Shown here: positions 1 to 64,000 of the stretch, piece by piece
Position numbering within the stretch: position 1 is the stretch's first letter
Layout: every line of letters begins with the position of its first letter
Assembly: GCF_009650215.1 (NCBI RefSeq)
Contig: NZ_CP045851.1
Location: 3,437,001 to 3,501,000, forward strand
Reading direction: 5' to 3'
DNA length: 64,000 nt
Source of the DNA: Actinomarinicola tropica
GTDB taxonomy: Bacteria > Actinomycetota > Acidimicrobiia > Acidimicrobiales > SKKL01
Made by a program: the position numbers and the translations under genes
Notes under the pieces: model-generated
What the model was told of the DNA's origin: nothing
What the model saw: only the letters and a program-made list of their open reading frames with translations
Databases searched by the model: none

Positions 1-1660
1 CCGGCTCGGTGCGGATGACGGCGCCCTCGGGCACCGACTCGCTGTTCTCGCTCCGCTCGGCGACCTCGAAGCCGGTCTCGCCGAGGATCCGGCGGGCCTC
101 GGCGGCAGGCTGGCCCTCGACGTCGGGCACGGGGATGCGCTCCGGGCCCATCGAGACGACGAGGCGGAACTCGTCACCGGCGCGCACGTTCGTGCCGGCC
201 GGCGGGGTCTGCTCAAGCACCTCGCCCTCGGGCGCCTCGTCGTCGTTGCGCCGCTCGATGCCGTTCTCGGCGAGGACCAGCCCCTTCGACTCGAGCAGCT
301 GGACGGCCTGCGCCTCGCGGGAGCCGACCACGTCGTCCATCGGGAAGGCCTCGGCACCGTCGCTGACGGTGATCGTCACCGTCGAGCCCTCCTCGGCGCG
401 CTCGCCGGACTCGGGGTCCTGGGCGAAGACGATCCCCTGGTCGACCTCGACGTTGGCGACCCGCTCGACCTCGACCTCGAAGCCCTCGGCCTCGAGCAGG
501 TCGATGGCGTCCTGCTGGGGGAGCTCGAGCACGCTCGGCACCTCGACCAGGTCGCCGCTGCCGCCGTCGTCGCCGCCGATGCCGAGGGCGTCGGCGAAGA
601 TCAGCAGGAGCGCGACGAGCACGGCGACGAGCACGACGAGGCCGGCGATGAACCACCCGGTGCGGCTCGCGGGCTCCTCGTAGTAGTCGTCCTCGTCGTC
701 GTAGGCGGTCGTCGTGGCGGTGCGGGTGACCGGGACGGCGGTGGTGGCGGCCGGCTGCGCGGTGGTGGCCGCAGCTGCGGCCCCGGCACCGGCGACGGCG
801 CCGCCCGCCGCGAGCACCGGCTGTCCCTCCCGGAAGCGCCGCAGGTCGGCGCGCAGGTCCTCGGCGGAGGGGTAGCGGTTGGCCGGGTCCTTCTCGAGCA
901 GGCGCATGGTGATCGCCTCGATCGAGTCCGGCACCCGCGGGTTGACCTGGCTCGGCGGCGTGGCCAGCTCCTGGACGTGCTTGTAGGCGATGCCGACCGC
1001 GCTGTCGCCGCTGAACGGCGGCCGGCTCGCGAGCATCTCGTACAGCACGACGCCGAGGGAGTAGAGGTCGGACCGGGGATCGACGGCCCGGCCCTGGGCC
1101 TGCTCGGGCGAGAAGTAGGTGGCGGTGCCCATCACCGAGCCGGTCTGGGTGAGGTTGGCGTCGGTGTTGCCGCCGCCGAAGGCCCGGGCGATGCCGAAGT
1201 CGGTGACCTTCACCTGGCCCGACGGGGCGATGAGGATGTTGCCGGGCTTGATGTCGCGGTGCACCACGCCGTTGCGGTGGGCGAAGCTCAGCGCGGCCGC
1301 GACGTCGGTGGTGATGTCGGCGGCACGGTCGGGGTGGAGCATCCCCTCGGTGCGGAGGATCTCGGCGAGGCTGCGGCCCTCCACGTACTCCATCACGATG
1401 AAGTAGGTGCCGCCCTCCTCGCCCCAGTCGTAGACGCTGACGATGTTCGGGTGGTTGAGGTTGGCCGCCGACTGGGCCTCGCGGCGGAAGCGCTCGACGA
1501 AGGCCGGGTCGCTCGCGAACTGCGGGAAGAGCACCTTGACCGCCACCGGGCGGTCGAGCAGCTGGTCCCGGGCGAGGAAGACGTCGGCCATGCCGCCCCG
1601 TGCGATCTGGCGGTGGAGCTCGTAGCGGCCGTTGTAGACCGTCGGTTCCTGATCGGACAT
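1..1660 (-). CDS. pknB: Ser/Thr protein kinase with PASTA domains, PknB type (3' end beyond window)
   Basis: Membrane Ser/Thr kinase that senses peptidoglycan fragments and controls wall synthesis and division. The frame starts with ATG at 1660 (MSDQEPTVYNGRYELHR) and is still open at base 1, so at least 553 residues are seen. The kinase domain is intact: glycine loop ARGGMADV, lysine in VAVKVL (about residue 42), HRD with Asp about 136 followed by IKPGN, DFG at about 154, and GTATYFSPEQ in the activation segment. A Thr/Ala-rich linker leads to one membrane segment at about 336-355, followed by at least three PASTA repeats. It is the last seen gene of the pbpA-rodA-pstP-fha cluster, 60 bp after pbpA. 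PstP is expected to dephosphorylate it and the FHA proteins to read its phosphothreonines. Confidence 0.95.
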   Translation of the reverse strand, partial: MSDQEPTVYNGRYELHRQIARGGMADVFLARDQLLDRPVAVKVLFPQFASDPAFVERFRREAQSAANLNHPNIVSVYDWGEEGGTYFIVMEYVEGRSLAEILRTEGMLHPDRAADITTDVAAALSFAHRNGVVHRDIKPGNILIAPSGQVKVTDFGIARAFGGGNTDANLTQTGSVMGTATYFSPEQAQGRAVDPRSDLYSLGVVLYEMLASRPPFSGDSAVGIAYKHVQELATPPSQVNPRVPDSIEAITMRLLEKDPANRYPSAEDLRADLRRFREGQPVLAAGGAVAGAGAAAAATTAQPAATTAVPVTRTATTTAYDDEDDYYEEPASRTGWFIAGLVVLVAVLVALLLIFADALGIGGDDGGSGDLVEVPSVLELPQQDAIDLLEAEGFEVEVERVANVEVDQGIVFAQDPESGERAEEGSTVTITVSDGAEAFPMDDVVGSREAQAVQLLESKGLVLAENGIERRNDDEAPEGEVLEQTPPAGTNVRAGDEFRLVVSMGPERIPVPDVEGQPAAEARRILGETGFEVAERSENSESVPEGAVIRTEP

Positions 1661-1720
1661 GCGGGAGCGGTTCCTTCGTCTGCGGGTCGTACGGGGTGGG
1701 GTACGAGGGTCAAGTATGGG

Positions 1721-3352
1721 TCAGCGTCGGCGTCCGGCAGTCGACGCCTGGGGCGCGGCGCCGGCGTCGTCCCCGGTCCCGTCGGCCGGTACCTCGCCGT
1801 CGGGAGCGTTCGGGTCCACGGCCTCGGGGACCGGGGCGGGCTGGAGGGCCCGTTCGAGCACGGCGCGTGCGATCGGGGCGGCCACCCGGCCACCGCCGGT
1901 CTCGGTGGCGCCGGGCTGGGCGAGGACGACGACGGCCACGGCGACCTGGGGCGTCTCCCCCGGCGGGCCGGCGAAGGCCACCATCCAGGCGTGGGACTGG
2001 GGCGGGTCGTTCGTGACGCGGGCCGTGCCGGTCTTGCCGCCGACGACGTAGCCGGGGATCCGGGCACCGGTGCCGGTGCCGCTCTCGACGACGCCGATCA
2101 TCGCCTCGCGCATCGTCGCCGCCGTGGCCGGGCTCATGCCGGAGAGCCACACCTCGGGTTCGATCGTGCGCACGAGCGCACCGTCGGCGTCGCGGATCTC
2201 ACGGACGACGTGGGGCTCGGGCAGCCGGCCGTTGTTGGCGATGCCGGCGGTGATGAGCGCCATGTGCAGCGGGGAGGCCCGCACGTCGAAGCCGCCGATG
2301 GAGGAGAGCGCGAGCGAGGGGGTGTCCTCGAAGATCGTGCCCGGCTGGTCGGGGTCGACGGTGTCCGAGCCGGGCGTCTCGAGCGCGTCGCCGAAGCTCT
2401 CGGGGAACACCGACACCGCGGGCACGGGCAGGTCGATGGGCGGCGCCGAGTTGAAGCCGACGGACTCGGCGCCCTCGAGGAGCACCTGCGGGCCGAGCGT
2501 CAGCGACCCCATCTCGGCGAACGCGCTGTTGCAGGAGACCCGCAGGATCTCGAACAGGGTGCCGCCGCACACGTCGCCGTTGTTGGAGATCGGGCGGGTG
2601 GTGAGCGGGGGCGTCCACGACGCCACCGCGTCGTAGGAGGGGCTGTCGGTCGTGACGAGCCCGCTCTCGAGGCCGGCCACCGAGGTGACGATCTTGAACG
2701 TCGAGCCCGGGAAGTAGCGCTGCTGGTAGGCCCGCCCGAGCATCGGGTCCCGCTCGTCGAGCAGGTAGAGGTCGCGGGCCGCCGCAGCCTCCTCGAGGTC
2801 GGGTGCGCTGACGAGGTTCGGGTCGTAGGACGGGTACGACCAGAGAGCGAGCACCTCGCCGGTCTCGACGTCGAGGGCCACGACCGAGCCCTCGCGCTCG
2901 CCGAGCGCGTCGCGGGCGACCTGCTGGACGTCGCTGCGGATCGACAGGACGACGCTGCCCGAGCGATCGCGCTCCACGAACAGGTCGGACAGGTTGCGCA
3001 GCTCGAGGTCGCTCGTCTCCCCGGCCAGCTCCTCGTCGTAGGAGTCCTCCACGCCGGTGGCCCCGAAGTGGAAGGAGTAGAAGCCCGACACCTGGGCGAA
3101 CAGCTCCCCCTCGGGGTACTCGCGCTGGCGCAGCAGGTCGGTGTCGACCTCCACGGATCGGGCGACGACGACGCCGTCGGCGGTGGAGATCGTCCCCCGG
3201 GGGCGGCTGTAGTTGGCGACGATCTCGCGGTTGTTGTCGGGGTTGTCCCGCAGCCGCTCGGCGCCGAACACCTGCACGTTGTTGAGCTGGGCGAACAGCA
3301 CGACGTAGCAGAGCATCAGGCCGAGCGCGAGGCGGCGGATCTGGCGGTTCAC
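1721..3352 (-). CDS. pbpA: Class B penicillin-binding protein PbpA (peptidoglycan transpeptidase)
   Basis: Peptidoglycan DD-transpeptidase working with the SEDS polymerase encoded just upstream. It has 543 residues and starts with GTG at 3352 (VNRQIRRLALGLML), which overlaps the rodA stop as GTGA. One N-terminal membrane anchor at about 5-25 is followed by the dimerisation region and the transpeptidase domain. All three catalytic motifs are present: STFK (Ser about 217, Lys about 220), SCN (about 273-275) and KTGTA (Lys about 440). The tail after about residue 500 is low-complexity Ala/Pro/Asp and ends in TAGRRR. An upstream frame extension exists but only shadows rodA. Order and overlaps match actinobacterial pknB operons, where PbpA serves elongation or septation. 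Confidence 0.95.
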   Translation of the reverse strand: MNRQIRRLALGLMLCYVVLFAQLNNVQVFGAERLRDNPDNNREIVANYSRPRGTISTADGVVVARSVEVDTDLLRQREYPEGELFAQVSGFYSFHFGATGVEDSYDEELAGETSDLELRNLSDLFVERDRSGSVVLSIRSDVQQVARDALGEREGSVVALDVETGEVLALWSYPSYDPNLVSAPDLEEAAAARDLYLLDERDPMLGRAYQQRYFPGSTFKIVTSVAGLESGLVTTDSPSYDAVASWTPPLTTRPISNNGDVCGGTLFEILRVSCNSAFAEMGSLTLGPQVLLEGAESVGFNSAPPIDLPVPAVSVFPESFGDALETPGSDTVDPDQPGTIFEDTPSLALSSIGGFDVRASPLHMALITAGIANNGRLPEPHVVREIRDADGALVRTIEPEVWLSGMSPATAATMREAMIGVVESGTGTGARIPGYVVGGKTGTARVTNDPPQSHAWMVAFAGPPGETPQVAVAVVVLAQPGATETGGGRVAAPIARAVLERALQPAPVPEAVDPNAPDGEVPADGTGDDAGAAPQASTAGRRR

Positions 3353-4677
3353 CGGACACCCACCGCCTCTCCCTCCATCTGGCGCAGCTGGCGCGTCGTG
3401 ACGTCGTCGGAGATGCGCAGGAGGAGCGCGAGCACGACCCAGTTGGCGAGCAGCGACGATCCGCCGTAGGCGACGAACGGGAGGGCGATGCCCGTGAGGG
3501 GCAGCACCCTGATGACGCCGCCGATGATGATGAACGCCTGGATGGCGATGAGCGTCGAGAGGCCGGTGGCGAGCAGCTTCTCGAAGGGCTGCTCGGCGGC
3601 GACCGCGGTGCGCAGGCCGGCGCCGACGAACAGCAGGAAGGCGATGAGGACGGCGGTCGCGCCGACGAGTCCGAGCTCCTCGCCGATGGCGGCGAAGATC
3701 ATGTCGGTGGTGACGACGGGGATGACGCCGGGGTTGCCGAGGCCGATGCCGGTGCCGGTGAGCCCCCCGTGGGCCATGGCGTAGGCGGCCTGCACGACCT
3801 GGTACGCCGAGTCCCGGGTGACGTCGGGGTCCCCCCACGGGTCGAGCCACGCCTCGATGCGCCGACCGACGTGGCCGAACTGCGTCACCGCCGCGGCCGC
3901 GCCGCCGGCGAAGAGCAGCCCGCCGAGGACCAGGTACGAGAGGCGCTCGGTGGCCACCCACACGAGGACGAGGAACACCGTGAAGAGGAGGAGGCTCGAC
4001 CCGAGCTCGTTCTGGAACACCATGATCCCGAGGGCACCGGTCCACGCGAGCAGCAGCGGCCCGAGGTGCTTGGGGTCGGGGAGCATGAGCGGACCCACGC
4101 GGAACGTGCTCACGGCGAGGAGCTCGCGGCGCTCGACGAGGTAGCCGGCGAAGAAGATCGTCAGGGCGAGCTTGGCGAACTCGCCGGGCTGGAAGCTGAT
4201 CGGGCCGATCCGCGCCCAGATGGTGGCGCCCTGGTTCGAGTAGCCGATGCCGGGCACGAACGGCACGAGGAGCAGCCCAATGCCGATGAGGAGGAACGTG
4301 TAGCGGTAGCGCTCGAGGTCCCGGGGCCGACGGACGACGAACAGGGTGACGACGAACGCGACCACACCGAGCGCCATCCAGGTGGTCTGCGGCGCCGCGA
4401 GCTCCGGGTCGAGGCGGGCGACGAACACGTAGCCGATGCCGTTGAGCAGACCGGCCATCGGCAGGAGGAGCCCGTCGGCGTTCGGCGCCAGGCGACGCAC
4501 CGCGATGTGGGCCCCGACGAGGAGCGCGAGGACGAGGCCGAGGAACGCCATGATGTCGGCGGGCAGCGAGGCCGTGGCGCCGAGGCCGGCCAGGCCGTAC
4601 GCCGAGGCGACGATGATCGTCGCGAGGACGATGAGCCCGAGCTCGACGCGACGGCGGAGCGAACGCACCTGGGTCAT
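3349..4677 (-). CDS. rodA: SEDS-family peptidoglycan glycosyltransferase (RodA/FtsW)
   Basis: Polytopic membrane glycosyltransferase that polymerises lipid II, paired with the class B PBP encoded next. It has 442 residues. The ATG at 4677 overlaps the pstP stop (ATGA), so the longer open frame upstream is not needed. There are about ten hydrophobic segments. Family-typical stretches are visible: QPGEFAKLAL, FQNELGSSLLLF, and near the C-terminus PLTGIALPFVAYGGSSLLANW. In M. tuberculosis the equivalent gene in this operon is called rodA. FtsW and RodA cannot be separated by motif alone, and context favours RodA. Confidence 0.93.
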   Translation of the reverse strand: MTQVRSLRRRVELGLIVLATIIVASAYGLAGLGATASLPADIMAFLGLVLALLVGAHIAVRRLAPNADGLLLPMAGLLNGIGYVFVARLDPELAAPQTTWMALGVVAFVVTLFVVRRPRDLERYRYTFLLIGIGLLLVPFVPGIGYSNQGATIWARIGPISFQPGEFAKLALTIFFAGYLVERRELLAVSTFRVGPLMLPDPKHLGPLLLAWTGALGIMVFQNELGSSLLLFTVFLVLVWVATERLSYLVLGGLLFAGGAAAAVTQFGHVGRRIEAWLDPWGDPDVTRDSAYQVVQAAYAMAHGGLTGTGIGLGNPGVIPVVTTDMIFAAIGEELGLVGATAVLIAFLLFVGAGLRTAVAAEQPFEKLLATGLSTLIAIQAFIIIGGVIRVLPLTGIALPFVAYGGSSLLANWVVLALLLRISDDVTTRQLRQMEGEAVGVR

Positions 4678-6077
4678 GGCGCGGCGGGCGACGACCCGGC
4701 GTCGACGGTGGTGGACGTCGTCGAGGTGGTGGACGTCGAGGTCGTGGACGTGGTGGTGGTGGTCGGCCGGGCGGCGGCCTGCTGCTCGGCGACGTTGGCG
4801 AGGTACGCCTCGGCCTCGTCGAAGGACGCGAACTGCGGTTCGCTGCTGATGCGCTCCTGCAGCACGGGGGTGAGCTCGGTCAGCTGGACCCCGGTGGACT
4901 CCACGAGCGACGGCTGGAACCAAAGGAACCCGCCCGGGCGGCCCTCGAACACCGCCACCTCACCGGTGTCCTCGTCGGCGGCGACGAAGTAGCCGCCCTG
5001 GCCGTACCAGGCCACGGCGAGCCCGGCGACGACGAACACCCCGACGAAGAGCAGGAGGAAGCCGGCCGTGCGCAGGGTGAACCGCGGGGCGGTCCGCTCG
5101 GCACGACGCTCCCGCCGTGGGAGCAGCGACCTGCTGCGCGGCGCGTCCTCGCCCGGCGCGACGACGGCCGCCTCGTCGACGATGGCGGTGAACCCGGCCA
5201 TGTCGGCGACCTCCCGGCGGGAGCGCACGACGCGGTCGCCGAAGCCCGCGGCCAGCTCGCCGTCGTCGTCGACGACGTCGGCGACCACGACGGTGACGTT
5301 GTCGCGCCCGCCCGCCTGGTTCGCCATGCTGACCAGCTCGTGCGCCGCCTCCTGCGGGTCGGCGAGCCGGCGCAGCGTGGCCGCGATCCGGTTGGCGTCG
5401 ACCTCGTTGAAGAGCCCGTCACTGCAGAGGAGGAAGCGGTCGCCGACCTCGGGGGTCAGCTCCCACGCGTCGATGTCGACGAACTCGGCGATGCCGAGGA
5501 CGCGCGTGACGACGTTGCGGTGCGGGTGGACCGCCGCCTCCTCGCTGGTGATGCGGCCCTCGCGGACGAGCCCCTCGACGAGGGAGTGGTCCTCGGTCAG
5601 CTGCTCGAGCGATCCGCCGACGAGCCGGTAGGCGCGGGAGTCGCCGACGTTGGTGAGGGCGAGGCGGGGACCCGGCTCGGCGGCGCCGGCCACCGCCGCG
5701 TCGTTCGGGTGGGGCGCGTCGGGGTCGGACGCGTCGGGGTCGGCCGGGTCGACGTCGCTCGGGTCGACGTCGTCGTCGGGCACGACGAGTGCGAGGGCGC
5801 ACAGCGTCGTGCCCATGCCCCGCAGCTCCGGGGCCTCGGCCCGCTCCCACACCGCGGCGTTGGCTCGCACGACGGCGTCGGCGAGCGTGGGCACGTCGGG
5901 GTCGGCGATGGCGACTCGTAGCGCCTCGATCGCGACCTCGCTCGCCACCTCGCCGCCGGCGTGTCCACCCATGCCGTCGGCCACCGCGACGACCCGCTCG
6001 CTCACGAGCGCGCAGTCCTCGTTGAGCGTCCGCCGCTTGCCGACGTCGGAGACCGCACCGACCGCGAAGCGGATCAT
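4674..6077 (-). CDS. pstP: PP2C-family Ser/Thr phosphatase PstP
   Basis: Metal-dependent phosphatase that reverses PknB-type phosphorylation. It has 467 residues; the ATG at 6077 overlaps the fhaB stop (ATGA). PP2C motifs are intact: LNEDCALVS, VADGMGGHAGG, VGDSRAYRL, VTRVLG, LCSDGLFNEV and GGRDNVTVVVADV. A linker follows, then one membrane segment (about 340-362, FLLLFVGVFVVAGLAVAWYG), then an extracytoplasmic tail ending in a long Thr/Ser run. The N-terminal catalytic domain is therefore cytoplasmic, as in mycobacterial PstP. An acidic insert rich in DPSDVDPADPD repeats sits inside the catalytic domain at about 95-115. Confidence 0.95.
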   Translation of the reverse strand: MIRFAVGAVSDVGKRRTLNEDCALVSERVVAVADGMGGHAGGEVASEVAIEALRVAIADPDVPTLADAVVRANAAVWERAEAPELRGMGTTLCALALVVPDDDVDPSDVDPADPDASDPDAPHPNDAAVAGAAEPGPRLALTNVGDSRAYRLVGGSLEQLTEDHSLVEGLVREGRITSEEAAVHPHRNVVTRVLGIAEFVDIDAWELTPEVGDRFLLCSDGLFNEVDANRIAATLRRLADPQEAAHELVSMANQAGGRDNVTVVVADVVDDDGELAAGFGDRVVRSRREVADMAGFTAIVDEAAVVAPGEDAPRSRSLLPRRERRAERTAPRFTLRTAGFLLLFVGVFVVAGLAVAWYGQGGYFVAADEDTGEVAVFEGRPGGFLWFQPSLVESTGVQLTELTPVLQERISSEPQFASFDEAEAYLANVAEQQAAARPTTTTTSTTSTSTTSTTSTTVDAGSSPAAP

Positions 6078-6553
6078 GCGAGCTCCAGGACGACCGACCC
6101 CACCTGGAGCCGATCGCCCGACGACATCACCATCGGCCCGGCCACCTTCGCCCGGTTCAGGTACGTGCCGTTGGTCGAGCCGAGGTCCTCGACGAACAGC
6201 TTCCCCTCGCGGCGGAACACCCGGGCGTGGAGCTGGGAGACGTAGGTGTCGTCCAGCGTCACCTGGCACCCGGCGGCCCGGCCGACGGTCAGCTCGTCGG
6301 CCAGCGGGAACGACCGGCCACGCTCGGCCTCGGGCTCGATCACGCGCAGCACGCTGGGCGCCGCGCCGCGGCGCCCCTTGGCCCGACCGCTCGGGGCCGC
6401 CGGCGCCGCCGCCTGGCGGGGTCGGGCGGAACGGGCCGCGCGCTGCTTCGGCCCGCTCACCTCGACCCACACGGCCTGGAGGACGCGGAGGAAGAAGAGG
6501 TACAGGAGGGCCAGGAGGCAGTACTTGAGGATGTCCAGCAGGGGCTCCGACAC
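6074..6553 (-). CDS. fhaB: FHA-domain membrane protein FhaB/FipA type
   Basis: Phosphothreonine reader of the kinase operon. It has 159 residues and a GTG start at 6553 (VSEPLLDILKYCLLALLYLFFLRVLQAVW). An N-terminal membrane helix (about 8-30) and a basic linker lead to a C-terminal FHA domain: LTVGRAAGCQVTLDD, VSQLHARVF and DLGSTNGTYLNRAKV carry the usual Gly-Arg, Ser-x-x-His and Asn residues for pThr binding. In mycobacteria FhaB/FipA links PknB signalling to divisome proteins. It ends in an ATGA overlap with pstP and lies 53 bp after fhaA. Confidence 0.92.
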   Translation of the reverse strand: MSEPLLDILKYCLLALLYLFFLRVLQAVWVEVSGPKQRAARSARPRQAAAPAAPSGRAKGRRGAAPSVLRVIEPEAERGRSFPLADELTVGRAAGCQVTLDDTYVSQLHARVFRREGKLFVEDLGSTNGTYLNRAKVAGPMVMSSGDRLQVGSVVLELA

Positions 6554-6606
6554 TGACCGGCGAGCCTACCGGCCGACCTGCGCGGCATCGGGCCGCGCGT
6601 CGGGTG

Positions 6607-7266
6607 TCACGACGCGGTGAACGTCATCCGCGTGTTGCCGAACGTGAGGTCGTCGCCGTCCCGCAGCTCCTGCTGGGTGACCTTCACCCCGTTGACGCGG
6701 GTGCCGTTGGTGGAGCCGAGGTCGACCACGACGTAGCCGTCGCCCTGGGGTCGGACCTCGGCGTGGTTGCGGCTCACGTTGGGGTCGGCGAGCACGACCG
6801 TGGAGTCGGGCATCCGGCCGATGGTGACGACGTACTCGCCGAGCACGACCCGCTCGCCGGTGGGCAGCAGCAGCGACCCGGCGCCGCCCCCGCCCGGACC
6901 CTCGCGCAGGCGGCCCTCGACCCGCGACATGCCGGTGCGGAGCCGCTCGTCGACGACCATCTCCACCGAGACCGGGCCCATGAACGAGTAGCCCTCGTCC
7001 CGGGCGTGCTCGCGCGCGGCGTCGCACAGCTCACGGACGAGCGTGTCCTCGATGTCGGCGAACTGCTCGTGGTCCTCGGCCGAGAGGTGCACCGTGAACG
7101 AGTTGGGCACGACCTTGCGGCCACGGACGTCGACGGAGCGGTGGTCGTCCATGACGCGCACGACCTTGCGGCCGAGCTCGACGGGGCGCAGGCCCGACTT
7201 GAAGGCCCGGGCGAACACGCCTTCGACCATGCGCTCGAGCCGACGTTCGAACCCCTGCAACCCCAT
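6607..7266 (-). CDS. fhaA: FHA-domain protein FhaA (DUF3662 plus FHA)
   Basis: First gene of the kinase operon. It has 219 residues and an ATG at 7266. The N-terminal 120 residues (GFERRLERMVEGVFARAFKSGLRPVELGRKV) match the FhaA N-terminal domain (DUF3662), used in mycobacteria to bind the pseudokinase domain of MurJ/MviN. A Gly-rich hinge at about 122-130 precedes the FHA domain (VTIGRMPDSTVVL, VSRNHAEVR, DLGSTNGTRVNG). It is shorter than mycobacterial FhaA because the long Pro/Gln-rich linker is missing. The gene faces away from tRNA-Leu, with 87 bp between them. Confidence 0.93.
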   Translation of the reverse strand: MGLQGFERRLERMVEGVFARAFKSGLRPVELGRKVVRVMDDHRSVDVRGRKVVPNSFTVHLSAEDHEQFADIEDTLVRELCDAAREHARDEGYSFMGPVSVEMVVDERLRTGMSRVEGRLREGPGGGGAGSLLLPTGERVVLGEYVVTIGRMPDSTVVLADPNVSRNHAEVRPQGDGYVVVDLGSTNGTRVNGVKVTQQELRDGDDLTFGNTRMTFTAS

Positions 7267-7353
7267 GGGCCGTCACCCTACCGGCCGCCCGTGGCTGCGC
7301 TCCGACTGGCCGGGTCCCTCGGGCGCCGCGCTACGCTTCCGCTCTTGCTGCTC

Positions 7354-7437
7354 GCGGGAGTGGCGGAATAGGCAGACGCGCAGGATTCAGGTTCCTGTGT
7401 CCGAAAGGACGTGAGGGTTCAAGTCCCTCCTCCCGCA
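7354..7437 (+). tRNA. tRNA-Leu (anticodon CAG)
   Basis: Acceptor strands GCGGGAG (7354-7360) and CTCCCGC (7430-7436) pair fully. The anticodon stem CAGGA/TCCTG encloses the loop TTCAGGT with anticodon CAG at 7388-7390. A long class II variable arm and the T-arm GGGTTCAAGTCCC follow. CCA is not encoded. It stands alone between divergent fhaA and a convergent gene. Confidence 0.96.
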
Positions 7438-7459
7438 CTCTCCCCACGTGGTGAGACCG

Positions 7460-8044
7460 CTAGAGCGGCTCCCACAGGGGGTGGTGGATCGCCGGGCCCT
7501 CGCCGTCGCAGCTGAGGTTGCTCGGCTGCCCGACCTCGTCGACCTCGGCTCGACCCGCGTCGTCGGTGGCGAGCGTGCCGACCAGGACCTGGTCGTCATC
7601 GGTCACCTCGACGTCGTAGACACCGAGGCCGGTGGGCGCGGGCCCGCCGAGGCGCCGCCCCTCCATGTCGAACTGGGCACCCCAGTAGGACTCGAAGCGA
7701 CCCGTCGTCGGGCAGTAGCTCACCGCCCACACGTGGGTCTGCACCGACTCGTCGGCCACGTCGCGCGCTCGCAGCACCCGGACGTCGCCGTCGATGTCGT
7801 GCACGACCCACACGGCGGTGCCGTCGTCGAGCGTGGCCCCGACGACGTCGCCGAGCAGCGGCAGCGCCAGCGCGGTGCGGCCGTCGGTCTCCTCGCCGAG
7901 GTCGACGAACAGGTAGGTCGCGCCCATCACCAGGGCGAGGACCACCGCTCCGGCGATGACGAAGGCGAGCAGGCGGACGATCGTGCGACGGCGCGGCGGC
8001 CGCTCGGCCTCCTCGTCCTCGGCGTCGATCACGTGCACGCCCAT
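7460..8044 (-). CDS. Membrane-anchored protein of unknown function
   Basis: Not recognised. It has 194 residues. The cytoplasmic N-terminus is acidic then Arg-rich (EDEEAERPPRRRTIVRLLAF), followed by one membrane helix at about 24-46 and an extracytoplasmic domain of about 145 residues. That domain has a Rieske-like fold pattern but no visible CxH pair: WAVSYCPTTGRFESYWGAQFDMEGRRLGG, and a late Cys in NLSCDGEGPAIHHPLW. The start at ATG 8044 is supported by TAGGGT at 8055-8050, five bases upstream, a leaderless-type -10. It lies 26 bp after a lipoprotein gene in the same direction. Confidence 0.75.
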   Translation of the reverse strand: MGVHVIDAEDEEAERPPRRRTIVRLLAFVIAGAVVLALVMGATYLFVDLGEETDGRTALALPLLGDVVGATLDDGTAVWVVHDIDGDVRVLRARDVADESVQTHVWAVSYCPTTGRFESYWGAQFDMEGRRLGGPAPTGLGVYDVEVTDDDQVLVGTLATDDAGRAEVDEVGQPSNLSCDGEGPAIHHPLWEPL

Positions 8045-8070
8045 GCCGCACCCTAACCCCGGGCGGTCGC

Positions 8071-8688
8071 TCAGCTGCCGGCGGGCTCCCACGTGAGGAC
8101 GTGGCGCACGCCGACCTCGCCCCGGGTGGCGAAGGTCGCCGCCTCCACCTCCAGCTCGACCGCGCCGACCTGACCGAGCGCGAACACCGTCGTGGCGTAG
8201 GTGGGCTCGCCACCGGCGCCGGCCGCCCCGACGAGCCGCTCGGCCTCGGTCCGCCACTGCTCGACCGCGCCGAGGTCGCCGTCGAACCGGTCGACCAGGT
8301 CGACGAGGTGGGCGTGCGCCGCCTCCACGGACGGGTACGTCGTCACCAGCTCGAGCGTCGTGGGGTCGCCGTCGGCGCCGGCACGGATCGAGTTGAAGGT
8401 GATGAGGCTGGCCGCGACCTCGAGGCGCACGTCGTCGTCGAGGACGACGGTGACGTCGACGAGGGGCCGGCCCCCGTCGTGCTGGATCCCGAGCGTGCTG
8501 CGTCCCTCGGCCATGCCGACCTCGTCGCGGGTGGGCGGCGTGCGCAGGTCGTAGACCACCTCGCCGGCGTCGAGCACCTCCTGTGCGGTGACCGTCCGAT
8601 CGGCGCGGCCACCGGTGCTCACGCATCCCCCCAGGGCGAGGACTGCCGCGACCAGGACCGTGGCGACGGCCGATCGGCTCGGGGGCAC
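8071..8688 (-). CDS. Secreted lipoprotein of unknown function
   Basis: 205 residues from GTG 8688 (VPPSRSAVATVLVAAVLALGGC). The signal peptide ends in the lipobox LGGC, so the mature protein should be lipid-anchored through Cys 22. The rest is an alpha/beta domain with no known motif. The start lies 10 bp after the stop of the 596-residue gene upstream, and the longer open frame would run into that gene. It probably belongs to one transcript with its two neighbours. Confidence 0.75.
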   Translation of the reverse strand: MPPSRSAVATVLVAAVLALGGCVSTGGRADRTVTAQEVLDAGEVVYDLRTPPTRDEVGMAEGRSTLGIQHDGGRPLVDVTVVLDDDVRLEVAASLITFNSIRAGADGDPTTLELVTTYPSVEAAHAHLVDLVDRFDGDLGAVEQWRTEAERLVGAAGAGGEPTYATTVFALGQVGAVELEVEAATFATRGEVGVRHVLTWEPAGS

Positions 8689-8698
8689 GCCGGGGCGC

Positions 8699-10489
8699 TC
8701 ATCGGTCGAGCTCGACACGGACGTCCCAGTCGGTGGCGAGGTGGTGGGCGATGTCGTCGATCTGGTGCACGAGCCGCTGGTCCTCGATCCTCTCCCCGAC
8801 GGGCGTCGCGATGATCGCACGGGCCCGCGCCGGATCCTCCTCGAGGAGCCGCTGGTAGGCAGGCAGCGTGTCGCGCTCGATGAGCGCCCAGCGGTCGTCG
8901 AAGTTGGCGATGTTCCCGTCGGGCAGCGGCGTGGTGATCACGGTCTGGGCGTGGGGCACCTCAACGCCGATGCGCGGCCCCGGCAGGTCGATGCCCGGGC
9001 CGCCGGGGATGCCGATCCGCGGGTCGATGCCCACGAAGTCCGGCGTGGACGCCACCTCCACCTCGAGCGGGAAAACGTCGGGGTAGCCCTTCGCGCCGGG
9101 GATCGACGGCGCACCGACCAGGGTCATCCCGTAGGTCACCGCGGGACCGGACGGGAAGCGGGAGTACATGTCGTCGTAGGCCTGGCGGATGGTCTGGCTC
9201 TGCTCCCGGAGCAGCAGCGCTGTGTTGCCGGCGGCGATCCGGTCCGGGTCCCCCGAGGCGATGTCCTCCCACGCCTGCACCGCTTGGCGGTCGAGGATGC
9301 CCGCCGCTCGCAGCTCACGGATGGCCGACAGACCGCCGTCGAGGTACGCCTCGTGCATGACCGAGGCGTCGACGAAGATGTCCTTCTGCATCTGGAGGAA
9401 GGTCGTCTCGTAGAAGGCGAGCTCCTCGTCGGTGAGGTCGCCGAGCGCCTCGAGCGGCGTGCCCTCGCCCCACGGGCCGAACCCGGGGAGGTGGAGCGGC
9501 GGCAGTCCGGGCGGCCCGCCGATGTGGTCGGACAGGGTGCCCATCAGCTCGAGGTCGAAGAACCCGGCGGCGAACGACGGGCCGATCATGTTGGCCATGC
9601 CCGCCCACTGGAACTCGGGGTTCTGGAGGAAGAGGTCGCCGTAGTAGGCGTACACCGCCTCGATGTTGGCGCGGTTGGCCAGCGCGCCGTCCTCGGGGTT
9701 CCACGACGCGGGGTCGATCCCGGCGCGCAGCAGGCCCCGCGCCAGCCAGAAGTCGCGGAGGAGCGACTCGTACGTGCGGGGGTCGACGCCGGCGTTCTGC
9801 CGCAGATCGAACGCGTGGGCACGCAGGGCGATCATCGCGAGCGAGCCCCAGACGAACACGTCGGCCCGCTCGACGGCGGTGGCGGTCAACGACGCCAGCT
9901 CCTTCGCACCCGACGACAGCGCCAGGACCCGAGCGGTGAGGCCCGAGACGTCGGGCAGGCGCACGAGCGTCCGCACGTCGAGGGGCAGCTCCGGGCCCGG
10001 GACCTCGGTCGGGACGCCGTTCATCGGGGTGAAGCTGGTCGTCGAGGACGTGGCGGTGACGCCGTCGAGGCTGACCCGCAGACCGACCGAGCTGACGGCG
10101 GCGTCGAGGCCGTCGCAGGACGCCACGAAGCCACGCAGAGCAGGCGGGTCGGCGGCCAGGGTGGCCGACGTCGTCGGCACCGGCAGTCGAGGCGGCGCGC
10201 CGGTCGGCGACGCCGCCCCTGCCCCGGGGTGGTGGGCGCAGGTCGACGCGGCGAGGGCCACCGTGTCGGCCAGCTCGGCGACGGCGTCGAGCACCCGCTG
10301 GCACTGCTCGACGAACAGGGCGGTGAAGGGCCCTTCGAGGTCGGCGGCCGCGCTCGTGACCGCGGCCATCCGCAGCTCGACCTGGCTCCGCAGCGACCGG
10401 GCGAGGGCGGACAGCTCCTCGCCGCGGGTGCGCAGCCCGACGATCCGGTAGGTCGTCCGCCCCTCCACCACCTCGACGACGTCGGTCAC
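8699..10489 (-). CDS. Large conserved-type protein, N-terminal helical domain
   Basis: 596 residues from GTG 10489 (VTDVVEVVEGRTTYRIVG). The function is not recognised. Residues about 15-85 are an amphipathic helix pair (LRTRGEELSALARSLRSQVE) recalling WXG100/ESX-type substrates, but no WxG turn is present. The middle (about 190-420) is helical and Trp/Tyr-rich with ENIEAVYAYYGDLF-like segments, and the end is Pro/Gly-rich (about 480-530). No signal peptide or membrane segment is seen. It is the first of a three-gene set with the lipoprotein and membrane protein after it, which suggests an envelope-linked role; this is inference only. Confidence 0.7.
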   Translation of the reverse strand: MTDVVEVVEGRTTYRIVGLRTRGEELSALARSLRSQVELRMAAVTSAAADLEGPFTALFVEQCQRVLDAVAELADTVALAASTCAHHPGAGAASPTGAPPRLPVPTTSATLAADPPALRGFVASCDGLDAAVSSVGLRVSLDGVTATSSTTSFTPMNGVPTEVPGPELPLDVRTLVRLPDVSGLTARVLALSSGAKELASLTATAVERADVFVWGSLAMIALRAHAFDLRQNAGVDPRTYESLLRDFWLARGLLRAGIDPASWNPEDGALANRANIEAVYAYYGDLFLQNPEFQWAGMANMIGPSFAAGFFDLELMGTLSDHIGGPPGLPPLHLPGFGPWGEGTPLEALGDLTDEELAFYETTFLQMQKDIFVDASVMHEAYLDGGLSAIRELRAAGILDRQAVQAWEDIASGDPDRIAAGNTALLLREQSQTIRQAYDDMYSRFPSGPAVTYGMTLVGAPSIPGAKGYPDVFPLEVEVASTPDFVGIDPRIGIPGGPGIDLPGPRIGVEVPHAQTVITTPLPDGNIANFDDRWALIERDTLPAYQRLLEEDPARARAIIATPVGERIEDQRLVHQIDDIAHHLATDWDVRVELDR

Positions 10490-10639
10490 GTCGCAGCCAC
10501 CTCGTCCTCTCCTGCCGCACGCCGGGCCACGCCGGCTCTCGGGCGACGGTACAGCGGGGCTCGCGCCGCCGTCCCGGGCGCGACGGGGGGAGGACCACCC
10601 CCACCGTCGGGTCCCGTGCGCCGTCGATACCCTCGGCCC

Positions 10640-11599
10640 ATGGACCACCGCTTCCTCGGCCGCACCGGGCTCCGCGTGAGCCCCCTCTGCCTCGGCACCA
10701 TGAACTTCGGGGGGTCGGCCGACGAGGCCACGGGCCATCGGATCATGGACGCCGCGCTCGACAACGGGGTGAACTTCGTCGACACCGCCGACGTCTACGC
10801 CGGCAACGAGACCGAGCGGATCATCGGCCGCTGGTTCGCCACCGGCGACCGGCGCCGGGAGCGGACCGTCCTCGCCACCAAGGTCTACGGCGGCCGCAGC
10901 GACTGGCCGAACGATACGAAGCTGTCCGCCAAGCACATCCGCCAGGCCTGCGAGGACAGCCTCCGGCGCCTCCAGACCGACCACATCGACCTCTACCAGA
11001 TGCACCACGTCGACCGGGACACGCCGTGGGACGAGATCTGGCAGGCGATGGACCTCCTCGTCCAGCAGGGCAAGGTGCTCTACGTCGGCAGCTCGAACTT
11101 CGCCGGGTGGCACGTCGTGCAGGCGATCGAGGCGGCGCGTGGGCGTCACTCCGTCGGCCTCGTGTCCGAGCAGAGCCTCTACAACCTGAACGCCCGCACC
11201 GTGGAGCTCGAGGTCCTGCCGGCGTGCGAGGCCTACGGCGTGGCGGTGCTGCCGTGGAGCCCGCTCGGTGGCGGGCTGCTCGCCGGCGTCCTCGGCGACG
11301 CAGGCGAGGGCCGCCGCAGCAGCGAACGCACCCAGCAGGCCGTCGAGCGCCACCGCGACCGGCTCGAGGCGTGGGAGGCCCTGTGCGCCGAGCTCGGCCA
11401 CGAGCCGTCGCAGGTGGCGCTGGCGTGGCTGCTCCACCAGCCGGCGGTGACCGCGCCGATCATCGGCCCCCGCACCCTGGAGCAGGTCGACGGGGGGCTC
11501 GCCGCGCTCGACATCACCCTCGACCAGGCGACCCTCGACCGGCTGGACGAGATCTTCCCCGGCCCCGGCGGCGCGGCCCCCGAGGCCTACGCCTGGTAG
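10640..11599 (+). CDS. Aldo/keto reductase
   Basis: NADPH-dependent carbonyl reductase of the TIM-barrel AKR family. It has 319 residues from ATG 10640 (MDHRFLGRTGLRVSPLCLGTMNFGG). The catalytic tetrad is visible: Asp and Tyr in FVDTADVYAGNETE, Lys in VLATKVYGG and His in YQMHHVDRD. Cofactor-binding stretches are VLPWSPLGGGLLAG and APIIGPRTLEQV. TACCCT at 10628-10633 lies six bases before the start, so a leaderless transcript is likely. The substrate cannot be deduced. Confidence 0.93.
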   Translation: MDHRFLGRTGLRVSPLCLGTMNFGGSADEATGHRIMDAALDNGVNFVDTADVYAGNETERIIGRWFATGDRRRERTVLATKVYGGRSDWPNDTKLSAKHIRQACEDSLRRLQTDHIDLYQMHHVDRDTPWDEIWQAMDLLVQQGKVLYVGSSNFAGWHVVQAIEAARGRHSVGLVSEQSLYNLNARTVELEVLPACEAYGVAVLPWSPLGGGLLAGVLGDAGEGRRSSERTQQAVERHRDRLEAWEALCAELGHEPSQVALAWLLHQPAVTAPIIGPRTLEQVDGGLAALDITLDQATLDRLDEIFPGPGGAAPEAYAW

Positions 11600-11630
11600 G
11601 CCCGCGGACCGCGGCCGTGGTCACCGCGTT

Positions 11631-13529
11631 CTAGGGACCGACGTCCGAACGGGTGGCGACGGCGAACGACCGGGACGGCGTCATCGCATCCAGCGGATCG
11701 ACGGCTGAGGCGACCGCGACCCCGCTCATCTCCGCGCGGAACAGGAATGTGAAGGCCTCAGCCCGTGTGATGTTCCGATCCGGTTCGAACCGGTTCGTGC
11801 CGCCCACACCGGTGGTGATCCCCTCGTGCCTGGCCCAGTCGACCGCCCGGGCGTAGAAGCCTCCCGGGACGACATCGGTGAAACCGGCGGCAGGCGCGGA
11901 CGGTGAGCCCGCGCTGCGCCACAACAGGGTCAGCAGCTCTGCGCGCGTGATCGTGCGGTCGGGCTCGAACACGTTCAGCCCACCGACGCCGGTGGTGAGC
12001 CCGGTCGACGCAGCCCAGTCGACCGCCGCTGTGTAGAACGCAGCACGCGGCACGTCGATGAACGACGACGGTCGAGACCCGGGTCGTCCGGCGTGCCGCC
12101 ACAGAGCCGTGATCGCCTCGGCACGGGTGATCGCCCGGTCCGGCTGGAACTCGTCGCTCCCACCGACGCCTGTAGTCAGTCCGAGGTCTGCGGCCCACAC
12201 CACGGCAGATGCGTAGTACGCGTACGGCGCGACGTCGCTGAAGGGCATGACGAGGATCACCCGGTACTGCATGCCCGAGTTGTGGTCCGAGCTGGCGACG
12301 TGGACGAGACCCGCTCCGTCGACCGCGACGGCGGGGTCGCCTGCACCCAGCTCGGTCTCGAACGGGTCGAGCCACCCCTTCCCGCGAGGGCGCACGGACA
12401 TCATCGTGTGGTTCCCCCCGTGTTCCACCGCGGCCAATCGGACCACCAGCGCGGCCGTGCCGTCTGGTCCGACCGCGAGCGCAAGCTCCCGAGATGACCC
12501 GCGCCCGAAGGGCATGCGCACTGCCTCGGCCACTGGGGACCAGGTACCGCCGACACGGCGAGTCCATAGGACCCGAAGGGTTCCTGCCGCGGCCGAACCC
12601 TGAGGCGGCCGTACGGCGACGACGCCGAGCGTGAGAGCTCCGTCGGGCTCGACTTCGAGCACGGGACGATTCAGCCCTTCGGCGTCGACGACGACCTGCG
12701 GGCTCGACCACACGCCGTCCGCGTACGTCACTGCGCTCAGTGTGGACGACTCCAGCTCGCCCCGATCGCTGTAGACGGCGACGACCTCTCCGCTGGAGGT
12801 GGACGCCATGGCGAGGTGCCCCATCCCGCCGTCGGAGAGGCGCCGCGGCGCCTCCCAGCCGTGCCCGCGATCCACGGACGCGTGTAGGACCCACTGCGAG
12901 TCCGACAGCACGGTGCCCGCAACGACGACCGAGCCGTCGGCCGCCACCTCGACATCGACCGTGTGGTAGCTGAGGTCACCCGTGTCGAGGCGCTCCGGTT
13001 CCGACCAGCTCGTCCCATCGAAGCGCGTCACCATCACCTGCGAGTCGTGCTGGCCGGTCGCGCGCACCACGACGATCGAACCGTCGGGCCCCATCGCCAC
13101 ATCACCGAGCTCCCCGCTGATCGATTGGGTCGGGAGCGAGGACCAGGCGTTGCCACGGAGGCGGGCGCCGCCGGCGATCGGAGAGGAGTTGTACGCGCGC
13201 GAGTACGCCGTCCACAGGACATAGGTGTCGCCCTCGTGTGCACCGACGACCAGCTCCACCTTGCTGTACCCGTCGCCGGGCAGCAGGACGGTTGGCGGTC
13301 CCCACTGCCCGTTGCGCGACTGGAGGCTGACCTCCACCCGGCCGAGGTGGCTGGGGCCGAACGCCATCACCCGACCGTCGGCGGTGAGTGCCAGCTCCGA
13401 GAACCTGCCGGGGCGTTCGACAGGCGTCCACCACACCGTGTCCGCCCCAACGCCCGGTGCGGCCGCCACGCTCGCCACCAGCAGCGCGACGACACCGACC
13501 GCCACCACTCGCCATCGCCGCGTGCCCAT
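11631..13529 (-). CDS. Secreted protein with propeller-like body and three SLH repeats
   Basis: 632 residues from ATG 13529 with signal peptide MGTRRWRVVAVGVVALLVASVAA. Residues about 30-430 contain repeated blades of the type DGxxVAF/VVxxDG, as in BNR/sialidase-like beta-propellers. Residues about 440-600 are three S-layer-homology repeats, each with ITTGVGG or LTTGVGG followed by F-PDR-ITRAE. Three aromatic-A-V-WA motifs start them (YYASAVVWAA, FYTAAVDWAA, FYARAVDWAR). SLH modules usually hold a protein on the wall surface. TAGCGT (13541-13536) sits six bases before the start. Third-position A/T is more frequent than in its neighbours, so transfer is possible. Confidence 0.85.
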   Translation of the reverse strand: MGTRRWRVVAVGVVALLVASVAAAPGVGADTVWWTPVERPGRFSELALTADGRVMAFGPSHLGRVEVSLQSRNGQWGPPTVLLPGDGYSKVELVVGAHEGDTYVLWTAYSRAYNSSPIAGGARLRGNAWSSLPTQSISGELGDVAMGPDGSIVVVRATGQHDSQVMVTRFDGTSWSEPERLDTGDLSYHTVDVEVAADGSVVVAGTVLSDSQWVLHASVDRGHGWEAPRRLSDGGMGHLAMASTSSGEVVAVYSDRGELESSTLSAVTYADGVWSSPQVVVDAEGLNRPVLEVEPDGALTLGVVAVRPPQGSAAAGTLRVLWTRRVGGTWSPVAEAVRMPFGRGSSRELALAVGPDGTAALVVRLAAVEHGGNHTMMSVRPRGKGWLDPFETELGAGDPAVAVDGAGLVHVASSDHNSGMQYRVILVMPFSDVAPYAYYASAVVWAADLGLTTGVGGSDEFQPDRAITRAEAITALWRHAGRPGSRPSSFIDVPRAAFYTAAVDWAASTGLTTGVGGLNVFEPDRTITRAELLTLLWRSAGSPSAPAAGFTDVVPGGFYARAVDWARHEGITTGVGGTNRFEPDRNITRAEAFTFLFRAEMSGVAVASAVDPLDAMTPSRSFAVATRSDVGP

Positions 13530-13655
13530 CCCAGGACGCTAGAGCCTGGACGCGCCCGGCGCGACCGCTCGCCGCCACCAGCGCAGTCATCGTCGTCGTT
13601 TCCCACCGGCGCCCTGGGGGAACATGGACCCGAGCCACCGGAGGAGAGGCACACC

Positions 13656-14354
13656 ATGGGTCTGGGTCGACTGTTCGCGCGCATCGTCATCGGGGGGCTG
13701 TTCGCCGCCCACGGCCTCCAGAAGCTCGCGGGGTGGTTCGGCGGTCCCGGCCGGGAGGGGACCGAGCAGATGGCCGAGCACCTCGACCTGCGGCCAGCGC
13801 GGGCCAACGCCCTGCTGGTCGGCGGGGTGGAGACGGCGGGCGGCGCCCTGGTCGTGGCCGGCGCCGCCACGCCCGTCGCCGCCGCCGGTCTGATCGGCAC
13901 GATGGTCACGGCCATCCGCAAGGTGCACCTGGCCAACGGGCCGTGGGCGACGAAGGGCGGCTACGAGTTCAACCTCACGCTCATCGCCGCCCTGGTGGCG
14001 CTCGCCGAGACCGGCCCCGGTCCGCTGTCGGTCGACCGGGTGCTCGGCACCGAGCGCCGCGGACCGGCCTGGGCCCTCGGGGCGCTGGCGGTCGGCGCCG
14101 CGGCGTCGAGCGCCGTGGTCGCCGTGGGGTCCCGCTGGCCCGAGGACGCCCCGCCCGCCGCGCCGGCGGCGAGCGCCTCGGCCGACGACACGTCGTCCGG
14201 TGCCGCCTCGACCGACGCCGGACCAGGACGGCCCGCCGACGGCGCCGAGCCGACCCGCCAGGAGCTCTACGAGGAGGCCCGGCGGCTCGGCATCCCCGGC
14301 CGTTCGAAGATGGACAAGGACGCGCTCGCACGCGCCATCGCCGAGCACAGCTGA
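13656..14354 (+). CDS. DoxX-family membrane protein with C-terminal Rho-N-like tail
   Basis: 232 residues from ATG 13656, with the strong ribosome site GGAGGAGAGG at 13640-13649. The DoxX domain is at about 5-135, with four hydrophobic helices and the family opening GRLFARIVIGGLFAAHGLQKLAGWFGG. An Ala/Ser/Asp-rich linker follows, then a short Rho N-terminal-like helix-extended-helix at the C-terminus (TRQELYEEARRLGIPGRSKMDKDALARAI), a fold that often binds nucleic acids. DoxX proteins are associated with membrane redox modules. The fused tail is unusual. Confidence 0.85.
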   Translation: MGLGRLFARIVIGGLFAAHGLQKLAGWFGGPGREGTEQMAEHLDLRPARANALLVGGVETAGGALVVAGAATPVAAAGLIGTMVTAIRKVHLANGPWATKGGYEFNLTLIAALVALAETGPGPLSVDRVLGTERRGPAWALGALAVGAAASSAVVAVGSRWPEDAPPAAPAASASADDTSSGAASTDAGPGRPADGAEPTRQELYEEARRLGIPGRSKMDKDALARAIAEHS

Positions 14355-14435
14355 GAGCTCCAGGGGTCGACCCCGCCTTACTGACGACCGGCCCGATTTC
14401 GTCGAACCCGAGCGGCGCCGGTACGTTGCGCGGCC

Positions 14436-15638
14436 ATGAGAGAAGCCGTCATCGTCTCGACCGCCCGCACCCCGATCGGCAAGGCCAACCGGGGCGCCTT
14501 CAACAACACGCAGGCCCAGGCCCTCGCCGGCCACGCCGTGCGCCACGCCGTCGAGCGTGCCGGCGTCGATCCCGCCGAGGTCGACGACGTCGTCATCGGT
14601 GCCGCCCTCCAGCAGGGCTCGCAGGGCATGAACATCGGCCGCCAGGCCGCCCTGAAGGCCGGTCTCCCGGTCACCGTCGCCGGCCAGAGCGTCGACCGCC
14701 AGTGCTCGTCGGGCCTCATGGCCGTCGCCATCGCCGCCAAGCAGATCATCGCCGACGGCCAGACCGTCGCCGTCGGTGGCGGCGTCGAGTCGATCTCGCT
14801 CGTCCAGAACAAGCACATGAACCTGTTCCGGGCCAACGACCCCGGCCTGATGGAGGAGACGCCCGGCCTCTACATCGGCATGATCGAGACCGCCGAGGTC
14901 GTCGCCGAGCGCTACGGCGTCAGCCGCGAGGCGCAGGACGAGTACGCCCTCCAGTCCCAGCAGCGCACGGCGAAGGCGCAGGAGGAGGGCCGCTTCGACA
15001 ACGAGATCGTGCCCCTCGAGTCGGTGAAGGTCCTCGTCGATCGCGAGACGGGCGAGACCTCCGAGGAGACGGTCACCCTCACCAAGGACGAGGGCAACCG
15101 CCCGTCGACCACGATCGAGGACCTCCAGAAGCTGCAGCCGGTCTTCCCGGGCGGCTCCTTCGTGGAGAAGGGCCAGTACGTCACCGCGGGCAACGCCTCG
15201 CAGCTCTCCGACGGCGCGGCCGCCGTCGTCCTCATGGAGGCCAAGGAGGCCGAGAAGCGTGGCCTCCAGCCGCTCGGCGCCTACCGGGGCATCGCCGTCG
15301 CCGGCGTCGCGCCGGAGGAGATGGGCATCGGCCCGGTCTACGCGGTGCCGAAGCTGCTCGAGCAGGCCGGGCTCACCGTCGACGACATCGGCATCTGGGA
15401 GCTCAACGAGGCGTTCGCCAGCCAGGTGCTGTACTGCCGCGACACGCTCGGCATCCCGAACGAGCTGCTGAACGTCAACGGCGGCGCCATCTCGATCGGC
15501 CACCCGTACGGCATGACCGGCGCCCGCTGCACCGCCCACGTCCTCCACGAGGGCAAGGCCCGCGGCGCAAAGTGGGGCGTCGTCACCATGTGCGTCGGCG
15601 GCGGCATGGGCGCCGCCGGCCTGTTCGAGATCTTCTAG
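14436..15638 (+). CDS. Acetyl-CoA acetyltransferase (thiolase)
   Basis: Condenses or cleaves acyl-CoA and acetyl-CoA. It has 400 residues, the usual thiolase length. The nucleophile is Cys 90 in VDRQCSSG, the His of GHPYG is at about 356, and the second catalytic Cys is at about 386 in [12 protein letters not shown] is present in WELNEAFAS. The GHPYG motif replaces the common GHPIG. The opposing acyl-CoA dehydrogenase gene beyond the shared hairpin suggests a fatty-acid or branched acyl oxidation locus. Confidence 0.95.
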
Positions 15639-15665
15639 CCCTCGAGCCGCACCACCGCTCACCGC

Positions 15666-15714
15666 GAACATTCGCGAGTTCGAGGCGCCCTGCGCCCCGA
15701 ACTCGCGAATGTTC
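15666..15714. terminator. Strong bidirectional hairpin between convergent genes
   Basis: Arms 15666-15682 and 15698-15714 are perfect 17-base complements (left arm GAACATTCGCGAGTTCG). Inside, GGCGC/GCGCC extends the stem around the loop CCT, with one mismatch between the two stems. It lies 27 bp after the thiolase stop and 21 bp after the acyl-CoA dehydrogenase stop. There is no clear T-run, as is usual for high-GC terminators. Confidence 0.8.
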
Positions 15715-15735
15715 CGCGTTCTGGCGGGTGCCGCG

Positions 15736-17040
<1,305 letters not shown>

Positions 17041-17064
17041 GTGGGGTCCCCTCCCGGATCAGTT

Positions 17065-17085
17065 GGACCGACTGTCGTACGGTCC
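17065..17085. promoter_or_regulatory. Operator-like dyad in the divergent region
   Basis: GGACCG (17065-17070) and CGGTCC (17080-17085) are inverted with a 9-base spacer. It sits 25 bp upstream of the acyl-CoA dehydrogenase and about 100 bp upstream of the oxygenase-like gene. Such dyads commonly bind TetR-type regulators of acyl-CoA genes, but no regulator is adjacent. Confidence 0.45.
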
Positions 17086-17188
17086 GCTGCCCCTCGCAAG
17101 TCGGCGTCGCCCGGCACGCCGCCGCCCGGTTCCGTATCCTCATCTCGACCAGACGACCCGGCGGACCGAGGTGAGGGGGACCAGGGCC

Positions 17189-17992
17189 GTGGGCATCTTC
17201 TGCCGAGCGACGCTGAACTACGCGACCGGCTCCGGGCCGACGCCGATCGAGGTGGACATCGCCGACGGGCGCTCCGCCGGGCTGCCCGGGTGGGAGGAGT
17301 GCGGCTTCGAGCTCGTCGAGCACCGCTCCTCGGTGACCGACTGGCGCGACGACGAGCAGGTCGCCGCGGTGCACCACGCGGAGTTCGAGGAGCTGGCGCG
17401 GTCGATGACCGGCGCCGACGTCGCCCTCGTGCACAGCCACATCCGGCGCAGCCCCGACACCGTGCGCCAGCACGGGGACCTCTCGCCGATCACGTTCGTG
17501 CACTCGGACTTCGCGTCCGGCCAGGAGATCGTGCGGAACGCGTACCTGCTCGAGCGACCGGGCAGCGAGGTCGCGCTGGAGCGCAACGGCGTCACCCGCG
17601 ACGACGTGCGCGACGCGGCCCGGGTCGTCACGCTCCAGCTCTGGCGGAACGTCGGCCCCGCGAAGATGGACCACCCGCTCGCGTTCTGCGACGCCCGCAC
17701 GGTGTCGGTCGACGAGGGCTTCCCGATCCACGTGGAGGACTACGGCGGCACGGGCGCCACCTTCGACGCCCTCGCCATCCGGGCGCCGGGGGCCGAGCGG
17801 CAGCACGCCTGGTACGCGTACCCGGAGATGCAGCCGCACGAGGCGGTGGCGTTCCGGACCTACGACACCGCCCTCGTCGATCGCGGCCAGGTGTGGTTCA
17901 CGCCCCACTCCGCGTTCCACGACCCGGAGGTGCCGATCGGCCACCCGGCGCGGGAGAGCATCGAGCTGCGGGCGACCTGCCTGTACCTCTGA
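17189..17992 (+). CDS. CmcJ/NvfI (AsaB)-family oxygenase-like protein
   Basis: 267 residues from GTG 17189, with GAGGTGAGGGGG upstream as ribosome site. Family-type landmarks: FCRATLNYATGSGPTPIEVD at the start, LVEHRSSVTDWRDDEQV, VTLQLWRNVGPAKMDHPLAFCDARTV in the middle, HAWYAYPEMQPHEAVAFRTYD, and the end ESIELRATCLYL. Characterised relatives include fungal AsaB/GA4 desaturase-like and cephamycin CmcJ proteins, thought to be Fe(II)/2-oxoglutarate enzymes. The substrate is unknown. It diverges from the acyl-CoA dehydrogenase. Confidence 0.85.
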   Translation: MGIFCRATLNYATGSGPTPIEVDIADGRSAGLPGWEECGFELVEHRSSVTDWRDDEQVAAVHHAEFEELARSMTGADVALVHSHIRRSPDTVRQHGDLSPITFVHSDFASGQEIVRNAYLLERPGSEVALERNGVTRDDVRDAARVVTLQLWRNVGPAKMDHPLAFCDARTVSVDEGFPIHVEDYGGTGATFDALAIRAPGAERQHAWYAYPEMQPHEAVAFRTYDTALVDRGQVWFTPHSAFHDPEVPIGHPARESIELRATCLYL

Positions 17993-18001
17993 GCCCGGCG
18001 A

Positions 18002-18358
18002 TCAACCCCGGGGCGGGGTGCACGTCCACCCCCGGCGGCGCAGCTCGTCGGCGAGCAGCTCGTCGGGGAAGGCCAGCGTGACGTCCGACGGCGGCGGTTC
18101 GGCCGACTCCGCAGCGGTGACCGACGCGGTGGGGTCGGCGGCCGGCGGCTCGGGGCCCTCGTCGAGCTCGTCGGTGAGCCGCCCGATCAGCTCGTCGGCC
18201 TCGCCACGTGTGAACTTGCCGTTGGACTGCCGCTGGGTGAGCCCGTACGGGTGCCGAGCCTCGCGGAACCCGTCGAAGCCGGCCCGTGCGAGCAGCTCGG
18301 CGAGCTCGGTGATCTGCGCCGCCGACGCCGGCGGCCCTGCTGCCTGTCCGAATGCCAT
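18002..18358 (-). CDS. Small hypothetical protein
   Basis: 118 residues from ATG 18358, with CATACT six bases upstream. The N-terminal half is helical and polar (ITELAELLARAGFDGFREARHPYGLTQRQSNGKFTRGEADELIGRL). That stretch resembles short DUF3072-type helix-hairpin modules, but I do not assign it. The C-terminal part is Pro/Ala/Asp-rich with a final RRRGWTC. It converges with the oxygenase gene, 9 bp from its stop. Confidence 0.65.
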   Translation of the reverse strand: MAFGQAAGPPASAAQITELAELLARAGFDGFREARHPYGLTQRQSNGKFTRGEADELIGRLTDELDEGPEPPAADPTASVTAAESAEPPPSDVTLAFPDELLADELRRRGWTCTPPRG

Positions 18359-18397
18359 GCCCCGAGTATGGGGCCCGGGTGTGACGCCGACGCGACG

Positions 18398-18550
18398 TCA
18401 GTGGTCGTGGTCGTGCTCCGGGCCGTCCGGGTCGCCGCCCTCCTCCTCGACGAGCCGCCGGTGCTGCTCGCGGACCTCCGACTCGGTCGGCGGGTCGTCA
18501 ACGGCCGCGTCCTCGACCGGGACGGCGCCTTCTTCGCTGTAGTCGCTCAT
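18398..18550 (-). CDS. 50-residue acidic protein with His-Asp tail
   Basis: Short ORF from ATG 18550 to TGA 18398: MSDYSEEGAVPVEDAAVDD at the start, a helical middle (ESEVREQHRRLVEEE), and the end GPEHDHDH. It fits between the previous gene and divergent DUF885 without overlap and has the same codon bias as its neighbours. The function is unknown. The HDHDH end could bind metal. Confidence 0.55.
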   Translation of the reverse strand: MSDYSEEGAVPVEDAAVDDPPTESEVREQHRRLVEEEGGDPDGPEHDHDH

Positions 18551-18623
18551 CGCCGCGGCCTACCCCCGCGCCGCGCCCGGCCGAACCCGTGCCGGCCCCG
18601 CCCGGCGTCCGTAGCATCGGGCC

Positions 18624-20324
18624 ATGGCCGAGCCCCAGGACCTGTCGCCCGTCTACGCCATCGCCGACCGCTACATCGAGGAGGCGGCGGCGCTGAACCC
18701 CATCGCCGCCACGTCGTGGGGCGTGCCGGGCCACGACGACCGCATGCCCGACCTCTCGCCCGACGGCGAGGCCGAGGTCGACGAGCTGCACGACCGCACC
18801 CTGGCGGCGCTGCGGGACGCCCCCGAGCAGTCGGACCGGGACCGCATCGCGAAGGCGTTCATGTCCGAGCGGTTGGAGCTGGCGCGGGAGATGTTCGACG
18901 CCGGCGAGCACCTGCGCTCCACCCGCACGCTCGGCAGCCCGCTCGGCTCGGTCCGCTCGGCGTTCGACCTCATGCGCTACGAGTCCGACGACGACTGGGC
19001 CACCGCCGCCCGCCGCATGCAGGCGGTGCCGGAGGCGGTCGAGGGGTGGTGCACGACGCAGCGCCGCGGGGCCGAGCTCGGCATCGTCGCCGCCAAGCGC
19101 CAGGTGGCCACGGTGGCGCAGCAGGCCGCGGTGTGGTCGGGTACCGACGGCGCGGGCAGCCGCCCGTTCTTCCACGCGCTCGTCGACCGGTACGAGGCGA
19201 TTGACGGCCACTCGCCGGGCGTCCTCGCCGACCTGCGCGCCGGGGCCGACGTCGCCTCCGCGGCGTTCGCCGACGCGTCCCGCTTCCTCCTCGACGAGTA
19301 CGCGGCCCACGCGACCGAGCAGGACGCGGTCGGCCGCGAGCGGTACCAGCGCGAGGCCCGGCGCTTCCTCGGCATGACGATCGACCCGATCGAGACCTAC
19401 GAGTGGGGCTGGCAGGAGCTGGCCCGCATCGAGGCCCGAGCGGCCGAGGTGTGCGACGCGATCTCCCCCGGCGCGACGTGGGCCGAGGCGGTCGAGATCC
19501 TCGAAGCCGACCCCGCCTACGTCATCGAGGGCGTCGACGACTTCCAGGCATGGAACCAGGACCTCATCGACCGCACGATCGCCGAGCTCGACGGCACCCA
19601 CTTCGACATCGCGCCGCCGATCCGGCGCTGCGAGGCGATGATCGCACCTCCGGGCGGCGCGGCGGCGATGTACTACACGGGCCCGTCCGAGGACCTCTCC
19701 CGCCCGGGCCGCACGTGGTACCCCACGCTCGGCAAGACCCGCTTCCCGCTCTGGCGGGAGGTGTCGATCTGCTACCACGAGGGCGTCCCCGGCCACCACC
19801 TGCAGATCGCCCAGACCAAGCTGCTGGCCGACGAGCTGTCCCGCTACCAGCGCGCCGCCGGCTTCGTGTCCGGGCACGGCGAGGGCTGGGCGCTCTACGC
19901 CGAGCGCCTGATGGGCGAGCTCGGCTACCTCGACGACCCGGCCTACGAGCTCGGCATGCTCGCCGCGTCGGCCATGCGGGCGGTGCGGGTGATCGTCGAC
20001 ATCGGCATGCACCTCGAGCTGACGATCCCCGAGTCGAGCGACTACCTGCCCGGCGCGACCTGGCGGGCCGAGAACGCGCTGCCCTTCGTCATCGAGCGCA
20101 GCCGCTTCCCCGCTGACTTCATGGCCAGCGAGGTCGACCGCTACCTCGGCCTCCCCGGCCAGGCGATCAGCTACAAGGTCGGCGAGCGGGTGTGGCTCGA
20201 GTGCCGCGCCGACGCCCAGGCCCGCCACGGCGCCGACTTCGACCTGAAGGCGTGGCACGCCCGGGCCCTCGACCTCGGCGGCCTCGGCCTCGCCGCCCTG
20301 CGCGACGAGCTGTCCCGGGTCTGA
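18624..20324 (+). CDS. DUF885-family zinc metalloprotein
   Basis: 566 residues from ATG 18624. TAGCAT at 18612-18617, six bases before the start, suggests leaderless initiation. DUF885 proteins are soluble helical peptidase-like enzymes. The expected zinc motif is present as HEGVPGHH (residues about 385-392), preceded by WREVSICYHEG. A downstream RYQRAAGFVSGHGEGWALYAERL supplies the second conserved segment. There is no signal peptide, so it is probably cytoplasmic. The substrate is unknown. Confidence 0.9.
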   Translation: MAEPQDLSPVYAIADRYIEEAAALNPIAATSWGVPGHDDRMPDLSPDGEAEVDELHDRTLAALRDAPEQSDRDRIAKAFMSERLELAREMFDAGEHLRSTRTLGSPLGSVRSAFDLMRYESDDDWATAARRMQAVPEAVEGWCTTQRRGAELGIVAAKRQVATVAQQAAVWSGTDGAGSRPFFHALVDRYEAIDGHSPGVLADLRAGADVASAAFADASRFLLDEYAAHATEQDAVGRERYQREARRFLGMTIDPIETYEWGWQELARIEARAAEVCDAISPGATWAEAVEILEADPAYVIEGVDDFQAWNQDLIDRTIAELDGTHFDIAPPIRRCEAMIAPPGGAAAMYYTGPSEDLSRPGRTWYPTLGKTRFPLWREVSICYHEGVPGHHLQIAQTKLLADELSRYQRAAGFVSGHGEGWALYAERLMGELGYLDDPAYELGMLAASAMRAVRVIVDIGMHLELTIPESSDYLPGATWRAENALPFVIERSRFPADFMASEVDRYLGLPGQAISYKVGERVWLECRADAQARHGADFDLKAWHARALDLGGLGLAALRDELSRV

Positions 20325-20346
20325 CACGCCGCCCGTCGACGACCCC

Positions 20347-20463
20347 ACCGCGCCCAACCCCCACGGTCGGGCGCGACATCCGCGCCATCTGCCGCCAACC
20401 GCGCCCAACCCCCACGGTCGGGCGCGACATCCGCGCCATCTGACGCCAACCGCGCCCAACCCT
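20347..20463. repeat. Tandem 51-bp direct repeat (2.3 copies)
   Basis: Units begin at 20347, 20398 and 20449 (period 51; copies 1 and 2 differ at one base, CTGCCGCC against CTGACGCC). Each unit holds GCGCCCAAC ... GTCGGGCGC, which can form a 9-bp hairpin with one mismatch. It fills the space between the DUF885 stop and the acyltransferase promoter. Confidence 0.85.
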
Positions 20464-20497
20464 CGGGTGAGGGGGCGCCGGCGGGTACGGTGCGGCG

Positions 20498-21625
20498 ATG
20501 GTCGAGGCGGGGGCGGCTGACGGGGCGACAGCAGCGGCCGGCGGGCGCGACCGGCTGATCGACGCCGTCCGGGCGGGCAGCCTGGCGGTCGTCGTCGTGT
20601 GGCACTGGGTGTTCACCGTGGTCGTCTGGCACGCCGACGGCCCGCACGCCTCGAACCCGATCGGCTACACGTCGGGCCTCTGGGCGGCCACGTGGCTGCT
20701 CCAGGTCATGCCGCTGTTCTTCTTCTGCGGCGGGTACGCCCACATCCGCACGTGGGAGTCGGCGCAGGCGAAGGGACAGCACTGGGCGACGTTCATCGGC
20801 CGGCGCCTGCGCACGCTGGCCGGCCCCGCCCTCGTCGCCGTCGCGGTGGTGGGCGCCGGCGCGTGGGCCCTGTCGGCCTACCTCGACGTGGGCTGGGCGG
20901 TCCGGGGCGCGGTGCTCGTGCTCAGCCCCCTGTGGTTCCTCATCGTCTACCTGCTGATCGTGACGATGGTGCCGGCCGGCGCGTGGCTGCGGCGCCGCTT
21001 CGGCCACAACGTCATCGTCGTCGGCATCGGCGCCGTCGTGTGGGTGGACCTGCTGCGCTTCCACTTCGGCCACGACGGGATCGCGTGGCTCAACATGCTC
21101 CTCGTGTGGGGGCTCGTCCACCAGGCCGGGTTCGACTGGCCGGCGTGGCGGGCACTCGACCGCCGGTCGGCGTGGTCGCTCGTGTGGGGCGGGCTGATCG
21201 GCCTGTCGGCGTTGACGAACATGGGGCTGTACCCGCGGTCGATGGTCGGCGTGCCGGGCGAGCGGTTCTCCAACATGGGTCCGCCGACGCTGTGCATCGT
21301 GGCCCTCGCCGTCTTCCAGGTCGGCGTCCTCTTGGTGAACCGGGAGCGGCTCGAGCGGTTCATCACCGGGCCAAGCGCCGGCGTGTGGGTCGACCGCCTC
21401 CAGCGCTCGTCGATGACGCTCTTCCTCTGGCACGTCCCGGCCTACGCCGTCGTGTACGCCGTGGTGTGGGCGACGGGGTGGCGCACGCCGGAGGAGCCGA
21501 CCGTGCGGTGGTGGCTCGAGCGGCCGTTCTGGCTCGTCGTCCCGGCCGCCCTGTGCGTGGCCGTCGCAGGGATCCTCGCGGTGACCCGTCGGAGGAGCGC
21601 CGTGGCCGACGATGTAGCGGTGTGA
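20498..21625 (+). CDS. Acyltransferase 3 family membrane protein
   Basis: 375 residues from ATG 20498, with TACGGT at 20486-20491 (six-base gap, leaderless type). About ten membrane helices. Family marks: DRLIDAVRAGSLAVVVVWHW at the start (the His of R-x10-H), LLQVMPLFFFCGGYAH, and LFLWHVPAY near the end. These enzymes O-acylate envelope sugars or lipids. Its stop overlaps the sigma factor start (GTGA), so the two are co-translated. Confidence 0.9.
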   Translation: MVEAGAADGATAAAGGRDRLIDAVRAGSLAVVVVWHWVFTVVVWHADGPHASNPIGYTSGLWAATWLLQVMPLFFFCGGYAHIRTWESAQAKGQHWATFIGRRLRTLAGPALVAVAVVGAGAWALSAYLDVGWAVRGAVLVLSPLWFLIVYLLIVTMVPAGAWLRRRFGHNVIVVGIGAVVWVDLLRFHFGHDGIAWLNMLLVWGLVHQAGFDWPAWRALDRRSAWSLVWGGLIGLSALTNMGLYPRSMVGVPGERFSNMGPPTLCIVALAVFQVGVLLVNRERLERFITGPSAGVWVDRLQRSSMTLFLWHVPAYAVVYAVVWATGWRTPEEPTVRWWLERPFWLVVPAALCVAVAGILAVTRRRSAVADDVAV

Positions 21626-22158
21626 GCACGGCACACCACTCCCCCGACCCCGGCGCCGCCCTGCTCTCGATCTACGACCGGGCCCTGCCCCAGGTCTACG
21701 GCTACCTCGTCAGCCGCTGCGGCAGCCCGACGATCGCCGAGGAGGTCACGGCCGAGACGTTCCTCGCCGCCGCCGAGTCCCTCGACCGGGGCAAGGTGCC
21801 CGACCTGACCGTCGCCTGGCTCGTGACCGTCGCCCGCAACAAGCTCGTCGACCACTGGCGGCGGGAGGAGCGGGAGCGGCGGCACCTCCAGCTCGTGCAC
21901 GACGTCGACGACGACGTGGACGACCCGGTCGACGTGGGCCTCGACGCCGCGTTCGACCGGGCCCGGGCCCACGAGGTCCTCGCCGAGCTCGGCGCCCACC
22001 ACCGCTCGGCCCTGACCCTCCGGTACCTCGACGGGCTCTCCGTCCCCGAGGTCGCCGAGGTCCTCGGACGCACGGTGCACGCCACCGAGGCGCTCCTCGT
22101 CAGGTCCCGTGCCGCGTTCCGCACCCGCTACCAGGAAGGAGGGGGCGATGACGACTGA
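21622..22158 (+). CDS. ECF-type sigma-70 family RNA polymerase sigma factor
   Basis: 178 residues from GTG 21622. Region 2 is at about 20-85 (VYGYLVSRCGSPTIAEEVTAETFLAA ... VAWLVTVARNKLVDHWRR). An acidic linker follows (HDVDDDVDDPVDV), then region 4 at about 120-172 (HHRSALTLRYLDGLSVPEVAEVLGRTVHATEALLVRSR). No transmembrane anti-sigma gene is adjacent. Instead it overlaps by 11 bases the start of a two-domain VOC protein. Confidence 0.92.
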   Translation: MSTAHHSPDPGAALLSIYDRALPQVYGYLVSRCGSPTIAEEVTAETFLAAAESLDRGKVPDLTVAWLVTVARNKLVDHWRREERERRHLQLVHDVDDDVDDPVDVGLDAAFDRARAHEVLAELGAHHRSALTLRYLDGLSVPEVAEVLGRTVHATEALLVRSRAAFRTRYQEGGGDDD

Positions 22159-23068
22159 CCCGTTCGAGCAGCTGCGCGAGCCGGCCGTCCCGCTCGCTCC
22201 CCGCGCCACGTTCGCCGCCGAGCTCCGCCGCCGACTGGCCGCGCGCCTCGGCGTGCCCGACGGAGGGAGTCCCCCCGTGCCCGAGATCCGCGAGTACACC
22301 CCCGCCCGCTACACGAGCCTGCACCCGATGCTGAGCTGCCCCCGGGCGGCCGACGCCGTCGAGTGGTACGTCGACGTCCTCGACGCCGCGCTGATGGAGC
22401 CGCCGCTGATGATGGACGACGGCCGGGTCGGCCACGCCGAGCTGCGCGTCGGCAACACGGTGTTCTCGGTCGCCGACGAGTGGCCCGAATACGACCTGGC
22501 CGGACCGACCGAGACCAACAGCGTGAGCCTGATGCTCTACGTGCCCGACGTGCGTGCCACCTACGAGCGGGCGCTCGCACGGGGCGCGACGGCGCAGCGC
22601 CCGCCGGAGCCGGCGTACGGGGCGCTGCGGGCCACGTTCCGCGACCCGTTCGGCCACCGCTGGAACGTCGGCACCGCCCTCGAGCCCGACGACGTGCCGG
22701 TGGAGGACGTCCCCGGCCGGCGCACGGGCGACATCGGCTACGTGACGTTCCAGGTGCCCGACGGCGAGCGGGCGCAGCGCTTCTACTCCGCCCTGTTCGG
22801 GTGGGACATCCGCCCCGGCCACCTGCCCGGTGGCTTCCACATCGAGTCGATCACCCCACCGTCGGGCATCGCGACGGTCGGCGAGAACGGCGAGCCGTCG
22901 GCCCTCGTGTACTTCCGGGTCGACGACATCGAGGCCGCGGCGGCACGGGTGCGCGAGCTCGGCGGCGAGGTGCTGTCGGTGACGGACTACCCGTCGGGTG
23001 GCAACGCCGAGTGCCGCGACGACCAGGGGTTCCGGTTCGACCTGTTCCGCCCGAAGCCCGGGTACTGA
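22148..23068 (+). CDS. Two-domain VOC (glyoxalase-fold) protein coupled to the sigma factor
   Basis: 306 residues from ATG 22148, overlapping the sigma stop; ribosome site GGAAGGAGGGGG. The first 45 residues (DPFEQLREPAVPLAPRATFAAELRRRLAARLG) are a short helical leader. Then come two VOC domains, about 55-175 (LHPMLSCPRAADAVEWYVDVL ... FRDPFGHRWNVGTAL) and about 190-305 (DIGYVTFQVPDGERAQRFYSALFGWD ... DDQGFRFDLFRPK). The metal-binding residues are only partly kept. A binding or resistance role is as likely as catalysis. The coupling suggests it influences the sigma factor (inference). Confidence 0.87.
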   Translation: MTTDPFEQLREPAVPLAPRATFAAELRRRLAARLGVPDGGSPPVPEIREYTPARYTSLHPMLSCPRAADAVEWYVDVLDAALMEPPLMMDDGRVGHAELRVGNTVFSVADEWPEYDLAGPTETNSVSLMLYVPDVRATYERALARGATAQRPPEPAYGALRATFRDPFGHRWNVGTALEPDDVPVEDVPGRRTGDIGYVTFQVPDGERAQRFYSALFGWDIRPGHLPGGFHIESITPPSGIATVGENGEPSALVYFRVDDIEAAAARVRELGGEVLSVTDYPSGGNAECRDDQGFRFDLFRPKPGY

Positions 23069-23093
23069 CCAGGACCCTCGGGCGAGCGGCCCT

Positions 23094-23125
23094 GGTGGCG
23101 GCGGGATCTGCGTCCCGCCGCCACC
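23094..23125. terminator. Hairpin terminator between convergent genes
   Basis: Perfect 13-bp stem GGTGGCGGCGGGA / TCCCGCCGCCACC with loop TCTGCG, 25 bp after the VOC gene stop and 12 bp after the stop of the opposing small gene. Confidence 0.8.
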
Positions 23126-23137
23126 CGGCCGGTCCCG

Positions 23138-23455
23138 CTACTCGCCCGCCGCGAGCGACTGCCAGGCCTCGGCCCTGGCCCGCCGCTCGTTGCGGCGACG
23201 CTTCCAGAACGGCTGCTTCCACGGCTTGAACGTGCGACCGGTGACCTTCACCTCGTCACGTTCGGCCGGTTCGAGTCGACCGCGGGTCGCCTTCGGCTCG
23301 GGGAGGACGACGTCATCGAGCTCGTCGATGCCCGTCTCGTGCAGCGCCTGGTGGACGTGATGTCGCTGGGCCCGGTGCTGCGCCTTGCGCATCTCCCGGG
23401 CCTCGGTGGCGATCGGCGCCTGGTCGGCCTTCCGCTGCCGGTGGCGTGCTCCCAT
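23138..23455 (-). CDS. Small highly basic protein, hypothetical
   Basis: 105 residues from ATG 23455 (MGARHRQRKADQAPIATEAREMRKAQHRAQRH). Arg/Lys/His dominate both ends, with a short acidic centre (DELDDVVLPEPKA). No known domain. It could bind nucleic acid. It is ribosomal-protein-like in composition but matches none that I recognise. The longer open frame upstream has no support. Confidence 0.6.
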   Translation of the reverse strand: MGARHRQRKADQAPIATEAREMRKAQHRAQRHHVHQALHETGIDELDDVVLPEPKATRGRLEPAERDEVKVTGRTFKPWKQPFWKRRRNERRARAEAWQSLAAGE

Positions 23456-23719
23456 GGTCCTACCTCCATGCCCGGGCCACAGCCGCGGGCGCTCGTCGAC
23501 CGATGGTCGAACGACCCGACGCCCGGAGGGAACCTTCGGCGCTCCGACGACCCGGTGCGGGCCTCGGGAGGTTCTTGGTCCGACCCTAACCACCCGGCGA
23601 GCGTCGCGGGAGGGCGGGCCTCTGACCAGGGACGATGCCCGTCCGGTCACGCGCCCGGGTCGGTTCCGCGCCCTCCGTGGCGAGGCCCTGACCCCGCGTG
23701 GCCGGACCGGAACGCGCGC

Positions 23720-23752
23720 CACCGCCCGCGATCTGGGGGCTCGCGGGCGGTG
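23720..23752 (-). terminator. Hairpin terminator of the lysozyme-like gene
   Basis: Perfect 12-bp stem CACCGCCCGCGA (23720-23731) / TCGCGGGCGGTG (23741-23752) around a 9-base loop, 50 bp past the stop at 23803. Confidence 0.75.
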
Positions 23753-23802
23753 ACGGTCGGTGTGCTCCCGGGCGGACCCGGGAGCAGATCAGTTGGTGGG
23801 GC

Positions 23803-24165
23803 TCAGCGGATGGCGCGGGCGCAGGTCCACGGGCTCCAGCCCTGCTCGGCCCAGATCGAGGCCGCCACCTGGGCGTTCTGCCAGGGGTAGAGCATCTCCT
23901 GCCACTGATAGCCCATGCCGTTGACGCGGCCGCGGTGGACGCTGTTGATCTGGAACAGCCCCCAGTTCCCGCCGCCCGGGCTGACCGCGTCCCAGCGGAG
24001 GCCGGACTCGCAGCGAGCGACCTGGATGGCCTGCTCCTGCTGGTGGTTGCTGGCACCTCGCTCCGCGAACGCGACGCGGATCATGTCCTCGGTGCTGCAC
24101 GCGCCGAGCGCGAACACCAGTGCGAGGACAGCCAGGGCGCGACGAGCGCGCGACGAGTTGAACAT
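23803..24165 (-). CDS. Lysozyme/transglycosylase-like lipoprotein
   Basis: 120 residues. The start is placed at ATG 24165 because GAGGAGAAG (24180-24172) gives ideal ribosome spacing; an ATG 24 bases upstream lies before this site. The signal peptide ends in lipobox LGAC (LAVLALVFALGAC). The mature domain is short and lysozyme-like: VARCESGLRWDAV with a likely catalytic Glu, GGGNWGLFQINS, and a C-terminal WAEQGWSPWTCAR typical of Rpf/SLT relatives. It should act on peptidoglycan outside the membrane. The leader of about 180 nt hints at post-transcriptional control. Confidence 0.85.
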   Translation of the reverse strand: MFNSSRARRALAVLALVFALGACSTEDMIRVAFAERGASNHQQEQAIQVARCESGLRWDAVSPGGGNWGLFQINSVHRGRVNGMGYQWQEMLYPWQNAQVAASIWAEQGWSPWTCARAIR

Positions 24166-24431
24166 GTGGAGCTTCTCCTCTTCGGGCACCTCACGCTCGG
24201 CGTCCGTGGCAGCCCCCGTGGGGCCGACGCGCCGGCGAGGTGCGACGAGACGTCTCGGCCACGCCGAGGAGCCGGCGGTGGCGAGGCCCGATGTGCCTCG
24301 GGCGGGGCTATGGGTACGGCGCTACGGGCGCCGCACACGACGGAGACGAGTATGTCGGCGTGCGCAACGAAATCGCAACACAACCGTCATGAAACGTGTC
24401 ACACGTGCGCGATCCGGTCCCGGACGCGCCA
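24166..24431 (-). promoter_or_regulatory. Long leader and promoter region of the lysozyme-like gene
   Basis: Gene-free stretch. Read on the minus strand it has -35 TTGCGA (24378-24373), an 18-base spacer and -10 CATACT (24354-24349) inside an unusually A/T-rich island. A start near 24342 would give a leader of about 177 nt. Upstream, TGTGA-N6-TCATG (24403-24388) is 8/10 to the CRP/GlxR half-site pair, centred near -54. In mycobacteria the rpfA promoter is CRP-activated. I see no known riboswitch consensus in the leader. Confidence 0.5.
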
Positions 24432-24455
24432 CCGCCCGCCTCGAAGGGCGGGCGG
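24432..24455 (-). terminator. Hairpin terminator of the DivIVA-like gene
   Basis: Perfect 9-bp stem CCGCCCGCC / GGCGGGCGG with loop TCGAAG, 31 bp past the stop at 24487. Confidence 0.75.
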
Positions 24456-24486
24456 TGCGGGCTGGAGCCGGTCGAGCGGCGAGGGC

Positions 24487-25593
24487 TCAGGGCTTGGTGT
24501 CGTCGGCCAGGATCCACTCCCGGCTGGGCTCGGCGTCGATGTCGGCGGAGAAGAACCGGTCGAACGCCTCGGCGACCTCGTCGTCCTCGTCGAGGGCCCA
24601 CGCGTCGGCGAACCCGGGCGACGGGTTCGGTCGGGCGGGCGCATCCTCGTCGGCGACGGCCACGCCCTCGGCGGCCACCTCGTCGTCGGCCACGGCGGGA
24701 GCGGAGGCGGCGGCGCCCCCGGCCTCGACCGCGGTGGTCTCCATGGCGTCGGCGATGGCCAGCTGGGCGGCGACGGCGTCGGACGGCATCGTGGACGCCT
24801 CGACGATGCCGATGCCTGCGGCGGACGGCAGCACGACGACGGTCTCGCCGCCGGTCACGGTGACGACCGGGACGGATGCGGCAGCAGCATCGTCGTCGTC
24901 GACCTCGGCGACCTCGTCCTGGTCGAACGGCGCGGCCACCGGCTGCGACGACGACGCGATGGCCGCCACCGACACGGTGTCGAGCCCCGACTGCTCCACG
25001 CGCAGGGGCTCGCCGCCGAGCAGCATCGGGTGCTGGGCGACGCGGGCCAGCTCGACGGCCGACATCGACACCCGCCGGTGCAGCTCGGCCCGGATCTCCT
25101 CGAGGCCCATGGCCTCGGCGGCCACGGCCATGCGGAGGGCGTCGAGCTCGCGGGTCTCGCGGCGGACCTCGTCGCGCTGGGCGCCGAGCTCCTGCTCGGC
25201 CTGGCGGCGGGCGGCTTCGATGATGTCGCGCCCACGGGCGCGGGCGTCGTCGAGCAGGCCGTTGACGGTGGACTGGCCGAGCCCGAGCAGGTGCGGCAGG
25301 GCGCGCTCGGCCTCGCGGGCGCGACGCTCGGCGTCGGCCAGACGGGCCCTCAGCGCCTCGTTCTCCTCCGCCAGGGTGGCGGCGTCGGGCACGCCCTTCG
25401 GGGTGGGACCGGGCGCCGGGGCCAGGCCGAGGAGCCAGTTGCGGCGGCGGGGGACCTCCGACGAGCGGTCGTCGTCGGCGTCGATGCGGCGTGGAGCGGC
25501 CATGTCTCCAGTCGTCGGCACCTCCCCGCGGGGGGTTGAGCGGTACTTCCAGGTTCCCGGCAGGTCGTTGTGGTCGTCACGAGGGTCCGGCAC
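24487..25593 (-). CDS. DivIVA-like coiled-coil protein
   Basis: 368 residues. GTG 25593 is preferred over GTG 25602 because the GGAGG site then has an 8-base spacing. Residues about 75-190 are a heptad-rich coiled coil (ATLAEENEALRARLADAERRAREAE ... ARRQAEQELGAQRDEVRRETREL), as in DivIVA/Wag31-type proteins. The rest is acidic and low-complexity (DDDDAAAAS, ADDEVAAEGVAVADE). The N-terminus lacks the classic DivIVA membrane-binding turn, so a cell-pole role is only a suggestion. Confidence 0.7.
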   Translation of the reverse strand: MPDPRDDHNDLPGTWKYRSTPRGEVPTTGDMAAPRRIDADDDRSSEVPRRRNWLLGLAPAPGPTPKGVPDAATLAEENEALRARLADAERRAREAERALPHLLGLGQSTVNGLLDDARARGRDIIEAARRQAEQELGAQRDEVRRETRELDALRMAVAAEAMGLEEIRAELHRRVSMSAVELARVAQHPMLLGGEPLRVEQSGLDTVSVAAIASSSQPVAAPFDQDEVAEVDDDDAAAASVPVVTVTGGETVVVLPSAAGIGIVEASTMPSDAVAAQLAIADAMETTAVEAGGAAASAPAVADDEVAAEGVAVADEDAPARPNPSPGFADAWALDEDDEVAEAFDRFFSADIDAEPSREWILADDTKP

Positions 25594-25638
25594 GGCCGTC
25601 ACCTCCCTCCTCGCCCGCGCCGTGGATCCGGCGAGTGA

Positions 25639-26355
25639 TCACTGCGCCCCGAACATGGCCATCCACTGCTCCACTGAGCTGGGGCGGAAGACGAAGTTCA
25701 TGCGGCGGGTCTCGCCCATGGGGGCCGACGGCGCCACCGAGTACTGGTGGCCGGGGAAGAGGACCGCGTCGTCGGGCACCTTCGAGAGCCGCTGGGTGAG
25801 CGAGTAGTAGAGCTCCCGGGCGTCGCCGCCGGGGAGGTCCGTGCGTCCGCACCCCTCGAGGAAGAGCGTGTCGCCGGAGACGAGGTGGCCGTCCACCAGG
25901 AAGCACTGGCTGCCCGGTGTGTGGCCGGGGGTGTGGATGAGCTCGATCGGGATGTCGCCGACGGTGACGACGTCGCCCGACCGGTGCTCGACGAGGTCGG
26001 AGGCCGACGCGCCCGTCACCTTCTGGACGCCGGCGGACTCCGGCTCCTGCACGTGGATGGGCACGGGGCGGTGGGCGAGCAGCTCGGCGACGCCCTGGAT
26101 GCCGTACCCCATCATCGAGCCGCCGACGTGGTCGGGGTGGTAGTGGGTGACGAGGGCGCCGGTGAGGTGCATGCCGTCGGCGTCGAGGACGTCGCAGATC
26201 CCGGGGATGTCGTAGGCCGGGTCGACGACGACGGCCTCGCTGGTCTCGCGGTCGCCGATCAGGTAGACGAAGTTGACCATCTGACGGGCGAGCGGGTCGG
26301 TGGTCGCGACGTCGCGCCCGGCGAGCAGCTGGCGGAAGTACAGGCGATCGTCCAT
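25639..26355 (-). CDS. Metallo-beta-lactamase-fold hydrolase
   Basis: 238 residues from ATG 26355, with TAGGCT seven bases upstream (leaderless type). The zinc motif THYHPDHVGG is followed by IELIHTPGHTPGSQCF, LVSGDTLFLEGCGRTDLPGGD and FPGHQY. This is the pattern of glyoxalase II or persulfide dioxygenase relatives. GRTD...GGD and the lack of a separate C-terminal domain point towards persulfide dioxygenase or a generic thioester hydrolase. The substrate is uncertain. Confidence 0.85.
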   Translation of the reverse strand: MDDRLYFRQLLAGRDVATTDPLARQMVNFVYLIGDRETSEAVVVDPAYDIPGICDVLDADGMHLTGALVTHYHPDHVGGSMMGYGIQGVAELLAHRPVPIHVQEPESAGVQKVTGASASDLVEHRSGDVVTVGDIPIELIHTPGHTPGSQCFLVDGHLVSGDTLFLEGCGRTDLPGGDARELYYSLTQRLSKVPDDAVLFPGHQYSVAPSAPMGETRRMNFVFRPSSVEQWMAMFGAQ

Positions 26356-26414
26356 CGGGTGAAGCCTAGGGTGCCGGGTGCCACATCCCCCGGATCGGCG
26401 GGCCGCCGAGGGGC

Positions 26415-27635
26415 CTACGCGGGCGGCGTGTCCTCGGGCCCCGGCGGGTGGGGATGGGGGTGCGGGTGGTCGTGCGCGTGGTGGTGCTCGGCCTCGGCGT
26501 GGGAGATGACGTCGCGCACCGGACGGCCGGTGCGCCGGGCGATGGCGGCGGCGTCGTCGAACTCGGCCTTGGCCCGGCCGGGCCCGACCTTCACGCGGAC
26601 CGGGTCGCCGTCGAGGTCGACGACCTCGGTGGAGCGCGCCGAGGGCCACCGCTCGAGGCGGGCGGCGCGCACGCCGAACGAGCCGGTCTCGTCCCGCATC
26701 ACCTGTGCGACCTGGGCATCGAGGGCGGGGTCGGCGAGGGCGCTCACCTTGTGCGCCGGCCGCCCCTTCTTCATGAGGATCGGCGAGACCCACGCGTCGT
26801 GCGCGCCGGCGTCGAGCAGGGCGGCGACAGCGTGGGCGAGGACCTCGCCGGTGACGTCGTCGACGTTGACCTCGAGGAGGGTGACGGGCTGGCCGCGCTC
26901 GAGCGTCTCGGTGCGGTCGCCCACGACCACCTGGACGAGGTTCGGCCGACCGTCGAGCTCGCGGGTACCGGCACCGAACCCGGCGCTCTGGATGGTCATG
27001 TCGGGGATCGGGCCCCACTCCCCGGCCAGCGCGGCGACGATGGCGGCGCCGGTGGGCGTGGTGAGCTCGACGGGCACGTCGAGACCGACCGTGGGGGCGC
27101 CACGGAGGAGCTCGACGACCGCCGGCGCGGGGTTGGGCAGCACGCCGTGGGCGGCGCGGATGGTGCCGAGGCCGTTGGCGACGGGGCTGCACGCCACCTC
27201 GTCGATGCCCAGGACCTCCAGGGCGGCGCAGGTCCCGACCACGTCGACGATGGCGTCGATGGCGCCGACCTCGTGGAAGTGGACCTGCTCGGGTGGTTGG
27301 CGGTGCAGGCGGCCCTCGGCGACGGCGAGGGCGTCGAAGACGGCGTGGGCGCGCCGCCGCACGCGATCGGGCAGGTCGGCGTCGTCGAGCAGCGCCGCGA
27401 TGTGGGACGCGGTGCGCACGACGTTGGTCGGCTCCTGGAGCACGTGCGCCTTGGTGCCGCCGATGCCGTTGCGCAGCACGGGTTCGACGTCGAGCGCCCA
27501 GCCCGGCAGGTCGAGCCCGTCGAGGATCGTGCGCACCTCGTCGACGTCGGCGCCGGCGTCGATCAGCGCGCCGAGCGCCATGTCGCCGGCGATGCCGGAG
27601 AAGCAGTGGAACCAGGCGACGCGGGTGGCGCTCAC
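26415..27635 (-). CDS. larC: LarC, nickel pincer cofactor biosynthesis protein
   Basis: Inserts nickel into the pyridinium dithiocarboxylate precursor (cyclometallase of the NPN cofactor pathway). It has 406 residues from GTG 27635, overlapping the larB stop (GTGA). Conserved parts: FHCFSGIAGDMALGALIDAGAD at the start, QVHFHEVGAIDAIVDVVG, NGLGTIRAAHGVLPNPAPAV, TPTGAAIVAAL and NVDDVTGEVLAHAVAALLDAGAHDAWVSPILMKKGRPAHKV. The C-terminal His-rich tail (HHHAHDHPHPHPHP) fits nickel handling. larE and an obvious larA are not in the window. Confidence 0.93.
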   Translation of the reverse strand: MSATRVAWFHCFSGIAGDMALGALIDAGADVDEVRTILDGLDLPGWALDVEPVLRNGIGGTKAHVLQEPTNVVRTASHIAALLDDADLPDRVRRRAHAVFDALAVAEGRLHRQPPEQVHFHEVGAIDAIVDVVGTCAALEVLGIDEVACSPVANGLGTIRAAHGVLPNPAPAVVELLRGAPTVGLDVPVELTTPTGAAIVAALAGEWGPIPDMTIQSAGFGAGTRELDGRPNLVQVVVGDRTETLERGQPVTLLEVNVDDVTGEVLAHAVAALLDAGAHDAWVSPILMKKGRPAHKVSALADPALDAQVAQVMRDETGSFGVRAARLERWPSARSTEVVDLDGDPVRVKVGPGRAKAEFDDAAAIARRTGRPVRDVISHAEAEHHHAHDHPHPHPHPPGPEDTPPA

Positions 27636-28411
27636 GAGGCGGGCTCCTCGGCGACGCGCAGGCGGCGGGTGCCACGGGGCAGGGCTCGGGCGACGGCCAT
27701 CGCGGCGCCGAACCCGTTGTCGATGCCGACGACGGTGATGCCCGCGGCGCACGAGGCGAGCATGCCGAGCAGGGCGGTGACGCCCTCGAGCCCGGCGCCG
27801 TAGCCGACGCTCGTGGGCACGGCGACGACGGGGCAGGCGGCGATGCCGCCGACGACGCTGGCCAGCGCGCCCTCCATGCCGGCGACGACGACCACCGCGT
27901 CGGCGGCGAGCAGCTCGTCGACCTCGGCGAGGATGCGGTGGATGCCGGCGACGCCGGCGTCGGTGATGCGGCGAGGCCGGAAGCCGAGGGCGTCGAGCAC
28001 CGCGGCGCACTCGTCGGCCACGGGCAGGTCGGCGGTGCCGGCGGTGACGACGACGACCCGCTCCGCTCGCTCCGAGGCACGGCGCCACACGACGGTGCCG
28101 GCGACCACCTCGCCCCCGGGGTGGGCGTCGAGCACCGCGGCGACCTGCGCGTCGTCCACGCGGGTGAGCAGCACCGGGCCGTCGGCCGGGACCGACAGCA
28201 GCTCCCCGACGACGAGCACGCACTGCTCGGGCGTCTTGCCCGGGCCGTACACCGCCTCGACCTGGTCCTGGCGCAGAGCCCGGTGGTGGTCGACCCGGGC
28301 GACGTCGAGGTCGGCGAACGGGGCGCGGCGCAGACGGGCCACGGCCTCGTCGGGCGTCACCGCACCGGTGCGCACGTCGTCGATCAACCCGTGCAGGGCG
28401 GCGAGGTCCAC
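27632..28411 (-). CDS. larB: LarB, pyridinium-3,5-biscarboxylate mononucleotide synthase
   Basis: Carboxylates and hydrolyses nicotinate adenine dinucleotide to start NPN cofactor synthesis. It has 259 residues from GTG 28411, the family length. A longer frame upstream would cross the pheA start. The helical N-terminus contains FADLDVARVDHHRALRQDQVEAVYGPGKT. The C-terminal AIR-carboxylase-like domain contains VVVTAGTADLPVADECA, DAGVAGIHRIL, VVVVAGMEGALASVVGG and VPTSVGYGAGLEGVTALLGML. The start lies only 19 bp from divergent pheA. Confidence 0.92.
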   Translation of the reverse strand: MDLAALHGLIDDVRTGAVTPDEAVARLRRAPFADLDVARVDHHRALRQDQVEAVYGPGKTPEQCVLVVGELLSVPADGPVLLTRVDDAQVAAVLDAHPGGEVVAGTVVWRRASERAERVVVVTAGTADLPVADECAAVLDALGFRPRRITDAGVAGIHRILAEVDELLAADAVVVVAGMEGALASVVGGIAACPVVAVPTSVGYGAGLEGVTALLGMLASCAAGITVVGIDNGFGAAMAVARALPRGTRRLRVAEEPAS

Positions 28412-28430
28412 GTCACTATCCTGGCCCCCC

Positions 28431-29396
28431 GTGACGGCCCCCGCAGCATCCGAGCTGTCGCTCCCGACCGGGGCACGCACGATCGCCTACCTGGGTCCGG
28501 CGGCGACCTTCAACCAGCAGGCGCTCCTCAGCCAGCCCGACCTGGCGGCGCTCGACGCCCGTCCGCTGCCGACGATCGGCGACGTGCTGGCCGCCACCGC
28601 GGCGGGCGACGTCGACCTCGGGCTCGTCCCGATCGAGAACGCCATCGAGGGGTCGGTCACGGTCACGCTCGACATGCTGGCGTTCGAGCTCGACCTGCTC
28701 ATCCAGCGTGAGATCGTCATCGACGTGTCGCTGAACCTGCTCGGCGTGCGGGGGGCACGGCTGGAGGACGTGCGCGAGGTCACCTCGATCGGCGTGGCCA
28801 CCGCCCAGTGCCGCCGCTTCATCATCGAGCACCTGCCCGGCGCGGTCGTCACCGCCGCCAACTCCACCGCGGAGGCGGCGCAGCGGGTGGCGAAGGACGG
28901 CGACCCGAGCGTGGCCGCCATCGGCACCGCGCTGGCGGCGGAGGTGTACGGCCTCGACGTGCTCGCCCCCGAGGTGGAGGACCACCCCGGCAACCAGACG
29001 CGCTTCGTGCTCGTCGCCCGAGAGGGGGTGCCTGCACCCACCGGTCACGACAAGTCGACGGTGGTGGTCTTCCAGCGCGCCGACGTCCCCGGCAGCCTGC
29101 TCTCGATCCTCCAGGAGTTCGCCGCCCGCGCCATCAACCTGTCGAAGCTGGAGTCCCGGCCCACCAAGCGCGGGCTCGGCGACTACTGCTTCATCATCGA
29201 CCTCGAGGGCCACGTCGACGACGAGCTCGTCGCCGACTGCCTGCGCGACCTGCGCAGCAAGCAGGCCGACGTGCGCTTCCTCGGGTCGTACCCCGCGGCG
29301 GGCGACCACGGCCCGGCGCTGCGGCGGGAGAACGTGGCGGCGTGGAAGGCGGCCGAGGAGTGGGTCGCGGCGCTGCGGGGCCAGGTCCGGCACTGA
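28431..29396 (+). CDS. pheA: Prephenate dehydratase with ACT domain
   Basis: Converts prephenate to phenylpyruvate in phenylalanine synthesis. It has 321 residues from GTG 28431; TATCCT at 28417-28422 is eight bases upstream. The catalytic domain at about 15-200 shows IAYLGPAATFNQQAL, LVPIENAIEGSVTVTLD and the diagnostic NQTRFVLVA. The ACT regulatory domain at about 210-290 has the ESRP segment (LSKLESRPTKRGLGDYCFIID) used for phenylalanine feedback. It is a stand-alone dehydratase with no chorismate mutase part. Confidence 0.95.
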   Translation: MTAPAASELSLPTGARTIAYLGPAATFNQQALLSQPDLAALDARPLPTIGDVLAATAAGDVDLGLVPIENAIEGSVTVTLDMLAFELDLLIQREIVIDVSLNLLGVRGARLEDVREVTSIGVATAQCRRFIIEHLPGAVVTAANSTAEAAQRVAKDGDPSVAAIGTALAAEVYGLDVLAPEVEDHPGNQTRFVLVAREGVPAPTGHDKSTVVVFQRADVPGSLLSILQEFAARAINLSKLESRPTKRGLGDYCFIIDLEGHVDDELVADCLRDLRSKQADVRFLGSYPAAGDHGPALRRENVAAWKAAEEWVAALRGQVRH

Positions 29397-29422
29397 CGAT
29401 GTTCGGTGGCCCGGCCTAGAGT
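29393..29422 (+). promoter_or_regulatory. Promoter of the mau-like operon
   Basis: -35 CTGACG (29393-29398), 18-base spacer, -10 TAGAGT (29417-29422). The -10 ends six bases before the GTG at 29429, so transcription should start at the start codon. Confidence 0.5.
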
Positions 29423-29428
29423 TGCCGG

Positions 29429-29989
29429 GTGCCAGTGCACGCCGTCCTGCTCCACGCCCTCGCCTTGGTGCTCGCCCTCGCGGGGGTGCGCAAGGTCATC
29501 GACCCTGCACCGGTCGCCGCCTCCCTGCGGCGCAGCGGACTGCCCTCCGCGCCCGTCCTCGGGCGGCTGCTCGGCGTGGTCGAGGTCGTCGTGTCGCTGG
29601 CGGTGCTCAGCACCGGCGGCGCGGTGCCCGCCGCCCTGATGGGCCTCGTCTACCTGGGCTTCCTCGCCTTCATCCTCAGCAACAAGCTGCGGGGCGCCGA
29701 CGTGCCCTGCGGGTGCTTCGGCGAGTCGACCACACCGCCCGGCGTCGCCCACATCGCGGTGAACACCGTCGCCGTCGCCGCGGCCGTCGCCGGCGTGCTC
29801 GACCCGTCCGACGGCGTGTTCGGCTGGATCGACGAAGGTGCCGTCGGGGTCGTCGCCCTGGCGCTCGTCGTCGTCGCCGGCGCACTCACCATCGCTCTCC
29901 TCGAGGTCCTCCCGGGGACCGCCTCCTCTGCTCTCGAGCAGGCCGACCGCGCGCGGGTCCCGACCTTCTCCCTCAAGGAGCCACGTTGA
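29429..29989 (+). CDS. MauE/DoxX-like redox-associated membrane protein
   Basis: 186 residues from GTG 29429. Four or five hydrophobic helices; the opening LALVLALAGVRKVIDPAPVAASLRRSGLP and a central PCGCFGE between helices are the MauE signature. MauE supports formation of the disulfides or maturation of the methylamine dehydrogenase small subunit. Its stop overlaps the next gene start (TTGA). The neighbours (MauA-like and MauD-like) confirm the assignment to a Mau-type maturation module. Confidence 0.85.
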   Translation: MPVHAVLLHALALVLALAGVRKVIDPAPVAASLRRSGLPSAPVLGRLLGVVEVVVSLAVLSTGGAVPAALMGLVYLGFLAFILSNKLRGADVPCGCFGESTTPPGVAHIAVNTVAVAAAVAGVLDPSDGVFGWIDEGAVGVVALALVVVAGALTIALLEVLPGTASSALEQADRARVPTFSLKEPR

Positions 29990-31206
29990 GCTTCGTCGAT
30001 CGCCTCGCGGAACGGATCGGCCCGGGTGACCGCCCGGGCCGTCGCAGCTTCCTCGGACGCGCCGCCATGGTCGGCAGCGCGATGGCGGTGGCACCGGTCG
30101 ACTTCATGACCCGCCCCGTCGACGCCCAGGACGTCGTCCTCGCCAGCAACGCGGTGTGCCGCAGCTACGGCTGCGGCGGCGGCCAGCTGTGCTGCGACGG
30201 CTACACCGAGTTCTGCTGCTCGCTCACCGGCTCGAACCGCTGCCCGCCGGGGTCGGTCACCGGCGGCTGGTGGAAGGTCGACTCGTCGACGTACTGCTCG
30301 GCCGGCGGCGACATCCGGCCCCGCTACTACCTCGACTGCCACAAGACCTGCGGCGGTTGCGCCTGCGCCGGCGGCACCTGCTCTGGCGACTGCAACGGCA
30401 CGCCCTGCGGCTGCGGCCGCCGGCCGGACGGCAGCTCGCTCGGCTGCGGCTACCGCAAGGCCGGCTGCACCCGCTTCCGCTACGGCCAGTGCAACCAGCA
30501 CATCGGCTGCGTCGGCCCCATCGTCTGCCGGGTGGTCACCTGCCTCACGCCGTGGCAGCTCGACCCCAACTGCACCCGGGCCACGCTCACCGACAACAAC
30601 ACCCGCTGGCACGACGCGCCGTGCCTGCACGCCGGGTTCAGCGACACGATCGACAACGCCTACTACGCCGACGCCGTCCAGTGGGCGGTGAACGTCGGCA
30701 TCACCACCGGCGTCGAGGGCCGCGACCTGTTCTTCCCGGACCGCCCCGTGAACCGGGCCGAGATCGTCACGTTCATGTGGCGGATGCTCGACCAGCCGCC
30801 GGCCCAGCCGCACTACCTCACCGACAACCCGGGCGGCACCTACTACCACAAGGCCGTCCAATGGGCCGCGGGCGAGGGCATCACCACCGGCTACGCCGGC
30901 ACCGACGAGTTCCGGCCCCAGCTCAACTGCACCCGCGGCGAGGCGGTCACGTTCTTCAAGCGGATGATGCGCAACCCTACGCCGAGCACCGCGCCCGAGT
31001 TCTCCGACGTCGACCCCAACGCCTTCTACGCCGACGCCGTGAAGTGGGCCGCCCACCACGGCGTCACCACCGGCGTCGGCGGGACCGGCCAGTTCCAGCC
31101 GCACGGGCTGCTCACCCGGGCCGAGGCCGTCACGTTCCTGTGGCGCATCGCCGGCAACCAGGCGCTGTGGCACCAGCGGCCGCCGTCGTCGAAGGTGAGG
31201 TTCTGA
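29986..31206 (+). CDS. Tat-exported Cys-rich protein like methylamine dehydrogenase light chain, fused to three SLH repeats
   Basis: 406 residues from TTG 29986, with AAGGAG five bases before it. The Tat signal contains RRSFLGRAAM (Arg 19-20). Residues about 58-200 are Cys-rich and resemble the MauA small subunit: LCCDGYTEFCCSLTGSNRCP, then WW at 95-96, YYLDCHKTCGGCAC, and HIGCVGPIVCRVVTC. MauA uses two cross-linked Trp for its TTQ cofactor. One Trp position is kept (WW), while the region of the second reads FRYGQC with no Trp. Residues about 212-395 are three SLH repeats (ITTGVEG, ITTGYAG, VTTGVGG, each with an aromatic-A-AVQWA/AVKWA opening). The role is unknown: a folded, disulfide-rich, possibly wall-attached redox protein. 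Confidence 0.82.
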   Translation: MSFVDRLAERIGPGDRPGRRSFLGRAAMVGSAMAVAPVDFMTRPVDAQDVVLASNAVCRSYGCGGGQLCCDGYTEFCCSLTGSNRCPPGSVTGGWWKVDSSTYCSAGGDIRPRYYLDCHKTCGGCACAGGTCSGDCNGTPCGCGRRPDGSSLGCGYRKAGCTRFRYGQCNQHIGCVGPIVCRVVTCLTPWQLDPNCTRATLTDNNTRWHDAPCLHAGFSDTIDNAYYADAVQWAVNVGITTGVEGRDLFFPDRPVNRAEIVTFMWRMLDQPPAQPHYLTDNPGGTYYHKAVQWAAGEGITTGYAGTDEFRPQLNCTRGEAVTFFKRMMRNPTPSTAPEFSDVDPNAFYADAVKWAAHHGVTTGVGGTGQFQPHGLLTRAEAVTFLWRIAGNQALWHQRPPSSKVRF

Positions 31207-31207
31207 G

Positions 31208-32038
31208 ATGACCACCGTCGCGCTCGTCGCGCTCACCGTCGTCGTCGCCCTCCTGGCCGTGCTCGTCGTGGGCCTGCTGCGCAGCCACGCCGCGATCCTG
31301 CGCCAGCTCCACGAGATCACCGGGGGCGAGGCCCACACCCACGACCACGACCACGACCACGACCTCGCACCGGCCCCGCCGGTCGAGGTCGGTCCGGGCG
31401 ATCCGCACCCGGTCAACCCCGCCCCGGGCGTCGCCCCGCCGCGGGAGGCCGCCGGCGCCCACGACATCGTGGGCATGACCCCGGACGGCTCGGCGGCCAC
31501 GGTCGGGCTCGCCGGTCGGGACCACCCGACGCTCGTGGCCTTCCTCACCTCCGGGTGCGGCACGTGCCTCGAGTTCTGGGGCGCGATCGCCGACCCGGCC
31601 GAGCGCACGCTCGTCGGCGCCGACACCCGCATCGTCATCGCCACCAAGGGCCCCGAGCGCGAGAGCGTCACCGACGTGGCCCGCCTCGCCCCGCCGGGCA
31701 TCACCACCGTGATGTCGACCGAGGCGTGGGAGGCCCACGAGGTCCCCGTCGCCCCCTACTTCATCCTCGTCGACGGCCGCGGCCACGTGGCCGGCGAGGG
31801 CGCCGCCACCACCTGGGAGCAGCTCACCGGGCTGCTCGGCCGGGCCGTGGCCGACACCACCGAGGCCAACGCCCGCAACGCCCGTCGGGCGGCGGGGCGG
31901 CGCGCCGCCGCGGTCGGCGGGTGGTCCACCCGTGAGGCCGACACCGACCAGGCGCTGCTCGACGCCGGCATCATGCCCGGCGACCCGAGCCTGTACGACC
32001 CGATGCCCGTGGCCGAACCCCCCGGAGACGACCGATGA
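31208..32038 (+). CDS. MauD-like membrane-anchored thioredoxin-fold protein
   Basis: 276 residues from ATG 31208, one base after the previous stop. N-terminal membrane anchor at about 3-25, then a His/Asp-rich stretch (HTHDHDHDHDL, about 43-52) and a Pro-rich linker. The thioredoxin-fold domain is at about 85-215, with TSGCGTCLEFW (Cys 117 and Cys 120) and the cis-Pro segment VPVAPYFILVDGRG. This is the arrangement of MauD, which forms or isomerises MauA disulfides outside the membrane. The C-terminal tail of about 60 residues is polar. Stop and next start overlap (ATGA). Confidence 0.85.
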   Translation: MTTVALVALTVVVALLAVLVVGLLRSHAAILRQLHEITGGEAHTHDHDHDHDLAPAPPVEVGPGDPHPVNPAPGVAPPREAAGAHDIVGMTPDGSAATVGLAGRDHPTLVAFLTSGCGTCLEFWGAIADPAERTLVGADTRIVIATKGPERESVTDVARLAPPGITTVMSTEAWEAHEVPVAPYFILVDGRGHVAGEGAATTWEQLTGLLGRAVADTTEANARNARRAAGRRAAAVGGWSTREADTDQALLDAGIMPGDPSLYDPMPVAEPPGDDR

Positions 32039-32511
32039 CCACCCTCGAGTCCGCGGGCATCAGCGTCGAGCTGCCGAACGGCTGGGAGGGTGGCGTCCGC
32101 ACGCGCGTCGACCCGGCGCCCGTCGCCCCCGGCGTGCAGCTCGCGAGCACGGGCCACTCGGCGGCCACCGCCCACATGGCCAACTTCGCCCTGCCGTCCG
32201 ACCGGGCCGACTTCGGCGGCGGTGCGGTCGAGCTCATGAACTCGAACCACATCTTCATGTCGCTCGTCGAGTTCGACGCCGACTCCGCCGGCACCGCGCT
32301 GTTCGCCGACCAGGGCGTCCCGCAGCTCAGCACGATCGACTTCGACCCCTACGCCCTGCAGCGGGTCATCCACGGCCAGTGCGGGCTCCAGCGGTTCTTC
32401 ACCGTCGCCGGCCGGCCGTTCTGCCTCTACGTCGTGCTCGGCCGGGAGGACAACCGCGGGCCGCTCGTGTCGCAGTGCAACGCCGTGCTGCGGTCGCTGC
32501 GCATCACCTGA
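32035..32511 (+). CDS. Unknown protein of the mau-like operon
   Basis: 158 residues from ATG 32035, overlapping the MauD-like stop. No signal peptide or membrane helix. It has a compact alpha/beta character (SAGISVELPNGWEGGVRTR at the start, FDPYALQRVIHGQCGLQRFF in the middle, QCNAVLRSLRIT at the end). SVELPNGWEGGV-type openings occur in proteins of the PsbP/Mog1-like fold. No function assigned. Strict coupling makes it part of the module. Confidence 0.7.
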   Translation: MTTLESAGISVELPNGWEGGVRTRVDPAPVAPGVQLASTGHSAATAHMANFALPSDRADFGGGAVELMNSNHIFMSLVEFDADSAGTALFADQGVPQLSTIDFDPYALQRVIHGQCGLQRFFTVAGRPFCLYVVLGREDNRGPLVSQCNAVLRSLRIT

Positions 32512-32524
32512 CGCGGCGGCGGTC

Positions 32525-32552
32525 GGTCACGGCCCCCGCCCGGGCCGTGACC
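32525..32552. terminator. Bidirectional hairpin terminator
   Basis: Perfect 11-bp stem GGTCACGGCCC / GGGCCGTGACC with a 6-base loop, between the convergent operon end (32511) and the fasciclin gene stop (32563). Confidence 0.8.
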
Positions 32553-32562
32553 GGAGCCGAGG

Positions 32563-33174
32563 TCAGAGGTTCGACGGACGCAGGACGAGCGAGATGCCGT
32601 GGGCCACGCCGTTGCTCGCCTGGATGTCGAGCTTGCTGCGGACGAGCCACGGGTCGAGGTCGTTGCGGTCCTGGTCGACCAGGAGGGCCGTCCGACCGAA
32701 CGGGAACACCTTGATCGTGCCGCCCTGGAGCGTCGTGAGCTCCGTGCCGCGGGGCACGGACAGGGCGACGTCGGAGGTGATCTCGCCAGGGACGACGTGG
32801 TAGAGGATCACGGTCTGGAGGGTGCCGGGGGCGCTGGCCTCGAGCTCGGCCACCTTGTTCAGGATGGTCGCCTCGTCGGCGAACAGGTACCACCAGCCGT
32901 AGAGGTCGGCGACGAGGACCTGGAAGGCCCGGTCGTTCGGGATGAAGACGGTCAGGTCGGCCGACGGGTCGTCGAGGGCGTCGGACAGGCCCGCGACGTC
33001 GACGCCGGCGGCGAGGATGTCGAAGTCGTACCAGTTGCGGTCGGTGCCGCCGCCCTGGGCGTCGAGGATGTCGGCGAGGGTCGGCCCCGACTGCGCCTCG
33101 GCCGGCGACGCGAGGCCGGTGACGGCCAGGGCGGCGAACGCCGCGGTCGCGGCGACGAGCTTCCGGATCTTCAT
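32563..33174 (-). CDS. Secreted fasciclin (FAS1) domain protein
   Basis: 203 residues from ATG 33174 with signal peptide MKIRKLVAATAAFAALAVTG cleaved near SPAEA-QS. One FAS1 domain at about 55-200: LTVFIPNDRAFQVLVADLYG (H1 box), TLQTVILYHVVPGEITS, and the end ASNGVAHGISLVLRP (H2 box with NGVAHGI). It is probably extracellular, in adhesion or matrix. The ribosome site AAGGAGAC is eight bases upstream. Confidence 0.9.
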   Translation of the reverse strand: MKIRKLVAATAAFAALAVTGLASPAEAQSGPTLADILDAQGGGTDRNWYDFDILAAGVDVAGLSDALDDPSADLTVFIPNDRAFQVLVADLYGWWYLFADEATILNKVAELEASAPGTLQTVILYHVVPGEITSDVALSVPRGTELTTLQGGTIKVFPFGRTALLVDQDRNDLDPWLVRSKLDIQASNGVAHGISLVLRPSNL

Positions 33175-33303
33175 GGCTGGGTCTCCTTGTGGGGGGTGGT
33201 GCGGTGGCGCCCGCACGGCCTCCTTCGCCTGTGCCGCCGGTCACGGATGCACCCTCGCCGTCGGGGTTCCCGCCAGGGGGCCGGTGCTACCGTCGCTGCC
33301 TCT

Positions 33304-33391
33304 GGAGGGATGGCAGAGCGGACGAATGCGACGGTCTTGAAAACCGTTGGGCCTCCGGGTCCCGGGGGTTCGAATCCCCCTCCCTCCGCCA
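33304..33391 (+). tRNA. tRNA-Ser (anticodon TGA)
   Basis: Acceptor GGAGGGA (33304-33310) pairs with TCCCTCC (33381-33387). Anticodon loop CTTGAAA gives TGA. Long variable arm, T-arm GGGGGTTCGAATCCCCC, and CCA encoded at 33389-33391. Confidence 0.96.
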
Positions 33392-33416
33392 GCGGTTAGC
33401 ATCGGCCGACACACGT

Positions 33417-33507
33417 GGAGAGGTGCCGGAGTCTGGTCGAACGGGCCTCCCTGCTAAGGAGGTGCTGGGGGTAACCCTGGCCGTGGGTTCAAATCCCACC
33501 CTCTCCG
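33417..33507 (+). tRNA. tRNA-Ser (anticodon GCT)
   Basis: Acceptor GGAGAGG (33417-33423) pairs with CCTCTCC (33500-33506). Anticodon stem CCTCC/GGAGG around CTGCTAA gives GCT. Long variable arm (TGCTGGGGGTAACCCTGGC), T-arm GTGGGTTCAAATCCCAC. CCA is not encoded. Confidence 0.95.
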
Positions 33508-33534
33508 CCTGACGGTGCTGCGAGGCACCGGCGT

Positions 33535-33565
33535 GGGGCCGGATCAGCGCAAGCGGTCCGGCCCC
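33535..33565 (+). terminator. Hairpin after the tRNA-Ser pair
   Basis: Perfect 9-bp stem GGGGCCGGA / TCCGGCCCC with a 13-base loop, 27 bp after tRNA-Ser(GCT). The rest of 33566-33660 is GC-rich and self-complementary (CCCCATGGGG, CCCCCAGGGGG) without a gene. Confidence 0.65.
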
Positions 33566-33667
33566 TCGCGCGCCCGGCCACCCGGCGACAGGCTCGACGC
33601 CCCATGGGGAGGCGGAGCCCCCCAGGGGGTGGTGCGGCTCCCTAAGGGCGGCCCTGGATTCCCTCAA

Positions 33668-33704
33668 TTGACAACTCTGTTGCTCTTACGACAGCATCGT
33701 TGTC
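33668..33704 (+). promoter_or_regulatory. Promoter with two operator copies before the MarR-type gene
   Basis: -35 TTGACA at 33668-33673. Two similar imperfect dyads, GACAACTCTGTTGCT (33670-33684) and GACAGCATCGTTGTC (33690-33704), are exactly 20 bp apart, so they lie on one face of the helix, and the second abuts the ATG at 33705. TGACAAC and GTTGTCA also mirror each other across the whole region. There is no ribosome site, so the mRNA is probably leaderless. Autoregulation is the simple reading. Confidence 0.6.
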
Positions 33705-34175
33705 ATGTCATCGCACGGAGCTCTCGCCTACGAGGTCGTCCAGCGCACGCGGCCCGTCGTCCTCGCGTCGACCCGCGTCGTCGAGGCCCGCTGGCGGGCC
33801 CACGGGATCACCGTCGCCATGCGGGCGGTGCTCGAGCGGCTGGTGCACGACGGCCCCCGCACGGTGCCCGACCTGGCCCGCACGCTCGACATCTCCCGCC
33901 AGGCGGTCCAGCGCTCGATCGACGAGCTGGCGGCGCAGGGGCACGTCGCCCCGCACCCCAACCCGGCGCACCGGCGCTCGCCCCTGTTCGACGTGACCCC
34001 GTCCGCCCGCCGCACCTTCGACGAGCTCCACGCCGAGGAGGTCGACCGGGTGGCGACCATCGCCGCCGACCTGTCCCTCGACGACCTCGCGACCGCCCGG
34101 CGGGTCCTCGAGGTGCTGCACGCGGGCATCGCCGCCGAGGTCGCCCGCCTGACCGAGGAGGCCCCCGCCCGATGA
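33705..34175 (+). CDS. MarR-family transcriptional regulator
   Basis: 156 residues from ATG 33705. Winged helix at about 25-105: helix-turn-helix TVPDLARTLDISRQAVQRSIDELAAQGHV and wing PNPAHRRSPLFDVT, with flanking dimerisation helices. It overlaps the next gene (ATGA), so it likely controls itself and the DinB-fold enzyme that follows. The ligand is unknown. Confidence 0.9.
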   Translation: MSSHGALAYEVVQRTRPVVLASTRVVEARWRAHGITVAMRAVLERLVHDGPRTVPDLARTLDISRQAVQRSIDELAAQGHVAPHPNPAHRRSPLFDVTPSARRTFDELHAEEVDRVATIAADLSLDDLATARRVLEVLHAGIAAEVARLTEEAPAR

Positions 34176-34834
34176 GCACGTTCGACGTGGCTGCCGCCAC
34201 GACCGAGAACCGCATCCGGTTCGCCGACGCCGTCGACGCCCTGCCACCCGAGCTGCACCACGCCCCGACGCTGTGCGCCGGATGGGACGTCCACGTCCTG
34301 ACCGCTCACCAGCTCCAACCGATGGCCGTCGGCTTCCTCCGCTTCGTCGTGGCGTCGCTCCGGCACCGCGGCGACGTCGACGCCACCGTCGACGCGCTGG
34401 CCCGCCGACTGGCGCAGCGGCCCCTCCCCGAGCTGACCGCCCAGCTGCGTGCGCTGTCCCACCGCGCGGTGTCGCCGCCGCGGGTGGGGCCGTACGGTCC
34501 GTTCGCCGACTCGTGCATCCACCTGCGGGACCTCGCCCGGCCCCTCGGGCTCGACGTCGACGTGCCCCTCGCCCACTGGCGAGCGGTGCTCGACTACCTC
34601 GTCGCCGACGGCGCCGCTCCCACCCTCGTCCCCGCGGGACGCCTCGCCGGCCTGGCCCTCCGGGCCACAGACCAGGACTGGTCGCACGGCGGCGACGCGA
34701 GCGGGCAGGAGGTCGCCGGGCCGTCCGAGGCGCTGGCGATGGCCACCACCGGGCGGGCCGTCGCGCTGGCCGATCTCGCCGGTCCGGGGGTGAAGCTCCT
34801 CGCCGGCCGGCTGGGGGCCGGCGCGGAAAGGTAG
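34172..34834 (+). CDS. Maleylpyruvate isomerase / mycothiol-dependent DinB-fold family protein
   Basis: 220 residues from ATG 34172. N-terminal four-helix DinB-like domain: TENRIRFADAVDALPPELHHAPTLCAGWDVHVLTAHQLQ has the LCAGWDV...H motif of the family. HLRDLARPLGLDVDV follows. The usual metal His triad is partly changed (HQL for the common HLV). A short C-terminal SCP2-like part lies at about 150-220 (LALRATDQDWSHGGD ... SEALAMATTGRAVAL). Relatives are mycothiol S-transferases or isomerases. Substrate unknown. Confidence 0.82.
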   Translation: MSTFDVAAATTENRIRFADAVDALPPELHHAPTLCAGWDVHVLTAHQLQPMAVGFLRFVVASLRHRGDVDATVDALARRLAQRPLPELTAQLRALSHRAVSPPRVGPYGPFADSCIHLRDLARPLGLDVDVPLAHWRAVLDYLVADGAAPTLVPAGRLAGLALRATDQDWSHGGDASGQEVAGPSEALAMATTGRAVALADLAGPGVKLLAGRLGAGAER

Positions 34835-34915
34835 GTCGAACGGACCAGAAGTCCTCAACCCGGACGCCCGACCCGCCGATGGTTCGGTGGAGCAGGGACG
34901 ACCGAGGGACTGCGG

Positions 34916-35452
34916 GTGACCGAGCGCGAGGGCGACAGCACGAGGGCGGGCGACAGCACGAGGGCGGGCGACGCGATCGACGACGTCGACGCGCACCACG
35001 TGACGCGCCTGTCCTACGGGCGCCACCTGCGGGTGCTGCTCGTCGAGTCGGACGAGGCCGCCGCGGCGGCGTTCGACCGGGCTGCCGAGGAGGCGGTGCT
35101 CGACGTCCAGGTCGATCGGGCCACCGGCGTCGACGACGCCATGGACCGCCTGGCCAAGGCGATGGGCCGACGCCGCCGGCTGCCCGACATCCTCGTGTCG
35201 GCGCTCGACGTCGACGACTCGCACCTGCTGCTGTCCCGCCTCCGCGACGACACGCGGCTCGACACGCTGCCCGTGCTCGTCCTCTCCCAGGACCCGACCG
35301 CGAGCCTCGAGCGCCGGTCGTTCTCCCTCGGTGCCGCCGGCCACCTGCGCACGCCGCGGGTCGACTACGAGCGCGTCGCCCTCGTCCACGCGCTGCCGGA
35401 CTTCATGCCCAACGCCCGCGCCGCGCTGGCCCAGCTCGAGTCGCGCCGCTGA
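34916..35452 (+). CDS. Receiver-like protein lacking the phospho-acceptor
   Basis: 178 residues from GTG 34916. The first 20 residues contain an exact duplication (GDSTRA twice, from an 18-bp tandem repeat). The rest follows a receiver fold: LRVLLVESDEAAAAAFDRAA, PDILVSALDVDD, PVLVLSQD and GAAGHLRTP. Where the phosphorylated Asp should stand there is Ala (PDILVSA), and the switch Lys before Pro is Thr, so this is a pseudo-receiver. It may act as a phosphorylation-independent partner for nearby signalling proteins. Confidence 0.75.
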   Translation: MTEREGDSTRAGDSTRAGDAIDDVDAHHVTRLSYGRHLRVLLVESDEAAAAAFDRAAEEAVLDVQVDRATGVDDAMDRLAKAMGRRRRLPDILVSALDVDDSHLLLSRLRDDTRLDTLPVLVLSQDPTASLERRSFSLGAAGHLRTPRVDYERVALVHALPDFMPNARAALAQLESRR

Positions 35453-35503
35453 CGATGGCCCACGCACGTCGGCGCCCGTGCGCGCCCCGAGTGGACCTGC
35501 GGG

Positions 35504-37237
35504 TCAGCCCACGACGCGGTTGCGTCCGGCCTGCTTCGCCTCGTACAGGCGCCGGTCGGCCCGGGCGTAGAGCGCATCGAGCGATCCACCCGGCTCCTGT
35601 TCGGCGACACCGATCGACACCGTCGCATCGCTGCCCTCGGCCGCGGCCCTGATCGACTCGGCGACGCGCAGGGCCTGATCGAGCCCGGTCCGCGGCAGGA
35701 AGACGGCGAACTCCTCGCCGCCGAGGCGGGCGAAGCGGTCGTCGGACCGGAGCACGGTGCGGCAGGCGTCGGCGAACGCGACGAGCGCGGTGTCGCCGGC
35801 GATGTGACCCCGCTCGTCGTTGATCGCCTTGAAGTGGTCGAGGTCGAGCATGAGCAGCGCGCCGGGCGGGTCGGTGACCCGGGCCTCGGCGAGCTCGGCG
35901 GTGACGAGCTCGAAGAAGCGCCGGCGGTTGAGGGCGCCGGTGAGCTCGTCGGTGGAGGCGAGCCGCTGGAGGTTGGCGTGGGCGAGCCGCTGGTCGGTGA
36001 CGTCCTGCACGATGGCGAGGTCGAACTCGCGGCTGGCGATGCGCATCGGCGTGGAGTGGATCTCGACGTGGCGGACGGTGCCGTCGGCCAGCTGCTGGTG
36101 CTCCTCGATGACGCTCGTCGCCCCGTCCTGGCGCAGCGACTCGACCCGTTCGGCCAGCCGCTCCTTCGAGTGCACGGTGAGGCGGTGGAGGTCCATGCCG
36201 AGCATGGCGGTGCGCGAGTAGCCGTAGAAGTCGGCGGCGGCCTGGTTGGCGTCGACGAGGCGGAGCGTGGCGGGGTCGATGAGGTACATGACCGCGCTGC
36301 TGCCGTGGAACAGGTCGCGGAAGAGGGCCTCGGACTCGAGCAGCGCCTGCTGGGCCCGGACCCGTTCGAGGGCGGTGCCGACGACCCGTCCGGCGGAGAC
36401 CGCGAGGTCGCGGTCGTCGTTGGTGAGCTCGTGGGCCGTGGGCCAGCCGATGGTGAGGAGCCCGAGGAGCTGGTCGCCGGGGCGGAGGGGCACGGCGAGG
36501 GCGACCTCGAGGGACGGGTCGAGGGACTTGGCCTCGTCGATCACCTGGTCGGTGGGCCGGACCTCGACGAGGTCGGACCGGCCGCTCAGGGCGGCGCGCA
36601 GGGCCGGGACGTCGGCGAAGTTGGTGCGGGCGGCGGCGATGGCCCGCTCGGCGGTGGTGCCCCGGCCGGCCCACCGGCCCCGCAGCAGCAGCGTGGTGCC
36701 GTCGGGTTCGATCTCGTGCAGCTCGACGACGGCGGCCAGCGCGGCGTCGCCGAGGCGGGCGAGGGCGGCGTGGACGACCTCGGTGAAGCCGCCGGGGGTC
36801 ACCGACTGGAACTCGACGGCGAGCTGGCTGAGCAGGTGCGACCGGCTGACCGCCCGGGTGCCGGCCAGCTCCCGCTCGATGCGGCCGGCGATGTCGCGCA
36901 CCGAGATGGCCGCCCGCACGTTCCCCTTGGCGTCGGCGAAGCGGGCCCCGGTGACCTCGACCCAGCGGAGGCCGTCGCCCTCGCGGACGAGGCGGAGCGT
37001 GGCGGCGCGGACGGTCTGGCCGTCGAGGAGGGCGCCGAGGCGCTCGGCGGCCTCCACCCGGTCGGGCTCGTGCACCCAGTCGGTGCTGAGGCGCCCGACG
37101 AGGTGCTCGGGCGCCAGGCCGAACAGCCGCCCGGCGGCGGCGTTGGCGCTGGTGATGACCATGCGGTCGTCGACGACGATGACCGGATCTGCGAGACCGC
37201 CGAGCACGAGCGCGGGATCGTCTCCGAAGGTGCTCAG
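35504..37237 (-). CDS. PAS-GAF-PAS-GGDEF diguanylate cyclase
   Basis: Makes c-di-GMP. About 577 residues. PAS 1 at about 15-130 (PVIVVDDRMVITSANAAAGRLFG), GAF at about 140-290, PAS 2 at about 300-420 (AVMYLIDPATLRLVDANQAA), GGDEF at about 425-577 with RLGGEEF (GGEEF at 506-510), so the active site is intact. No EAL domain. The start is unclear: GGAGGAGG is placed exactly before a CTG codon (37237-37235), while the first ordinary start, GTG 37207, has a poor site. No membrane helix, so it is cytoplasmic. A PilZ receptor is encoded 3.6 kb away. Confidence 0.88.
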   Translation of the reverse strand: MSTFGDDPALVLGGLADPVIVVDDRMVITSANAAAGRLFGLAPEHLVGRLSTDWVHEPDRVEAAERLGALLDGQTVRAATLRLVREGDGLRWVEVTGARFADAKGNVRAAISVRDIAGRIERELAGTRAVSRSHLLSQLAVEFQSVTPGGFTEVVHAALARLGDAALAAVVELHEIEPDGTTLLLRGRWAGRGTTAERAIAAARTNFADVPALRAALSGRSDLVEVRPTDQVIDEAKSLDPSLEVALAVPLRPGDQLLGLLTIGWPTAHELTNDDRDLAVSAGRVVGTALERVRAQQALLESEALFRDLFHGSSAVMYLIDPATLRLVDANQAAADFYGYSRTAMLGMDLHRLTVHSKERLAERVESLRQDGATSVIEEHQQLADGTVRHVEIHSTPMRIASREFDLAIVQDVTDQRLAHANLQRLASTDELTGALNRRRFFELVTAELAEARVTDPPGALLMLDLDHFKAINDERGHIAGDTALVAFADACRTVLRSDDRFARLGGEEFAVFLPRTGLDQALRVAESIRAAAEGSDATVSIGVAEQEPGGSLDALYARADRRLYEAKQAGRNRVVG

Positions 37238-37405
37238 CGGGTCCTCCTCCCGTGGCGTCGTCGGCCGCTGGTGACCGGCGCTCAGTGTGCCGTCGGGCGC
37301 AGGACATGTCCACAGCGGGGCCCGGGTACGACGGGGACGCCGCGCGGGCGATAGCCTTCGCCCACGGACGCGGCCGGTCGGTCGGTCGCGCGAAGTGAGG
37401 TGTTG

Positions 37406-37711
37406 ATGGACGTCCAGGTGTCGGTCGACGATCAGAAGATCGTGGTGACCCCGGTGGGTGAGCTCGATGCGCACAACTGCAAGGAGCTCGGTGAAGCTCT
37501 GTCCGGTGCGGTCGAGTCCACACCGGGTGCGTCAGCGGTGATCGACGCGGGTGGGCTCAGTTTCATCGACTCGTCGGCGATCAGCGAGCTGCTGCGCCTC
37601 CGGGAGCAGGTGGCCGCCGACGGCGGGTCGCTCACGCTGGAGAACCTGCAGCCGAGCGTGCGGCGGGTCCTCGAGATCACGGGACTGCTCGAGACCTTCG
37701 GCGTCAGCTGA
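37406..37711 (+). CDS. STAS-domain anti-sigma factor antagonist
   Basis: 101 residues from ATG 37406 (GTG and TTG codons just before it are less well spaced from the GTGAGG site). Single STAS domain with GELDAHNCKELGEAL and AGGLSFIDSSAISELL; Ser 56 matches the phosphorylated Ser of SpoIIAA/RsbV proteins. It should release the sigma factor by binding the anti-sigma kinase. It lies 76 bp upstream of the anti-sigma/sigma pair. Confidence 0.92.
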   Translation: MDVQVSVDDQKIVVTPVGELDAHNCKELGEALSGAVESTPGASAVIDAGGLSFIDSSAISELLRLREQVAADGGSLTLENLQPSVRRVLEITGLLETFGVS

Positions 37712-37715
37712 CCGG

Positions 37716-37740
37716 GTTCGCAGCGCGACGACCGGGGTAC
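37716..37740 (+). promoter_or_regulatory. SigF/SigB-type promoter before the anti-sigma and sigma genes
   Basis: GTTC (37716-37719), 15 bases, GGGTAC (37735-37740). The SigF consensus is GTTT-N15-17-GGGTA(T/C); one base differs. It is positioned 48 bp upstream of the anti-sigma GTG, as in the autoregulated mycobacterial usfX-sigF promoter. Confidence 0.6.
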
Positions 37741-37787
37741 CCTCCCGGTCCGGACCCGACCCCCCGAGGGACCGAGAGAGGACGAAC

Positions 37788-38168
37788 GTGGCCGACGACG
37801 CCGTGACCCTGAGCATCCCCGCCTCCACCGATCGGGTCCGCCTGGCGCGGGTCCTGGCCGCCACCCTGGCCGACGAGGCGGGCTTCGACTACGACGAGGT
37901 CGAGGACGTCCGCATCGCGGTCGACGAGCTGTGCTTCGCGCTGCTCGACGCCGGCCCCACCACCGGCACGCTCGACCTCACGGCGTCGCGCGACGACGGG
38001 TCGCTCCGCATCGACGGCACGTGCTCGTTCTCGGCCCAGCCCACCCCGTCGACCGACGAGGCCAGCTCCGAGCTGACCGCGCAGATCCTCTCCACCGTCG
38101 TCGACGAGTACGACGTCAGCTTCGACGGGACCGTCGGCCGGTTCCGCCTCGTCAAGACCCGCTCGTGA
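37788..38168 (+). CDS. Anti-sigma factor, RsbW/UsfX-like
   Basis: 126 residues from GTG 37788. GHKL-type fold: VRIAVDELCFALLDAG is the N-box (Glu kept, Asn changed to Phe/Ala context), while the glycine-rich G boxes are poorly kept (CSFSAQPTPSTDEAS). Kinase activity may thus be weak, as in some UsfX-like proteins. It should bind the sigma factor encoded next; stop and start overlap (GTGA). Confidence 0.82.
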   Translation: MADDAVTLSIPASTDRVRLARVLAATLADEAGFDYDEVEDVRIAVDELCFALLDAGPTTGTLDLTASRDDGSLRIDGTCSFSAQPTPSTDEASSELTAQILSTVVDEYDVSFDGTVGRFRLVKTRS

Positions 38169-39019
38169 GCGACGAGACCACCCGCGGCGAGGCCACCGAG
38201 GTGCCCGCCGGGGACGTCGGCACCGTGGGCGACGACGACGCGGTCGAGGTCGAGGTCGACCCGGACGCCATCGACCTGCCCGGCGCGGCGGCCGACACCG
38301 ACCCGCGCTTCGCCGAGTACCGGCGCACGAAGAGCCGCCGGCTGCGCAACCAGCTCATCGAGGACCACCGCCACGTGGCCGAGCGGGTGGCCCGGCGGTT
38401 CCCGAACCGGTCGCTGGCCTGGGACGACGTGTTCCAGGTGGCCCAGCTCGGCCTGCTGAAGGCGGTCGAGCGGTTCGACCCGGAGCGGGGCTTCAAGTTC
38501 ACGACCTTCGCCGAGCCGACGATCAGCGGCGAGCTGAAGCGCCACTTCCGCGACCACGCCTGGGACGTGCGGATCCCCCGCCGGGCCCACGACATGCACC
38601 AGGCCGTGAAGAAGATGGCCGACGAGATGACGAACGAGCTCGGGCGGGCGCCGCGCATCCAGGAGATCGCCGAGCGGCTCGGGGTCACCCCCGACGACGT
38701 GATGATGGCGCTCGAGGCCGACTCGGCCCGCCGGGCCGCGTCGCTGTCGGCGCCGATCGGGTCGGACGACGACGGCGGCTCGCTCGGCGAGCAGCTGGGC
38801 GAGCACGACGCGTCGCTCGAGCGGGCGGCCGACCGCATGACGGTGCTCGACCTGGTCGCCAAGCTGCCCGAGCGCGAGCGCGAGATCGTCCGGCTGCGGT
38901 TCGAGGAGAACCTGTCGCAGGCCGAGATCGGCGAGCGCATCGGCATCAGCCAGATGCACGTGTCGCGCCTGCTGCGGCGCACGCTGACCCAGCTGCGGGA
39001 GACGATCGAGGCCGAGTAG
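38165..39019 (+). CDS. sigF: SigB/SigF-type RNA polymerase sigma factor
   Basis: 284 residues from GTG 38165. An acidic N-terminal extension of about 45 residues precedes region 2 (NQLIEDHRHVAERVARRFPNRSLAWDDVFQVAQLGLLKAVERFDPERGFKFTTFAEPTI). Region 3 follows (VRIPRRAHDMHQAVKKMADEM ... RAPRIQEIAERLGV) and region 4 (LPEREREIVRLRFEENLSQAEIGERIGISQMHVSRLLRRTL). This is the group 3 general-stress/sporulation type controlled by partner switching, in operon with its anti-sigma. Confidence 0.94.
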   Translation: MSDETTRGEATEVPAGDVGTVGDDDAVEVEVDPDAIDLPGAAADTDPRFAEYRRTKSRRLRNQLIEDHRHVAERVARRFPNRSLAWDDVFQVAQLGLLKAVERFDPERGFKFTTFAEPTISGELKRHFRDHAWDVRIPRRAHDMHQAVKKMADEMTNELGRAPRIQEIAERLGVTPDDVMMALEADSARRAASLSAPIGSDDDGGSLGEQLGEHDASLERAADRMTVLDLVAKLPEREREIVRLRFEENLSQAEIGERIGISQMHVSRLLRRTLTQLRETIEAE

Positions 39020-39034
39020 CGCCTCGGTCGCCGC

Positions 39035-39961
39035 TCAGGCGGACTTGCGGGCCGGTGCCTTCTTGGCGGGCGCCTTCTTCGCCGTGGCCTTCTTGCGGGC
39101 CGGGGCCTTCTTCTTCGCCGCGGCCTTCGTCGTGGCCGGCTCGGCGTCGGCCGTCGACGCCGGATGCCGGCCCTTGGCCTCGGCCCGGGCGGCCACCGAC
39201 GCCTCGAGGGCGGCCATCAGGTCGACGACGCTGCTCGAGGACTCCTGGGGCGCCGTGCTGACCAGCTCGGTGTCGCCGGCGGCCTTGGCCTCGATGAGAG
39301 CGAGGACCTGCTCGCGGTAGGTGTCGTGGTACTTCTCGGGCTCGAAGGGCGCGGAGAGCGACTCGATGAGCTGGGTGGCGAGGGCCTGCTCCCGTTCGGA
39401 GACGTCGAGGTCGGTGACGCCGTCGAGCTCGGGGATGGTCTCGGGCCGGTTGATCTCGTCGGCCCAGCTCATCGTCGACATCACGAGGACGCCGTCGACC
39501 GAACGGATGGCGGCGAGGTACTGCTTGGAGCGCAGGACGAGCCGGGCGATGCCGACCTTGTCGGCGGCGGCCATCGACTCGGCGAGCAGGGCGTAGGGCT
39601 TGGGGTTCCCCTTGTCGGGGGCCAGCCAGTAGGCCTTGTCGAAGTAGATCGGGTCGATGTCGGCGAGGTCGACGAACTCCTCGATGTCGATGCTGCGGCC
39701 GGCGTCGGGGTCGAGCGCGGCCAGCTCCGCCTCGTCGACGATGACGTAGTCGCCCTTGCGCAGCTCGTAGCCCTTCACGATCTGGTCGCGGCTGACCTCG
39801 CTGCCGTCGGACTCGGCGACGAGCTTCTGGCGGACGCGGGAGCCGGTGCGCGAGTCGATCTGGTTGAAGCGCACGGTCTTGGGGGTGACGGCGGTAAACA
39901 GCTTCACCGGGATGTTGACCAACCCGAAGCTGATGGCACCGCTCCACATGGCCCGGGGCAT
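39035..39961 (-). CDS. ku: Ku protein, non-homologous end joining
   Basis: Binds DNA double-strand ends and recruits LigD. It has 308 residues from ATG 39961 (MPRAMWSGAISFGLVNIPVKLF); ribosome site TGAGGAGCCTCC. Core features: VTPKTVRFNQIDSRTGSRVRQKL, ELRKGDYVIVDEAELAAL and WLAPDKGNPKPYALLAESM. The C-terminal 45 residues are a Lys/Ala-rich tail (AAAKKKAPARKKATAKKAPA) typical of longer actinobacterial Ku and used for DNA sliding. No ligD in the window. Confidence 0.95.
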   Translation of the reverse strand: MPRAMWSGAISFGLVNIPVKLFTAVTPKTVRFNQIDSRTGSRVRQKLVAESDGSEVSRDQIVKGYELRKGDYVIVDEAELAALDPDAGRSIDIEEFVDLADIDPIYFDKAYWLAPDKGNPKPYALLAESMAAADKVGIARLVLRSKQYLAAIRSVDGVLVMSTMSWADEINRPETIPELDGVTDLDVSEREQALATQLIESLSAPFEPEKYHDTYREQVLALIEAKAAGDTELVSTAPQESSSSVVDLMAALEASVAARAEAKGRHPASTADAEPATTKAAAKKKAPARKKATAKKAPAKKAPARKSA

Positions 39962-40034
39962 GGAGGCTCCTCAGATGGGGAAACAGCGATCCAGGATGCT
40001 CCACACCTGCCCCGGGAGGCAATGGGCACACCCT

Positions 40035-40060
40035 GTTTGGAGTCACCCCTTCGGGGGTAC
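40035..40060 (+). promoter_or_regulatory. SigF-type promoter before the second anti-sigma gene
   Basis: GTTT (40035-40038), 16 bases, GGGTAC (40055-40060), a full match to the SigF/SigB pattern. The spacer contains ACCCC-TTCG-GGGGT, a hairpin whose right arm overlaps the -10 (40045-40058). It lies about 150 bp before the ATP-binding protein gene at 40208. Confidence 0.6.
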
Positions 40061-40207
40061 CGGCTCCGTCGACCACGAGGAAGGCACGCCTGCCATGCGC
40101 CCACCCCACTGCGATTTCGACGCGGCCCGTCCGCCGACGCCACGGCGTCGGGGCGGCGCGCAGTGCGGGACCGGGCGGTGAGTGCGGACGAGGATCGGGC
40201 GGAAGAG

Positions 40208-40657
40208 ATGAGCACGGACGAGATGCACCGCGGCACCCACGCACCCCCGCTGCCCCACGGGCCGAACATGCACCTGCGGCTGCGCGCCACGATCAACTCG
40301 GTGCCGGTGGCCCGCCACACCCTGCGGGACTGGCTGCGCGAGCTCGGCTCGCCCCCCGACGTCATCGACGACCTGTGCCTTGCCATCACCGAGCTGGTCA
40401 CCAACGCCATCGAGGCCTCCCCCACCTCGGCCGCCGAGGTCTCGATTCAGGCCGTGTACTCCGAGCCGGACATCTACCTCGAGGTCGTCGACCACGGCAA
40501 CGGGTTCTCGCTCGACTCCGACACCTTCGACGAGCCGGGGCCGCAGTCGATCCGTGGCCGTGGCCTCCCCATCGTCCAGGCGCTCGTCGACCTCGTCGCC
40601 GTCGAACGCCGCAACGGCACCACCAAGGTGGTCGCCACCCGTCGCTTGGCGCAGTAG
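40208..40657 (+). CDS. RsbW-type ATP-binding anti-sigma regulatory protein
   Basis: 149 residues from ATG 40208; GTG 40178 and ATG 40223 are alternatives, none with a clear ribosome site. GHKL fold: N-box DDLCLAITELVTNAIEAS, G1 EVVDHGNGFSLD, G2 RGRGLPIVQALVDLV, and FEV-like end KVVATRRLAQ. Unlike the protein at 37788, all ATP-binding boxes are intact, so it is a likely active Ser kinase of STAS proteins. A SigF-type promoter upstream suggests feedback. Confidence 0.88.
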   Translation: MSTDEMHRGTHAPPLPHGPNMHLRLRATINSVPVARHTLRDWLRELGSPPDVIDDLCLAITELVTNAIEASPTSAAEVSIQAVYSEPDIYLEVVDHGNGFSLDSDTFDEPGPQSIRGRGLPIVQALVDLVAVERRNGTTKVVATRRLAQ

Positions 40658-40673
40658 CGCCCAAGCTCCGTGG

Positions 40674-40697
40674 CCCCCGGAACCGCCCGTCCGGGGG
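40674..40697 (+). terminator. Hairpin terminator
   Basis: 8-bp stem CCCCCGGA / TCCGGGGG with an 8-base loop, 16 bp after the stop at 40657. Confidence 0.7.
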
Positions 40698-40713
40698 TCA
40701 CGGTCATCCTCGG

Positions 40714-40859
40714 TCCCCCAGGGGCCTCGACCCGCCACCCCAGCACCACGGAGGGTCGAGGCCTCGGGGGATGCCGTCTGTCTCGCCTCTGCGCCCAACC
40801 CTCACCACGCAGAGTGTGGTGCCGACCACTCGCGGGTAGAGGCGGGCCGGAGGACCCTC
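40714..40859 (+). ncRNA. Folded leader upstream of the PilZ gene (candidate cis-regulatory RNA)
   Basis: Arms 40714-40733 and 40753-40771 form a long hairpin (core CCTCGACCC / GGGTCGAGG, extended by GGCC and C/G runs). Downstream, CTCTGCG (40787-40793) can pair with CGCAGAG (40808-40814), or CACCAC (40803-40808) with GTGGTG (40816-40821), but not both. GCCTCT (40785-40790) can also pair with AGAGGC (40838-40843), six bases before the ribosome site GGAGGA. This looks like a switch, but no known riboswitch class fits. Confidence 0.4.
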
Positions 40860-41291
40860 ATGGACCGCGAGCGCGACACCACGACCATCCACCTGAGCAA
40901 CCGACGCATCGGCCACCGCGTGCGCCCCGAGAACCTCGAGGTGCTGTGGTGCCTGCCGGGCACGGTGGTCGGGCACCGGCGGGAGAAGAAGCGCCCGCCG
41001 ACCGGGCGCGTCGTGGACCTGTCGTTCACCGGGATGCAGGTGGTGGCGCCGCTCGACAAGCGGATCGGCCGGGGGACGACGATCGAGGTGGTGCTCGAGG
41101 GCATGACCGTGCCCGTGCGGGTGCGCTGGATCGGCGAGGCCGACGAGCCCGGCATGGGGCTGCACGGCGTGGAGATGCTGCACCAGAGCCCGGACCTGAC
41201 CCGGCTGCTCACGTCGATCATCGAGGCGTGCGACATCCGCGACGGCGTCGAGCTGCGGGAGCCGCCCCCCGTGCGCCAGACGCTCTGGTAG
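40860..41291 (+). CDS. PilZ-domain protein
   Basis: 143 residues from ATG 40860 with GGAGGA five bases upstream. PilZ domain at about 20-125: RRIGHR fits the RxxxR c-di-GMP site, VVDLSFTGMQVVAP fits D/NxSxxG with Gly present, followed by beta strands GTTIEVVLEGMTVPVRVRWIG. A plausible receptor for c-di-GMP made by the GGDEF protein at 35504-37237. Confidence 0.85.
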   Translation: MDRERDTTTIHLSNRRIGHRVRPENLEVLWCLPGTVVGHRREKKRPPTGRVVDLSFTGMQVVAPLDKRIGRGTTIEVVLEGMTVPVRVRWIGEADEPGMGLHGVEMLHQSPDLTRLLTSIIEACDIRDGVELREPPPVRQTLW

Positions 41292-41342
41292 GTCTCGGTG
41301 TGAGGAAGTGGCCGTCGATGGCCTACACTCTCCCGACACCCT

Positions 41343-41416
41343 GCGCTCGTAGCTCAATTGGATAGAGCATCTGACTACGGATCAGAAGGTTAGGGGTTCG
41401 AGTCCCTTCGAGCGCG
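41343..41416 (+). tRNA. tRNA-Arg (anticodon ACG)
   Basis: Acceptor GCGCTCG (41343-41349) pairs with CGAGCGC (41409-41415). Anticodon stem TCTGA/TCAGA around CTACGGA gives ACG. T-arm AGGGGTTCGAGTCCCTT. CCA not encoded. It is the integration site of the island that follows. Confidence 0.96.
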
Positions 41417-41419
41417 CTG

Positions 41420-41453
41420 AAGTCCCTGGTCACAGCCTTGTGAGCAGGGACTT
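41420..41453 (+). terminator. Intrinsic terminator of tRNA-Arg
   Basis: AAGTCCCTG (41420-41428) pairs with CAGGGACTT (41445-41453). TCACA/TGTGA inside extends the stem. TTTT at 41452-41455 makes this the only classical T-run terminator seen in the window. Confidence 0.85.
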
Positions 41454-41521
41454 TTCGCGTTTCGGGATCTTCTTGGCACTCCGTTGGCACTCCGCCGGCC
41501 TAGTAGAGGCAGGAGGCCGAC

Positions 41522-42090
41522 ATGCGAGGACACATCCAGCAGCGAGGACCGAGGAGCTGGCGGATCAAGGCGTACCTCGGTCGAGACGGCGGCGGGCGGA
41601 AGCGCTACGTGGAGCGGACGGTGCGCGGGACGAGGCGGGAGGCCGAGCGGGAGATGGCCCGCCTGGTCGTCGAGGTCGACGAGGGACGCCACGCCGCAGC
41701 GGCGCCCCTGACCTTCGGCGAGCTGCTCGACCGCTAGCTGGAGGTGAAGCGGGCGAGCGTCGCGCTGCGCACGATCGAGAGCTACGAGTGGATCGCCGTG
41801 AAGTACCTGCGGCCCCGGCTCGGCGACCGGAAGCTGGCGAGCGTGCGGACGATGGACCTCGACGCGCTCTACGCCGAGCTGCACGCCTCGGGCCTGTCGG
41901 CGCGGACGGTGCGGATCTGTCACACCGTGGTGCGCCAGTCCCTCGAGCAGGCGCGGCGATGGGGCTGATCGCCCGAAGCCCTGCGGTCGAGGCGACACCG
42001 CCCCGCTCGATCCGCACCGAGGTGACCCCGCCGACCGTCGACGAGGTGGTGCAGCTTCTCGATGCCGCCTACGAGGCCGACCGCGGCTTA
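41522..42090 (+). pseudogene. Tyrosine-recombinase (phage integrase) remnant
   Basis: Arm-binding domain RGHIQQRGPRSWRIKAYLGRDG then GTRREAEREMARLV, TAG at 41735-41737 where Trp (TGG) is expected (ELLDR-stop-LEVKRASVALRTIESYEW), then the core-binding SAM-like domain in the same frame (LRPRLGDRKLASVRTMDLDALYAELH). After ARRWG a one-base deletion shifts the frame (41966-41970); the next part, LIARSPAVEATPPRSIRTEVTPPTVDEVVQLLDAAYEADR, is in another frame. The catalytic domain with RHRY is absent because the sequence ends at about 42090. Non-functional. Confidence 0.85.
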
Positions 42091-42097
42091 CTCAAAA

Positions 42098-42400
42098 ATG
42101 AGAAGCGATCATCCACTCACTCTCACCGTCGAGCAGGCCGGCCAGGTGCTCGGCATCGGCCGCTCCACCGCCTACGAGCTCATCCGCAGCGGTGACCTGA
42201 AGTGCATCCGCCTCCGCCGGCGCATCGTGGTTCCCGTCGCTCACCTCGCCGACCGCCCCGGCGTCGACAGCGAGGCTGTGCGGTCGGCGGTTCAGTACCG
42301 TTCGACCTCCACGGAGCGCTCCCAGTCGGCTGCTTTGCCGGCTGCCCCATCGGCACGAGTGGTCCGCGATTGCGATGCGAGCGAACCGACCCTGTTCTGA
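42098..42400 (+). CDS. Excisionase-like helix-turn-helix protein
   Basis: 100 residues from ATG 42098. HTH_17/MerR-like DNA-binding domain: LTVEQAGQVLGIGRSTAYELIRSGDLKCIRLRRRIVVPVAHL, as in phage excisionases and small actinobacterial DNA-binding proteins. The C-terminal 40 residues are Ser/Ala-rich and unlike any domain. It starts just where the integrase remnant breaks off. It may be a leftover of a second recombination module. Confidence 0.75.
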   Translation: MRSDHPLTLTVEQAGQVLGIGRSTAYELIRSGDLKCIRLRRRIVVPVAHLADRPGVDSEAVRSAVQYRSTSTERSQSAALPAAPSARVVRDCDASEPTLF

Positions 42401-42520
42401 GTTCCCGTCATCGATCTACCGCGGCGCCGCTGTCCCGGCGGAGCGGCACGGAACAGCGGCAGTCTCGGTGAGTGGTGAATCAGGGACTACTGGCCAGAGG
42501 CCTGGCGGCGTCGACTGTCG

Positions 42521-43924
42521 TCACGCAACATGCGATTCTGAGGCGTTCTCGATGTCGAAGAGCGTCGGAGCCACGGTCACCCTCGAGTTGGCCCTGTTGC
42601 CGCCGCTGACTCGCTGATCACTGGATTGCAGTTCGCTCGCTCGCAGCACCTCATCCCAGTCCAGCGGGCGCTCCTCCCCTGCGGTCGGCGCGACCTCGGA
42701 CACCGTGAACGCTCCACCGCCGCGCCACCCGACGGTTTCTGTTACTCCTCCGGAGTCCTCACCCCGTGTCACTCGAGTCAGTCGCGGAATCATGAAATTG
42801 GCGACAGTTTCGAGCGACCGTTCGACCGCAATCCAGCGACGCCCCATCTTGTGAGCAACAGCAGCGGTGGTTCCGGAGCCCCCGAAGAAGTCGACGACCA
42901 AGTCCCCCGGGTCGGACCCGATGTGGATGATTCTCTCGAGTAGCTGCTCGGGCTTCGGCGTCGCGAACGCTTCCACGTCTGGAAAGAGAGCCATGAGATG
43001 GCGCTTAGCGTCATCGTTCGTTCCCCCCTCGTCGGGACCCCAGAGCGAGAATGGGACCAGGCCCTTCAACTGATCCGGAAAGAGCTTGAGGCGAGGGAGT
43101 CCAGCACCGTTGCGAGGGAACCAGATTCTGTTCTCACTGCGAAGCCGCTCGTAGACCGGCTGCGTCGCGTACCAACTGCGGCCACGAGGCGGTTGGAGCA
43201 CCTCGCCGGCAGGGTTCACGATTGCGTAGTGCTGATTGGCGCGGAACCCGGGAGCCGTGAATGGCGCATCGGCCCACGGCCCTCGCGGGTCATTGTCACG
43301 ATTGCGGAGTTCGGCAGGATCCTTCGGCAGCAGATTTCTTGAGTGCTTCCATTTCTGAGGGCCGGCTGGTGCGTAGACGTGGATGTAGTCGTGGTTGCTT
43401 GAGAAGGCGGACCGGGATTCCCGCGTTGTCCGCTTCTGCCAGATGATCGTTGCAACGAAGGCGTCAGGCCCGAAAACCTCATCAAGTACGCAGCGGGCCC
43501 GATGCTGCTCCGCGTCGTCCAAGTGAAGCCAGACACTCCCCAACGGGGAAAGCAGCGGCTTCAACGCAACCAATCGGTCTCGGAGCATTGAGAGCCAGGC
43601 TGAGTGCGTTAGCGAGTCTGCATACTGGGCGAAGGCCTGGCCCGTGTTGTACGGGGGATCGATGTACACAAGCCGGACACCACCGGCTCCGTGACCCTCG
43701 GGAACCCGTGTCAGCGCACGTAGAGCGTGTAGGGCATCGCCGACGACGATCGTGCCACTCGGTCGGTCGTCCTCATGTCCGAGCGTCGTGATCTCCCTGA
43801 GACTCACGGGGGCTGCGGCCCTCTCGTCGGACCGCGAGAGCCACTCGTACGCGCGGTCGCCGACGGCATGGAGCTCAAGGTCCTTGTTGGTCCACCTCAG
43901 CTCGAGGTCGCTCTTCTGTGCCAT
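42521..43924 (-). CDS. Beta-class adenine-specific DNA methyltransferase
   Basis: 467 residues from ATG 43924 ([19 protein letters not shown]); GAGG nine bases upstream. Catalytic [10 protein letters not shown] (Asp about 89) comes before the AdoMet motif FFGGSGTT (about 346-352), the order of beta-class N6-adenine (or N4-cytosine) enzymes such as type III Mod subunits. [24 protein letters not shown] and [24 protein letters not shown] are typical of that group. It is transcribed away from the Dam-like gene, with 160 bp between them. Third-position A/T is higher than in the flanks. Confidence 0.88.
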
Positions 43925-44084
43925 CGTTGGGTGCCTCACGTCGCGGGTACGGGCTGCGACGCCCATCTTCCCCGGGGGGTGTGACAAGACCAGCGGGGGT
44001 TCGGGGTCGCACCGAGCGGTCGGCGTACTCACCTACGATGCCACAGAGTCCCGGGTCCTCCCGCGGACCGTCAGAGGAGAAGCG

Positions 44085-45017
44085 TTGGCACGGGATGCAG
44101 CAACAGCAGCACAGGCAGGCGCCGACACGGCAGGTGCTGAGGAGGCGGGCGCCGTTGGACTCCGTCCGCTACCGACGCTCGACGATCGCCCCCTGCGGCC
44201 GTTCATCAAATGGGCTGGGGGAAAGACACGCCTCCTGAAGCGCCTGCTGCCCCACGTGCCTGAGAGCTTCAGGGCGTACCACGAGCCGTTCCTTGGTGGC
44301 GGCGCCATGTTCTTCGCGGTTCGCGACCGAGGGAACGGCACAGCCCATCTCTCAGATCTGAACGAGGACCTCATCAACGCGTGGACCGCTGTTCGTGATC
44401 ACGAGAAGGAACTTCAGCGGCTCCTTCGAAGGTACAAGTCCTGCGATTCGAAGGACTTCTACTACGAGCAGCGCCCGTTGCAGCCCGCCGACCCGCTGGA
44501 GCGTGCAGCCAGGTTCATCTACTTGAACCAGACCTCTTGGAACGGCCTATGGCGGGTGAATCGACGGGGAGAATTCAACGTGCCATGGGGTCAACGCCCC
44601 TTTCGGGGACTTTCATCGGCCGACCTATTGACCTATCGCGCGGCGTTACGACATGCGCGGATCCACCTCGCTGACTTTCGTGAAGCGCTTGATCGCCCTC
44701 GCAAGGGTGACTTTGTGTACCTCGATCCGCCCTATCTCCCGCTTTCTGATACTTCAAAGTTCTTCCTCTACACCGAGAAGCGATTTCGAGAACCAGACCT
44801 CCGAGAGCTCGCCGCGTGCTGCGAGGACCTCACGAAGCGCGGGGTCAGTTGGATGTTGTCGAATAGGGATACGCCGCTCGTAAGGGAGTTGTTCGCCCAC
44901 GCACGAATCGTCGGGCTCACAGCCCGCCGTTCAGTTGCCGCTCAAAACCAGCGCGACGTCGAGGCTGTCGACTCTCCGGAGGTCATAGTTGTCGGACCGG
45001 AGCGCACCCGTGGCTGA
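44085..45017 (+). CDS. Dam-type (D12 class) adenine methyltransferase
   Basis: 310 residues. TTG 44085 is chosen because AGAGGAG lies five bases before it; no ATG fits before the conserved domain. N6-adenine enzyme of the alpha class: FIKWAGGKTRLLKRLLPHVP (AdoMet motif, from residue about 40), EPFLGGGAMFF, SDLNEDLINAW, YLNQTSWNGLWRVN and the catalytic DPPYLPLS (Asp about 214). It overlaps the McrB gene by 29 bases, so modification and restriction are co-expressed. Confidence 0.9.
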   Translation: MARDAATAAQAGADTAGAEEAGAVGLRPLPTLDDRPLRPFIKWAGGKTRLLKRLLPHVPESFRAYHEPFLGGGAMFFAVRDRGNGTAHLSDLNEDLINAWTAVRDHEKELQRLLRRYKSCDSKDFYYEQRPLQPADPLERAARFIYLNQTSWNGLWRVNRRGEFNVPWGQRPFRGLSSADLLTYRAALRHARIHLADFREALDRPRKGDFVYLDPPYLPLSDTSKFFLYTEKRFREPDLRELAACCEDLTKRGVSWMLSNRDTPLVRELFAHARIVGLTARRSVAAQNQRDVEAVDSPEVIVVGPERTRG

Positions 45018-46782
45018 CCACCCAGTTGAGACCGCGTGGGTTTGGCGATTCGGGACAGCTCCGTTCAAGGCCACCTATGGGAGATTGCCTGGGACCGGCT
45101 CAACTACCTACACGAAGGACTTTCTGCAGGCGTCTGGGCAGTGTGCCGCTGCGTTCGACGAGGTCTTTCCCCGTGTGCCCGGGCAACCGTATGACGTCAC
45201 CCTTGCCTGGCCGGGGGGAAGTCGTGAAGGGAAGGTACTCGAGGCCGCCGACTATGCCGCCAATGGCCGCATCAACCTCAGATGGGAGACGGACAATCCG
45301 CCGGACCCGTGGCGACTTAGTCCGAATCCCGCGCATGATGCGGTCGCAACATTTCCTGGCGATCCCAGCCAGACGACGGAGCACGGGGCCGATCAGGAGT
45401 TGGAGGCGCTCAAGGCACTGGACGTCGATCCCTGGCTAGTCGTCGTGAAGCTGCAGGACCAGCCTGACGTCCTGCATCTGCGGGCCTACCTGGGCAATCC
45501 CCCTACCGGTCTTGAGCACACGTCAGCTCAGCAACTTCCTGATCAGGTTCGATCCGCCATGGCGTCGGTGCCCGCGAACGGTGGCTGTGCAGTGGCCCGG
45601 TTCGCTGGTGGCGCCGGTGTGCGGGCGCCTCGGATCGTCAACCAAGTCCTCCAAGCTCTCCGGCGCGGCCCGAACGTGCTGCTAGTGGGCCCTCCAGGCA
45701 CAGGCAAGACAGTTGCGCTCGAGGATCTACGGCACCTCTACGAACACGGTTCACCTGAGGTGACTTTCGACCCGTCGAAGATGCACGACGCCTGGTCTGA
45801 GTCGAGTCCGGTGCCGACCGGCAAGGTTCGCACAATCGTGTTCCACCCGAGTTACTCGTACGAGGAGTTTGTGCTCGGGCTATACCCTGTGCCCGCCGCT
45901 GGCTCGGGTGTAGCGCTTTTCCCTCGGCCCGGACCGCTTGTATCGCTCGCCCATTGGGCCTCGCACGATGACAACGCGGCACTGCTGATCGTGGATGAGT
46001 TCAACCGCGGAAACGCCGCAGCGATCTTTGGTGACATGCTCGCGCTACTCGATAAGGACAAGCGCAGTGATTTGGCGGTGGGTTCGCCCGGAGCTTCAGT
46101 GGATCGAGCCTATCCCGAGCTGGGGGTCGACGTACCTGCTGAGATGGCTACATCCGCCGGCACATCGGTAGGAAACAGCATTCGGCTTCCGATGTCGTTG
46201 TCGATCGTGGCCGCCATGAACAGCAGTGACCGAAGTGTGGCTCCGTTGGACGCAGCTTTGCGACGTCGGTTCTCCATCGTCAGAGTCGACCCGGACTACG
46301 ACGTGCTCTCGTCGCGTTTGGGTATCACAACCCCGATCGACTTCGACTCTGGTACCGATCCCGTCAGTTGGTCCGCGGCCGACGTATCGACGCTGGCTGT
46401 CGTCCTGCTGCGCTCGCTCAACGAGCGCATAGAGCTTGTGCTTGGACCAGACTTTCAGCTCGGACATTCGGTGTTCTGGGATGTCCGGGGCGCGGATGCT
46501 GAGGAGGCAACCGGTGCTCTCAGCGCTGCCTTCGATGAGCGCGTGGTGAGCACCATGAGGATGACGTTCGCAGACCAGGACGAGTCTCTCGCTGCCATAT
46601 TGAATGGTCCACCTCCGCCGACCGGCTCTGCGACGACCGCTGGATCGCCTCCGATGGGTCTCTGCTACTGGGTGATTCCTGGCGGGGGTCTTGAGGCGGT
46701 TGCGCCGGCTCGCTTGCGAATTCGATTGGCTCAAAGCCTGGCTTGGACCGAAGCAGCGACTGCTCTCGTAGCACTGTTGTAG
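44989..46782 (+). CDS. McrB-like GTPase/AAA+ restriction subunit
   Basis: 597 residues. TTG 44989 has GGAGG with a six-base spacer; GTG 45010 is an alternative. N-terminal about 210 residues (target recognition) match no domain I know: AWVWRFGTAPFKATYGRLPGT. The AAA+ part has GPPGTGKT (234-241), LLIVDEFNRGNAAAIFGDML (Asp-Glu about 336-337) and NSSDRSVAPLDAALRRRF (sensor and arginine finger). MNSSDRS resembles the McrB MNTADRS GTP motif. It should form a nuclease motor with the McrC-like product encoded next (6 bp gap). Confidence 0.9.
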   Translation: MSDRSAPVADHPVETAWVWRFGTAPFKATYGRLPGTGSTTYTKDFLQASGQCAAAFDEVFPRVPGQPYDVTLAWPGGSREGKVLEAADYAANGRINLRWETDNPPDPWRLSPNPAHDAVATFPGDPSQTTEHGADQELEALKALDVDPWLVVVKLQDQPDVLHLRAYLGNPPTGLEHTSAQQLPDQVRSAMASVPANGGCAVARFAGGAGVRAPRIVNQVLQALRRGPNVLLVGPPGTGKTVALEDLRHLYEHGSPEVTFDPSKMHDAWSESSPVPTGKVRTIVFHPSYSYEEFVLGLYPVPAAGSGVALFPRPGPLVSLAHWASHDDNAALLIVDEFNRGNAAAIFGDMLALLDKDKRSDLAVGSPGASVDRAYPELGVDVPAEMATSAGTSVGNSIRLPMSLSIVAAMNSSDRSVAPLDAALRRRFSIVRVDPDYDVLSSRLGITTPIDFDSGTDPVSWSAADVSTLAVVLLRSLNERIELVLGPDFQLGHSVFWDVRGADAEEATGALSAAFDERVVSTMRMTFADQDESLAAILNGPPPPTGSATTAGSPPMGLCYWVIPGGGLEAVAPARLRIRLAQSLAWTEAATALVALL

Positions 46783-46788
46783 GTCGCG

Positions 46789-48078
46789 ATGCGCCGTATC
46801 CAGGTCACGGAGGGGGTCCCGTTCTCGGTCGAGCCAGCCCTTCGAGTGAAGGTACGTGGTGCCACCGATCGATTGTCGGCTCAACTTCGCCCTCGATTGC
46901 GACTTCTCAGGGAGGAACCCGGGCAACTCATCCTGCAGAACGTGATCGGGTCGATCCGACTAAACGACAGCACGATCCTCGAGGTTGCTCCCAAAGTCGA
47001 TGGTAAGGCTGACTGGGTATCTGCGGTTCTCGACCTTCTCATCGGCTTGGACCGAATTGACGTAGCGGGAGAACGCCTGGCGGGCCTTGCTCCAAAGCGG
47101 CCGGAGCTACTCGAGGTTCTCGCGTCTGTGTATGCCGCCAGGCTCCAGCGTGCCATCGGGCGCGACGGCCCGCTCCTGCTGCTCGATCGTCGACATGCAG
47201 AACTTGGGTTGCTGAAGGGCAAGTTGAAGACCTCGAACTACCTCATCCAGGCGCCGCGGCGGCCTCACCGGTTTCCCGTTAGCTACGACGAGTTGTCAGC
47301 AGACAATGACTACTCGCGAGCGCTGGTGGCGGTGGCGCGGCTCCTCGCCTCAATCACGTCATCTCCGCAAGTACGGACTTCGCTTGTCGAGTCAGCCGCT
47401 GCGCTGCGCCCAGGGTTCGCGGAGCAGATAGCAGTCGATCCTTCAGCCGCACGAAAGCCCTTTCCTCCCCAGTGGGCTGTGTACCGGCCGGCGTGGTCAA
47501 TCGCCGTGGCGATTCTCACCCAGACATCCCTCTTGCGCGCGACGGGACAGCATCACGGCGTCGAGATCGCCATTGAGCCTTGGCCCTTGCTCGAGCGGCT
47601 GTTGGAGCGGGCGCTCGACCAAGCGTCGGTCATCTCGTCGGTGGCGGGCACCCCCCTTCATCGTGAGCCTAAGCATTCGACGCCTCTGCTCATCGCGCCC
47701 TCAGTCGGGGTGACGGCACGTTCGGTTGAACCCGACGGCCGCCTCACGTCGTCGGGAAGCACTATTGCGACGTTCGAGGCTAAGTACTCCCCTCGTGTCG
47801 CGGGGAGTGAGTGGCCTAGCCGCGAGCATGTCTTCCAGGCGCTGACGACTGCAGCCGCCTGTCACTCGCCGCTCGCTGTGCTGGTCTTTCCCGAAGACTT
47901 CGAGCCGTGTTGGTGGGATGTGCAGGGTTTCGCGGGCTTCCCGTCCCAGCTCACCGCGATAGGGCTCGGGCTGTTCTCGTACCGACGCGGGGCAGGGGAC
48001 AGGACGCGCGGGGAGCGGATCGTGAGCCTGCTCGCTGGTCGAACGGCCGCATCATCGGGCGTGCAGAACGCCGGGTGA
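46789..48078 (+). CDS. McrC-like restriction endonuclease subunit
   Basis: 429 residues from ATG 46789. McrC family: NVIGSIRLNDSTILEVAPKV near residue 50, LKGKLKTSNYLIQAPRRPHRFPVSYDELSADNDYSRAL, and the PD-(D/E)xK nuclease motif seen as TIATFEAKYSPR (Glu about 330, Lys about 332). VFPEDFEPCWWDVQGFAG follows. It ends 10 bp from the stop of the convergent host gene. Confidence 0.9.
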   Translation: MRRIQVTEGVPFSVEPALRVKVRGATDRLSAQLRPRLRLLREEPGQLILQNVIGSIRLNDSTILEVAPKVDGKADWVSAVLDLLIGLDRIDVAGERLAGLAPKRPELLEVLASVYAARLQRAIGRDGPLLLLDRRHAELGLLKGKLKTSNYLIQAPRRPHRFPVSYDELSADNDYSRALVAVARLLASITSSPQVRTSLVESAAALRPGFAEQIAVDPSAARKPFPPQWAVYRPAWSIAVAILTQTSLLRATGQHHGVEIAIEPWPLLERLLERALDQASVISSVAGTPLHREPKHSTPLLIAPSVGVTARSVEPDGRLTSSGSTIATFEAKYSPRVAGSEWPSREHVFQALTTAAACHSPLAVLVFPEDFEPCWWDVQGFAGFPSQLTAIGLGLFSYRRGAGDRTRGERIVSLLAGRTAASSGVQNAG

Positions 48079-48088
48079 CCGCAGGAAC

Positions 48089-48991
48089 CTACCGAGGCCA
48101 GCTTGGCAATCCCTTTGGCAATCCACCAGACACGACGAGGCTGGATTCCGCAGCACTCGCTGGACCGCACACCGCACGTGACCTGGTAGAACAGCATCCG
48201 ACAACACGAGACGGGCCTACGGGATCAGAAGGCCGGCTGTCCGAATCCCCACAGCGCGCGTCCTCGAGGCGCAGGTCAGAGCCGGCTCGAGCTGGAGGGC
48301 CACCTCTGCCTACTCCCCGGGGTTCCTCGCGGACTGGAACGACATCGCTGGGGATCGGGTCCGCGGCACAGGATTGCTCGTCCACGATGAACGAGCCGCG
48401 GTAGCCGAAGAGCGGCCCGAACCTGCGGTTGGCGACGTGGACCTCGATGCGGAAGCACTCGGCGGCGGGGTCCCACCACTCCCGGACCTCGGCCACCCCC
48501 GAGAACAGCAAGGGGAACCGGAAGGCCAGTCGGCCCTCGTAGAAGCGCTGCTCACCGCTGCGAATGCACATCGCACCGTCGTCGTCGACCCAGCAGTCGA
48601 TGTCGACGGCGAGGTGCTGGTGGGTGCCGAGGTAGTCGACGATCGTGTCGCGCTCCTTGCTGTAGATCATCGTGGCGTCGAAGGCACGGGTGCGGCGCGG
48701 GAAGTGGAAGCGACGGGCCCACGTGACGGTCTCGCGGCCGAACCGATCGACGTAGGCGTAGTTGGCGATCGTGAAGGGGACCTGCGTCCCGCGGCTGGGG
48801 AAGAGGACGCGACGGGTTGAACCGAGGAGCAGGAACGGCAGGGTCCACCAGCGGCCGCGCCAGACCTCGTGCATGACGCCGTGGCCGATCTGACGGGTCT
48901 CGTCGAGTGACGAGAACCCGAAGCGCCACTGCATCTTCGGATGGAGGCGCTCGAAGTCGTCTCCGAGCGCTGTGCGGTAGATCGACGTCAC
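48089..48991 (-). CDS. DUF4166-family protein with read-through C-terminus
   Basis: 300 residues from GTG 48991, overlapping the upstream gene stop (GTGA). DUF4166 domain at about 5-205: MTSIYRTALGDDFERLHPKMQWRFG, GVMHEVWRGRWWTLPFLLLG and PLFGYRGSFIVDE. After about residue 220 (VVPVREEPRG) the sequence turns into Arg/Gly/Ser-rich text lying over the island junction and tRNA-like copy, with no domain. The original stop was probably lost on insertion. Function unknown. The upstream DoxX/SRPBCC partner is common for this family. Confidence 0.8.
   Translation of the reverse strand: MTSIYRTALGDDFERLHPKMQWRFGFSSLDETRQIGHGVMHEVWRGRWWTLPFLLLGSTRRVLFPSRGTQVPFTIANYAYVDRFGRETVTWARRFHFPRRTRAFDATMIYSKERDTIVDYLGTHQHLAVDIDCWVDDDGAMCIRSGEQRFYEGRLAFRFPLLFSGVAEVREWWDPAAECFRIEVHVANRRFGPLFGYRGSFIVDEQSCAADPIPSDVVPVREEPRGVGRGGPPARAGSDLRLEDARCGDSDSRPSDPVGPSRVVGCCSTRSRAVCGPASAAESSLVVSGGLPKGLPSWPR
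48181..48259 (+). other. Degenerate tRNA-like sequence, likely right attachment site
   Basis: CTACGGGATCAGAAGG (48217-48232) copies tRNA-Arg 41375-41389 with one extra base. Downstream GTCCGAATCCC and AGCGCGC mirror the T-arm and 3' end, and upstream GGTAGAACAGCATCCGAC (48185-48202) resembles the D-arm. Acceptor pairing is lost, so it is not a working tRNA. Confidence 0.55.
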
Positions 48992-49941
48992 GGAAGCTCC
49001 TCCACCGGCGGTTGGGAGTCGGGCGCCTGGCGCAGCGGGCGCCGTCCGCTCGGGCGACCCTGCCTGGTCGCCAGCGCCACGCCGGCGAGGGCGGCGACGG
49101 CGATGCCGAGAGACGCCGGGTTGAACGCCTTGGTGAGGATCGACCGGTCGCACGTGGCGGCACCGATGGCCAGCGTGGGCATCGCCGCGAGCGAGACGAC
49201 GAACGGCCAGCGCTTGTCGGCGGCGGCGACCGTGGCGACGGCGAACCCTGCCTCCACCGCACCGACCGCCCGCACGACCCGCCGGGCAGTCGGCTGCGGC
49301 ATGCCGAGGCCGCACCAGATCGCGACCTCGCCGTCGTCGACCTTCCACACCTTGGGGACGAGACCCTGGTAGGCGAAGACCCCAGCCAGGCCGGCGACGG
49401 CGGCGGCGTGGGCGATGGCCTGGTCCCGCGACCGCTCGGGCGGCGTGCCCTCCTCGAGCCACAGCCGGAGGCGATCGAAGCTCCACGCGGTGGCCCACCC
49501 GAACACGGGGCGGAAGAGCATCCGGTCGATCAGCTCGCCGACCCGGCCCCACCGGGGCCGGTAGTCGTAGCGGGTGAGGAACCTGACGCCGTCGTCGGTG
49601 GGGACGTAGCGCCAGTAGCCGGCGCCGGCCTCGATGATCGAGCGCCGATCGGCGGACCAGAACTTGAGACCGGACCAGCGGATGCCGTCCGCACGGTCCC
49701 GCTCGCCGAGGGACTCCCCGGTGCCGGCGACGGTGACGCCCGGGGCGACGGTGGTGGCGTAGGTGAAGCGCTGTGGCTCGCCGTCGACCCGTGGGAGGTA
49801 CGAGATGCTGCCGAAGCGGACGTCCCAGCGCTGGTGCGAGTCAGGCGGTTGGGTCGCGTCCCACAGGGCATCGACCGGAGCGTGGATCCGGGACTCGACG
49901 TAGATGGGGCGCCGCTTGCGCCGTGCGGTACTCGGCGTCAT
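48988..49941 (-). CDS. SRPBCC-domain protein fused to a DoxX-like membrane domain
   Basis: 317 residues from ATG 49941, overlapping the MerR stop (ATGA). SRPBCC ligand-binding domain at about 10-150 (YVESRIHAPVDALWDATQPPDSHQRWDVRFG). DoxX-like membrane domain at about 175-290 with four helices (AAAVAGLAGVFAYQGLVPKVWKV). It ends with GTGA coupling to the DUF4166 gene. The pair with DUF4166 suggests joint handling of a hydrophobic ligand (inference). Confidence 0.83.
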   Translation of the reverse strand: MTPSTARRKRRPIYVESRIHAPVDALWDATQPPDSHQRWDVRFGSISYLPRVDGEPQRFTYATTVAPGVTVAGTGESLGERDRADGIRWSGLKFWSADRRSIIEAGAGYWRYVPTDDGVRFLTRYDYRPRWGRVGELIDRMLFRPVFGWATAWSFDRLRLWLEEGTPPERSRDQAIAHAAAVAGLAGVFAYQGLVPKVWKVDDGEVAIWCGLGMPQPTARRVVRAVGAVEAGFAVATVAAADKRWPFVVSLAAMPTLAIGAATCDRSILTKAFNPASLGIAVAALAGVALATRQGRPSGRRPLRQAPDSQPPVEELP

Positions 49942-50663
49942 CGGTCGATGAGCTGGCCGAGGCGCTCGCGTCCGAGGCGAGCGACGCTGGCGTCGAGGGC
50001 AGCGACGAGGACCTGCCGGGCGGTGGCCTGAAGTCGGGCGAGGGTGCGGGCAAGGTCCCGGGCCTCGTCGGTGTCGAGCGCCTCCTGCCAGTCGGCCGGC
50101 GCGAGGTGGCTCTCGAAGATCGAGATGAACCTCTCTGCGATGTCGTCGGCGTGGGAGACGAGCGCCTCCCACTCGTCGAGGATGACATCCGCCGGGATGC
50201 CCATCCCGGCGAGCGAGGCGCCGGCCTCGAGGAACCGCCGGTCGGCGACCCGCACCTTGGCGTCCTCGGTCACCTGGACCAACCCGAGCGCGCTGGCCCG
50301 CTGCATCAGCTCTGGGGTCATCATCCCGTCGGGGAACCGGTCGAGGAGCTCGCCGGGTTCGAGCGCGATGGCGTGCACGTCACCGATGAGGGCGTCGAGC
50401 TCGGCCTCCACGCCGATCACGGCATCGAGACCGCGGCCCTGCTCCCACTGCTCGAGCAGGTTCGCGATCCCCGCGAGCGAGTAGCCCTCCCCCTGGAGCC
50501 GGGCGATGAGGCGCAGACGGCTCAGGTGCGACTCGTCGTACCAGCCCGTGCGCCCTTCGAGCCGGGGCGGATCCAGCAGACCCTTGTTCTGGTACAGGCG
50601 CACGGTGGTGGAGGCCACGCCCGCCTGCCGCGCCAGCTCGTCGAGCCGGTACTCCGTGCCCAT
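49938..50663 (-). CDS. MerR-family transcriptional regulator
   Basis: 241 residues from ATG 50663, with GAGGTCAG upstream. DNA-binding part: YRLDELARQAGVASTTVRLYQNKGLLDPPRLEGRTGWYDESHLSRLRLIARLQ, a typical MerR helix-turn-helix and wing. The long C-terminal part (about 95-241) is helical and has no Cys cluster, so the ligand is probably organic. It is divergent from the gene at 50723, and the MerR-type promoter between them is its likely target. Confidence 0.92.
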   Translation of the reverse strand: MGTEYRLDELARQAGVASTTVRLYQNKGLLDPPRLEGRTGWYDESHLSRLRLIARLQGEGYSLAGIANLLEQWEQGRGLDAVIGVEAELDALIGDVHAIALEPGELLDRFPDGMMTPELMQRASALGLVQVTEDAKVRVADRRFLEAGASLAGMGIPADVILDEWEALVSHADDIAERFISIFESHLAPADWQEALDTDEARDLARTLARLQATARQVLVAALDASVARLGRERLGQLIDR

Positions 50664-50684
50664 CTGACCTCCTCGACATCGCGC

Positions 50685-50718
50685 TTGGCGCCAATACGTG
50701 AGTGAATGGTAGCGTATT
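50685..50718 (+). promoter_or_regulatory. MerR-type promoter with 19-bp spacer and dyad
   Basis: -35 TTGGCG (50685-50690), exactly 19 bases, -10 TAGCGT (50710-50715): the over-long spacer used by MerR activators. AATACG (50693-50698) and CGTATT (50713-50718) form a dyad over spacer and -10. The ATG at 50723 is seven bases after the -10, so the mRNA is leaderless. Confidence 0.6.
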
Positions 50719-50722
50719 GATC

Positions 50723-51463
50723 ATGAGCAGACAAGCAGCCCAGGCTCGCACGGGGGTCGTGGGGACGATCCGGGACCGGCTCCTCGTCAACGCCCTCGCC
50801 GATCCCGACGAGGCCGCCCGCGTCCTTCCCCCGGGGCTGCGACCGCACATCACGGGGGACGCCACGGTCATCGGGTGCTGCCTGCTCACCATCGAGCACA
50901 TCCGCCCGTCGGTGGTCCCTGCCGCACTGGGGCTCTCCCTCGTGGCCGCCGCGCACCGGATCTCCGCGGAGTGGGACGACGAGCTCGGCGCGACGACCGT
51001 CGGGGTCTACGTCCCGGTTCGCCACACGTCCTCGCGGCCGGCTCAGGTTGTCGGCGGCAGGTGGTTCCCAGGCGTCCACCTTCCCGCCACCATCCGCACC
51101 GCTTCCGACGGCGAGCACCTGCGTTGGACGGTCGAGCCCCGATTCGCCTCCGACAGGTACGGCATTCGGGTGCAGGCCCAGGTCGCGGCGGGCCCGGCGA
51201 CGGAGCCGAGCGAGCCGATCGGCGGTACGTGCCTCGCCGCCTCTGTCGGCCTGTCCCCCGATCGTCGTGGCACCCTCGAGGCAGCACGCATGGAGCCTGA
51301 GCATCGGACGGCCCAACCGGTCGAGATCACTGAGCTGGACTCAGGATTTCTCGCCGGGTTCACGAGCATCCGTCCCGCCAGCTCCTACGTCATGCGCGAC
51401 GTGCGGGTCAGATGGACGCGGGCATCCGCCCCCAGCGCAGCGGCGGAGGGGGCGGCGGCGTGA
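50723..51463 (+). CDS. DUF2071/acetoacetate-decarboxylase-like protein
   Basis: 246 residues from ATG 50723. Weak similarity in pattern to the DUF2071 (YqjF) / acetoacetate decarboxylase fold: VLPPGLRPHITGDATVIGCCLLTIEHIRPSVVPAALGLSL, WDDELGATTVGVYVPVRHTSS and RFASDRYGIRVQAQVAAG. No obvious catalytic Lys. The target gene of the MerR regulator, given the shared promoter. GTGA overlap with the fragment that follows. Confidence 0.65.
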   Translation: MSRQAAQARTGVVGTIRDRLLVNALADPDEAARVLPPGLRPHITGDATVIGCCLLTIEHIRPSVVPAALGLSLVAAAHRISAEWDDELGATTVGVYVPVRHTSSRPAQVVGGRWFPGVHLPATIRTASDGEHLRWTVEPRFASDRYGIRVQAQVAAGPATEPSEPIGGTCLAASVGLSPDRRGTLEAARMEPEHRTAQPVEITELDSGFLAGFTSIRPASSYVMRDVRVRWTRASAPSAAAEGAAA

Positions 51464-51645
51464 GGGTCGTCATCGCGAAGCCGCCCGTCCACCTCGGAGC
51501 ACTGCTCACGCGAACCGATCCTGCCCTGGCCCTCACCGGCCGGCGCTGCGTCCCGAGCCGTCTCACCGACGCCGGCTTCGACTTCGAGCACCCGACCTTC
51601 GATGACGCGCTCGCCGACCTGACGGGACGTCGGTCCGCGCCGTGA
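51460..51645 (+). pseudogene. C-terminal fragment of a TIGR01777-type epimerase (DUF1731)
   Basis: 61 residues from GTG 51460. The sequence PPVHLGALLTRTDPALALTGRRCVPSRLTDAGFDFEHPTFDDAL is the end of sugar-nucleotide-epimerase-like TIGR01777 proteins (the DUF1731 region). The Rossmann domain is missing, although both ends are translationally coupled (GTGA) to their neighbours, so the remnant may still be translated. Confidence 0.7.
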
Positions 51646-52100
51646 CCGTCGAGTTCGAGAACGTCACGACCATCGCCGCGCCGATCGAGGTCGTGTTCGA
51701 CCTCTCGCTCGACATCGACGCACACCTCGCCTCGATGGCCGACTCCGGCGAACGCGCTATTGCCGGGACCACCAGCGGGCTGATCGGCCTGGGCGAGACG
51801 GTCACCTGGCGAGCCAGACACTTCGGCATCCCTTTCACCATGACCAGCAAGGTCACCGAGTGGGACCGCCCTCACCGTTTCGTCGACGAGCAGATCCGCG
51901 GCCCGTTCCGATCCTTCCACCACGAGCACCGCTTCGAGGCGTCCGAGAGCACGACCGTCATGACCGACCGGATTCGCTTCGACGCACCGCTCGGTCCGAT
52001 CGGCCGCGTCGTCGAGCACCTCGTGCTCGGCCGGTACCTCCGCACGCTGATCGCCGCGCGGGGTCAGTACCTGAAGGGCGAAGCCGAACGCCGGGGATGA
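51642..52100 (+). CDS. SRPBCC-family ligand-binding protein
   Basis: 152 residues from GTG 51642. START/SRPBCC fold: VEFENVTTIAAPIEVVFDLSLDIDAHLASM opening, TVTWRARHFGIPFTMTSKVTEWDRPHRFVDEQIRGPFRSFHHEHRFE, then the long C-terminal helix VEHLVLGRYLRTLIAARGQYLK. Usually binds hydrophobic molecules. Co-translated with the gene fragment before it in the MerR-controlled transcript. Confidence 0.85.
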   Translation: MTVEFENVTTIAAPIEVVFDLSLDIDAHLASMADSGERAIAGTTSGLIGLGETVTWRARHFGIPFTMTSKVTEWDRPHRFVDEQIRGPFRSFHHEHRFEASESTTVMTDRIRFDAPLGPIGRVVEHLVLGRYLRTLIAARGQYLKGEAERRG

Positions 52101-52191
52101 TCTCAAGCGTCGCCAGCATCGCGGGTCGTCTCACGGACCACCTGCAAATAGCCGCTTGCTGCTCGGCTGCTCGACCGCGACGATCGCCGCC

Positions 52192-52665
52192 ATGAAGCTT
52201 GCCGAGGCACTCAGCCTCCGTAGTGACGCCCAGAAGCGACTCGCCCAGCTGCAGGCCCGCGCCGTGGCCAGTGCGCGCTACCAGGAGGGCGAGGCGTCCC
52301 CCGAGGATCCGAACGCTCTCCTCGCAGAGGCCCGCGAGGTGGTCGCGGAGATCGAGTCCCTCGTCCGTCGCATCAACCGGACGAACGCCGCGGTCGAGCT
52401 GGAGCCCGGTCTCACCATCACCGACGCGATCGCGCGCCGCGACGCGCTGGCCAACGAGCGCTCCATCGTCGCCGCGCTGGCCGACGCGGCCTCCGGCGGC
52501 AGCGCAGGCGGCGGCTTCGGCCGCCAGCTGCGATCGGAGCTGCGGTTCCTGACCGACGTCCCGATCCCGCAGCTGCGCGCCGAGGCCGACGCGCTGGCCC
52601 GTCGGTACCGCGAGCTCGACACCAGGCTGCAGGAGGCCAACTGGACGACGGAACTTCTCGACTGA
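52192..52665 (+). CDS. DIP1984-family (septicolysin-like) protein
   Basis: 157 residues from ATG 52192. Helical coiled-coil protein with the family layout: MKLAEALSLRSDAQKRLAQLQARAVASARYQEGE, ARE ... IESLVRRINRTNAAVEL, LTITDAIARRDAL, PIPQLRAEADALARRYRELDTRLQEANW. Function unknown. No signal peptide. Its stop codon lies within the left arm of the inverted-repeat element. Confidence 0.85.
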   Translation: MKLAEALSLRSDAQKRLAQLQARAVASARYQEGEASPEDPNALLAEAREVVAEIESLVRRINRTNAAVELEPGLTITDAIARRDALANERSIVAALADAASGGSAGGGFGRQLRSELRFLTDVPIPQLRAEADALARRYRELDTRLQEANWTTELLD

Positions 52666-52908
52666 TCCGGGCGGGGCGGCCAGTCGGTAGCCCCGAGCGG
52701 AGCGTGCACGAAGGCCGATGTGCCGGCGGCCGAAGACCGGCGCTCATGGCAGGGCGTGAGGGGCACGCCCTCGGGGTTCGACTCCCCGTGCTCACCGTGC
52801 AACCCCGAACAGGGCACACGTCATCGAGCACCACGCAACGAGCACAACCACGTGCAGGCCGCTCAGGGTGAGGGTGGGTCAGGGGACCTGGCCGCCCCGC
52901 CCGGATCA
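52663..52908. repeat. 246-bp element bounded by 21-bp perfect inverted repeats
   Basis: Arms 52663-52683 and 52888-52908 are exact complements (inner 20 bases of the left arm: GATCCGGGCGGGGCGGCCAG). The 204 bp inside have no convincing gene but hold further hairpins: GGGCGTG/CACGCCC, and CGGGG-TTCGACT-CCCCG, which is a perfect tRNA T-arm shape. GTGCTC can pair with two GAGCAC copies downstream. No tRNA can be built around the T-arm. Candidate structured RNA, MITE-like element or very large bidirectional terminator. Confidence 0.75.
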
Positions 52909-52922
52909 TCGCCACACTCTGT

Positions 52923-55376
52923 TCAACGTCCCGCGACGGGCTCGAGCTCGGCGGCGCGATCGAGATCGACAGGCTCGGCCGCGACCGCGGGTTCGATGGT
53001 GAGGCGGGGGACCAGTCGGTCGAGGACCCGCGGCATCCACCAGTTGCGGTCGCCGAGCAGCGCCATCGTCGCCGGCACGAGGACCATGCGGACGAGGGTG
53101 GCGTCGAGGAACACGGCCACGGCCAGGCCCAGCCCGAACACCTTGATCTCGCGGATGTCCTCGAACACGAACGACCCGAAGACCACGACCATGATGGCGG
53201 CGGCCGCGGTGATGACCCGAGCGGTCGATGCCAGACCGTCGGCCACCGAGGTCGACGCGTCGCCGGTGCGGTCGTACTCCTCCCGGATGCGGGAGAGCAT
53301 GAACACCTCGTAGTCCATCGACAGCCCGAACACGATGGCGAAGAGCATGAGCGGGATGAACGGGTTGATCGGCCCGGCCTCGATGCCGAGGAGCTCGCCG
53401 CCCCATCCCCACTGGAAGATCGCGACCACCACGCCGTAGGCGGCGGCGATCGACAGCACGTTCATCACCACCGCCTTCAGCGGCACGAGCACCGACCGGA
53501 ACACCGCCAGGAGCACCAGGAACGACACGCCGAGCACCGCGGCGAAGAACAACGGCATCCGCTCGCCCAGGTAGTCGGTGACGTCGATGTTGGTGGCGGC
53601 GCTGCCGGTGACGTGGACGTCGAGCCCCGCTGCCGCGGCCGCGGGCACGACATCGTCGCGCAGGGTGCGGACGAGGTCGGTGGTCGCCGCGTCCTGCGGG
53701 GCCGAGTCCGGGATGAGCGTCATGAGGTACGCCGCGGGATCGGACGGGCCGTCGGCGACCGGCGGCGTGACGGCGGCGACGCCCGGGCTCGCGGCGAGCA
53801 CCGCGTGCAGCTCGTCGATGGCCCCGGACGGCGTCCCGGGAGTGGCGGTGGCGGTGACGACGAACGGCCCGTTGAACCCGTCGCCGAAGCCCTCGGCCAG
53901 CAGGTCGTAGGCCCGGCGGGTGTCGGACCCCTCGGGGAAGTTGCCCTCGTCGGTCCAGCCCATGCGCAGGCCGAGCACCGGGGCGGCCAGGACGAGCAGG
54001 ACGACGGCGGCCGCCGCGCCCCAGGCGAGGGGCCGGCGCTGGATCGTCCGGCTCCACCGATGCGGCAGCGTCGCCTCCACCGGCGGCGCCACCCGGTGCG
54101 GCACCTCGGCGCGCAGCGCCGGCACGACACGGCTCGACAGGAGCGCGACCACGGCGACGACCGCACCGCCGATCGCAAGGAGCGTGACGCCGATGCCCAC
54201 ACCGAGGATGGCGACCGCCGTCGCGCCGGCGGCGATCAGCCCACGCCACCGGGTGACCTCGAGCCGCGGACCGGCCATCGCCAGCAGTGCCGGCAGGAGC
54301 GTCATCGACGTGAACATGGTGGCGAGCACGGTGGCCGAGACCCCGAGCCCCATCCCCGACAGCATCCCGATGCCCACGAGCAGCAGACCGAGCATCGACA
54401 CGACGACCGTCAGGCCGGCGAACACGACCGCCCGCCCCGCGGTGTCCATGGCGAGCACGACGGCGTCCCTCGGCGGCACACCGGCGTGGACCGCCTCACG
54501 GTGGCGGGTGACGATGAACAGCGCGTAGTCGATGCCCACGCCCAGACCGACCATCATCCCGAGCAGCATCGTGTCCTCCGGCACCGTCGCCACCCGCGTG
54601 AGCAGGACGACCGAGGCGAGGCCGATGCCCACCCCGCCGAGCGCGACGGCGATGGGCAGGCCCATCGCCAGCACGGACCCGAACGCCACGATGAGCACCA
54701 CGACGGCGAAGGCGATGCCGATCAGCTCCGACTCCGGCGGCTCGATCGACGCCAGGTACTGCCCGCCCGCCAGCACCTCGAGCCCGTCGACCGACGGCGC
54801 CTCCTCGGCGATCAGCTCGCCGATCCGGGCCGACTCGGTGTCGTCCACGTCGGCCGAGAAGTTGACCGTGGCGAATGCCAGCCGGTCGGCCAGCGGCCCG
54901 GTGGTGGCGATCTGGCCCGCACCCCGCTCCGCGTAGGGCGAGACGACCGTCGCTCCCGGGGCTCTCGCCTCGCCGGACTCGTCGGGGAAGCCGGCGTCGA
55001 CGGCGGCGAAGAGGTCCTCCATCGCCGCCACCACGGCGGGGTCCTCGACGCCCTGGTCGGCGCGGAACACGATCATCCCGGACTGACCGCCGGTCCCGAG
55101 CTCGGGGAAGTGCTCCTCGAGCACCGCGAAGCCGGCCTCGCTGTCGGAGTCCGGCACCATCGAGCCGCTGCCGAACGCAGGGCCCACGATGCCGGCGGCC
55201 GCGACGACGATGACGAGGACCGCGGCCCACAGCCCGACGGCAGCCCGACGGTGGTCGACGCACCAGCCGCCGAGGCGTCCGGTCAGCGAGCGGTGGGGCG
55301 CCGGCGACGCACCGCCGCCAGCCTCTGCGGCCGATGCGGGTGGGACGGGACGGCGATCGAGCGGGGAGGTCGGCAT
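52923..55376 (-). CDS. MMPL-family RND transporter
   Basis: Proton-driven exporter of the MMPL/HAE group. It has 817 residues. ATG 55376 is chosen (GGAGG nine bases upstream); ATG 55385 is possible. Two repeats, each a first helix, a large periplasmic domain and five further helices. GVGIDYALFIVTRHREAVHAG (about 280) and FGLSMDYEVFMLSRIREEYDRTG (about 680) are the family-typical helix 4 Asp-Tyr motifs that carry protons. It faces away from the two-component system, 132 bp apart, and may be its target. Confidence 0.92.
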   Translation of the reverse strand: MPTSPLDRRPVPPASAAEAGGGASPAPHRSLTGRLGGWCVDHRRAAVGLWAAVLVIVVAAAGIVGPAFGSGSMVPDSDSEAGFAVLEEHFPELGTGGQSGMIVFRADQGVEDPAVVAAMEDLFAAVDAGFPDESGEARAPGATVVSPYAERGAGQIATTGPLADRLAFATVNFSADVDDTESARIGELIAEEAPSVDGLEVLAGGQYLASIEPPESELIGIAFAVVVLIVAFGSVLAMGLPIAVALGGVGIGLASVVLLTRVATVPEDTMLLGMMVGLGVGIDYALFIVTRHREAVHAGVPPRDAVVLAMDTAGRAVVFAGLTVVVSMLGLLLVGIGMLSGMGLGVSATVLATMFTSMTLLPALLAMAGPRLEVTRWRGLIAAGATAVAILGVGIGVTLLAIGGAVVAVVALLSSRVVPALRAEVPHRVAPPVEATLPHRWSRTIQRRPLAWGAAAAVVLLVLAAPVLGLRMGWTDEGNFPEGSDTRRAYDLLAEGFGDGFNGPFVVTATATPGTPSGAIDELHAVLAASPGVAAVTPPVADGPSDPAAYLMTLIPDSAPQDAATTDLVRTLRDDVVPAAAAAGLDVHVTGSAATNIDVTDYLGERMPLFFAAVLGVSFLVLLAVFRSVLVPLKAVVMNVLSIAAAYGVVVAIFQWGWGGELLGIEAGPINPFIPLMLFAIVFGLSMDYEVFMLSRIREEYDRTGDASTSVADGLASTARVITAAAAIMVVVFGSFVFEDIREIKVFGLGLAVAVFLDATLVRMVLVPATMALLGDRNWWMPRVLDRLVPRLTIEPAVAAEPVDLDRAAELEPVAGR

Positions 55377-55508
55377 GGCTCCCATCCTCCGGATCCGCCC
55401 CCGACCGCACATCGGGCGTCCGGCCACATCCGCACCGGCTGATCGGCCGGGCCGCGGGTCGTCCTTTCGGCCGATCCGCCCGAGGCCCGCGTTCCGTACG
55501 CTCTCGGC

Positions 55509-56660
55509 GTGACACTCGACAAGGGCCGTCCCTACTGGGCGGAGCCACGGGCGGCCGACCCGCCCGGACCGGCACGGCGCGACTGGCTGCTCGTCGCCGT
55601 GGTCGTGGTGGCGGCGACGATCGAGACGTTCGCTCGCGAGGACCTGGTCTGGAGCGGCATCTCGCTCGTCGCGACCGTGGGCGTGGCGTGCCTGCTGCCG
55701 TGGCGCCGGGTGCACCCGCTGGTCGTGCTCGTGGCCGCCTTCGGGACGATGAGCGCCATCGACGTCGTGGCGCTCGTGCTCGACGTGGAGTGGGAGGGCC
55801 TCAACTCCGCCGCGGTCATGCTCGTCCTGCCCTACGCCCTGACGCGCTGGGCGGCGGGGCGGGAGGTCGGCATCGGCCTCCTCGTCATGGCGGTCCCGCT
55901 GGTGCTGACCGCGGTCGACGGCCAGCCCGCCGGCGACGTCGTCGGGGGGACGATCGTCCTGCTGCTCGCGTGCGCCATCGGCTTCGCCGTCCGCTACGCC
56001 GGGGAGCTGCGCGCCGAGGAGATCGCCGGACTGCGTTCCCGCGAGCGGGAGGAGCTGGCCCGCGAGCTGCACGACACCGTCGCCCACCACGTGTCCGCCA
56101 TCGCCGTGCGCGCCCAGGCCGGGCGGGTCGTGGCGACCGCTCGACCCGAGGCCGCCGTCGACGCGCTGTCAGTGATCGAAGAGGAGGCGACCCGCGCCCT
56201 CGAGGAGATGCGCTCGATGGTCGGCGCGCTGCGCGGCGGCGACCAGGCCGTCCTCAGACCGCAGCAGGGCGTGCGCGACCTGGCCCGGCTCGCACAGCCC
56301 GGCGAGGGTCACGGGCCCCGGGTGACGGTCACGATCGCCGAGGACCTCGGCGGGCTGCGGCCCGCGGTCGACGCCGCCTGCTTCCGCCTGGCGCAGGAGG
56401 CGGTCACCAACGCCCTGCGCCACGCCCGACGGGCATCGATGGTGCAGGTGCGGGTCGACGGCGACGCCGAGCACGTGCGGCTCACGGTCGACGACGACGG
56501 CCAGGGCGGCGGCGCGTCGGGCGGTGCCACGTCGGGCTTCGGGCTCGTCGGCATGGCCGAGCGGGCCAAGCTCCTCGGCGGCACCTTCGACGCCGGTCCC
56601 CGCCCCGACGGCGGCTGGACGGTCGCCGCCACGATCCCCCGCCGGGCGGTCACGACATGA
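55509..56660 (+). CDS. NarL-type sensor histidine kinase
   Basis: 383 residues from GTG 55509, with TACGCT six bases upstream (leaderless type). Four or five membrane helices in about 25-155, no extracellular domain. HisKA_3 with the phosphorylated His about 188 in ELARELHDTVAHHVSAI. HATPase with RLAQEAVTNALRHARRA, VDDDGQGG and GFGLVGMAERAKLLGG. Stop overlaps the regulator start (ATGA). Membrane-stress sensing is likely from the architecture. Confidence 0.93.
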   Translation: MTLDKGRPYWAEPRAADPPGPARRDWLLVAVVVVAATIETFAREDLVWSGISLVATVGVACLLPWRRVHPLVVLVAAFGTMSAIDVVALVLDVEWEGLNSAAVMLVLPYALTRWAAGREVGIGLLVMAVPLVLTAVDGQPAGDVVGGTIVLLLACAIGFAVRYAGELRAEEIAGLRSREREELARELHDTVAHHVSAIAVRAQAGRVVATARPEAAVDALSVIEEEATRALEEMRSMVGALRGGDQAVLRPQQGVRDLARLAQPGEGHGPRVTVTIAEDLGGLRPAVDAACFRLAQEAVTNALRHARRASMVQVRVDGDAEHVRLTVDDDGQGGGASGGATSGFGLVGMAERAKLLGGTFDAGPRPDGGWTVAATIPRRAVTT

Positions 56661-57334
56661 CCATCCGGGTGCTGATCGCCGACGACCAGGACATCGTCCG
56701 CACCGGCCTGCGGATGATCCTCGACGCCCAACCCGACATCGAGGTCGTGGCCGACGCGGCCGACGGGCGCACCGCGATCGAGCTCGCCCGCCGCCTCCGG
56801 CCCGACGTCTGCCTCGTCGACATCCGGATGCCCGAGCACGACGGCATCGAGGTCACCCGTCAGCTCGCAGGCCCCGACGTCGACGACCCGCTCGCCGTCG
56901 TCGTCATCACGACCTTCGACATGGACGAGTACGTGCACGGCGCGCTCAAGGCCGGGGCGCGCGGGTTCCTGCTGAAGGACGCCGGGCCCGAGCTGCTCGC
57001 CCAGGCGGTGCGCTCGGCGGCGAACGGCGATGCGCTCATCGCCCCGAGCGTGACCGCCCGTCTGCTGGCGGCGTTCTCCGACATCGGCTCCTCAGCCAGG
57101 TCGCCCGCGGTCGAGCCGATCGACCCCCTCACCGAGCGCGAGGAGGAGGTGCTCGTCACCGTCGCCCGGGGCCGCACCAACGCCGAGATCGCCGACGACC
57201 TCTCGATCAGCCTCAGCACCGTGAAGACCCACCTCGCGAGCCTCATGAACAAGCTCGGGGCTCGCAACCGGGTCGAGCTCGCCATGTGGGCCTACGAGAC
57301 CGACCGGGTGCCGGCCCGACCGTCCGACACCTGA
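56657..57334 (+). CDS. NarL/LuxR-type response regulator
   Basis: 225 residues from ATG 56657. Receiver domain with acidic pair at 9-10, phosphorylated Asp 55 (CLVDIRMPEHDG), Thr in VVITTFD and Lys in FLLKDAGPE. LuxR helix-turn-helix at about 150-215: LTEREEEVLVTVARGRTNAEIADDLSISLSTVKTHLASLMNKLGARNRVELAMWAY. Partner of the kinase encoded before it. Confidence 0.95.
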   Translation: MTIRVLIADDQDIVRTGLRMILDAQPDIEVVADAADGRTAIELARRLRPDVCLVDIRMPEHDGIEVTRQLAGPDVDDPLAVVVITTFDMDEYVHGALKAGARGFLLKDAGPELLAQAVRSAANGDALIAPSVTARLLAAFSDIGSSARSPAVEPIDPLTEREEEVLVTVARGRTNAEIADDLSISLSTVKTHLASLMNKLGARNRVELAMWAYETDRVPARPSDT

Positions 57335-57398
57335 GCCGCCCCACCGGCGAGCTGGCGCCGGCCGATGAGTCGGCGCCGGCCGGGCCGTCCCCACGTGC

Positions 57399-57989
57399 AT
57401 GGCCAAGGTGATGACGCACATGTGCATGTCGCTCGACGGGTTCGTCGCCGGACCCGACGACGACCCGGGCGAGCTGTTCGATTGGTACTGGGTTGGCGAC
57501 GTCGAGGTGCCGAGCGCACGTCCGGACATGACGTTCCAGGTCGACGCCGACAGCGCCGCCGTGCTGCGAGAGCTCACGTCCGGCTGCGGCGCGCTCGTCG
57601 CCGGCCGCCGCCTGTTCGACATCACCGACGGATGGGGTGACGAGCACCCCGTCGGCGCGCCGGTCGTGGTCGTCACACACCGGCCCCCGCCCGACGACGC
57701 CGCCGGGCCCCTCCCCCGCACGACCTTCACCGGCAGCGTCCAGGAGGGCATCGCCACGGCGAAGGAGATCGCCGGCGACCGGGACGTCACCATCGCCAGC
57801 GCCGACATCATCCAGCAGGCGCTGAACCTGGGCCTCGTCGACGAGCTGTGCATCAGCCAGATCCCCGTGCTGTTCGGGAGCGGCCTCCGCTACTTCGGCG
57901 AGCTGGTCGGCGACCACGTGATGCTCGACGACCCGATCGTCGTGCCCGGCGTCCGGGCGCTGCACCTGCGCTACCCCGTGCGCCGCTGA
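57399..57989 (+). CDS. Dihydrofolate reductase / RibD C-terminal domain protein
   Basis: 196 residues from ATG 57399. RibD_C fold: KVMTHMCMSLDGFVAGPDDDPGELFDWYW opening, LVAGRRLFDITDGWGDEHPVGAPVVVVTH, and DVTIASADIIQQALNLGLVDELCISQIPVLFGSGLRYF. This group gives stand-alone reductases often annotated as DHFR family with unknown substrate. Confidence 0.9.
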   Translation: MAKVMTHMCMSLDGFVAGPDDDPGELFDWYWVGDVEVPSARPDMTFQVDADSAAVLRELTSGCGALVAGRRLFDITDGWGDEHPVGAPVVVVTHRPPPDDAAGPLPRTTFTGSVQEGIATAKEIAGDRDVTIASADIIQQALNLGLVDELCISQIPVLFGSGLRYFGELVGDHVMLDDPIVVPGVRALHLRYPVRR

Positions 57990-58012
57990 TCACGACCGAA
58001 GGGCGGGTCCGG

Positions 58013-58297
58013 CTACTCGACGTGGAACTCGATGCGGTGGAGCAGGGTGTCGTCGTCGATCGGGCCGGCGTGGGCGGCGCGACGGCGCAGCGACTCGAGG
58101 TCGGCCTCGCCGGTCTGCGCCAGGTCCTCGTCGGTGACCGACGAGAGCGGCACCAGCTCGACGTCGTCCACGACGATCGTCACGCCGGCCACTGAGTAGC
58201 GGCCGCCGACCTTCACCTGGCGACGGCTCCACAGCCGGTACGAGACCGTGATCGACCCGTCCGCCACCCGGTCCCGGAGCTCGGCGCTGAACTGCAC
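58013..58297 (-). CDS. ASCH-domain protein
   Basis: 94 residues from GTG 58297. The whole protein is one ASCH (PUA-like, RNA-binding type) domain: QFSAELRDRVADGSITVSYRLWSRRQVKVGGRYSV, VDDVELVPLSSVTDEDLAQTGEADLESLRRRA, then a final HRIEFHVE. A perfect 21-bp palindrome lies 20 bp upstream. Confidence 0.82.
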   Translation of the reverse strand: MQFSAELRDRVADGSITVSYRLWSRRQVKVGGRYSVAGVTIVVDDVELVPLSSVTDEDLAQTGEADLESLRRRAAHAGPIDDDTLLHRIEFHVE

Positions 58298-58316
58298 GCC
58301 ACCAGTGTGTCCCGAT

Positions 58317-58337
58317 CGATGACCTGACAGGTCATCG
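58317..58337. promoter_or_regulatory. Perfect palindrome upstream of the ASCH gene
   Basis: CGATGACCTG-A-CAGGTCATCG: 10-base arms around one central A. Position -20 to -40 from the ASCH start and 83 bp after the stop of the preceding gene. Probable operator of an unknown repressor. Confidence 0.6.
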
Positions 58338-58419
58338 CTTCCCGACGCCGCCGACGCCTGGCACCACTCGCCCTCGTCACCGCGTCGATCCTCCGCGAGC
58401 GCACGTCCGCCTGAGTCGG

Positions 58420-58773
58420 TCAGCGTGGCTCGCAGTACACCTCGATCCAGTACCCGTCGGGGTCCTGGCACTTGAAGCCGGTGTACTCCGGCAGCTCGTG
58501 CCGATCGACGAGGGGCACCCCCACCGCCTCCAACCGGGCGCCGATCCACTCGACCTCCTCCGGGGCTGCGACGGTGAAGCCGAAGTGCCACCCGACGTCG
58601 GCGGCGCTCGGCCCCTGGTGGAACGCCAGCTCGAACCCCTCGTGGTCGGTCACGAACACCGTGCCGTCGTCGTAGCGCGCGAGCACGCGGTCGAACCCGA
58701 GGTGCTCGGCGTAGAACCGCATCGACGCCTCGACGTCAGCGACCGTGAGGTTCAGGTGGGCGAGCCGCGCCAT
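58420..58773 (-). CDS. Single-domain VOC (glyoxalase-like) protein
   Basis: 117 residues from ATG 58773. VOC fold with LAHLNLTVADVEASMRFYAEHLGFD, FELAFHQGP, WHFGFTVAAPEEVEWI, and FKCQDPDGYWIEVYCEP carrying the usual metal His/Glu positions. Resembles dioxygenase- or glyoxalase-type family members. Substrate unknown. Confidence 0.88.
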   Translation of the reverse strand: MARLAHLNLTVADVEASMRFYAEHLGFDRVLARYDDGTVFVTDHEGFELAFHQGPSAADVGWHFGFTVAAPEEVEWIGARLEAVGVPLVDRHELPEYTGFKCQDPDGYWIEVYCEPR

Positions 58774-58822
58774 GCGCGCAGTCTGCCGCAGCGACCGTCC
58801 CGACGACGGACGACGTCGTCGG

Positions 58823-59764
58823 TCAGCCGTCGAGGTCGCGCACCACCACCCGCTCGGCCATGGCGAGGAGCGCGGACCGGTCGGGGTACGCCTCCTGCGA
58901 CCCGTGCTCGGTCACCGCGATCGTCGACGCCGCCACCGCGAGCACGGCGGCGTCGATCGTCGACCGCCCCTCCAGCAGCCCCCACGCCAGCCCGCCGGCG
59001 AACGCGTCGCCCGCACCAGTGGCGTCGACGGCCTCCACCTCCGGCGCCTCCACCAGCCAGCATCCGTCTGGCGTGGCCGTGACGCATCCTCCCGACGCCA
59101 GCTTCACGTGCGCCGTGTGGACGCCCCGCCGTCGCAGCTGCGCCGCCGCCCGCTGCGCACCCTCAACCGACGACGTGTCCTCGCCGGTCAGCTCGCCGGC
59201 CTCGTGGTGGTCCGGGGTGAGGTGGTCGATCGACGGCAGGAGGGGGTCGGCGAGCCGCGCCGGAGGGGCCGGGTCGACCACAGTGGTCACGCCGCGCTCG
59301 CGAGCGGCCCGCAGCGCGGCGTCGACCACCTCGCCCGGCACCTCGAGATCGACCACGAGGACGCTCCCGGCCGGCGCCGCCCCGACCTCCGCGGCGACGG
59401 CGTCCGCCTCATCCCCCCACGCGTCGTTCGCCCCGGGTGCGAGCATGATCGTCTTCGCCCCGTCCGGCGGCACGGCGATGCTGGCGTAGCCGGTCGGGCC
59501 GGGCCGGCGGCGCACCGAGGAGAGGTCGACGCCCTCGGCCCGGGGCCCGGCGAGCGCCTGGACCGCCAGGTCGTCGTCGCCGACGCAGCCGAGCAGGACC
59601 GCGTCCGCTCCGAGCCGGCGGGCGAGCACCGCCACGTTGGCCGCCTTGCCGCCGGACCGCCGCACCAGATCCGACGCCAGGATGGTGCCCGGGCCGGCCG
59701 GGTTCGTCGGTGAGGCGACGGTGAAGTCGGCGTTCACGCTGCCGAGCGAGATCACGAGGGACAC
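58823..59764 (-). CDS. PfkB-family carbohydrate kinase, ribokinase-like
   Basis: 313 residues from GTG 59764. N-terminal GSVNADFTVASP and the sugar-binding RRSGGKAANVAVLARRLGADAVLLGCVGDD. Anion hole and catalytic Asp in VDATGAGDAFAGGLAWGLL. This is the ribokinase subgroup (NGGKG/GGKAAN). It phosphorylates a sugar or nucleoside; which one cannot be told. No transporter or regulator alongside. Confidence 0.9.
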   Translation of the reverse strand: MSLVISLGSVNADFTVASPTNPAGPGTILASDLVRRSGGKAANVAVLARRLGADAVLLGCVGDDDLAVQALAGPRAEGVDLSSVRRRPGPTGYASIAVPPDGAKTIMLAPGANDAWGDEADAVAAEVGAAPAGSVLVVDLEVPGEVVDAALRAARERGVTTVVDPAPPARLADPLLPSIDHLTPDHHEAGELTGEDTSSVEGAQRAAAQLRRRGVHTAHVKLASGGCVTATPDGCWLVEAPEVEAVDATGAGDAFAGGLAWGLLEGRSTIDAAVLAVAASTIAVTEHGSQEAYPDRSALLAMAERVVVRDLDG

Positions 59765-59842
59765 CCACCCTCGGCTCCCACGACGGCGACGCGCTCAACC
59801 CTCGCCTGCTCGGCGATCGGTTGTGACGCATGTCGTCCTTGA

Positions 59843-60088
59843 CCTCAAGTCGTCAGCTACGGCGGCCGATCCGGGGGACTGCGCGCCGTCGAGCAGCTGC
59901 GCCTCGTCTTCGCCGAGCTGCACGCCACGACGATCCGCGACGTGGTCAGCCTCCACGAACCCTGGGGCCTGTTCGACCAGCCCGGACCGATCGGCGCCGA
60001 ACCCGCCGCCGCGATCGTCCTCGACGAGCTCGCCTGGTGGGCCACCGCCCTCCGCCGGGCCCGCACCACCACCCCGTACGCCGCGTGA
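59843..60088 (+). pseudogene. C-terminal half of an NADPH-dependent FMN reductase
   Basis: 82 codons ending at TGA 60086-60088, with an in-frame TGA at 59840-59842 just before. VSYGGRSGGLRAVEQLRLVFAELHATTIRDVVSLHEPWGLFD and LDELAWWATALRRA are the end of flavodoxin-like NAD(P)H-dependent oxidoreductases. The FMN loop and the first half are missing, so it is a truncated relic with a junction near 59845. Confidence 0.75.
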
Positions 60089-60131
60089 GCGACCCGACCC
60101 GCTCACCCCTCACCCCAGGAGGACGACCCCG

Positions 60132-61040
60132 ATGACGGCCACGACCGACACCTCTCCTCGCGCCACCGACGCCGTCACCGTGCTCGGACTCGGCGCCATG
60201 GGCTCGGCCATCGCCGCCGCCTTCGTCGAGCGCGGCTACCGCACCACCGTGTGGAACCGCACGTCGAGCAAGACCGCCCCGCTCGTCGCCGCCGGAGCCA
60301 CCGCCGCGGCGAACCCGGCCGACGCCGTCGCCGCCAGCCCGATCACCGTCATCTGCCTGCTCGACACCGCCGCCGTCGACGCCGTGCTCGACTCGCTCGT
60401 GGGAGCGGTCGCCGGCAAGGTGATCGTCGACCTGACCAGCGGCGGCCCCGACCACGCACGCGCCGTGGCCCGATGGGCCGAGGACCAGGGCGCCGAGCAC
60501 CTCGACGGCAAGATCATGAGCGACCCGCCCGACATCGGGTCCGGGCCCGTGACCCTCCCCGTCAGCGGATCGCGCCGGGCCTTCGAGGCCCACGAGCAGC
60601 TCCTGCGGGAGCTGGGCACGGTCACGTACCACGGCGAGGACGCCGGCGCCGCTGCCGTCGAGTTCATGGCCCAGGTCGCGGCCTGCTACGAGCTGCTGAT
60701 CGGCTTCCTCCACACCGTGGCGCTGGTGCGGGCCGAGGGCGCCGACACCGTCGGCTTCGCCGAGCGCCTGGCCGAAACGGTCGGGCAGCTCGCCGGGTTG
60801 CTGCCGACCATGGCGCACGCGGTCGAGACCGGCACGTACCCGCCGGACCTCGGGCCGCTCGACGTGCAGGCCGCTCTGATGCCAGACCTCATCGCCCACC
60901 GCGACGCGATCGGGGTGGAGTCGGTGCGCATGCGAGAGGTCCGCGAGCTGATGGACCGCCGCATCGCGGACGGTCACGGCGACGAGGGGTTCTCCGGCCT
61001 CTTCGAGCTGCTGGCGGTGGCTGCGACCCCGGAACGTTGA
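60132..61040 (+). CDS. NAD(P)-dependent 6-phosphogluconate-dehydrogenase/imine-reductase-like enzyme
   Basis: 302 residues from ATG 60132 with AGGAGGACG upstream. Rossmann motif VLGLGAMGSAIAAAFVERGYRTTVWNRT (GxGxxG then basic Arg, which favours NADPH). CLLDTAAVDAVLDSL, VDLTSGGPDHAR, and the C-terminal helical domain with AAAVEFMAQVAACYELLIGFLHTVAL. The DGKIMSDPPDIGSG segment and missing catalytic Lys fit imine reductases better than beta-hydroxyacid dehydrogenases. Confidence 0.87.
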   Translation: MTATTDTSPRATDAVTVLGLGAMGSAIAAAFVERGYRTTVWNRTSSKTAPLVAAGATAAANPADAVAASPITVICLLDTAAVDAVLDSLVGAVAGKVIVDLTSGGPDHARAVARWAEDQGAEHLDGKIMSDPPDIGSGPVTLPVSGSRRAFEAHEQLLRELGTVTYHGEDAGAAAVEFMAQVAACYELLIGFLHTVALVRAEGADTVGFAERLAETVGQLAGLLPTMAHAVETGTYPPDLGPLDVQAALMPDLIAHRDAIGVESVRMREVRELMDRRIADGHGDEGFSGLFELLAVAATPER

Positions 61041-61068
61041 ACGCCGACACCCCCTGCTCGCGCTCAGG

Positions 61069-61081
61069 GGTTCAATGAACC
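61069..61081. promoter_or_regulatory. Short perfect palindrome
   Basis: GGTTCA-A-TGAACC between the reductase stop and the lipoprotein gene. Possibly an operator; too short to be sure. Confidence 0.3.
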
Positions 61082-61215
61082 AGCACCCAGCCCCTACCCA
61101 GCGGTCTGTGAAGGAACGGGAACACCCCCCGTGCCCCACGCTGCACAGAGCCTCCGCAGGCGAGCGGCGAGCGGCCGCCTACGATCCGCCCATCACGAGC
61201 GGGGGAGACGAGCGG

Positions 61216-62463
61216 GTGGAACGACGGGTGGAGGCGCGGGCCGGGTGGGGAGCCATGGCGCTCGTGCTGGCGCTCACGGCGGCGGCGTGCAGTGGCGACG
61301 ACACGGCAGCGACGGCCGCGGACGACGCGTCCGGGCCGGCGACGACCACCACGGCGGGCGAGGCCGCGCCACCCGAGGACGACGAGGGGCCCGCCCCTGA
61401 CGGTGCGACCGGCGGCGACCTGGTCGCCGGCACCGACTACACCGTCCTCGGCGCCCTGCGAGCGGTGCCGAGCGACCTCGACTTCGAGCTGGTGCACACC
61501 GCCGACGTGGCGAGCGTGCTCGACCTCCCCGGTGTCGACGCGCCGAGCGACCACGACGCCGACAGCATCCGCGAGGCGGCTCGACTCATCAGCGGCCAGA
61601 CCGGCGAGGCCGCTCCCGTGCACGTCCACCTCGCCGGCGTCCCCGAGCTCGCCGTCACCGACACCTCACCCGACGCCGAGCAGCGGTACGCGGACATCCG
61701 CGCCGACCTGGGCTGGACCGTCGCCGAGCTCGACGCCTACGTGACGGCCTCCGGCCCGTCCGATGCGATCACCGTCGTCGTCGGCGACATCGGCGGAGCG
61801 GACCTGACGGACTCCAACCTGACGGAGGCGGATGACGGCGTGTTCACCGCCGGCGACGGCGAGGACTTCACGACCGACGTCGGCAACCGCACCCCGGCCC
61901 GGCCGCTCGGCCGTCCACGCCACCTCGTGCTCGAGCGGAACATGCTCGCCATGGCGCTCGACCGCGACCTCGCAGCGCGCTGGGCCGCCGACGACGTCAC
62001 ACCGATCGCCGAGCTCGACGCCTGGGCCAGGGTCGCCGATGCCCTGGATCGCCACGACGTGATCTCGGCGGTGCTCGTGGCCATCGACGGCCCGACGGAC
62101 GCGTCGAGCACCATGCTCGCCGACCTGTGGAAGGTGGCCGAGATGCAGGCGATCCGCGAGCCCTTCGACGTCGTCGGCATCGGCTGGTCGGCCGTCGACG
62201 GGGAACCGGCGGTGCACGTCGCCTACCACTTCCTCGACCCCGCCGCGGCCGAGCGCCAGGTCCCGACCATCGCGGACTTCTTCCACAGCGGCGTGAGCCA
62301 CATCACCCGGATCCCCTCCGAGGACCGCTGGGACGTCGTCGAGGTCTCGCTGGCCGGCCACATCGTCGAGGTCGAGCTGCGCCTCACCGGCGAGGACGCC
62401 CACACCTTCGCCGACGCACTCATCCAGATGGGCGACCTGCCCTTCCTCTACATCGACGGCTGA
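61216..62463 (+). CDS. Secreted lipoprotein of unknown function
   Basis: 415 residues. GTG 61216 is chosen because GGGGGAG is eight bases upstream and the signal peptide then starts directly (VERRVEARAGWGAMALVLALTAAACSG), with lipobox TAAAC. A Thr/Asp-rich linker of about 45 residues follows, then a mixed alpha/beta domain without known motifs (TDYTVLGALRAVPSDLDFELVHTADVASVLDLPG ... HIVEVELRLTGEDAHTFADALIQMGDLP). Extracytoplasmic, membrane-anchored. Confidence 0.8.
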   Translation: MERRVEARAGWGAMALVLALTAAACSGDDTAATAADDASGPATTTTAGEAAPPEDDEGPAPDGATGGDLVAGTDYTVLGALRAVPSDLDFELVHTADVASVLDLPGVDAPSDHDADSIREAARLISGQTGEAAPVHVHLAGVPELAVTDTSPDAEQRYADIRADLGWTVAELDAYVTASGPSDAITVVVGDIGGADLTDSNLTEADDGVFTAGDGEDFTTDVGNRTPARPLGRPRHLVLERNMLAMALDRDLAARWAADDVTPIAELDAWARVADALDRHDVISAVLVAIDGPTDASSTMLADLWKVAEMQAIREPFDVVGIGWSAVDGEPAVHVAYHFLDPAAAERQVPTIADFFHSGVSHITRIPSEDRWDVVEVSLAGHIVEVELRLTGEDAHTFADALIQMGDLPFLYIDG

Positions 62464-62504
62464 GGCGGGCGCGACCCGGTCGCACGCGTGCTGGACTTGC
62501 CGAC

Positions 62505-62933
62505 GTGATACCGCCGGCACGACACCTCCTTCGGGCCAGGGATCTGGCCGACCGGCGCTACGCCGAGCCGTTGACGGTGCGCGACATGGCCGCCGTCGCC
62601 GGCCTCTCGCTTGCGCACTTCAGCCGGGAGTTCCGGCAGGCGTTCGGCGAGCCGCCCCACCGCTACCTGCTGACCCGACGCCTGGAGCGGGCGGCGGCTC
62701 TCCTGCGCGACACCGACCGCACGGTGACCGACATCTGCTTCATGGTGGGCCTGACCAGCGTCGGGTCGTTCACCACGAGCTTCCGCCGGGTGCACGGCCT
62801 CACGCCGACCGCCTACCGGGCCAGCTTCCCGCCGGCCCGCCGCCACCTGCGCATCCCCGCCTGCGTGGCGCGGGCGTACGGCCGGCCGCAGAACCGCACG
62901 TTTCGAGAAGCCGCGCCGGCGACCCGTCCGTAG
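62505..62933 (+). CDS. AraC-family transcriptional regulator (DNA-binding domain only)
   Basis: 142 residues from GTG 62505. Two helix-turn-helix units: LTVRDMAAVAGLSLAHFSREFRQAFGEPPHRYLLTRRLERA and RTVTDICFMVGLTSVGSFTTSFRRVHGLTPTAYR. No sensor domain, so it is one of the short AraC regulators. It precedes a VOC protein gene by 42 bp, a common pair. Confidence 0.9.
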   Translation: MIPPARHLLRARDLADRRYAEPLTVRDMAAVAGLSLAHFSREFRQAFGEPPHRYLLTRRLERAAALLRDTDRTVTDICFMVGLTSVGSFTTSFRRVHGLTPTAYRASFPPARRHLRIPACVARAYGRPQNRTFREAAPATRP

Positions 62934-62975
62934 CGTCACGAGCGTCCACCGCACGACGATCGACCGGAGGCTCCG

Positions 62976-63407
62976 ATGATCAGGATCGCCAACGCCCAGT
63001 TCTGGGTCCACGACCAGGACCAGGCCCTCGACTGGTACACCCGCACGCTCGGCTGGGAGGTGCGCGCCGACGTCAGCATCCCGGAGTGGGACTTCCGCTG
63101 GCTCGTGGTCGGCCCGCCCGGCCAGGACGACGTCGGCCTGGTGCTGATGCCCGTCCCCCAGGAGCCGATGCTCGACGCCACGACCAGCGCCCAGCTCTCC
63201 GAGATCGTCGCCAAGGGCGCCGGCGGCACGCTCTTCCTCGAGACCGACGACTGCCAGGCGGCCTACGACGAGCTGTCCGCGCGCGGCGTGGTGTTCAACG
63301 ACCCACCCACCCCTCAGCCCTACGGGATCGACACGTCGTTCCGCGACCCGTTCGGCAACAACGTCCGTCTCACCCAGGTGCTCGAGTTCTCGCTCGACCG
63401 CGGCTGA
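62976..63407 (+). CDS. VOC-family protein
   Basis: 143 residues from ATG 62976 with CCGGAGG upstream. NAQFWVHDQDQALDWYTRTLGWEVRADVSIPEWDFRWLVVGPPGQ and SFRDPFGNNVRLTQ place it among glyoxalase/bleomycin-resistance-like proteins. Likely controlled by the AraC protein encoded before it. Confidence 0.9.
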   Translation: MIRIANAQFWVHDQDQALDWYTRTLGWEVRADVSIPEWDFRWLVVGPPGQDDVGLVLMPVPQEPMLDATTSAQLSEIVAKGAGGTLFLETDDCQAAYDELSARGVVFNDPPTPQPYGIDTSFRDPFGNNVRLTQVLEFSLDRG

Positions 63408-63501
63408 CGTCCCGGCGGCGCGGAGCCGTCGACACGACAGGGCGTCGGCGCAGCGACTAGTAAGAGAGGCGTCACCTGGACGCCGACCCGGAGACGACCA
63501 C

Positions 63502-64000
63502 ATGGGCCAACTCGCGACGATCGACCGTCGGGCGGCGGCATGGGGCGTCCTGGCCGTCGTGGTCACCCTGGCCATCGCCATCGTCGGCAGCGGCAACCTG
63601 CGGTGGTTCGATGCCGCACTCGTCGGCTACCTGTTCGGCACGCTGCTCATGGTGTTCGGCGTGGTGTACCGCTACCTCGTGTGGCTGCGCCGCCCGCCGA
63701 CCGCGATGCTCAACAAGCGGGGCTGGCAGGTGTTCCGCACCCGACGACCGGGCCGGAACCTGCTCACGCTGCCGGGCCTGATCGTCTCCCAGCTGCTGCT
63801 CCAGACGTTCATCCGCAGCCGATCGACCGCCCGCTGGCTCGCCCACCAGCTCGTCTTCTGGGGCTGCATCCTCGCCGCGCTCGTCACGTTCCCGCTCGTG
63901 CTCGGGCTGCTCCACTTCCAGTCGGTGGGGCAGAACGGCCGGCAGTACCAGGCGGTCGTCGCCGGCATCGAGACGTTCAGCTTCGACAGCCGCAGCCTGT
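63502..64000 (+). CDS. Polytopic membrane protein, N-terminal part (respiratory/HdrE- or NarI-like)
   Basis: Starts with ATG 63502 and runs off the window after 166 codons. Three or four hydrophobic segments (WGVLAVVVTLAIAIVGSG, VGYLFGTLLMVFGVVYRYLVWL, AHQLVFWGCILAALVTFPLVLGLLHF). His in AHQLVFWG and HFQSVG could be haem ligands as in NarI-like cytochrome b. The assignment is tentative because most of the protein is outside. Confidence 0.55.
   Translation, partial: MGQLATIDRRAAAWGVLAVVVTLAIAIVGSGNLRWFDAALVGYLFGTLLMVFGVVYRYLVWLRRPPTAMLNKRGWQVFRTRRPGRNLLTLPGLIVSQLLLQTFIRSRSTARWLAHQLVFWGCILAALVTFPLVLGLLHFQSVGQNGRQYQAVVAGIETFSFDSRSL

Follow-up and report, generated by a model that had tools for sequence, protein, structure and literature searches.

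A Mau-type maturation operon without MauB in Actinomarinicola tropica, and its unlinked mauF partner

What does the maturation apparatus of methylamine dehydrogenase do in a genome that lacks the enzyme? MauE, MauD and, as the third, MauF are proteins of mau clusters that are needed for maturation of methylamine dehydrogenase, and homologs of the first two bracket a gene for an exported Cys-rich protein, hereafter the client, in the window (the whole stretch of 64,000 nucleotides analysed here). A four-gene operon on the forward strand (29429-32511), coding for a MauE-like protein, the client, a MauD-like protein and a fourth product here termed UNK, was confirmed from the sequence. Its features, with one further gene elsewhere in the genome, are as follows:

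29429..29989, + strand: MauE-like polytopic membrane protein, 186 aa (PF07291; CGCF motif)
29986..31206, + strand: client, a Cys-rich surface protein of 406 aa with a TTG start and predicted Tat export (TIGR01409; 65 related contigs)
29986..30126, + strand: twin-arginine signal region of the client, residues 1-47, RRSFLGR (TIGR01409, alignment)
30127..30627, + strand: Cys-rich domain of the client, residues 48-214 (alignment of relatives, AlphaFold)
30637..31149, + strand: three SLH repeats of the client, predicted wall anchor, residues 218-388 (PF00395; PDB 3pyw/6bt4)
31208..32038, + strand: MauD-like protein, 276 aa, N-terminal TM anchor and thioredoxin-like domain (TIGR02661; P. denitrificans MauD)
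32035..32511, + strand: UNK, conserved protein of 158 aa without a Pfam family (alignment, AlphaFold)
Genome contig C1, about 51978-52829, - strand: mauF, unlinked to the operon (match to the MauF family)

The operon and its products

The tight coupling described in the initial annotation is borne out at each junction: the MauE-like and client genes share a TTGA overlap (29986-29989), the TTG of which is the client start, a 1-bp gap at 31207 precedes the MauD-like gene, and an ATGA overlap (32035-32038) joins the latter to UNK. The start of the operon, formerly placed at 29393, is instead the GTG at 29429, as 29393 lies inside the end of an upstream prephenate dehydratase-like ORF. The first product retains its assignment as a MauE-like membrane protein based on its match to PF07291 (68.1 bits, cut-off 27, 1.2e-18) and a CGCF motif that is invariant in 11 aligned MauE proteins, that of P. 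denitrificans included. The third had been called a MauD-like thioredoxin-fold protein; its match to TIGR02661 is weak (22.3 bits, 7.6e-5; below the equivalog cut-off of 188.6), but the profile of its family recovers P. denitrificans MauD in hhalign (95.5%, E 1.6e-8), and in the family alignment the CxxC (C117, C120) is invariant and P183 is conserved. It would accordingly be classed in the MauD superfamily of membrane-anchored thioredoxin folds, short of the TIGR02661 equivalog score.

The Tat export previously proposed for the second product agrees with its TIGR01409 score (19.1 bits, cut-off 16.7), although that description had overlooked three C-terminal SLH stretches (PF00395, 82 bits, 2.8e-23) that match the SLH structures 3pyw/6bt4 of S-layer proteins, and through which the client is predicted to be anchored to the cell wall. 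The C-terminal domains vary among relatives, being SLH, LGFP, CW_binding_2, ricin lectin, DUF4214 or none; a beta-propeller-like repeat region seen there in many relatives was considered as a substitute for MauB and set aside, since others carry LGFP, CWB2, ricin or SLH at that place. The Cys-rich domain of the client has 24 cysteines, and those of the family have 18-28, with CC and CxC motifs. The number is even in 47 of the 48 mature domains, as is expected for disulfides, and W95, W96, D117 and Y166 are invariant in the alignment of these 48 relatives. UNK was left as an unknown protein, which holds insofar as it has no Pfam family and no recognised signal peptide, but falls short in that UNK is a strictly conserved component of the system. 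Its AlphaFold model (pLDDT 92.6) drew weak Foldseek matches to Tsi3, PsbP and LpqN and nothing stronger, which suggests an alpha/beta fold of the PsbP/Tsi3 type.

A co-inherited module without MauB

Copies of the module were found on 65 genome contigs and in 31 of 396 Actinomycetota genomes, so the operon is far from a chance arrangement. Its gene order is mauE-Cys-mauD-(mauF)-UNK in Acidimicrobiia and mauE-mauD-mauF-UNK-Cys in other Actinomycetota. The distributions of the client, MauF and UNK over 59 genomes of relatives are identical, with 17 carriers each, also where mauF is unlinked; the chance of identical sets is 1/C(59,17) = 3.6e-15 with phylogeny ignored. UNK is one new protein family of the proposed five-gene pathway. 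MauB (PF06433) was found in none of 44 module genomes (that of the window and 43 others) by a search that recovers the P. denitrificans protein at E 2.4e-212, and MauG (PF03150) was not found in the 3.7-Mb single-contig genome of the window, the one genome tested for it, with a working E. coli control. The absence of mauB and mauG reported for the window therefore extends to its whole genome, the co-occurrence of the module genes without mauB is likewise seen across genomes, and the suggestion that the machinery serves a different exported protein is probable, as Mau-type maturation proteins are here found without MauB and MauG.

MauF and its in-frame TGA codon

The maturation set of the initial annotation is correct in its four genes but omits a fifth, mauF, present elsewhere in the genome (E 2.4e-53 to the MauF family, motif STWSPCG). 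The family is related to P. denitrificans MauF (HMM 3e-19; hhalign 97.3%, E 1.6e-11), and the homolog of one relative exceeds the Pfam cut-off of 24.9 for PF13386 (DsbD_2) at 30.6 and 29.3 bits; NCBIfam had no matching model for MauF, and a plasmid search with the MauF protein of the window's genome gave no match. Its SPC-type motif lies near the first TM helix and holds the one conserved Cys/Sec. CcdA and DsbD work with two cysteines, and MauF as a two-cysteine conduit of the CcdA type is ruled out by this single residue, so that its mode of action cannot be the same as theirs.

In most relatives mauF contains an in-frame TGA exactly at the Cys of the WSP-C-G motif of P. denitrificans and the window's genome: this position is TGA in 63 distinct genes, TAA or TAG in none, and Cys in 12. 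RNA downstream of the TGA is more stable than synonymous recodings (mean z -1.45, versus -0.18 in Cys genes), and its hairpins have 19 compensatory cells versus 4.8 in shuffles; the second hairpin was defined by hand, has shifted registers in two lineages and was not returned in the RNAalifold consensus of the region. Rfam at gathering thresholds had no match in four TGA-MauF loci. A tRNA-Sec is present in all 27 TGA-MauF genomes versus one of seven Cys-MauF genomes (G048), a correlation behind which stand few independent events, because the Cys-type genes form one clade. ARAGORN called tRNA-SeC(tca) in 10 loci, and SelB was found in one module genome. The clade to which the window's genome belongs has Cys-type MauF and no tRNA-Sec. 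On these grounds most lineages appear to make MauF as a selenoprotein, that of the window's genome being of the Cys type, and we infer that selenocysteine is inserted at the TGA. Could the TGA instead be an ordinary stop that ends a short upstream peptide, with MauF beginning at the next ATG? Such an ATG does lie four codons past the TGA in most Acidimicrobiia loci. However, a start there was dropped because the same GES tripeptide stands between stop and ATG in nearly all loci, and the upstream frame continues the protein unbroken in P. denitrificans MauF and 11 actinobacterial Cys forms. Together with a stop that falls exactly on the Cys codon and is TGA in 63 of 63, the selected downstream RNA structure and the co-occurring tRNA-Sec, this makes such a reading extremely improbable.

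The nature of the client, the proposed pathway and known systems

The client had been labelled MauA-like, and a true profile match of its Cys-rich region to the MauA family is the crux of that label. None was found for the mature domain: no match to PF02975 in the window's protein or in any of 48 relatives; no light chain of methylamine dehydrogenase among the PDB matches of the family profile in hmmsearch; and an hhalign score against MauA barely above column-shuffled controls and near the shuffled maximum. The AlphaFold model (pLDDT 80.9) had no PDB match in Foldseek, small Cys-rich folds being a hard case for that comparison. Homology of this domain to MauA is not supported. Across the 396 Actinomycetota genomes PF02975 gave noise below its cut-off and nothing more. 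The full-length hhalign score of 97% reflects mostly the Tat leader, as against MauA proper 47 leader columns align and no more. What makes the client MauA-like is its position, its predicted Tat export, its Cys richness and the CPPG...W motif.

Based on the gene content, the homologies of MauE, MauD and MauF, and the strict co-occurrence, we propose, with a probability of roughly 0.6, that the operon and the unlinked mauF form a pathway dedicated to the extracytoplasmic disulfide maturation of one wall-anchored client. The Tat-exported 24-Cys protein would be kept on the cell wall by its SLH repeats. MauF, whose single Cys sits within the membrane at an SPC motif of the DsbD/CcdA type, and MauE, with its CGC motif, would carry redox equivalents across the membrane to the CxxC of MauD, the membrane-anchored thioredoxin fold, which may in turn form or reshuffle the disulfides of the client. 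The MauF residue would be selenocysteine in most relatives and Cys in the clade of the window's genome; the apparent presence of Sec at the single conserved Cys position in most lineages argues that this residue is redox-catalytic. The absence of a recognised signal peptide, strict co-inheritance and the weak fold matches together suggest, by way of a guess, that UNK is probably a cytoplasmic chaperone or quality-control factor acting on the client before Tat export.

MauA, with six disulfides, is the nearest functional analogue of the client, and one might regard the latter as a divergent MauA with a tryptophan-derived quinone, catalysing redox reactions or carrying electrons at the surface and matured as in methylamine dehydrogenase. 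The accompanying MauE, MauD and MauF homologs would fit, as would a Tat leader resembling the long MauA leader, the shared motif CPPG-(x)n-W-(x)n-C-(x)n-YxDC, and the invariant W95/W96 and D117, which in an uncertain motif alignment correspond in order to W57 and D76 of MauA; moreover, PF02975 proteins with both tryptophans adjoin mauE, mauD and mauF in Thermomicrobium roseum. Yet in the same uncertain alignment the position of MauA W108 is Gln in 44 and Asn in four of the 48 relatives, so TTQ could not form as known, and with the failed profile comparisons, no match in Foldseek and the absence of MauB and MauG we consider this distinctly unlikely. A more radical variant, in which the Trp-Trp pair with D117 and Y166 bears a new protein-derived cofactor made without MauG and with a selenoprotein membrane component, so that the wall-anchored client would itself catalyse redox reactions or conduct electrons instead of being a structural disulfide protein, strikes us as very unlikely. 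The many cysteines with their CC and CxC motifs might otherwise bind copper, zinc or iron-sulfur in a surface store or sensor whose thiols the Mau proteins keep reduced, and a thioredoxin fold paired with a Cys/Sec protein of the membrane could have a reducing role like that of CcdA/DsbD; but the even Cys counts, and the fact that extracytoplasmic Cys-rich proteins of this type, like MauA, are usually disulfide-bonded, render this unlikely.

The proposed disulfide-maturation pathway is closest to the P. denitrificans mau cluster (mauFBEDACJGMN), in which MauF, MauE and MauD with conserved Cys motifs also serve a Cys-rich exported protein with a Tat leader. It differs in lacking MauB in the module genomes and MauG in the window's genome, in a client outside PF02975 with wall-anchoring repeats, in the additional UNK and in a MauF that mostly has the TGA. 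The plasmid cluster of T. roseum (L089) likewise places MauE, here fused to a propeller-like domain, a MauD-like and a MauF-like protein next to Cys-rich exported proteins, and its MauF has the TGA at WSP-x-G as in most relatives, but its Cys-rich proteins, unlike the client, are recognised by PF02975 and still have the two TTQ tryptophans; UNK was not found in the plasmid stretch. With CcdA/DsbD (PF13386), MauF of a relative shares the family match and the placement of the SPC-type motif, but it differs in its one Cys/Sec instead of two and its strict linkage to a Cys-rich client. Acidimicrobiia and their relatives are known mostly from metagenomes, and in them the module defines a strictly co-inherited five-gene pathway for a predicted wall-anchored, disulfide-rich protein. 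MauE and MauD are also used apart from methylamine dehydrogenase in Streptomyces, where genes outside a mau cluster were proposed to act on RiPP precursors (PMC7794033); the accessible text of that report describes no MauF, SLH client or selenocysteine. Finally, MauF is not among the 119 prokaryotic selenoprotein families of a 2026 review (PMC13188914), and our literature search found no mention of it together with selenoproteins, but it resembles those families in its in-frame TGA opposite Cys homologs, downstream hairpin and tRNA-Sec in the genome; in Actinomycetota, and in T. roseum from a single sequence, it can be put forward as a candidate family of integral-membrane selenoproteins.

The operon and its distribution

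The locus is a run of four co-directional genes on the plus strand of the window:

29429-29989, +, MauE-like gene (PF07291 match, 68.1 bits)
29986-31206, +, Cys-rich gene, with a TTG start within a TTGA overlap with the MauE-like gene
31208-32038, +, MauD-like gene, following the Cys-rich gene after a 1-bp gap
32035-32511, +, gene for UNK, a 158-aa protein family without a Pfam match, with an ATGA overlap with the MauD-like gene

The gene order and the three couplings reported in the initial annotation are thus borne out, and the arrangement is real and non-random. The MauD-like protein scores well under the MauD equivalog cut-off, but in a profile comparison its family does match MauD of P. 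denitrificans, and C117, C120 and P183 are kept in all aligned members. Judged by eye, adjacent minus-strand ORFs at 26415-28480 resemble LarB/LarC-type nickel-pincer cofactor proteins, and a gene convergent with that of UNK (32563-33216, minus) looks, again by eye, like one for a fasciclin-type secreted protein, which would be a second surface protein beside the module.

A search with the Cys-rich domain gave matches on 65 genome contigs, which with few exceptions carry the label of Acidimicrobiia, Acidimicrobiales or Actinomycetes MAGs, and its alignment profile detects it in 31 of 396 Actinomycetota genomes; the window's genome, a single 3.7-Mb contig, is placed among Acidimicrobiia-type relatives. 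Across 64 loci, the neighbours of the Cys-rich gene include mauE (56), mauD (57), UNK (55) and a fifth membrane gene of ~196 aa (45), the usual order outside Acidimicrobiia being mauE-mauD-fifth gene-UNK-Cys. An HMM of the fifth gene matches P. denitrificans MauF (3e-19) and a T. roseum homolog (7e-14), profile comparison of its family with MauF gives 97.3% (E 1.6e-11), and one relative's product exceeds the DsbD_2 cut-off; on these sequence matches we identify the gene as mauF. Missing from the window operon, it was found by search in the same genome on the minus strand of contig C1 (C1:52182-52748), encoding the intact motif STWSPCG.

The same 17 of 59 relatives carry the Cys-rich protein, a strong MauF match and UNK, in exact agreement that includes genomes with mauF far off or on a separate contig (chance 3.6e-15 for one pair of random sets, phylogeny ignored). 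MauB is present in P. denitrificans, where our search recovers it at 2.4e-212, whereas the same search finds it in 0 of 44 module genomes; MauB, MauG and a PF02975 protein were all not found in the 3.7-Mb contig of the window's genome. Given the exact co-occurrence and the absence of MauB, this is a system of five parts that are passed on together, the dehydrogenase not among them. The proposal of Mau maturation genes lacking mauB and mauG is accordingly upheld, and the genes do travel together, although as a set of five rather than four.

The Cys-rich client

The client bears a Tat signal (TIGR01409), a domain with 24 Cys at residues 48-214, and three SLH repeats (PF00395, with a match to SLH structures of the S-layer protein Sap); Tat export and Cys richness had been recognized earlier, the repeats overlooked. 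Beyond the domain, the C-terminal part varies freely between SLH, LGFP, CW_binding_2, ricin lectin and DUF4214 repeats and is absent in some lineages, so that only the Cys-rich domain stays constant, the remainder serving for anchoring.

The label "MauA-like" did not withstand scrutiny. PF02975 matches none of the 48 family members; the family profile did not retrieve the MADH light chain from the PDB, which holds that of P. denitrificans; and the AlphaFold model of the domain (pLDDT 80.9) gave no Foldseek match. Full-length profile comparison reached 97%, but against proteobacterial MauA the alignment is limited to the Tat leader, and once this is removed the score (26.5, or 24.1 with the broader family) about equals that of the top shuffled control. 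Both proteins share a collinear motif, CPPG...W...C...YxDC; W95, W96 and D117 are invariant in the Cys-rich family, and the position of MauA W108 is occupied by Gln or Asn. Common descent of the two is possible.

An in-frame TGA in MauF

At 40 of 45 loci in relatives a stop occurs at the same site upstream of the apparent MauF start; it is TGA every time, exactly at the position of the Cys of STWSPCG. Once further loci are included, the count stands at 63 distinct cases with TGA and 12 with Cys, and neither TAA nor TAG occurs. Folding was assessed over the next 42 nt: downstream of the TGA this stretch is more stable than its synonymous recodings (mean z -1.45, n=63), whereas downstream of the Cys codon it displays no such extra stability (mean z -0.18, n=12). 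In a structure of two downstream hairpins, specified by hand, 91.5% of cells pair and 19 show compensatory changes, compared with 4.8 in shuffled controls, none of 500 of which reached that number; the second hairpin takes a shifted register in one lineage and was not returned by the automatic consensus structure of the region.

A tRNA-Sec is detected in 27/27 genomes with TGA-MauF versus 1/7 with Cys-MauF (Fisher 5e-6), using a cut-off of at least 56 bits that was set after viewing the scores, with ordinary tRNAs reaching 53; as all 11 Cys-MauF from Actinomycetota group in a single clade (support 100/100), this correlation reflects few evolutionary events. ARAGORN calls tRNA-SeC(tca) in 10/10 checked loci with a match, and a SelB gene lies near the tRNA-Sec in one module genome. 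In the window's genome the top match is a tRNA-Gly. On this evidence the transmembrane helper MauF is predicted to be a selenoprotein in the majority of lineages; the window's genome represents the Cys branch. tRNA-Sec is patchy in the order and occurs in ~25 of the 42 relatives that lack the module; hence the machinery is not retained for MauF alone, and other selenoproteins must be common in the order. The relative G048 is the only Cys-MauF genome with a tRNA-Sec (mauF on contig C361, tRNA-Sec on C536), which may be kept for a different selenoprotein.

Such a MauF is missing from a list of 119 prokaryotic selenoprotein families (PMC13188914), although a groundwater MAG survey cited there could include one, and is absent from the deep-Sep paper (PMC12013277); no NCBIfam model matches, and text searches for MauF together with selenoprotein, whose coverage of the literature is incomplete, returned nothing.

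Proposed mechanism and known Mau systems

MauF has a single redox residue (Cys, or the predicted Sec) within an SPC motif of DsbD/CcdA type beside a membrane helix, MauE has an invariant CGC, and MauD is a membrane-anchored CxxC thioredoxin. In the mechanism that we consider probable, these three would pass electrons across the membrane and form or shuffle disulfides in the 24-Cys Tat-exported client. UNK has no recognised signal peptide, its AlphaFold model (pLDDT 92.6) finds weak Foldseek matches to Tsi3, PsbP and LpqN, and it was not found in the stretches covered from T. roseum and P. denitrificans; the simplest guess is a client-specific cytoplasmic chaperone. The suggestion that the machinery was redirected to another exported protein is strengthened and now extends to five components and a wall-anchored client.

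Paracoccus is described as depending crucially on its mau genes when it grows on methylamine (PMC4543880). MauE and MauD without a mau cluster were noted before in a study of Streptomyces, which suggested a different substrate for them (PMC7794033). Thermomicrobium roseum DSM 5159 carries on plasmid NC_011961.1 (locus L089, 1800-12350) a cluster of Mau-type genes in which PF06433 was not found; near 6772 lies a third Cys-rich ORF, apparently frame-disrupted, and the MauF homolog (~11744) likewise has a TGA at WSP-x-G, the plasmid itself lacking a tRNA-Sec. The cluster comprises two PF02975 proteins, each with the pair of TTQ tryptophans in place, as well as several propeller-like proteins, a fusion of a propeller-like domain with MauE, and one MauD-like and one MauF-like gene; it possibly encodes an undescribed TTQ enzyme.
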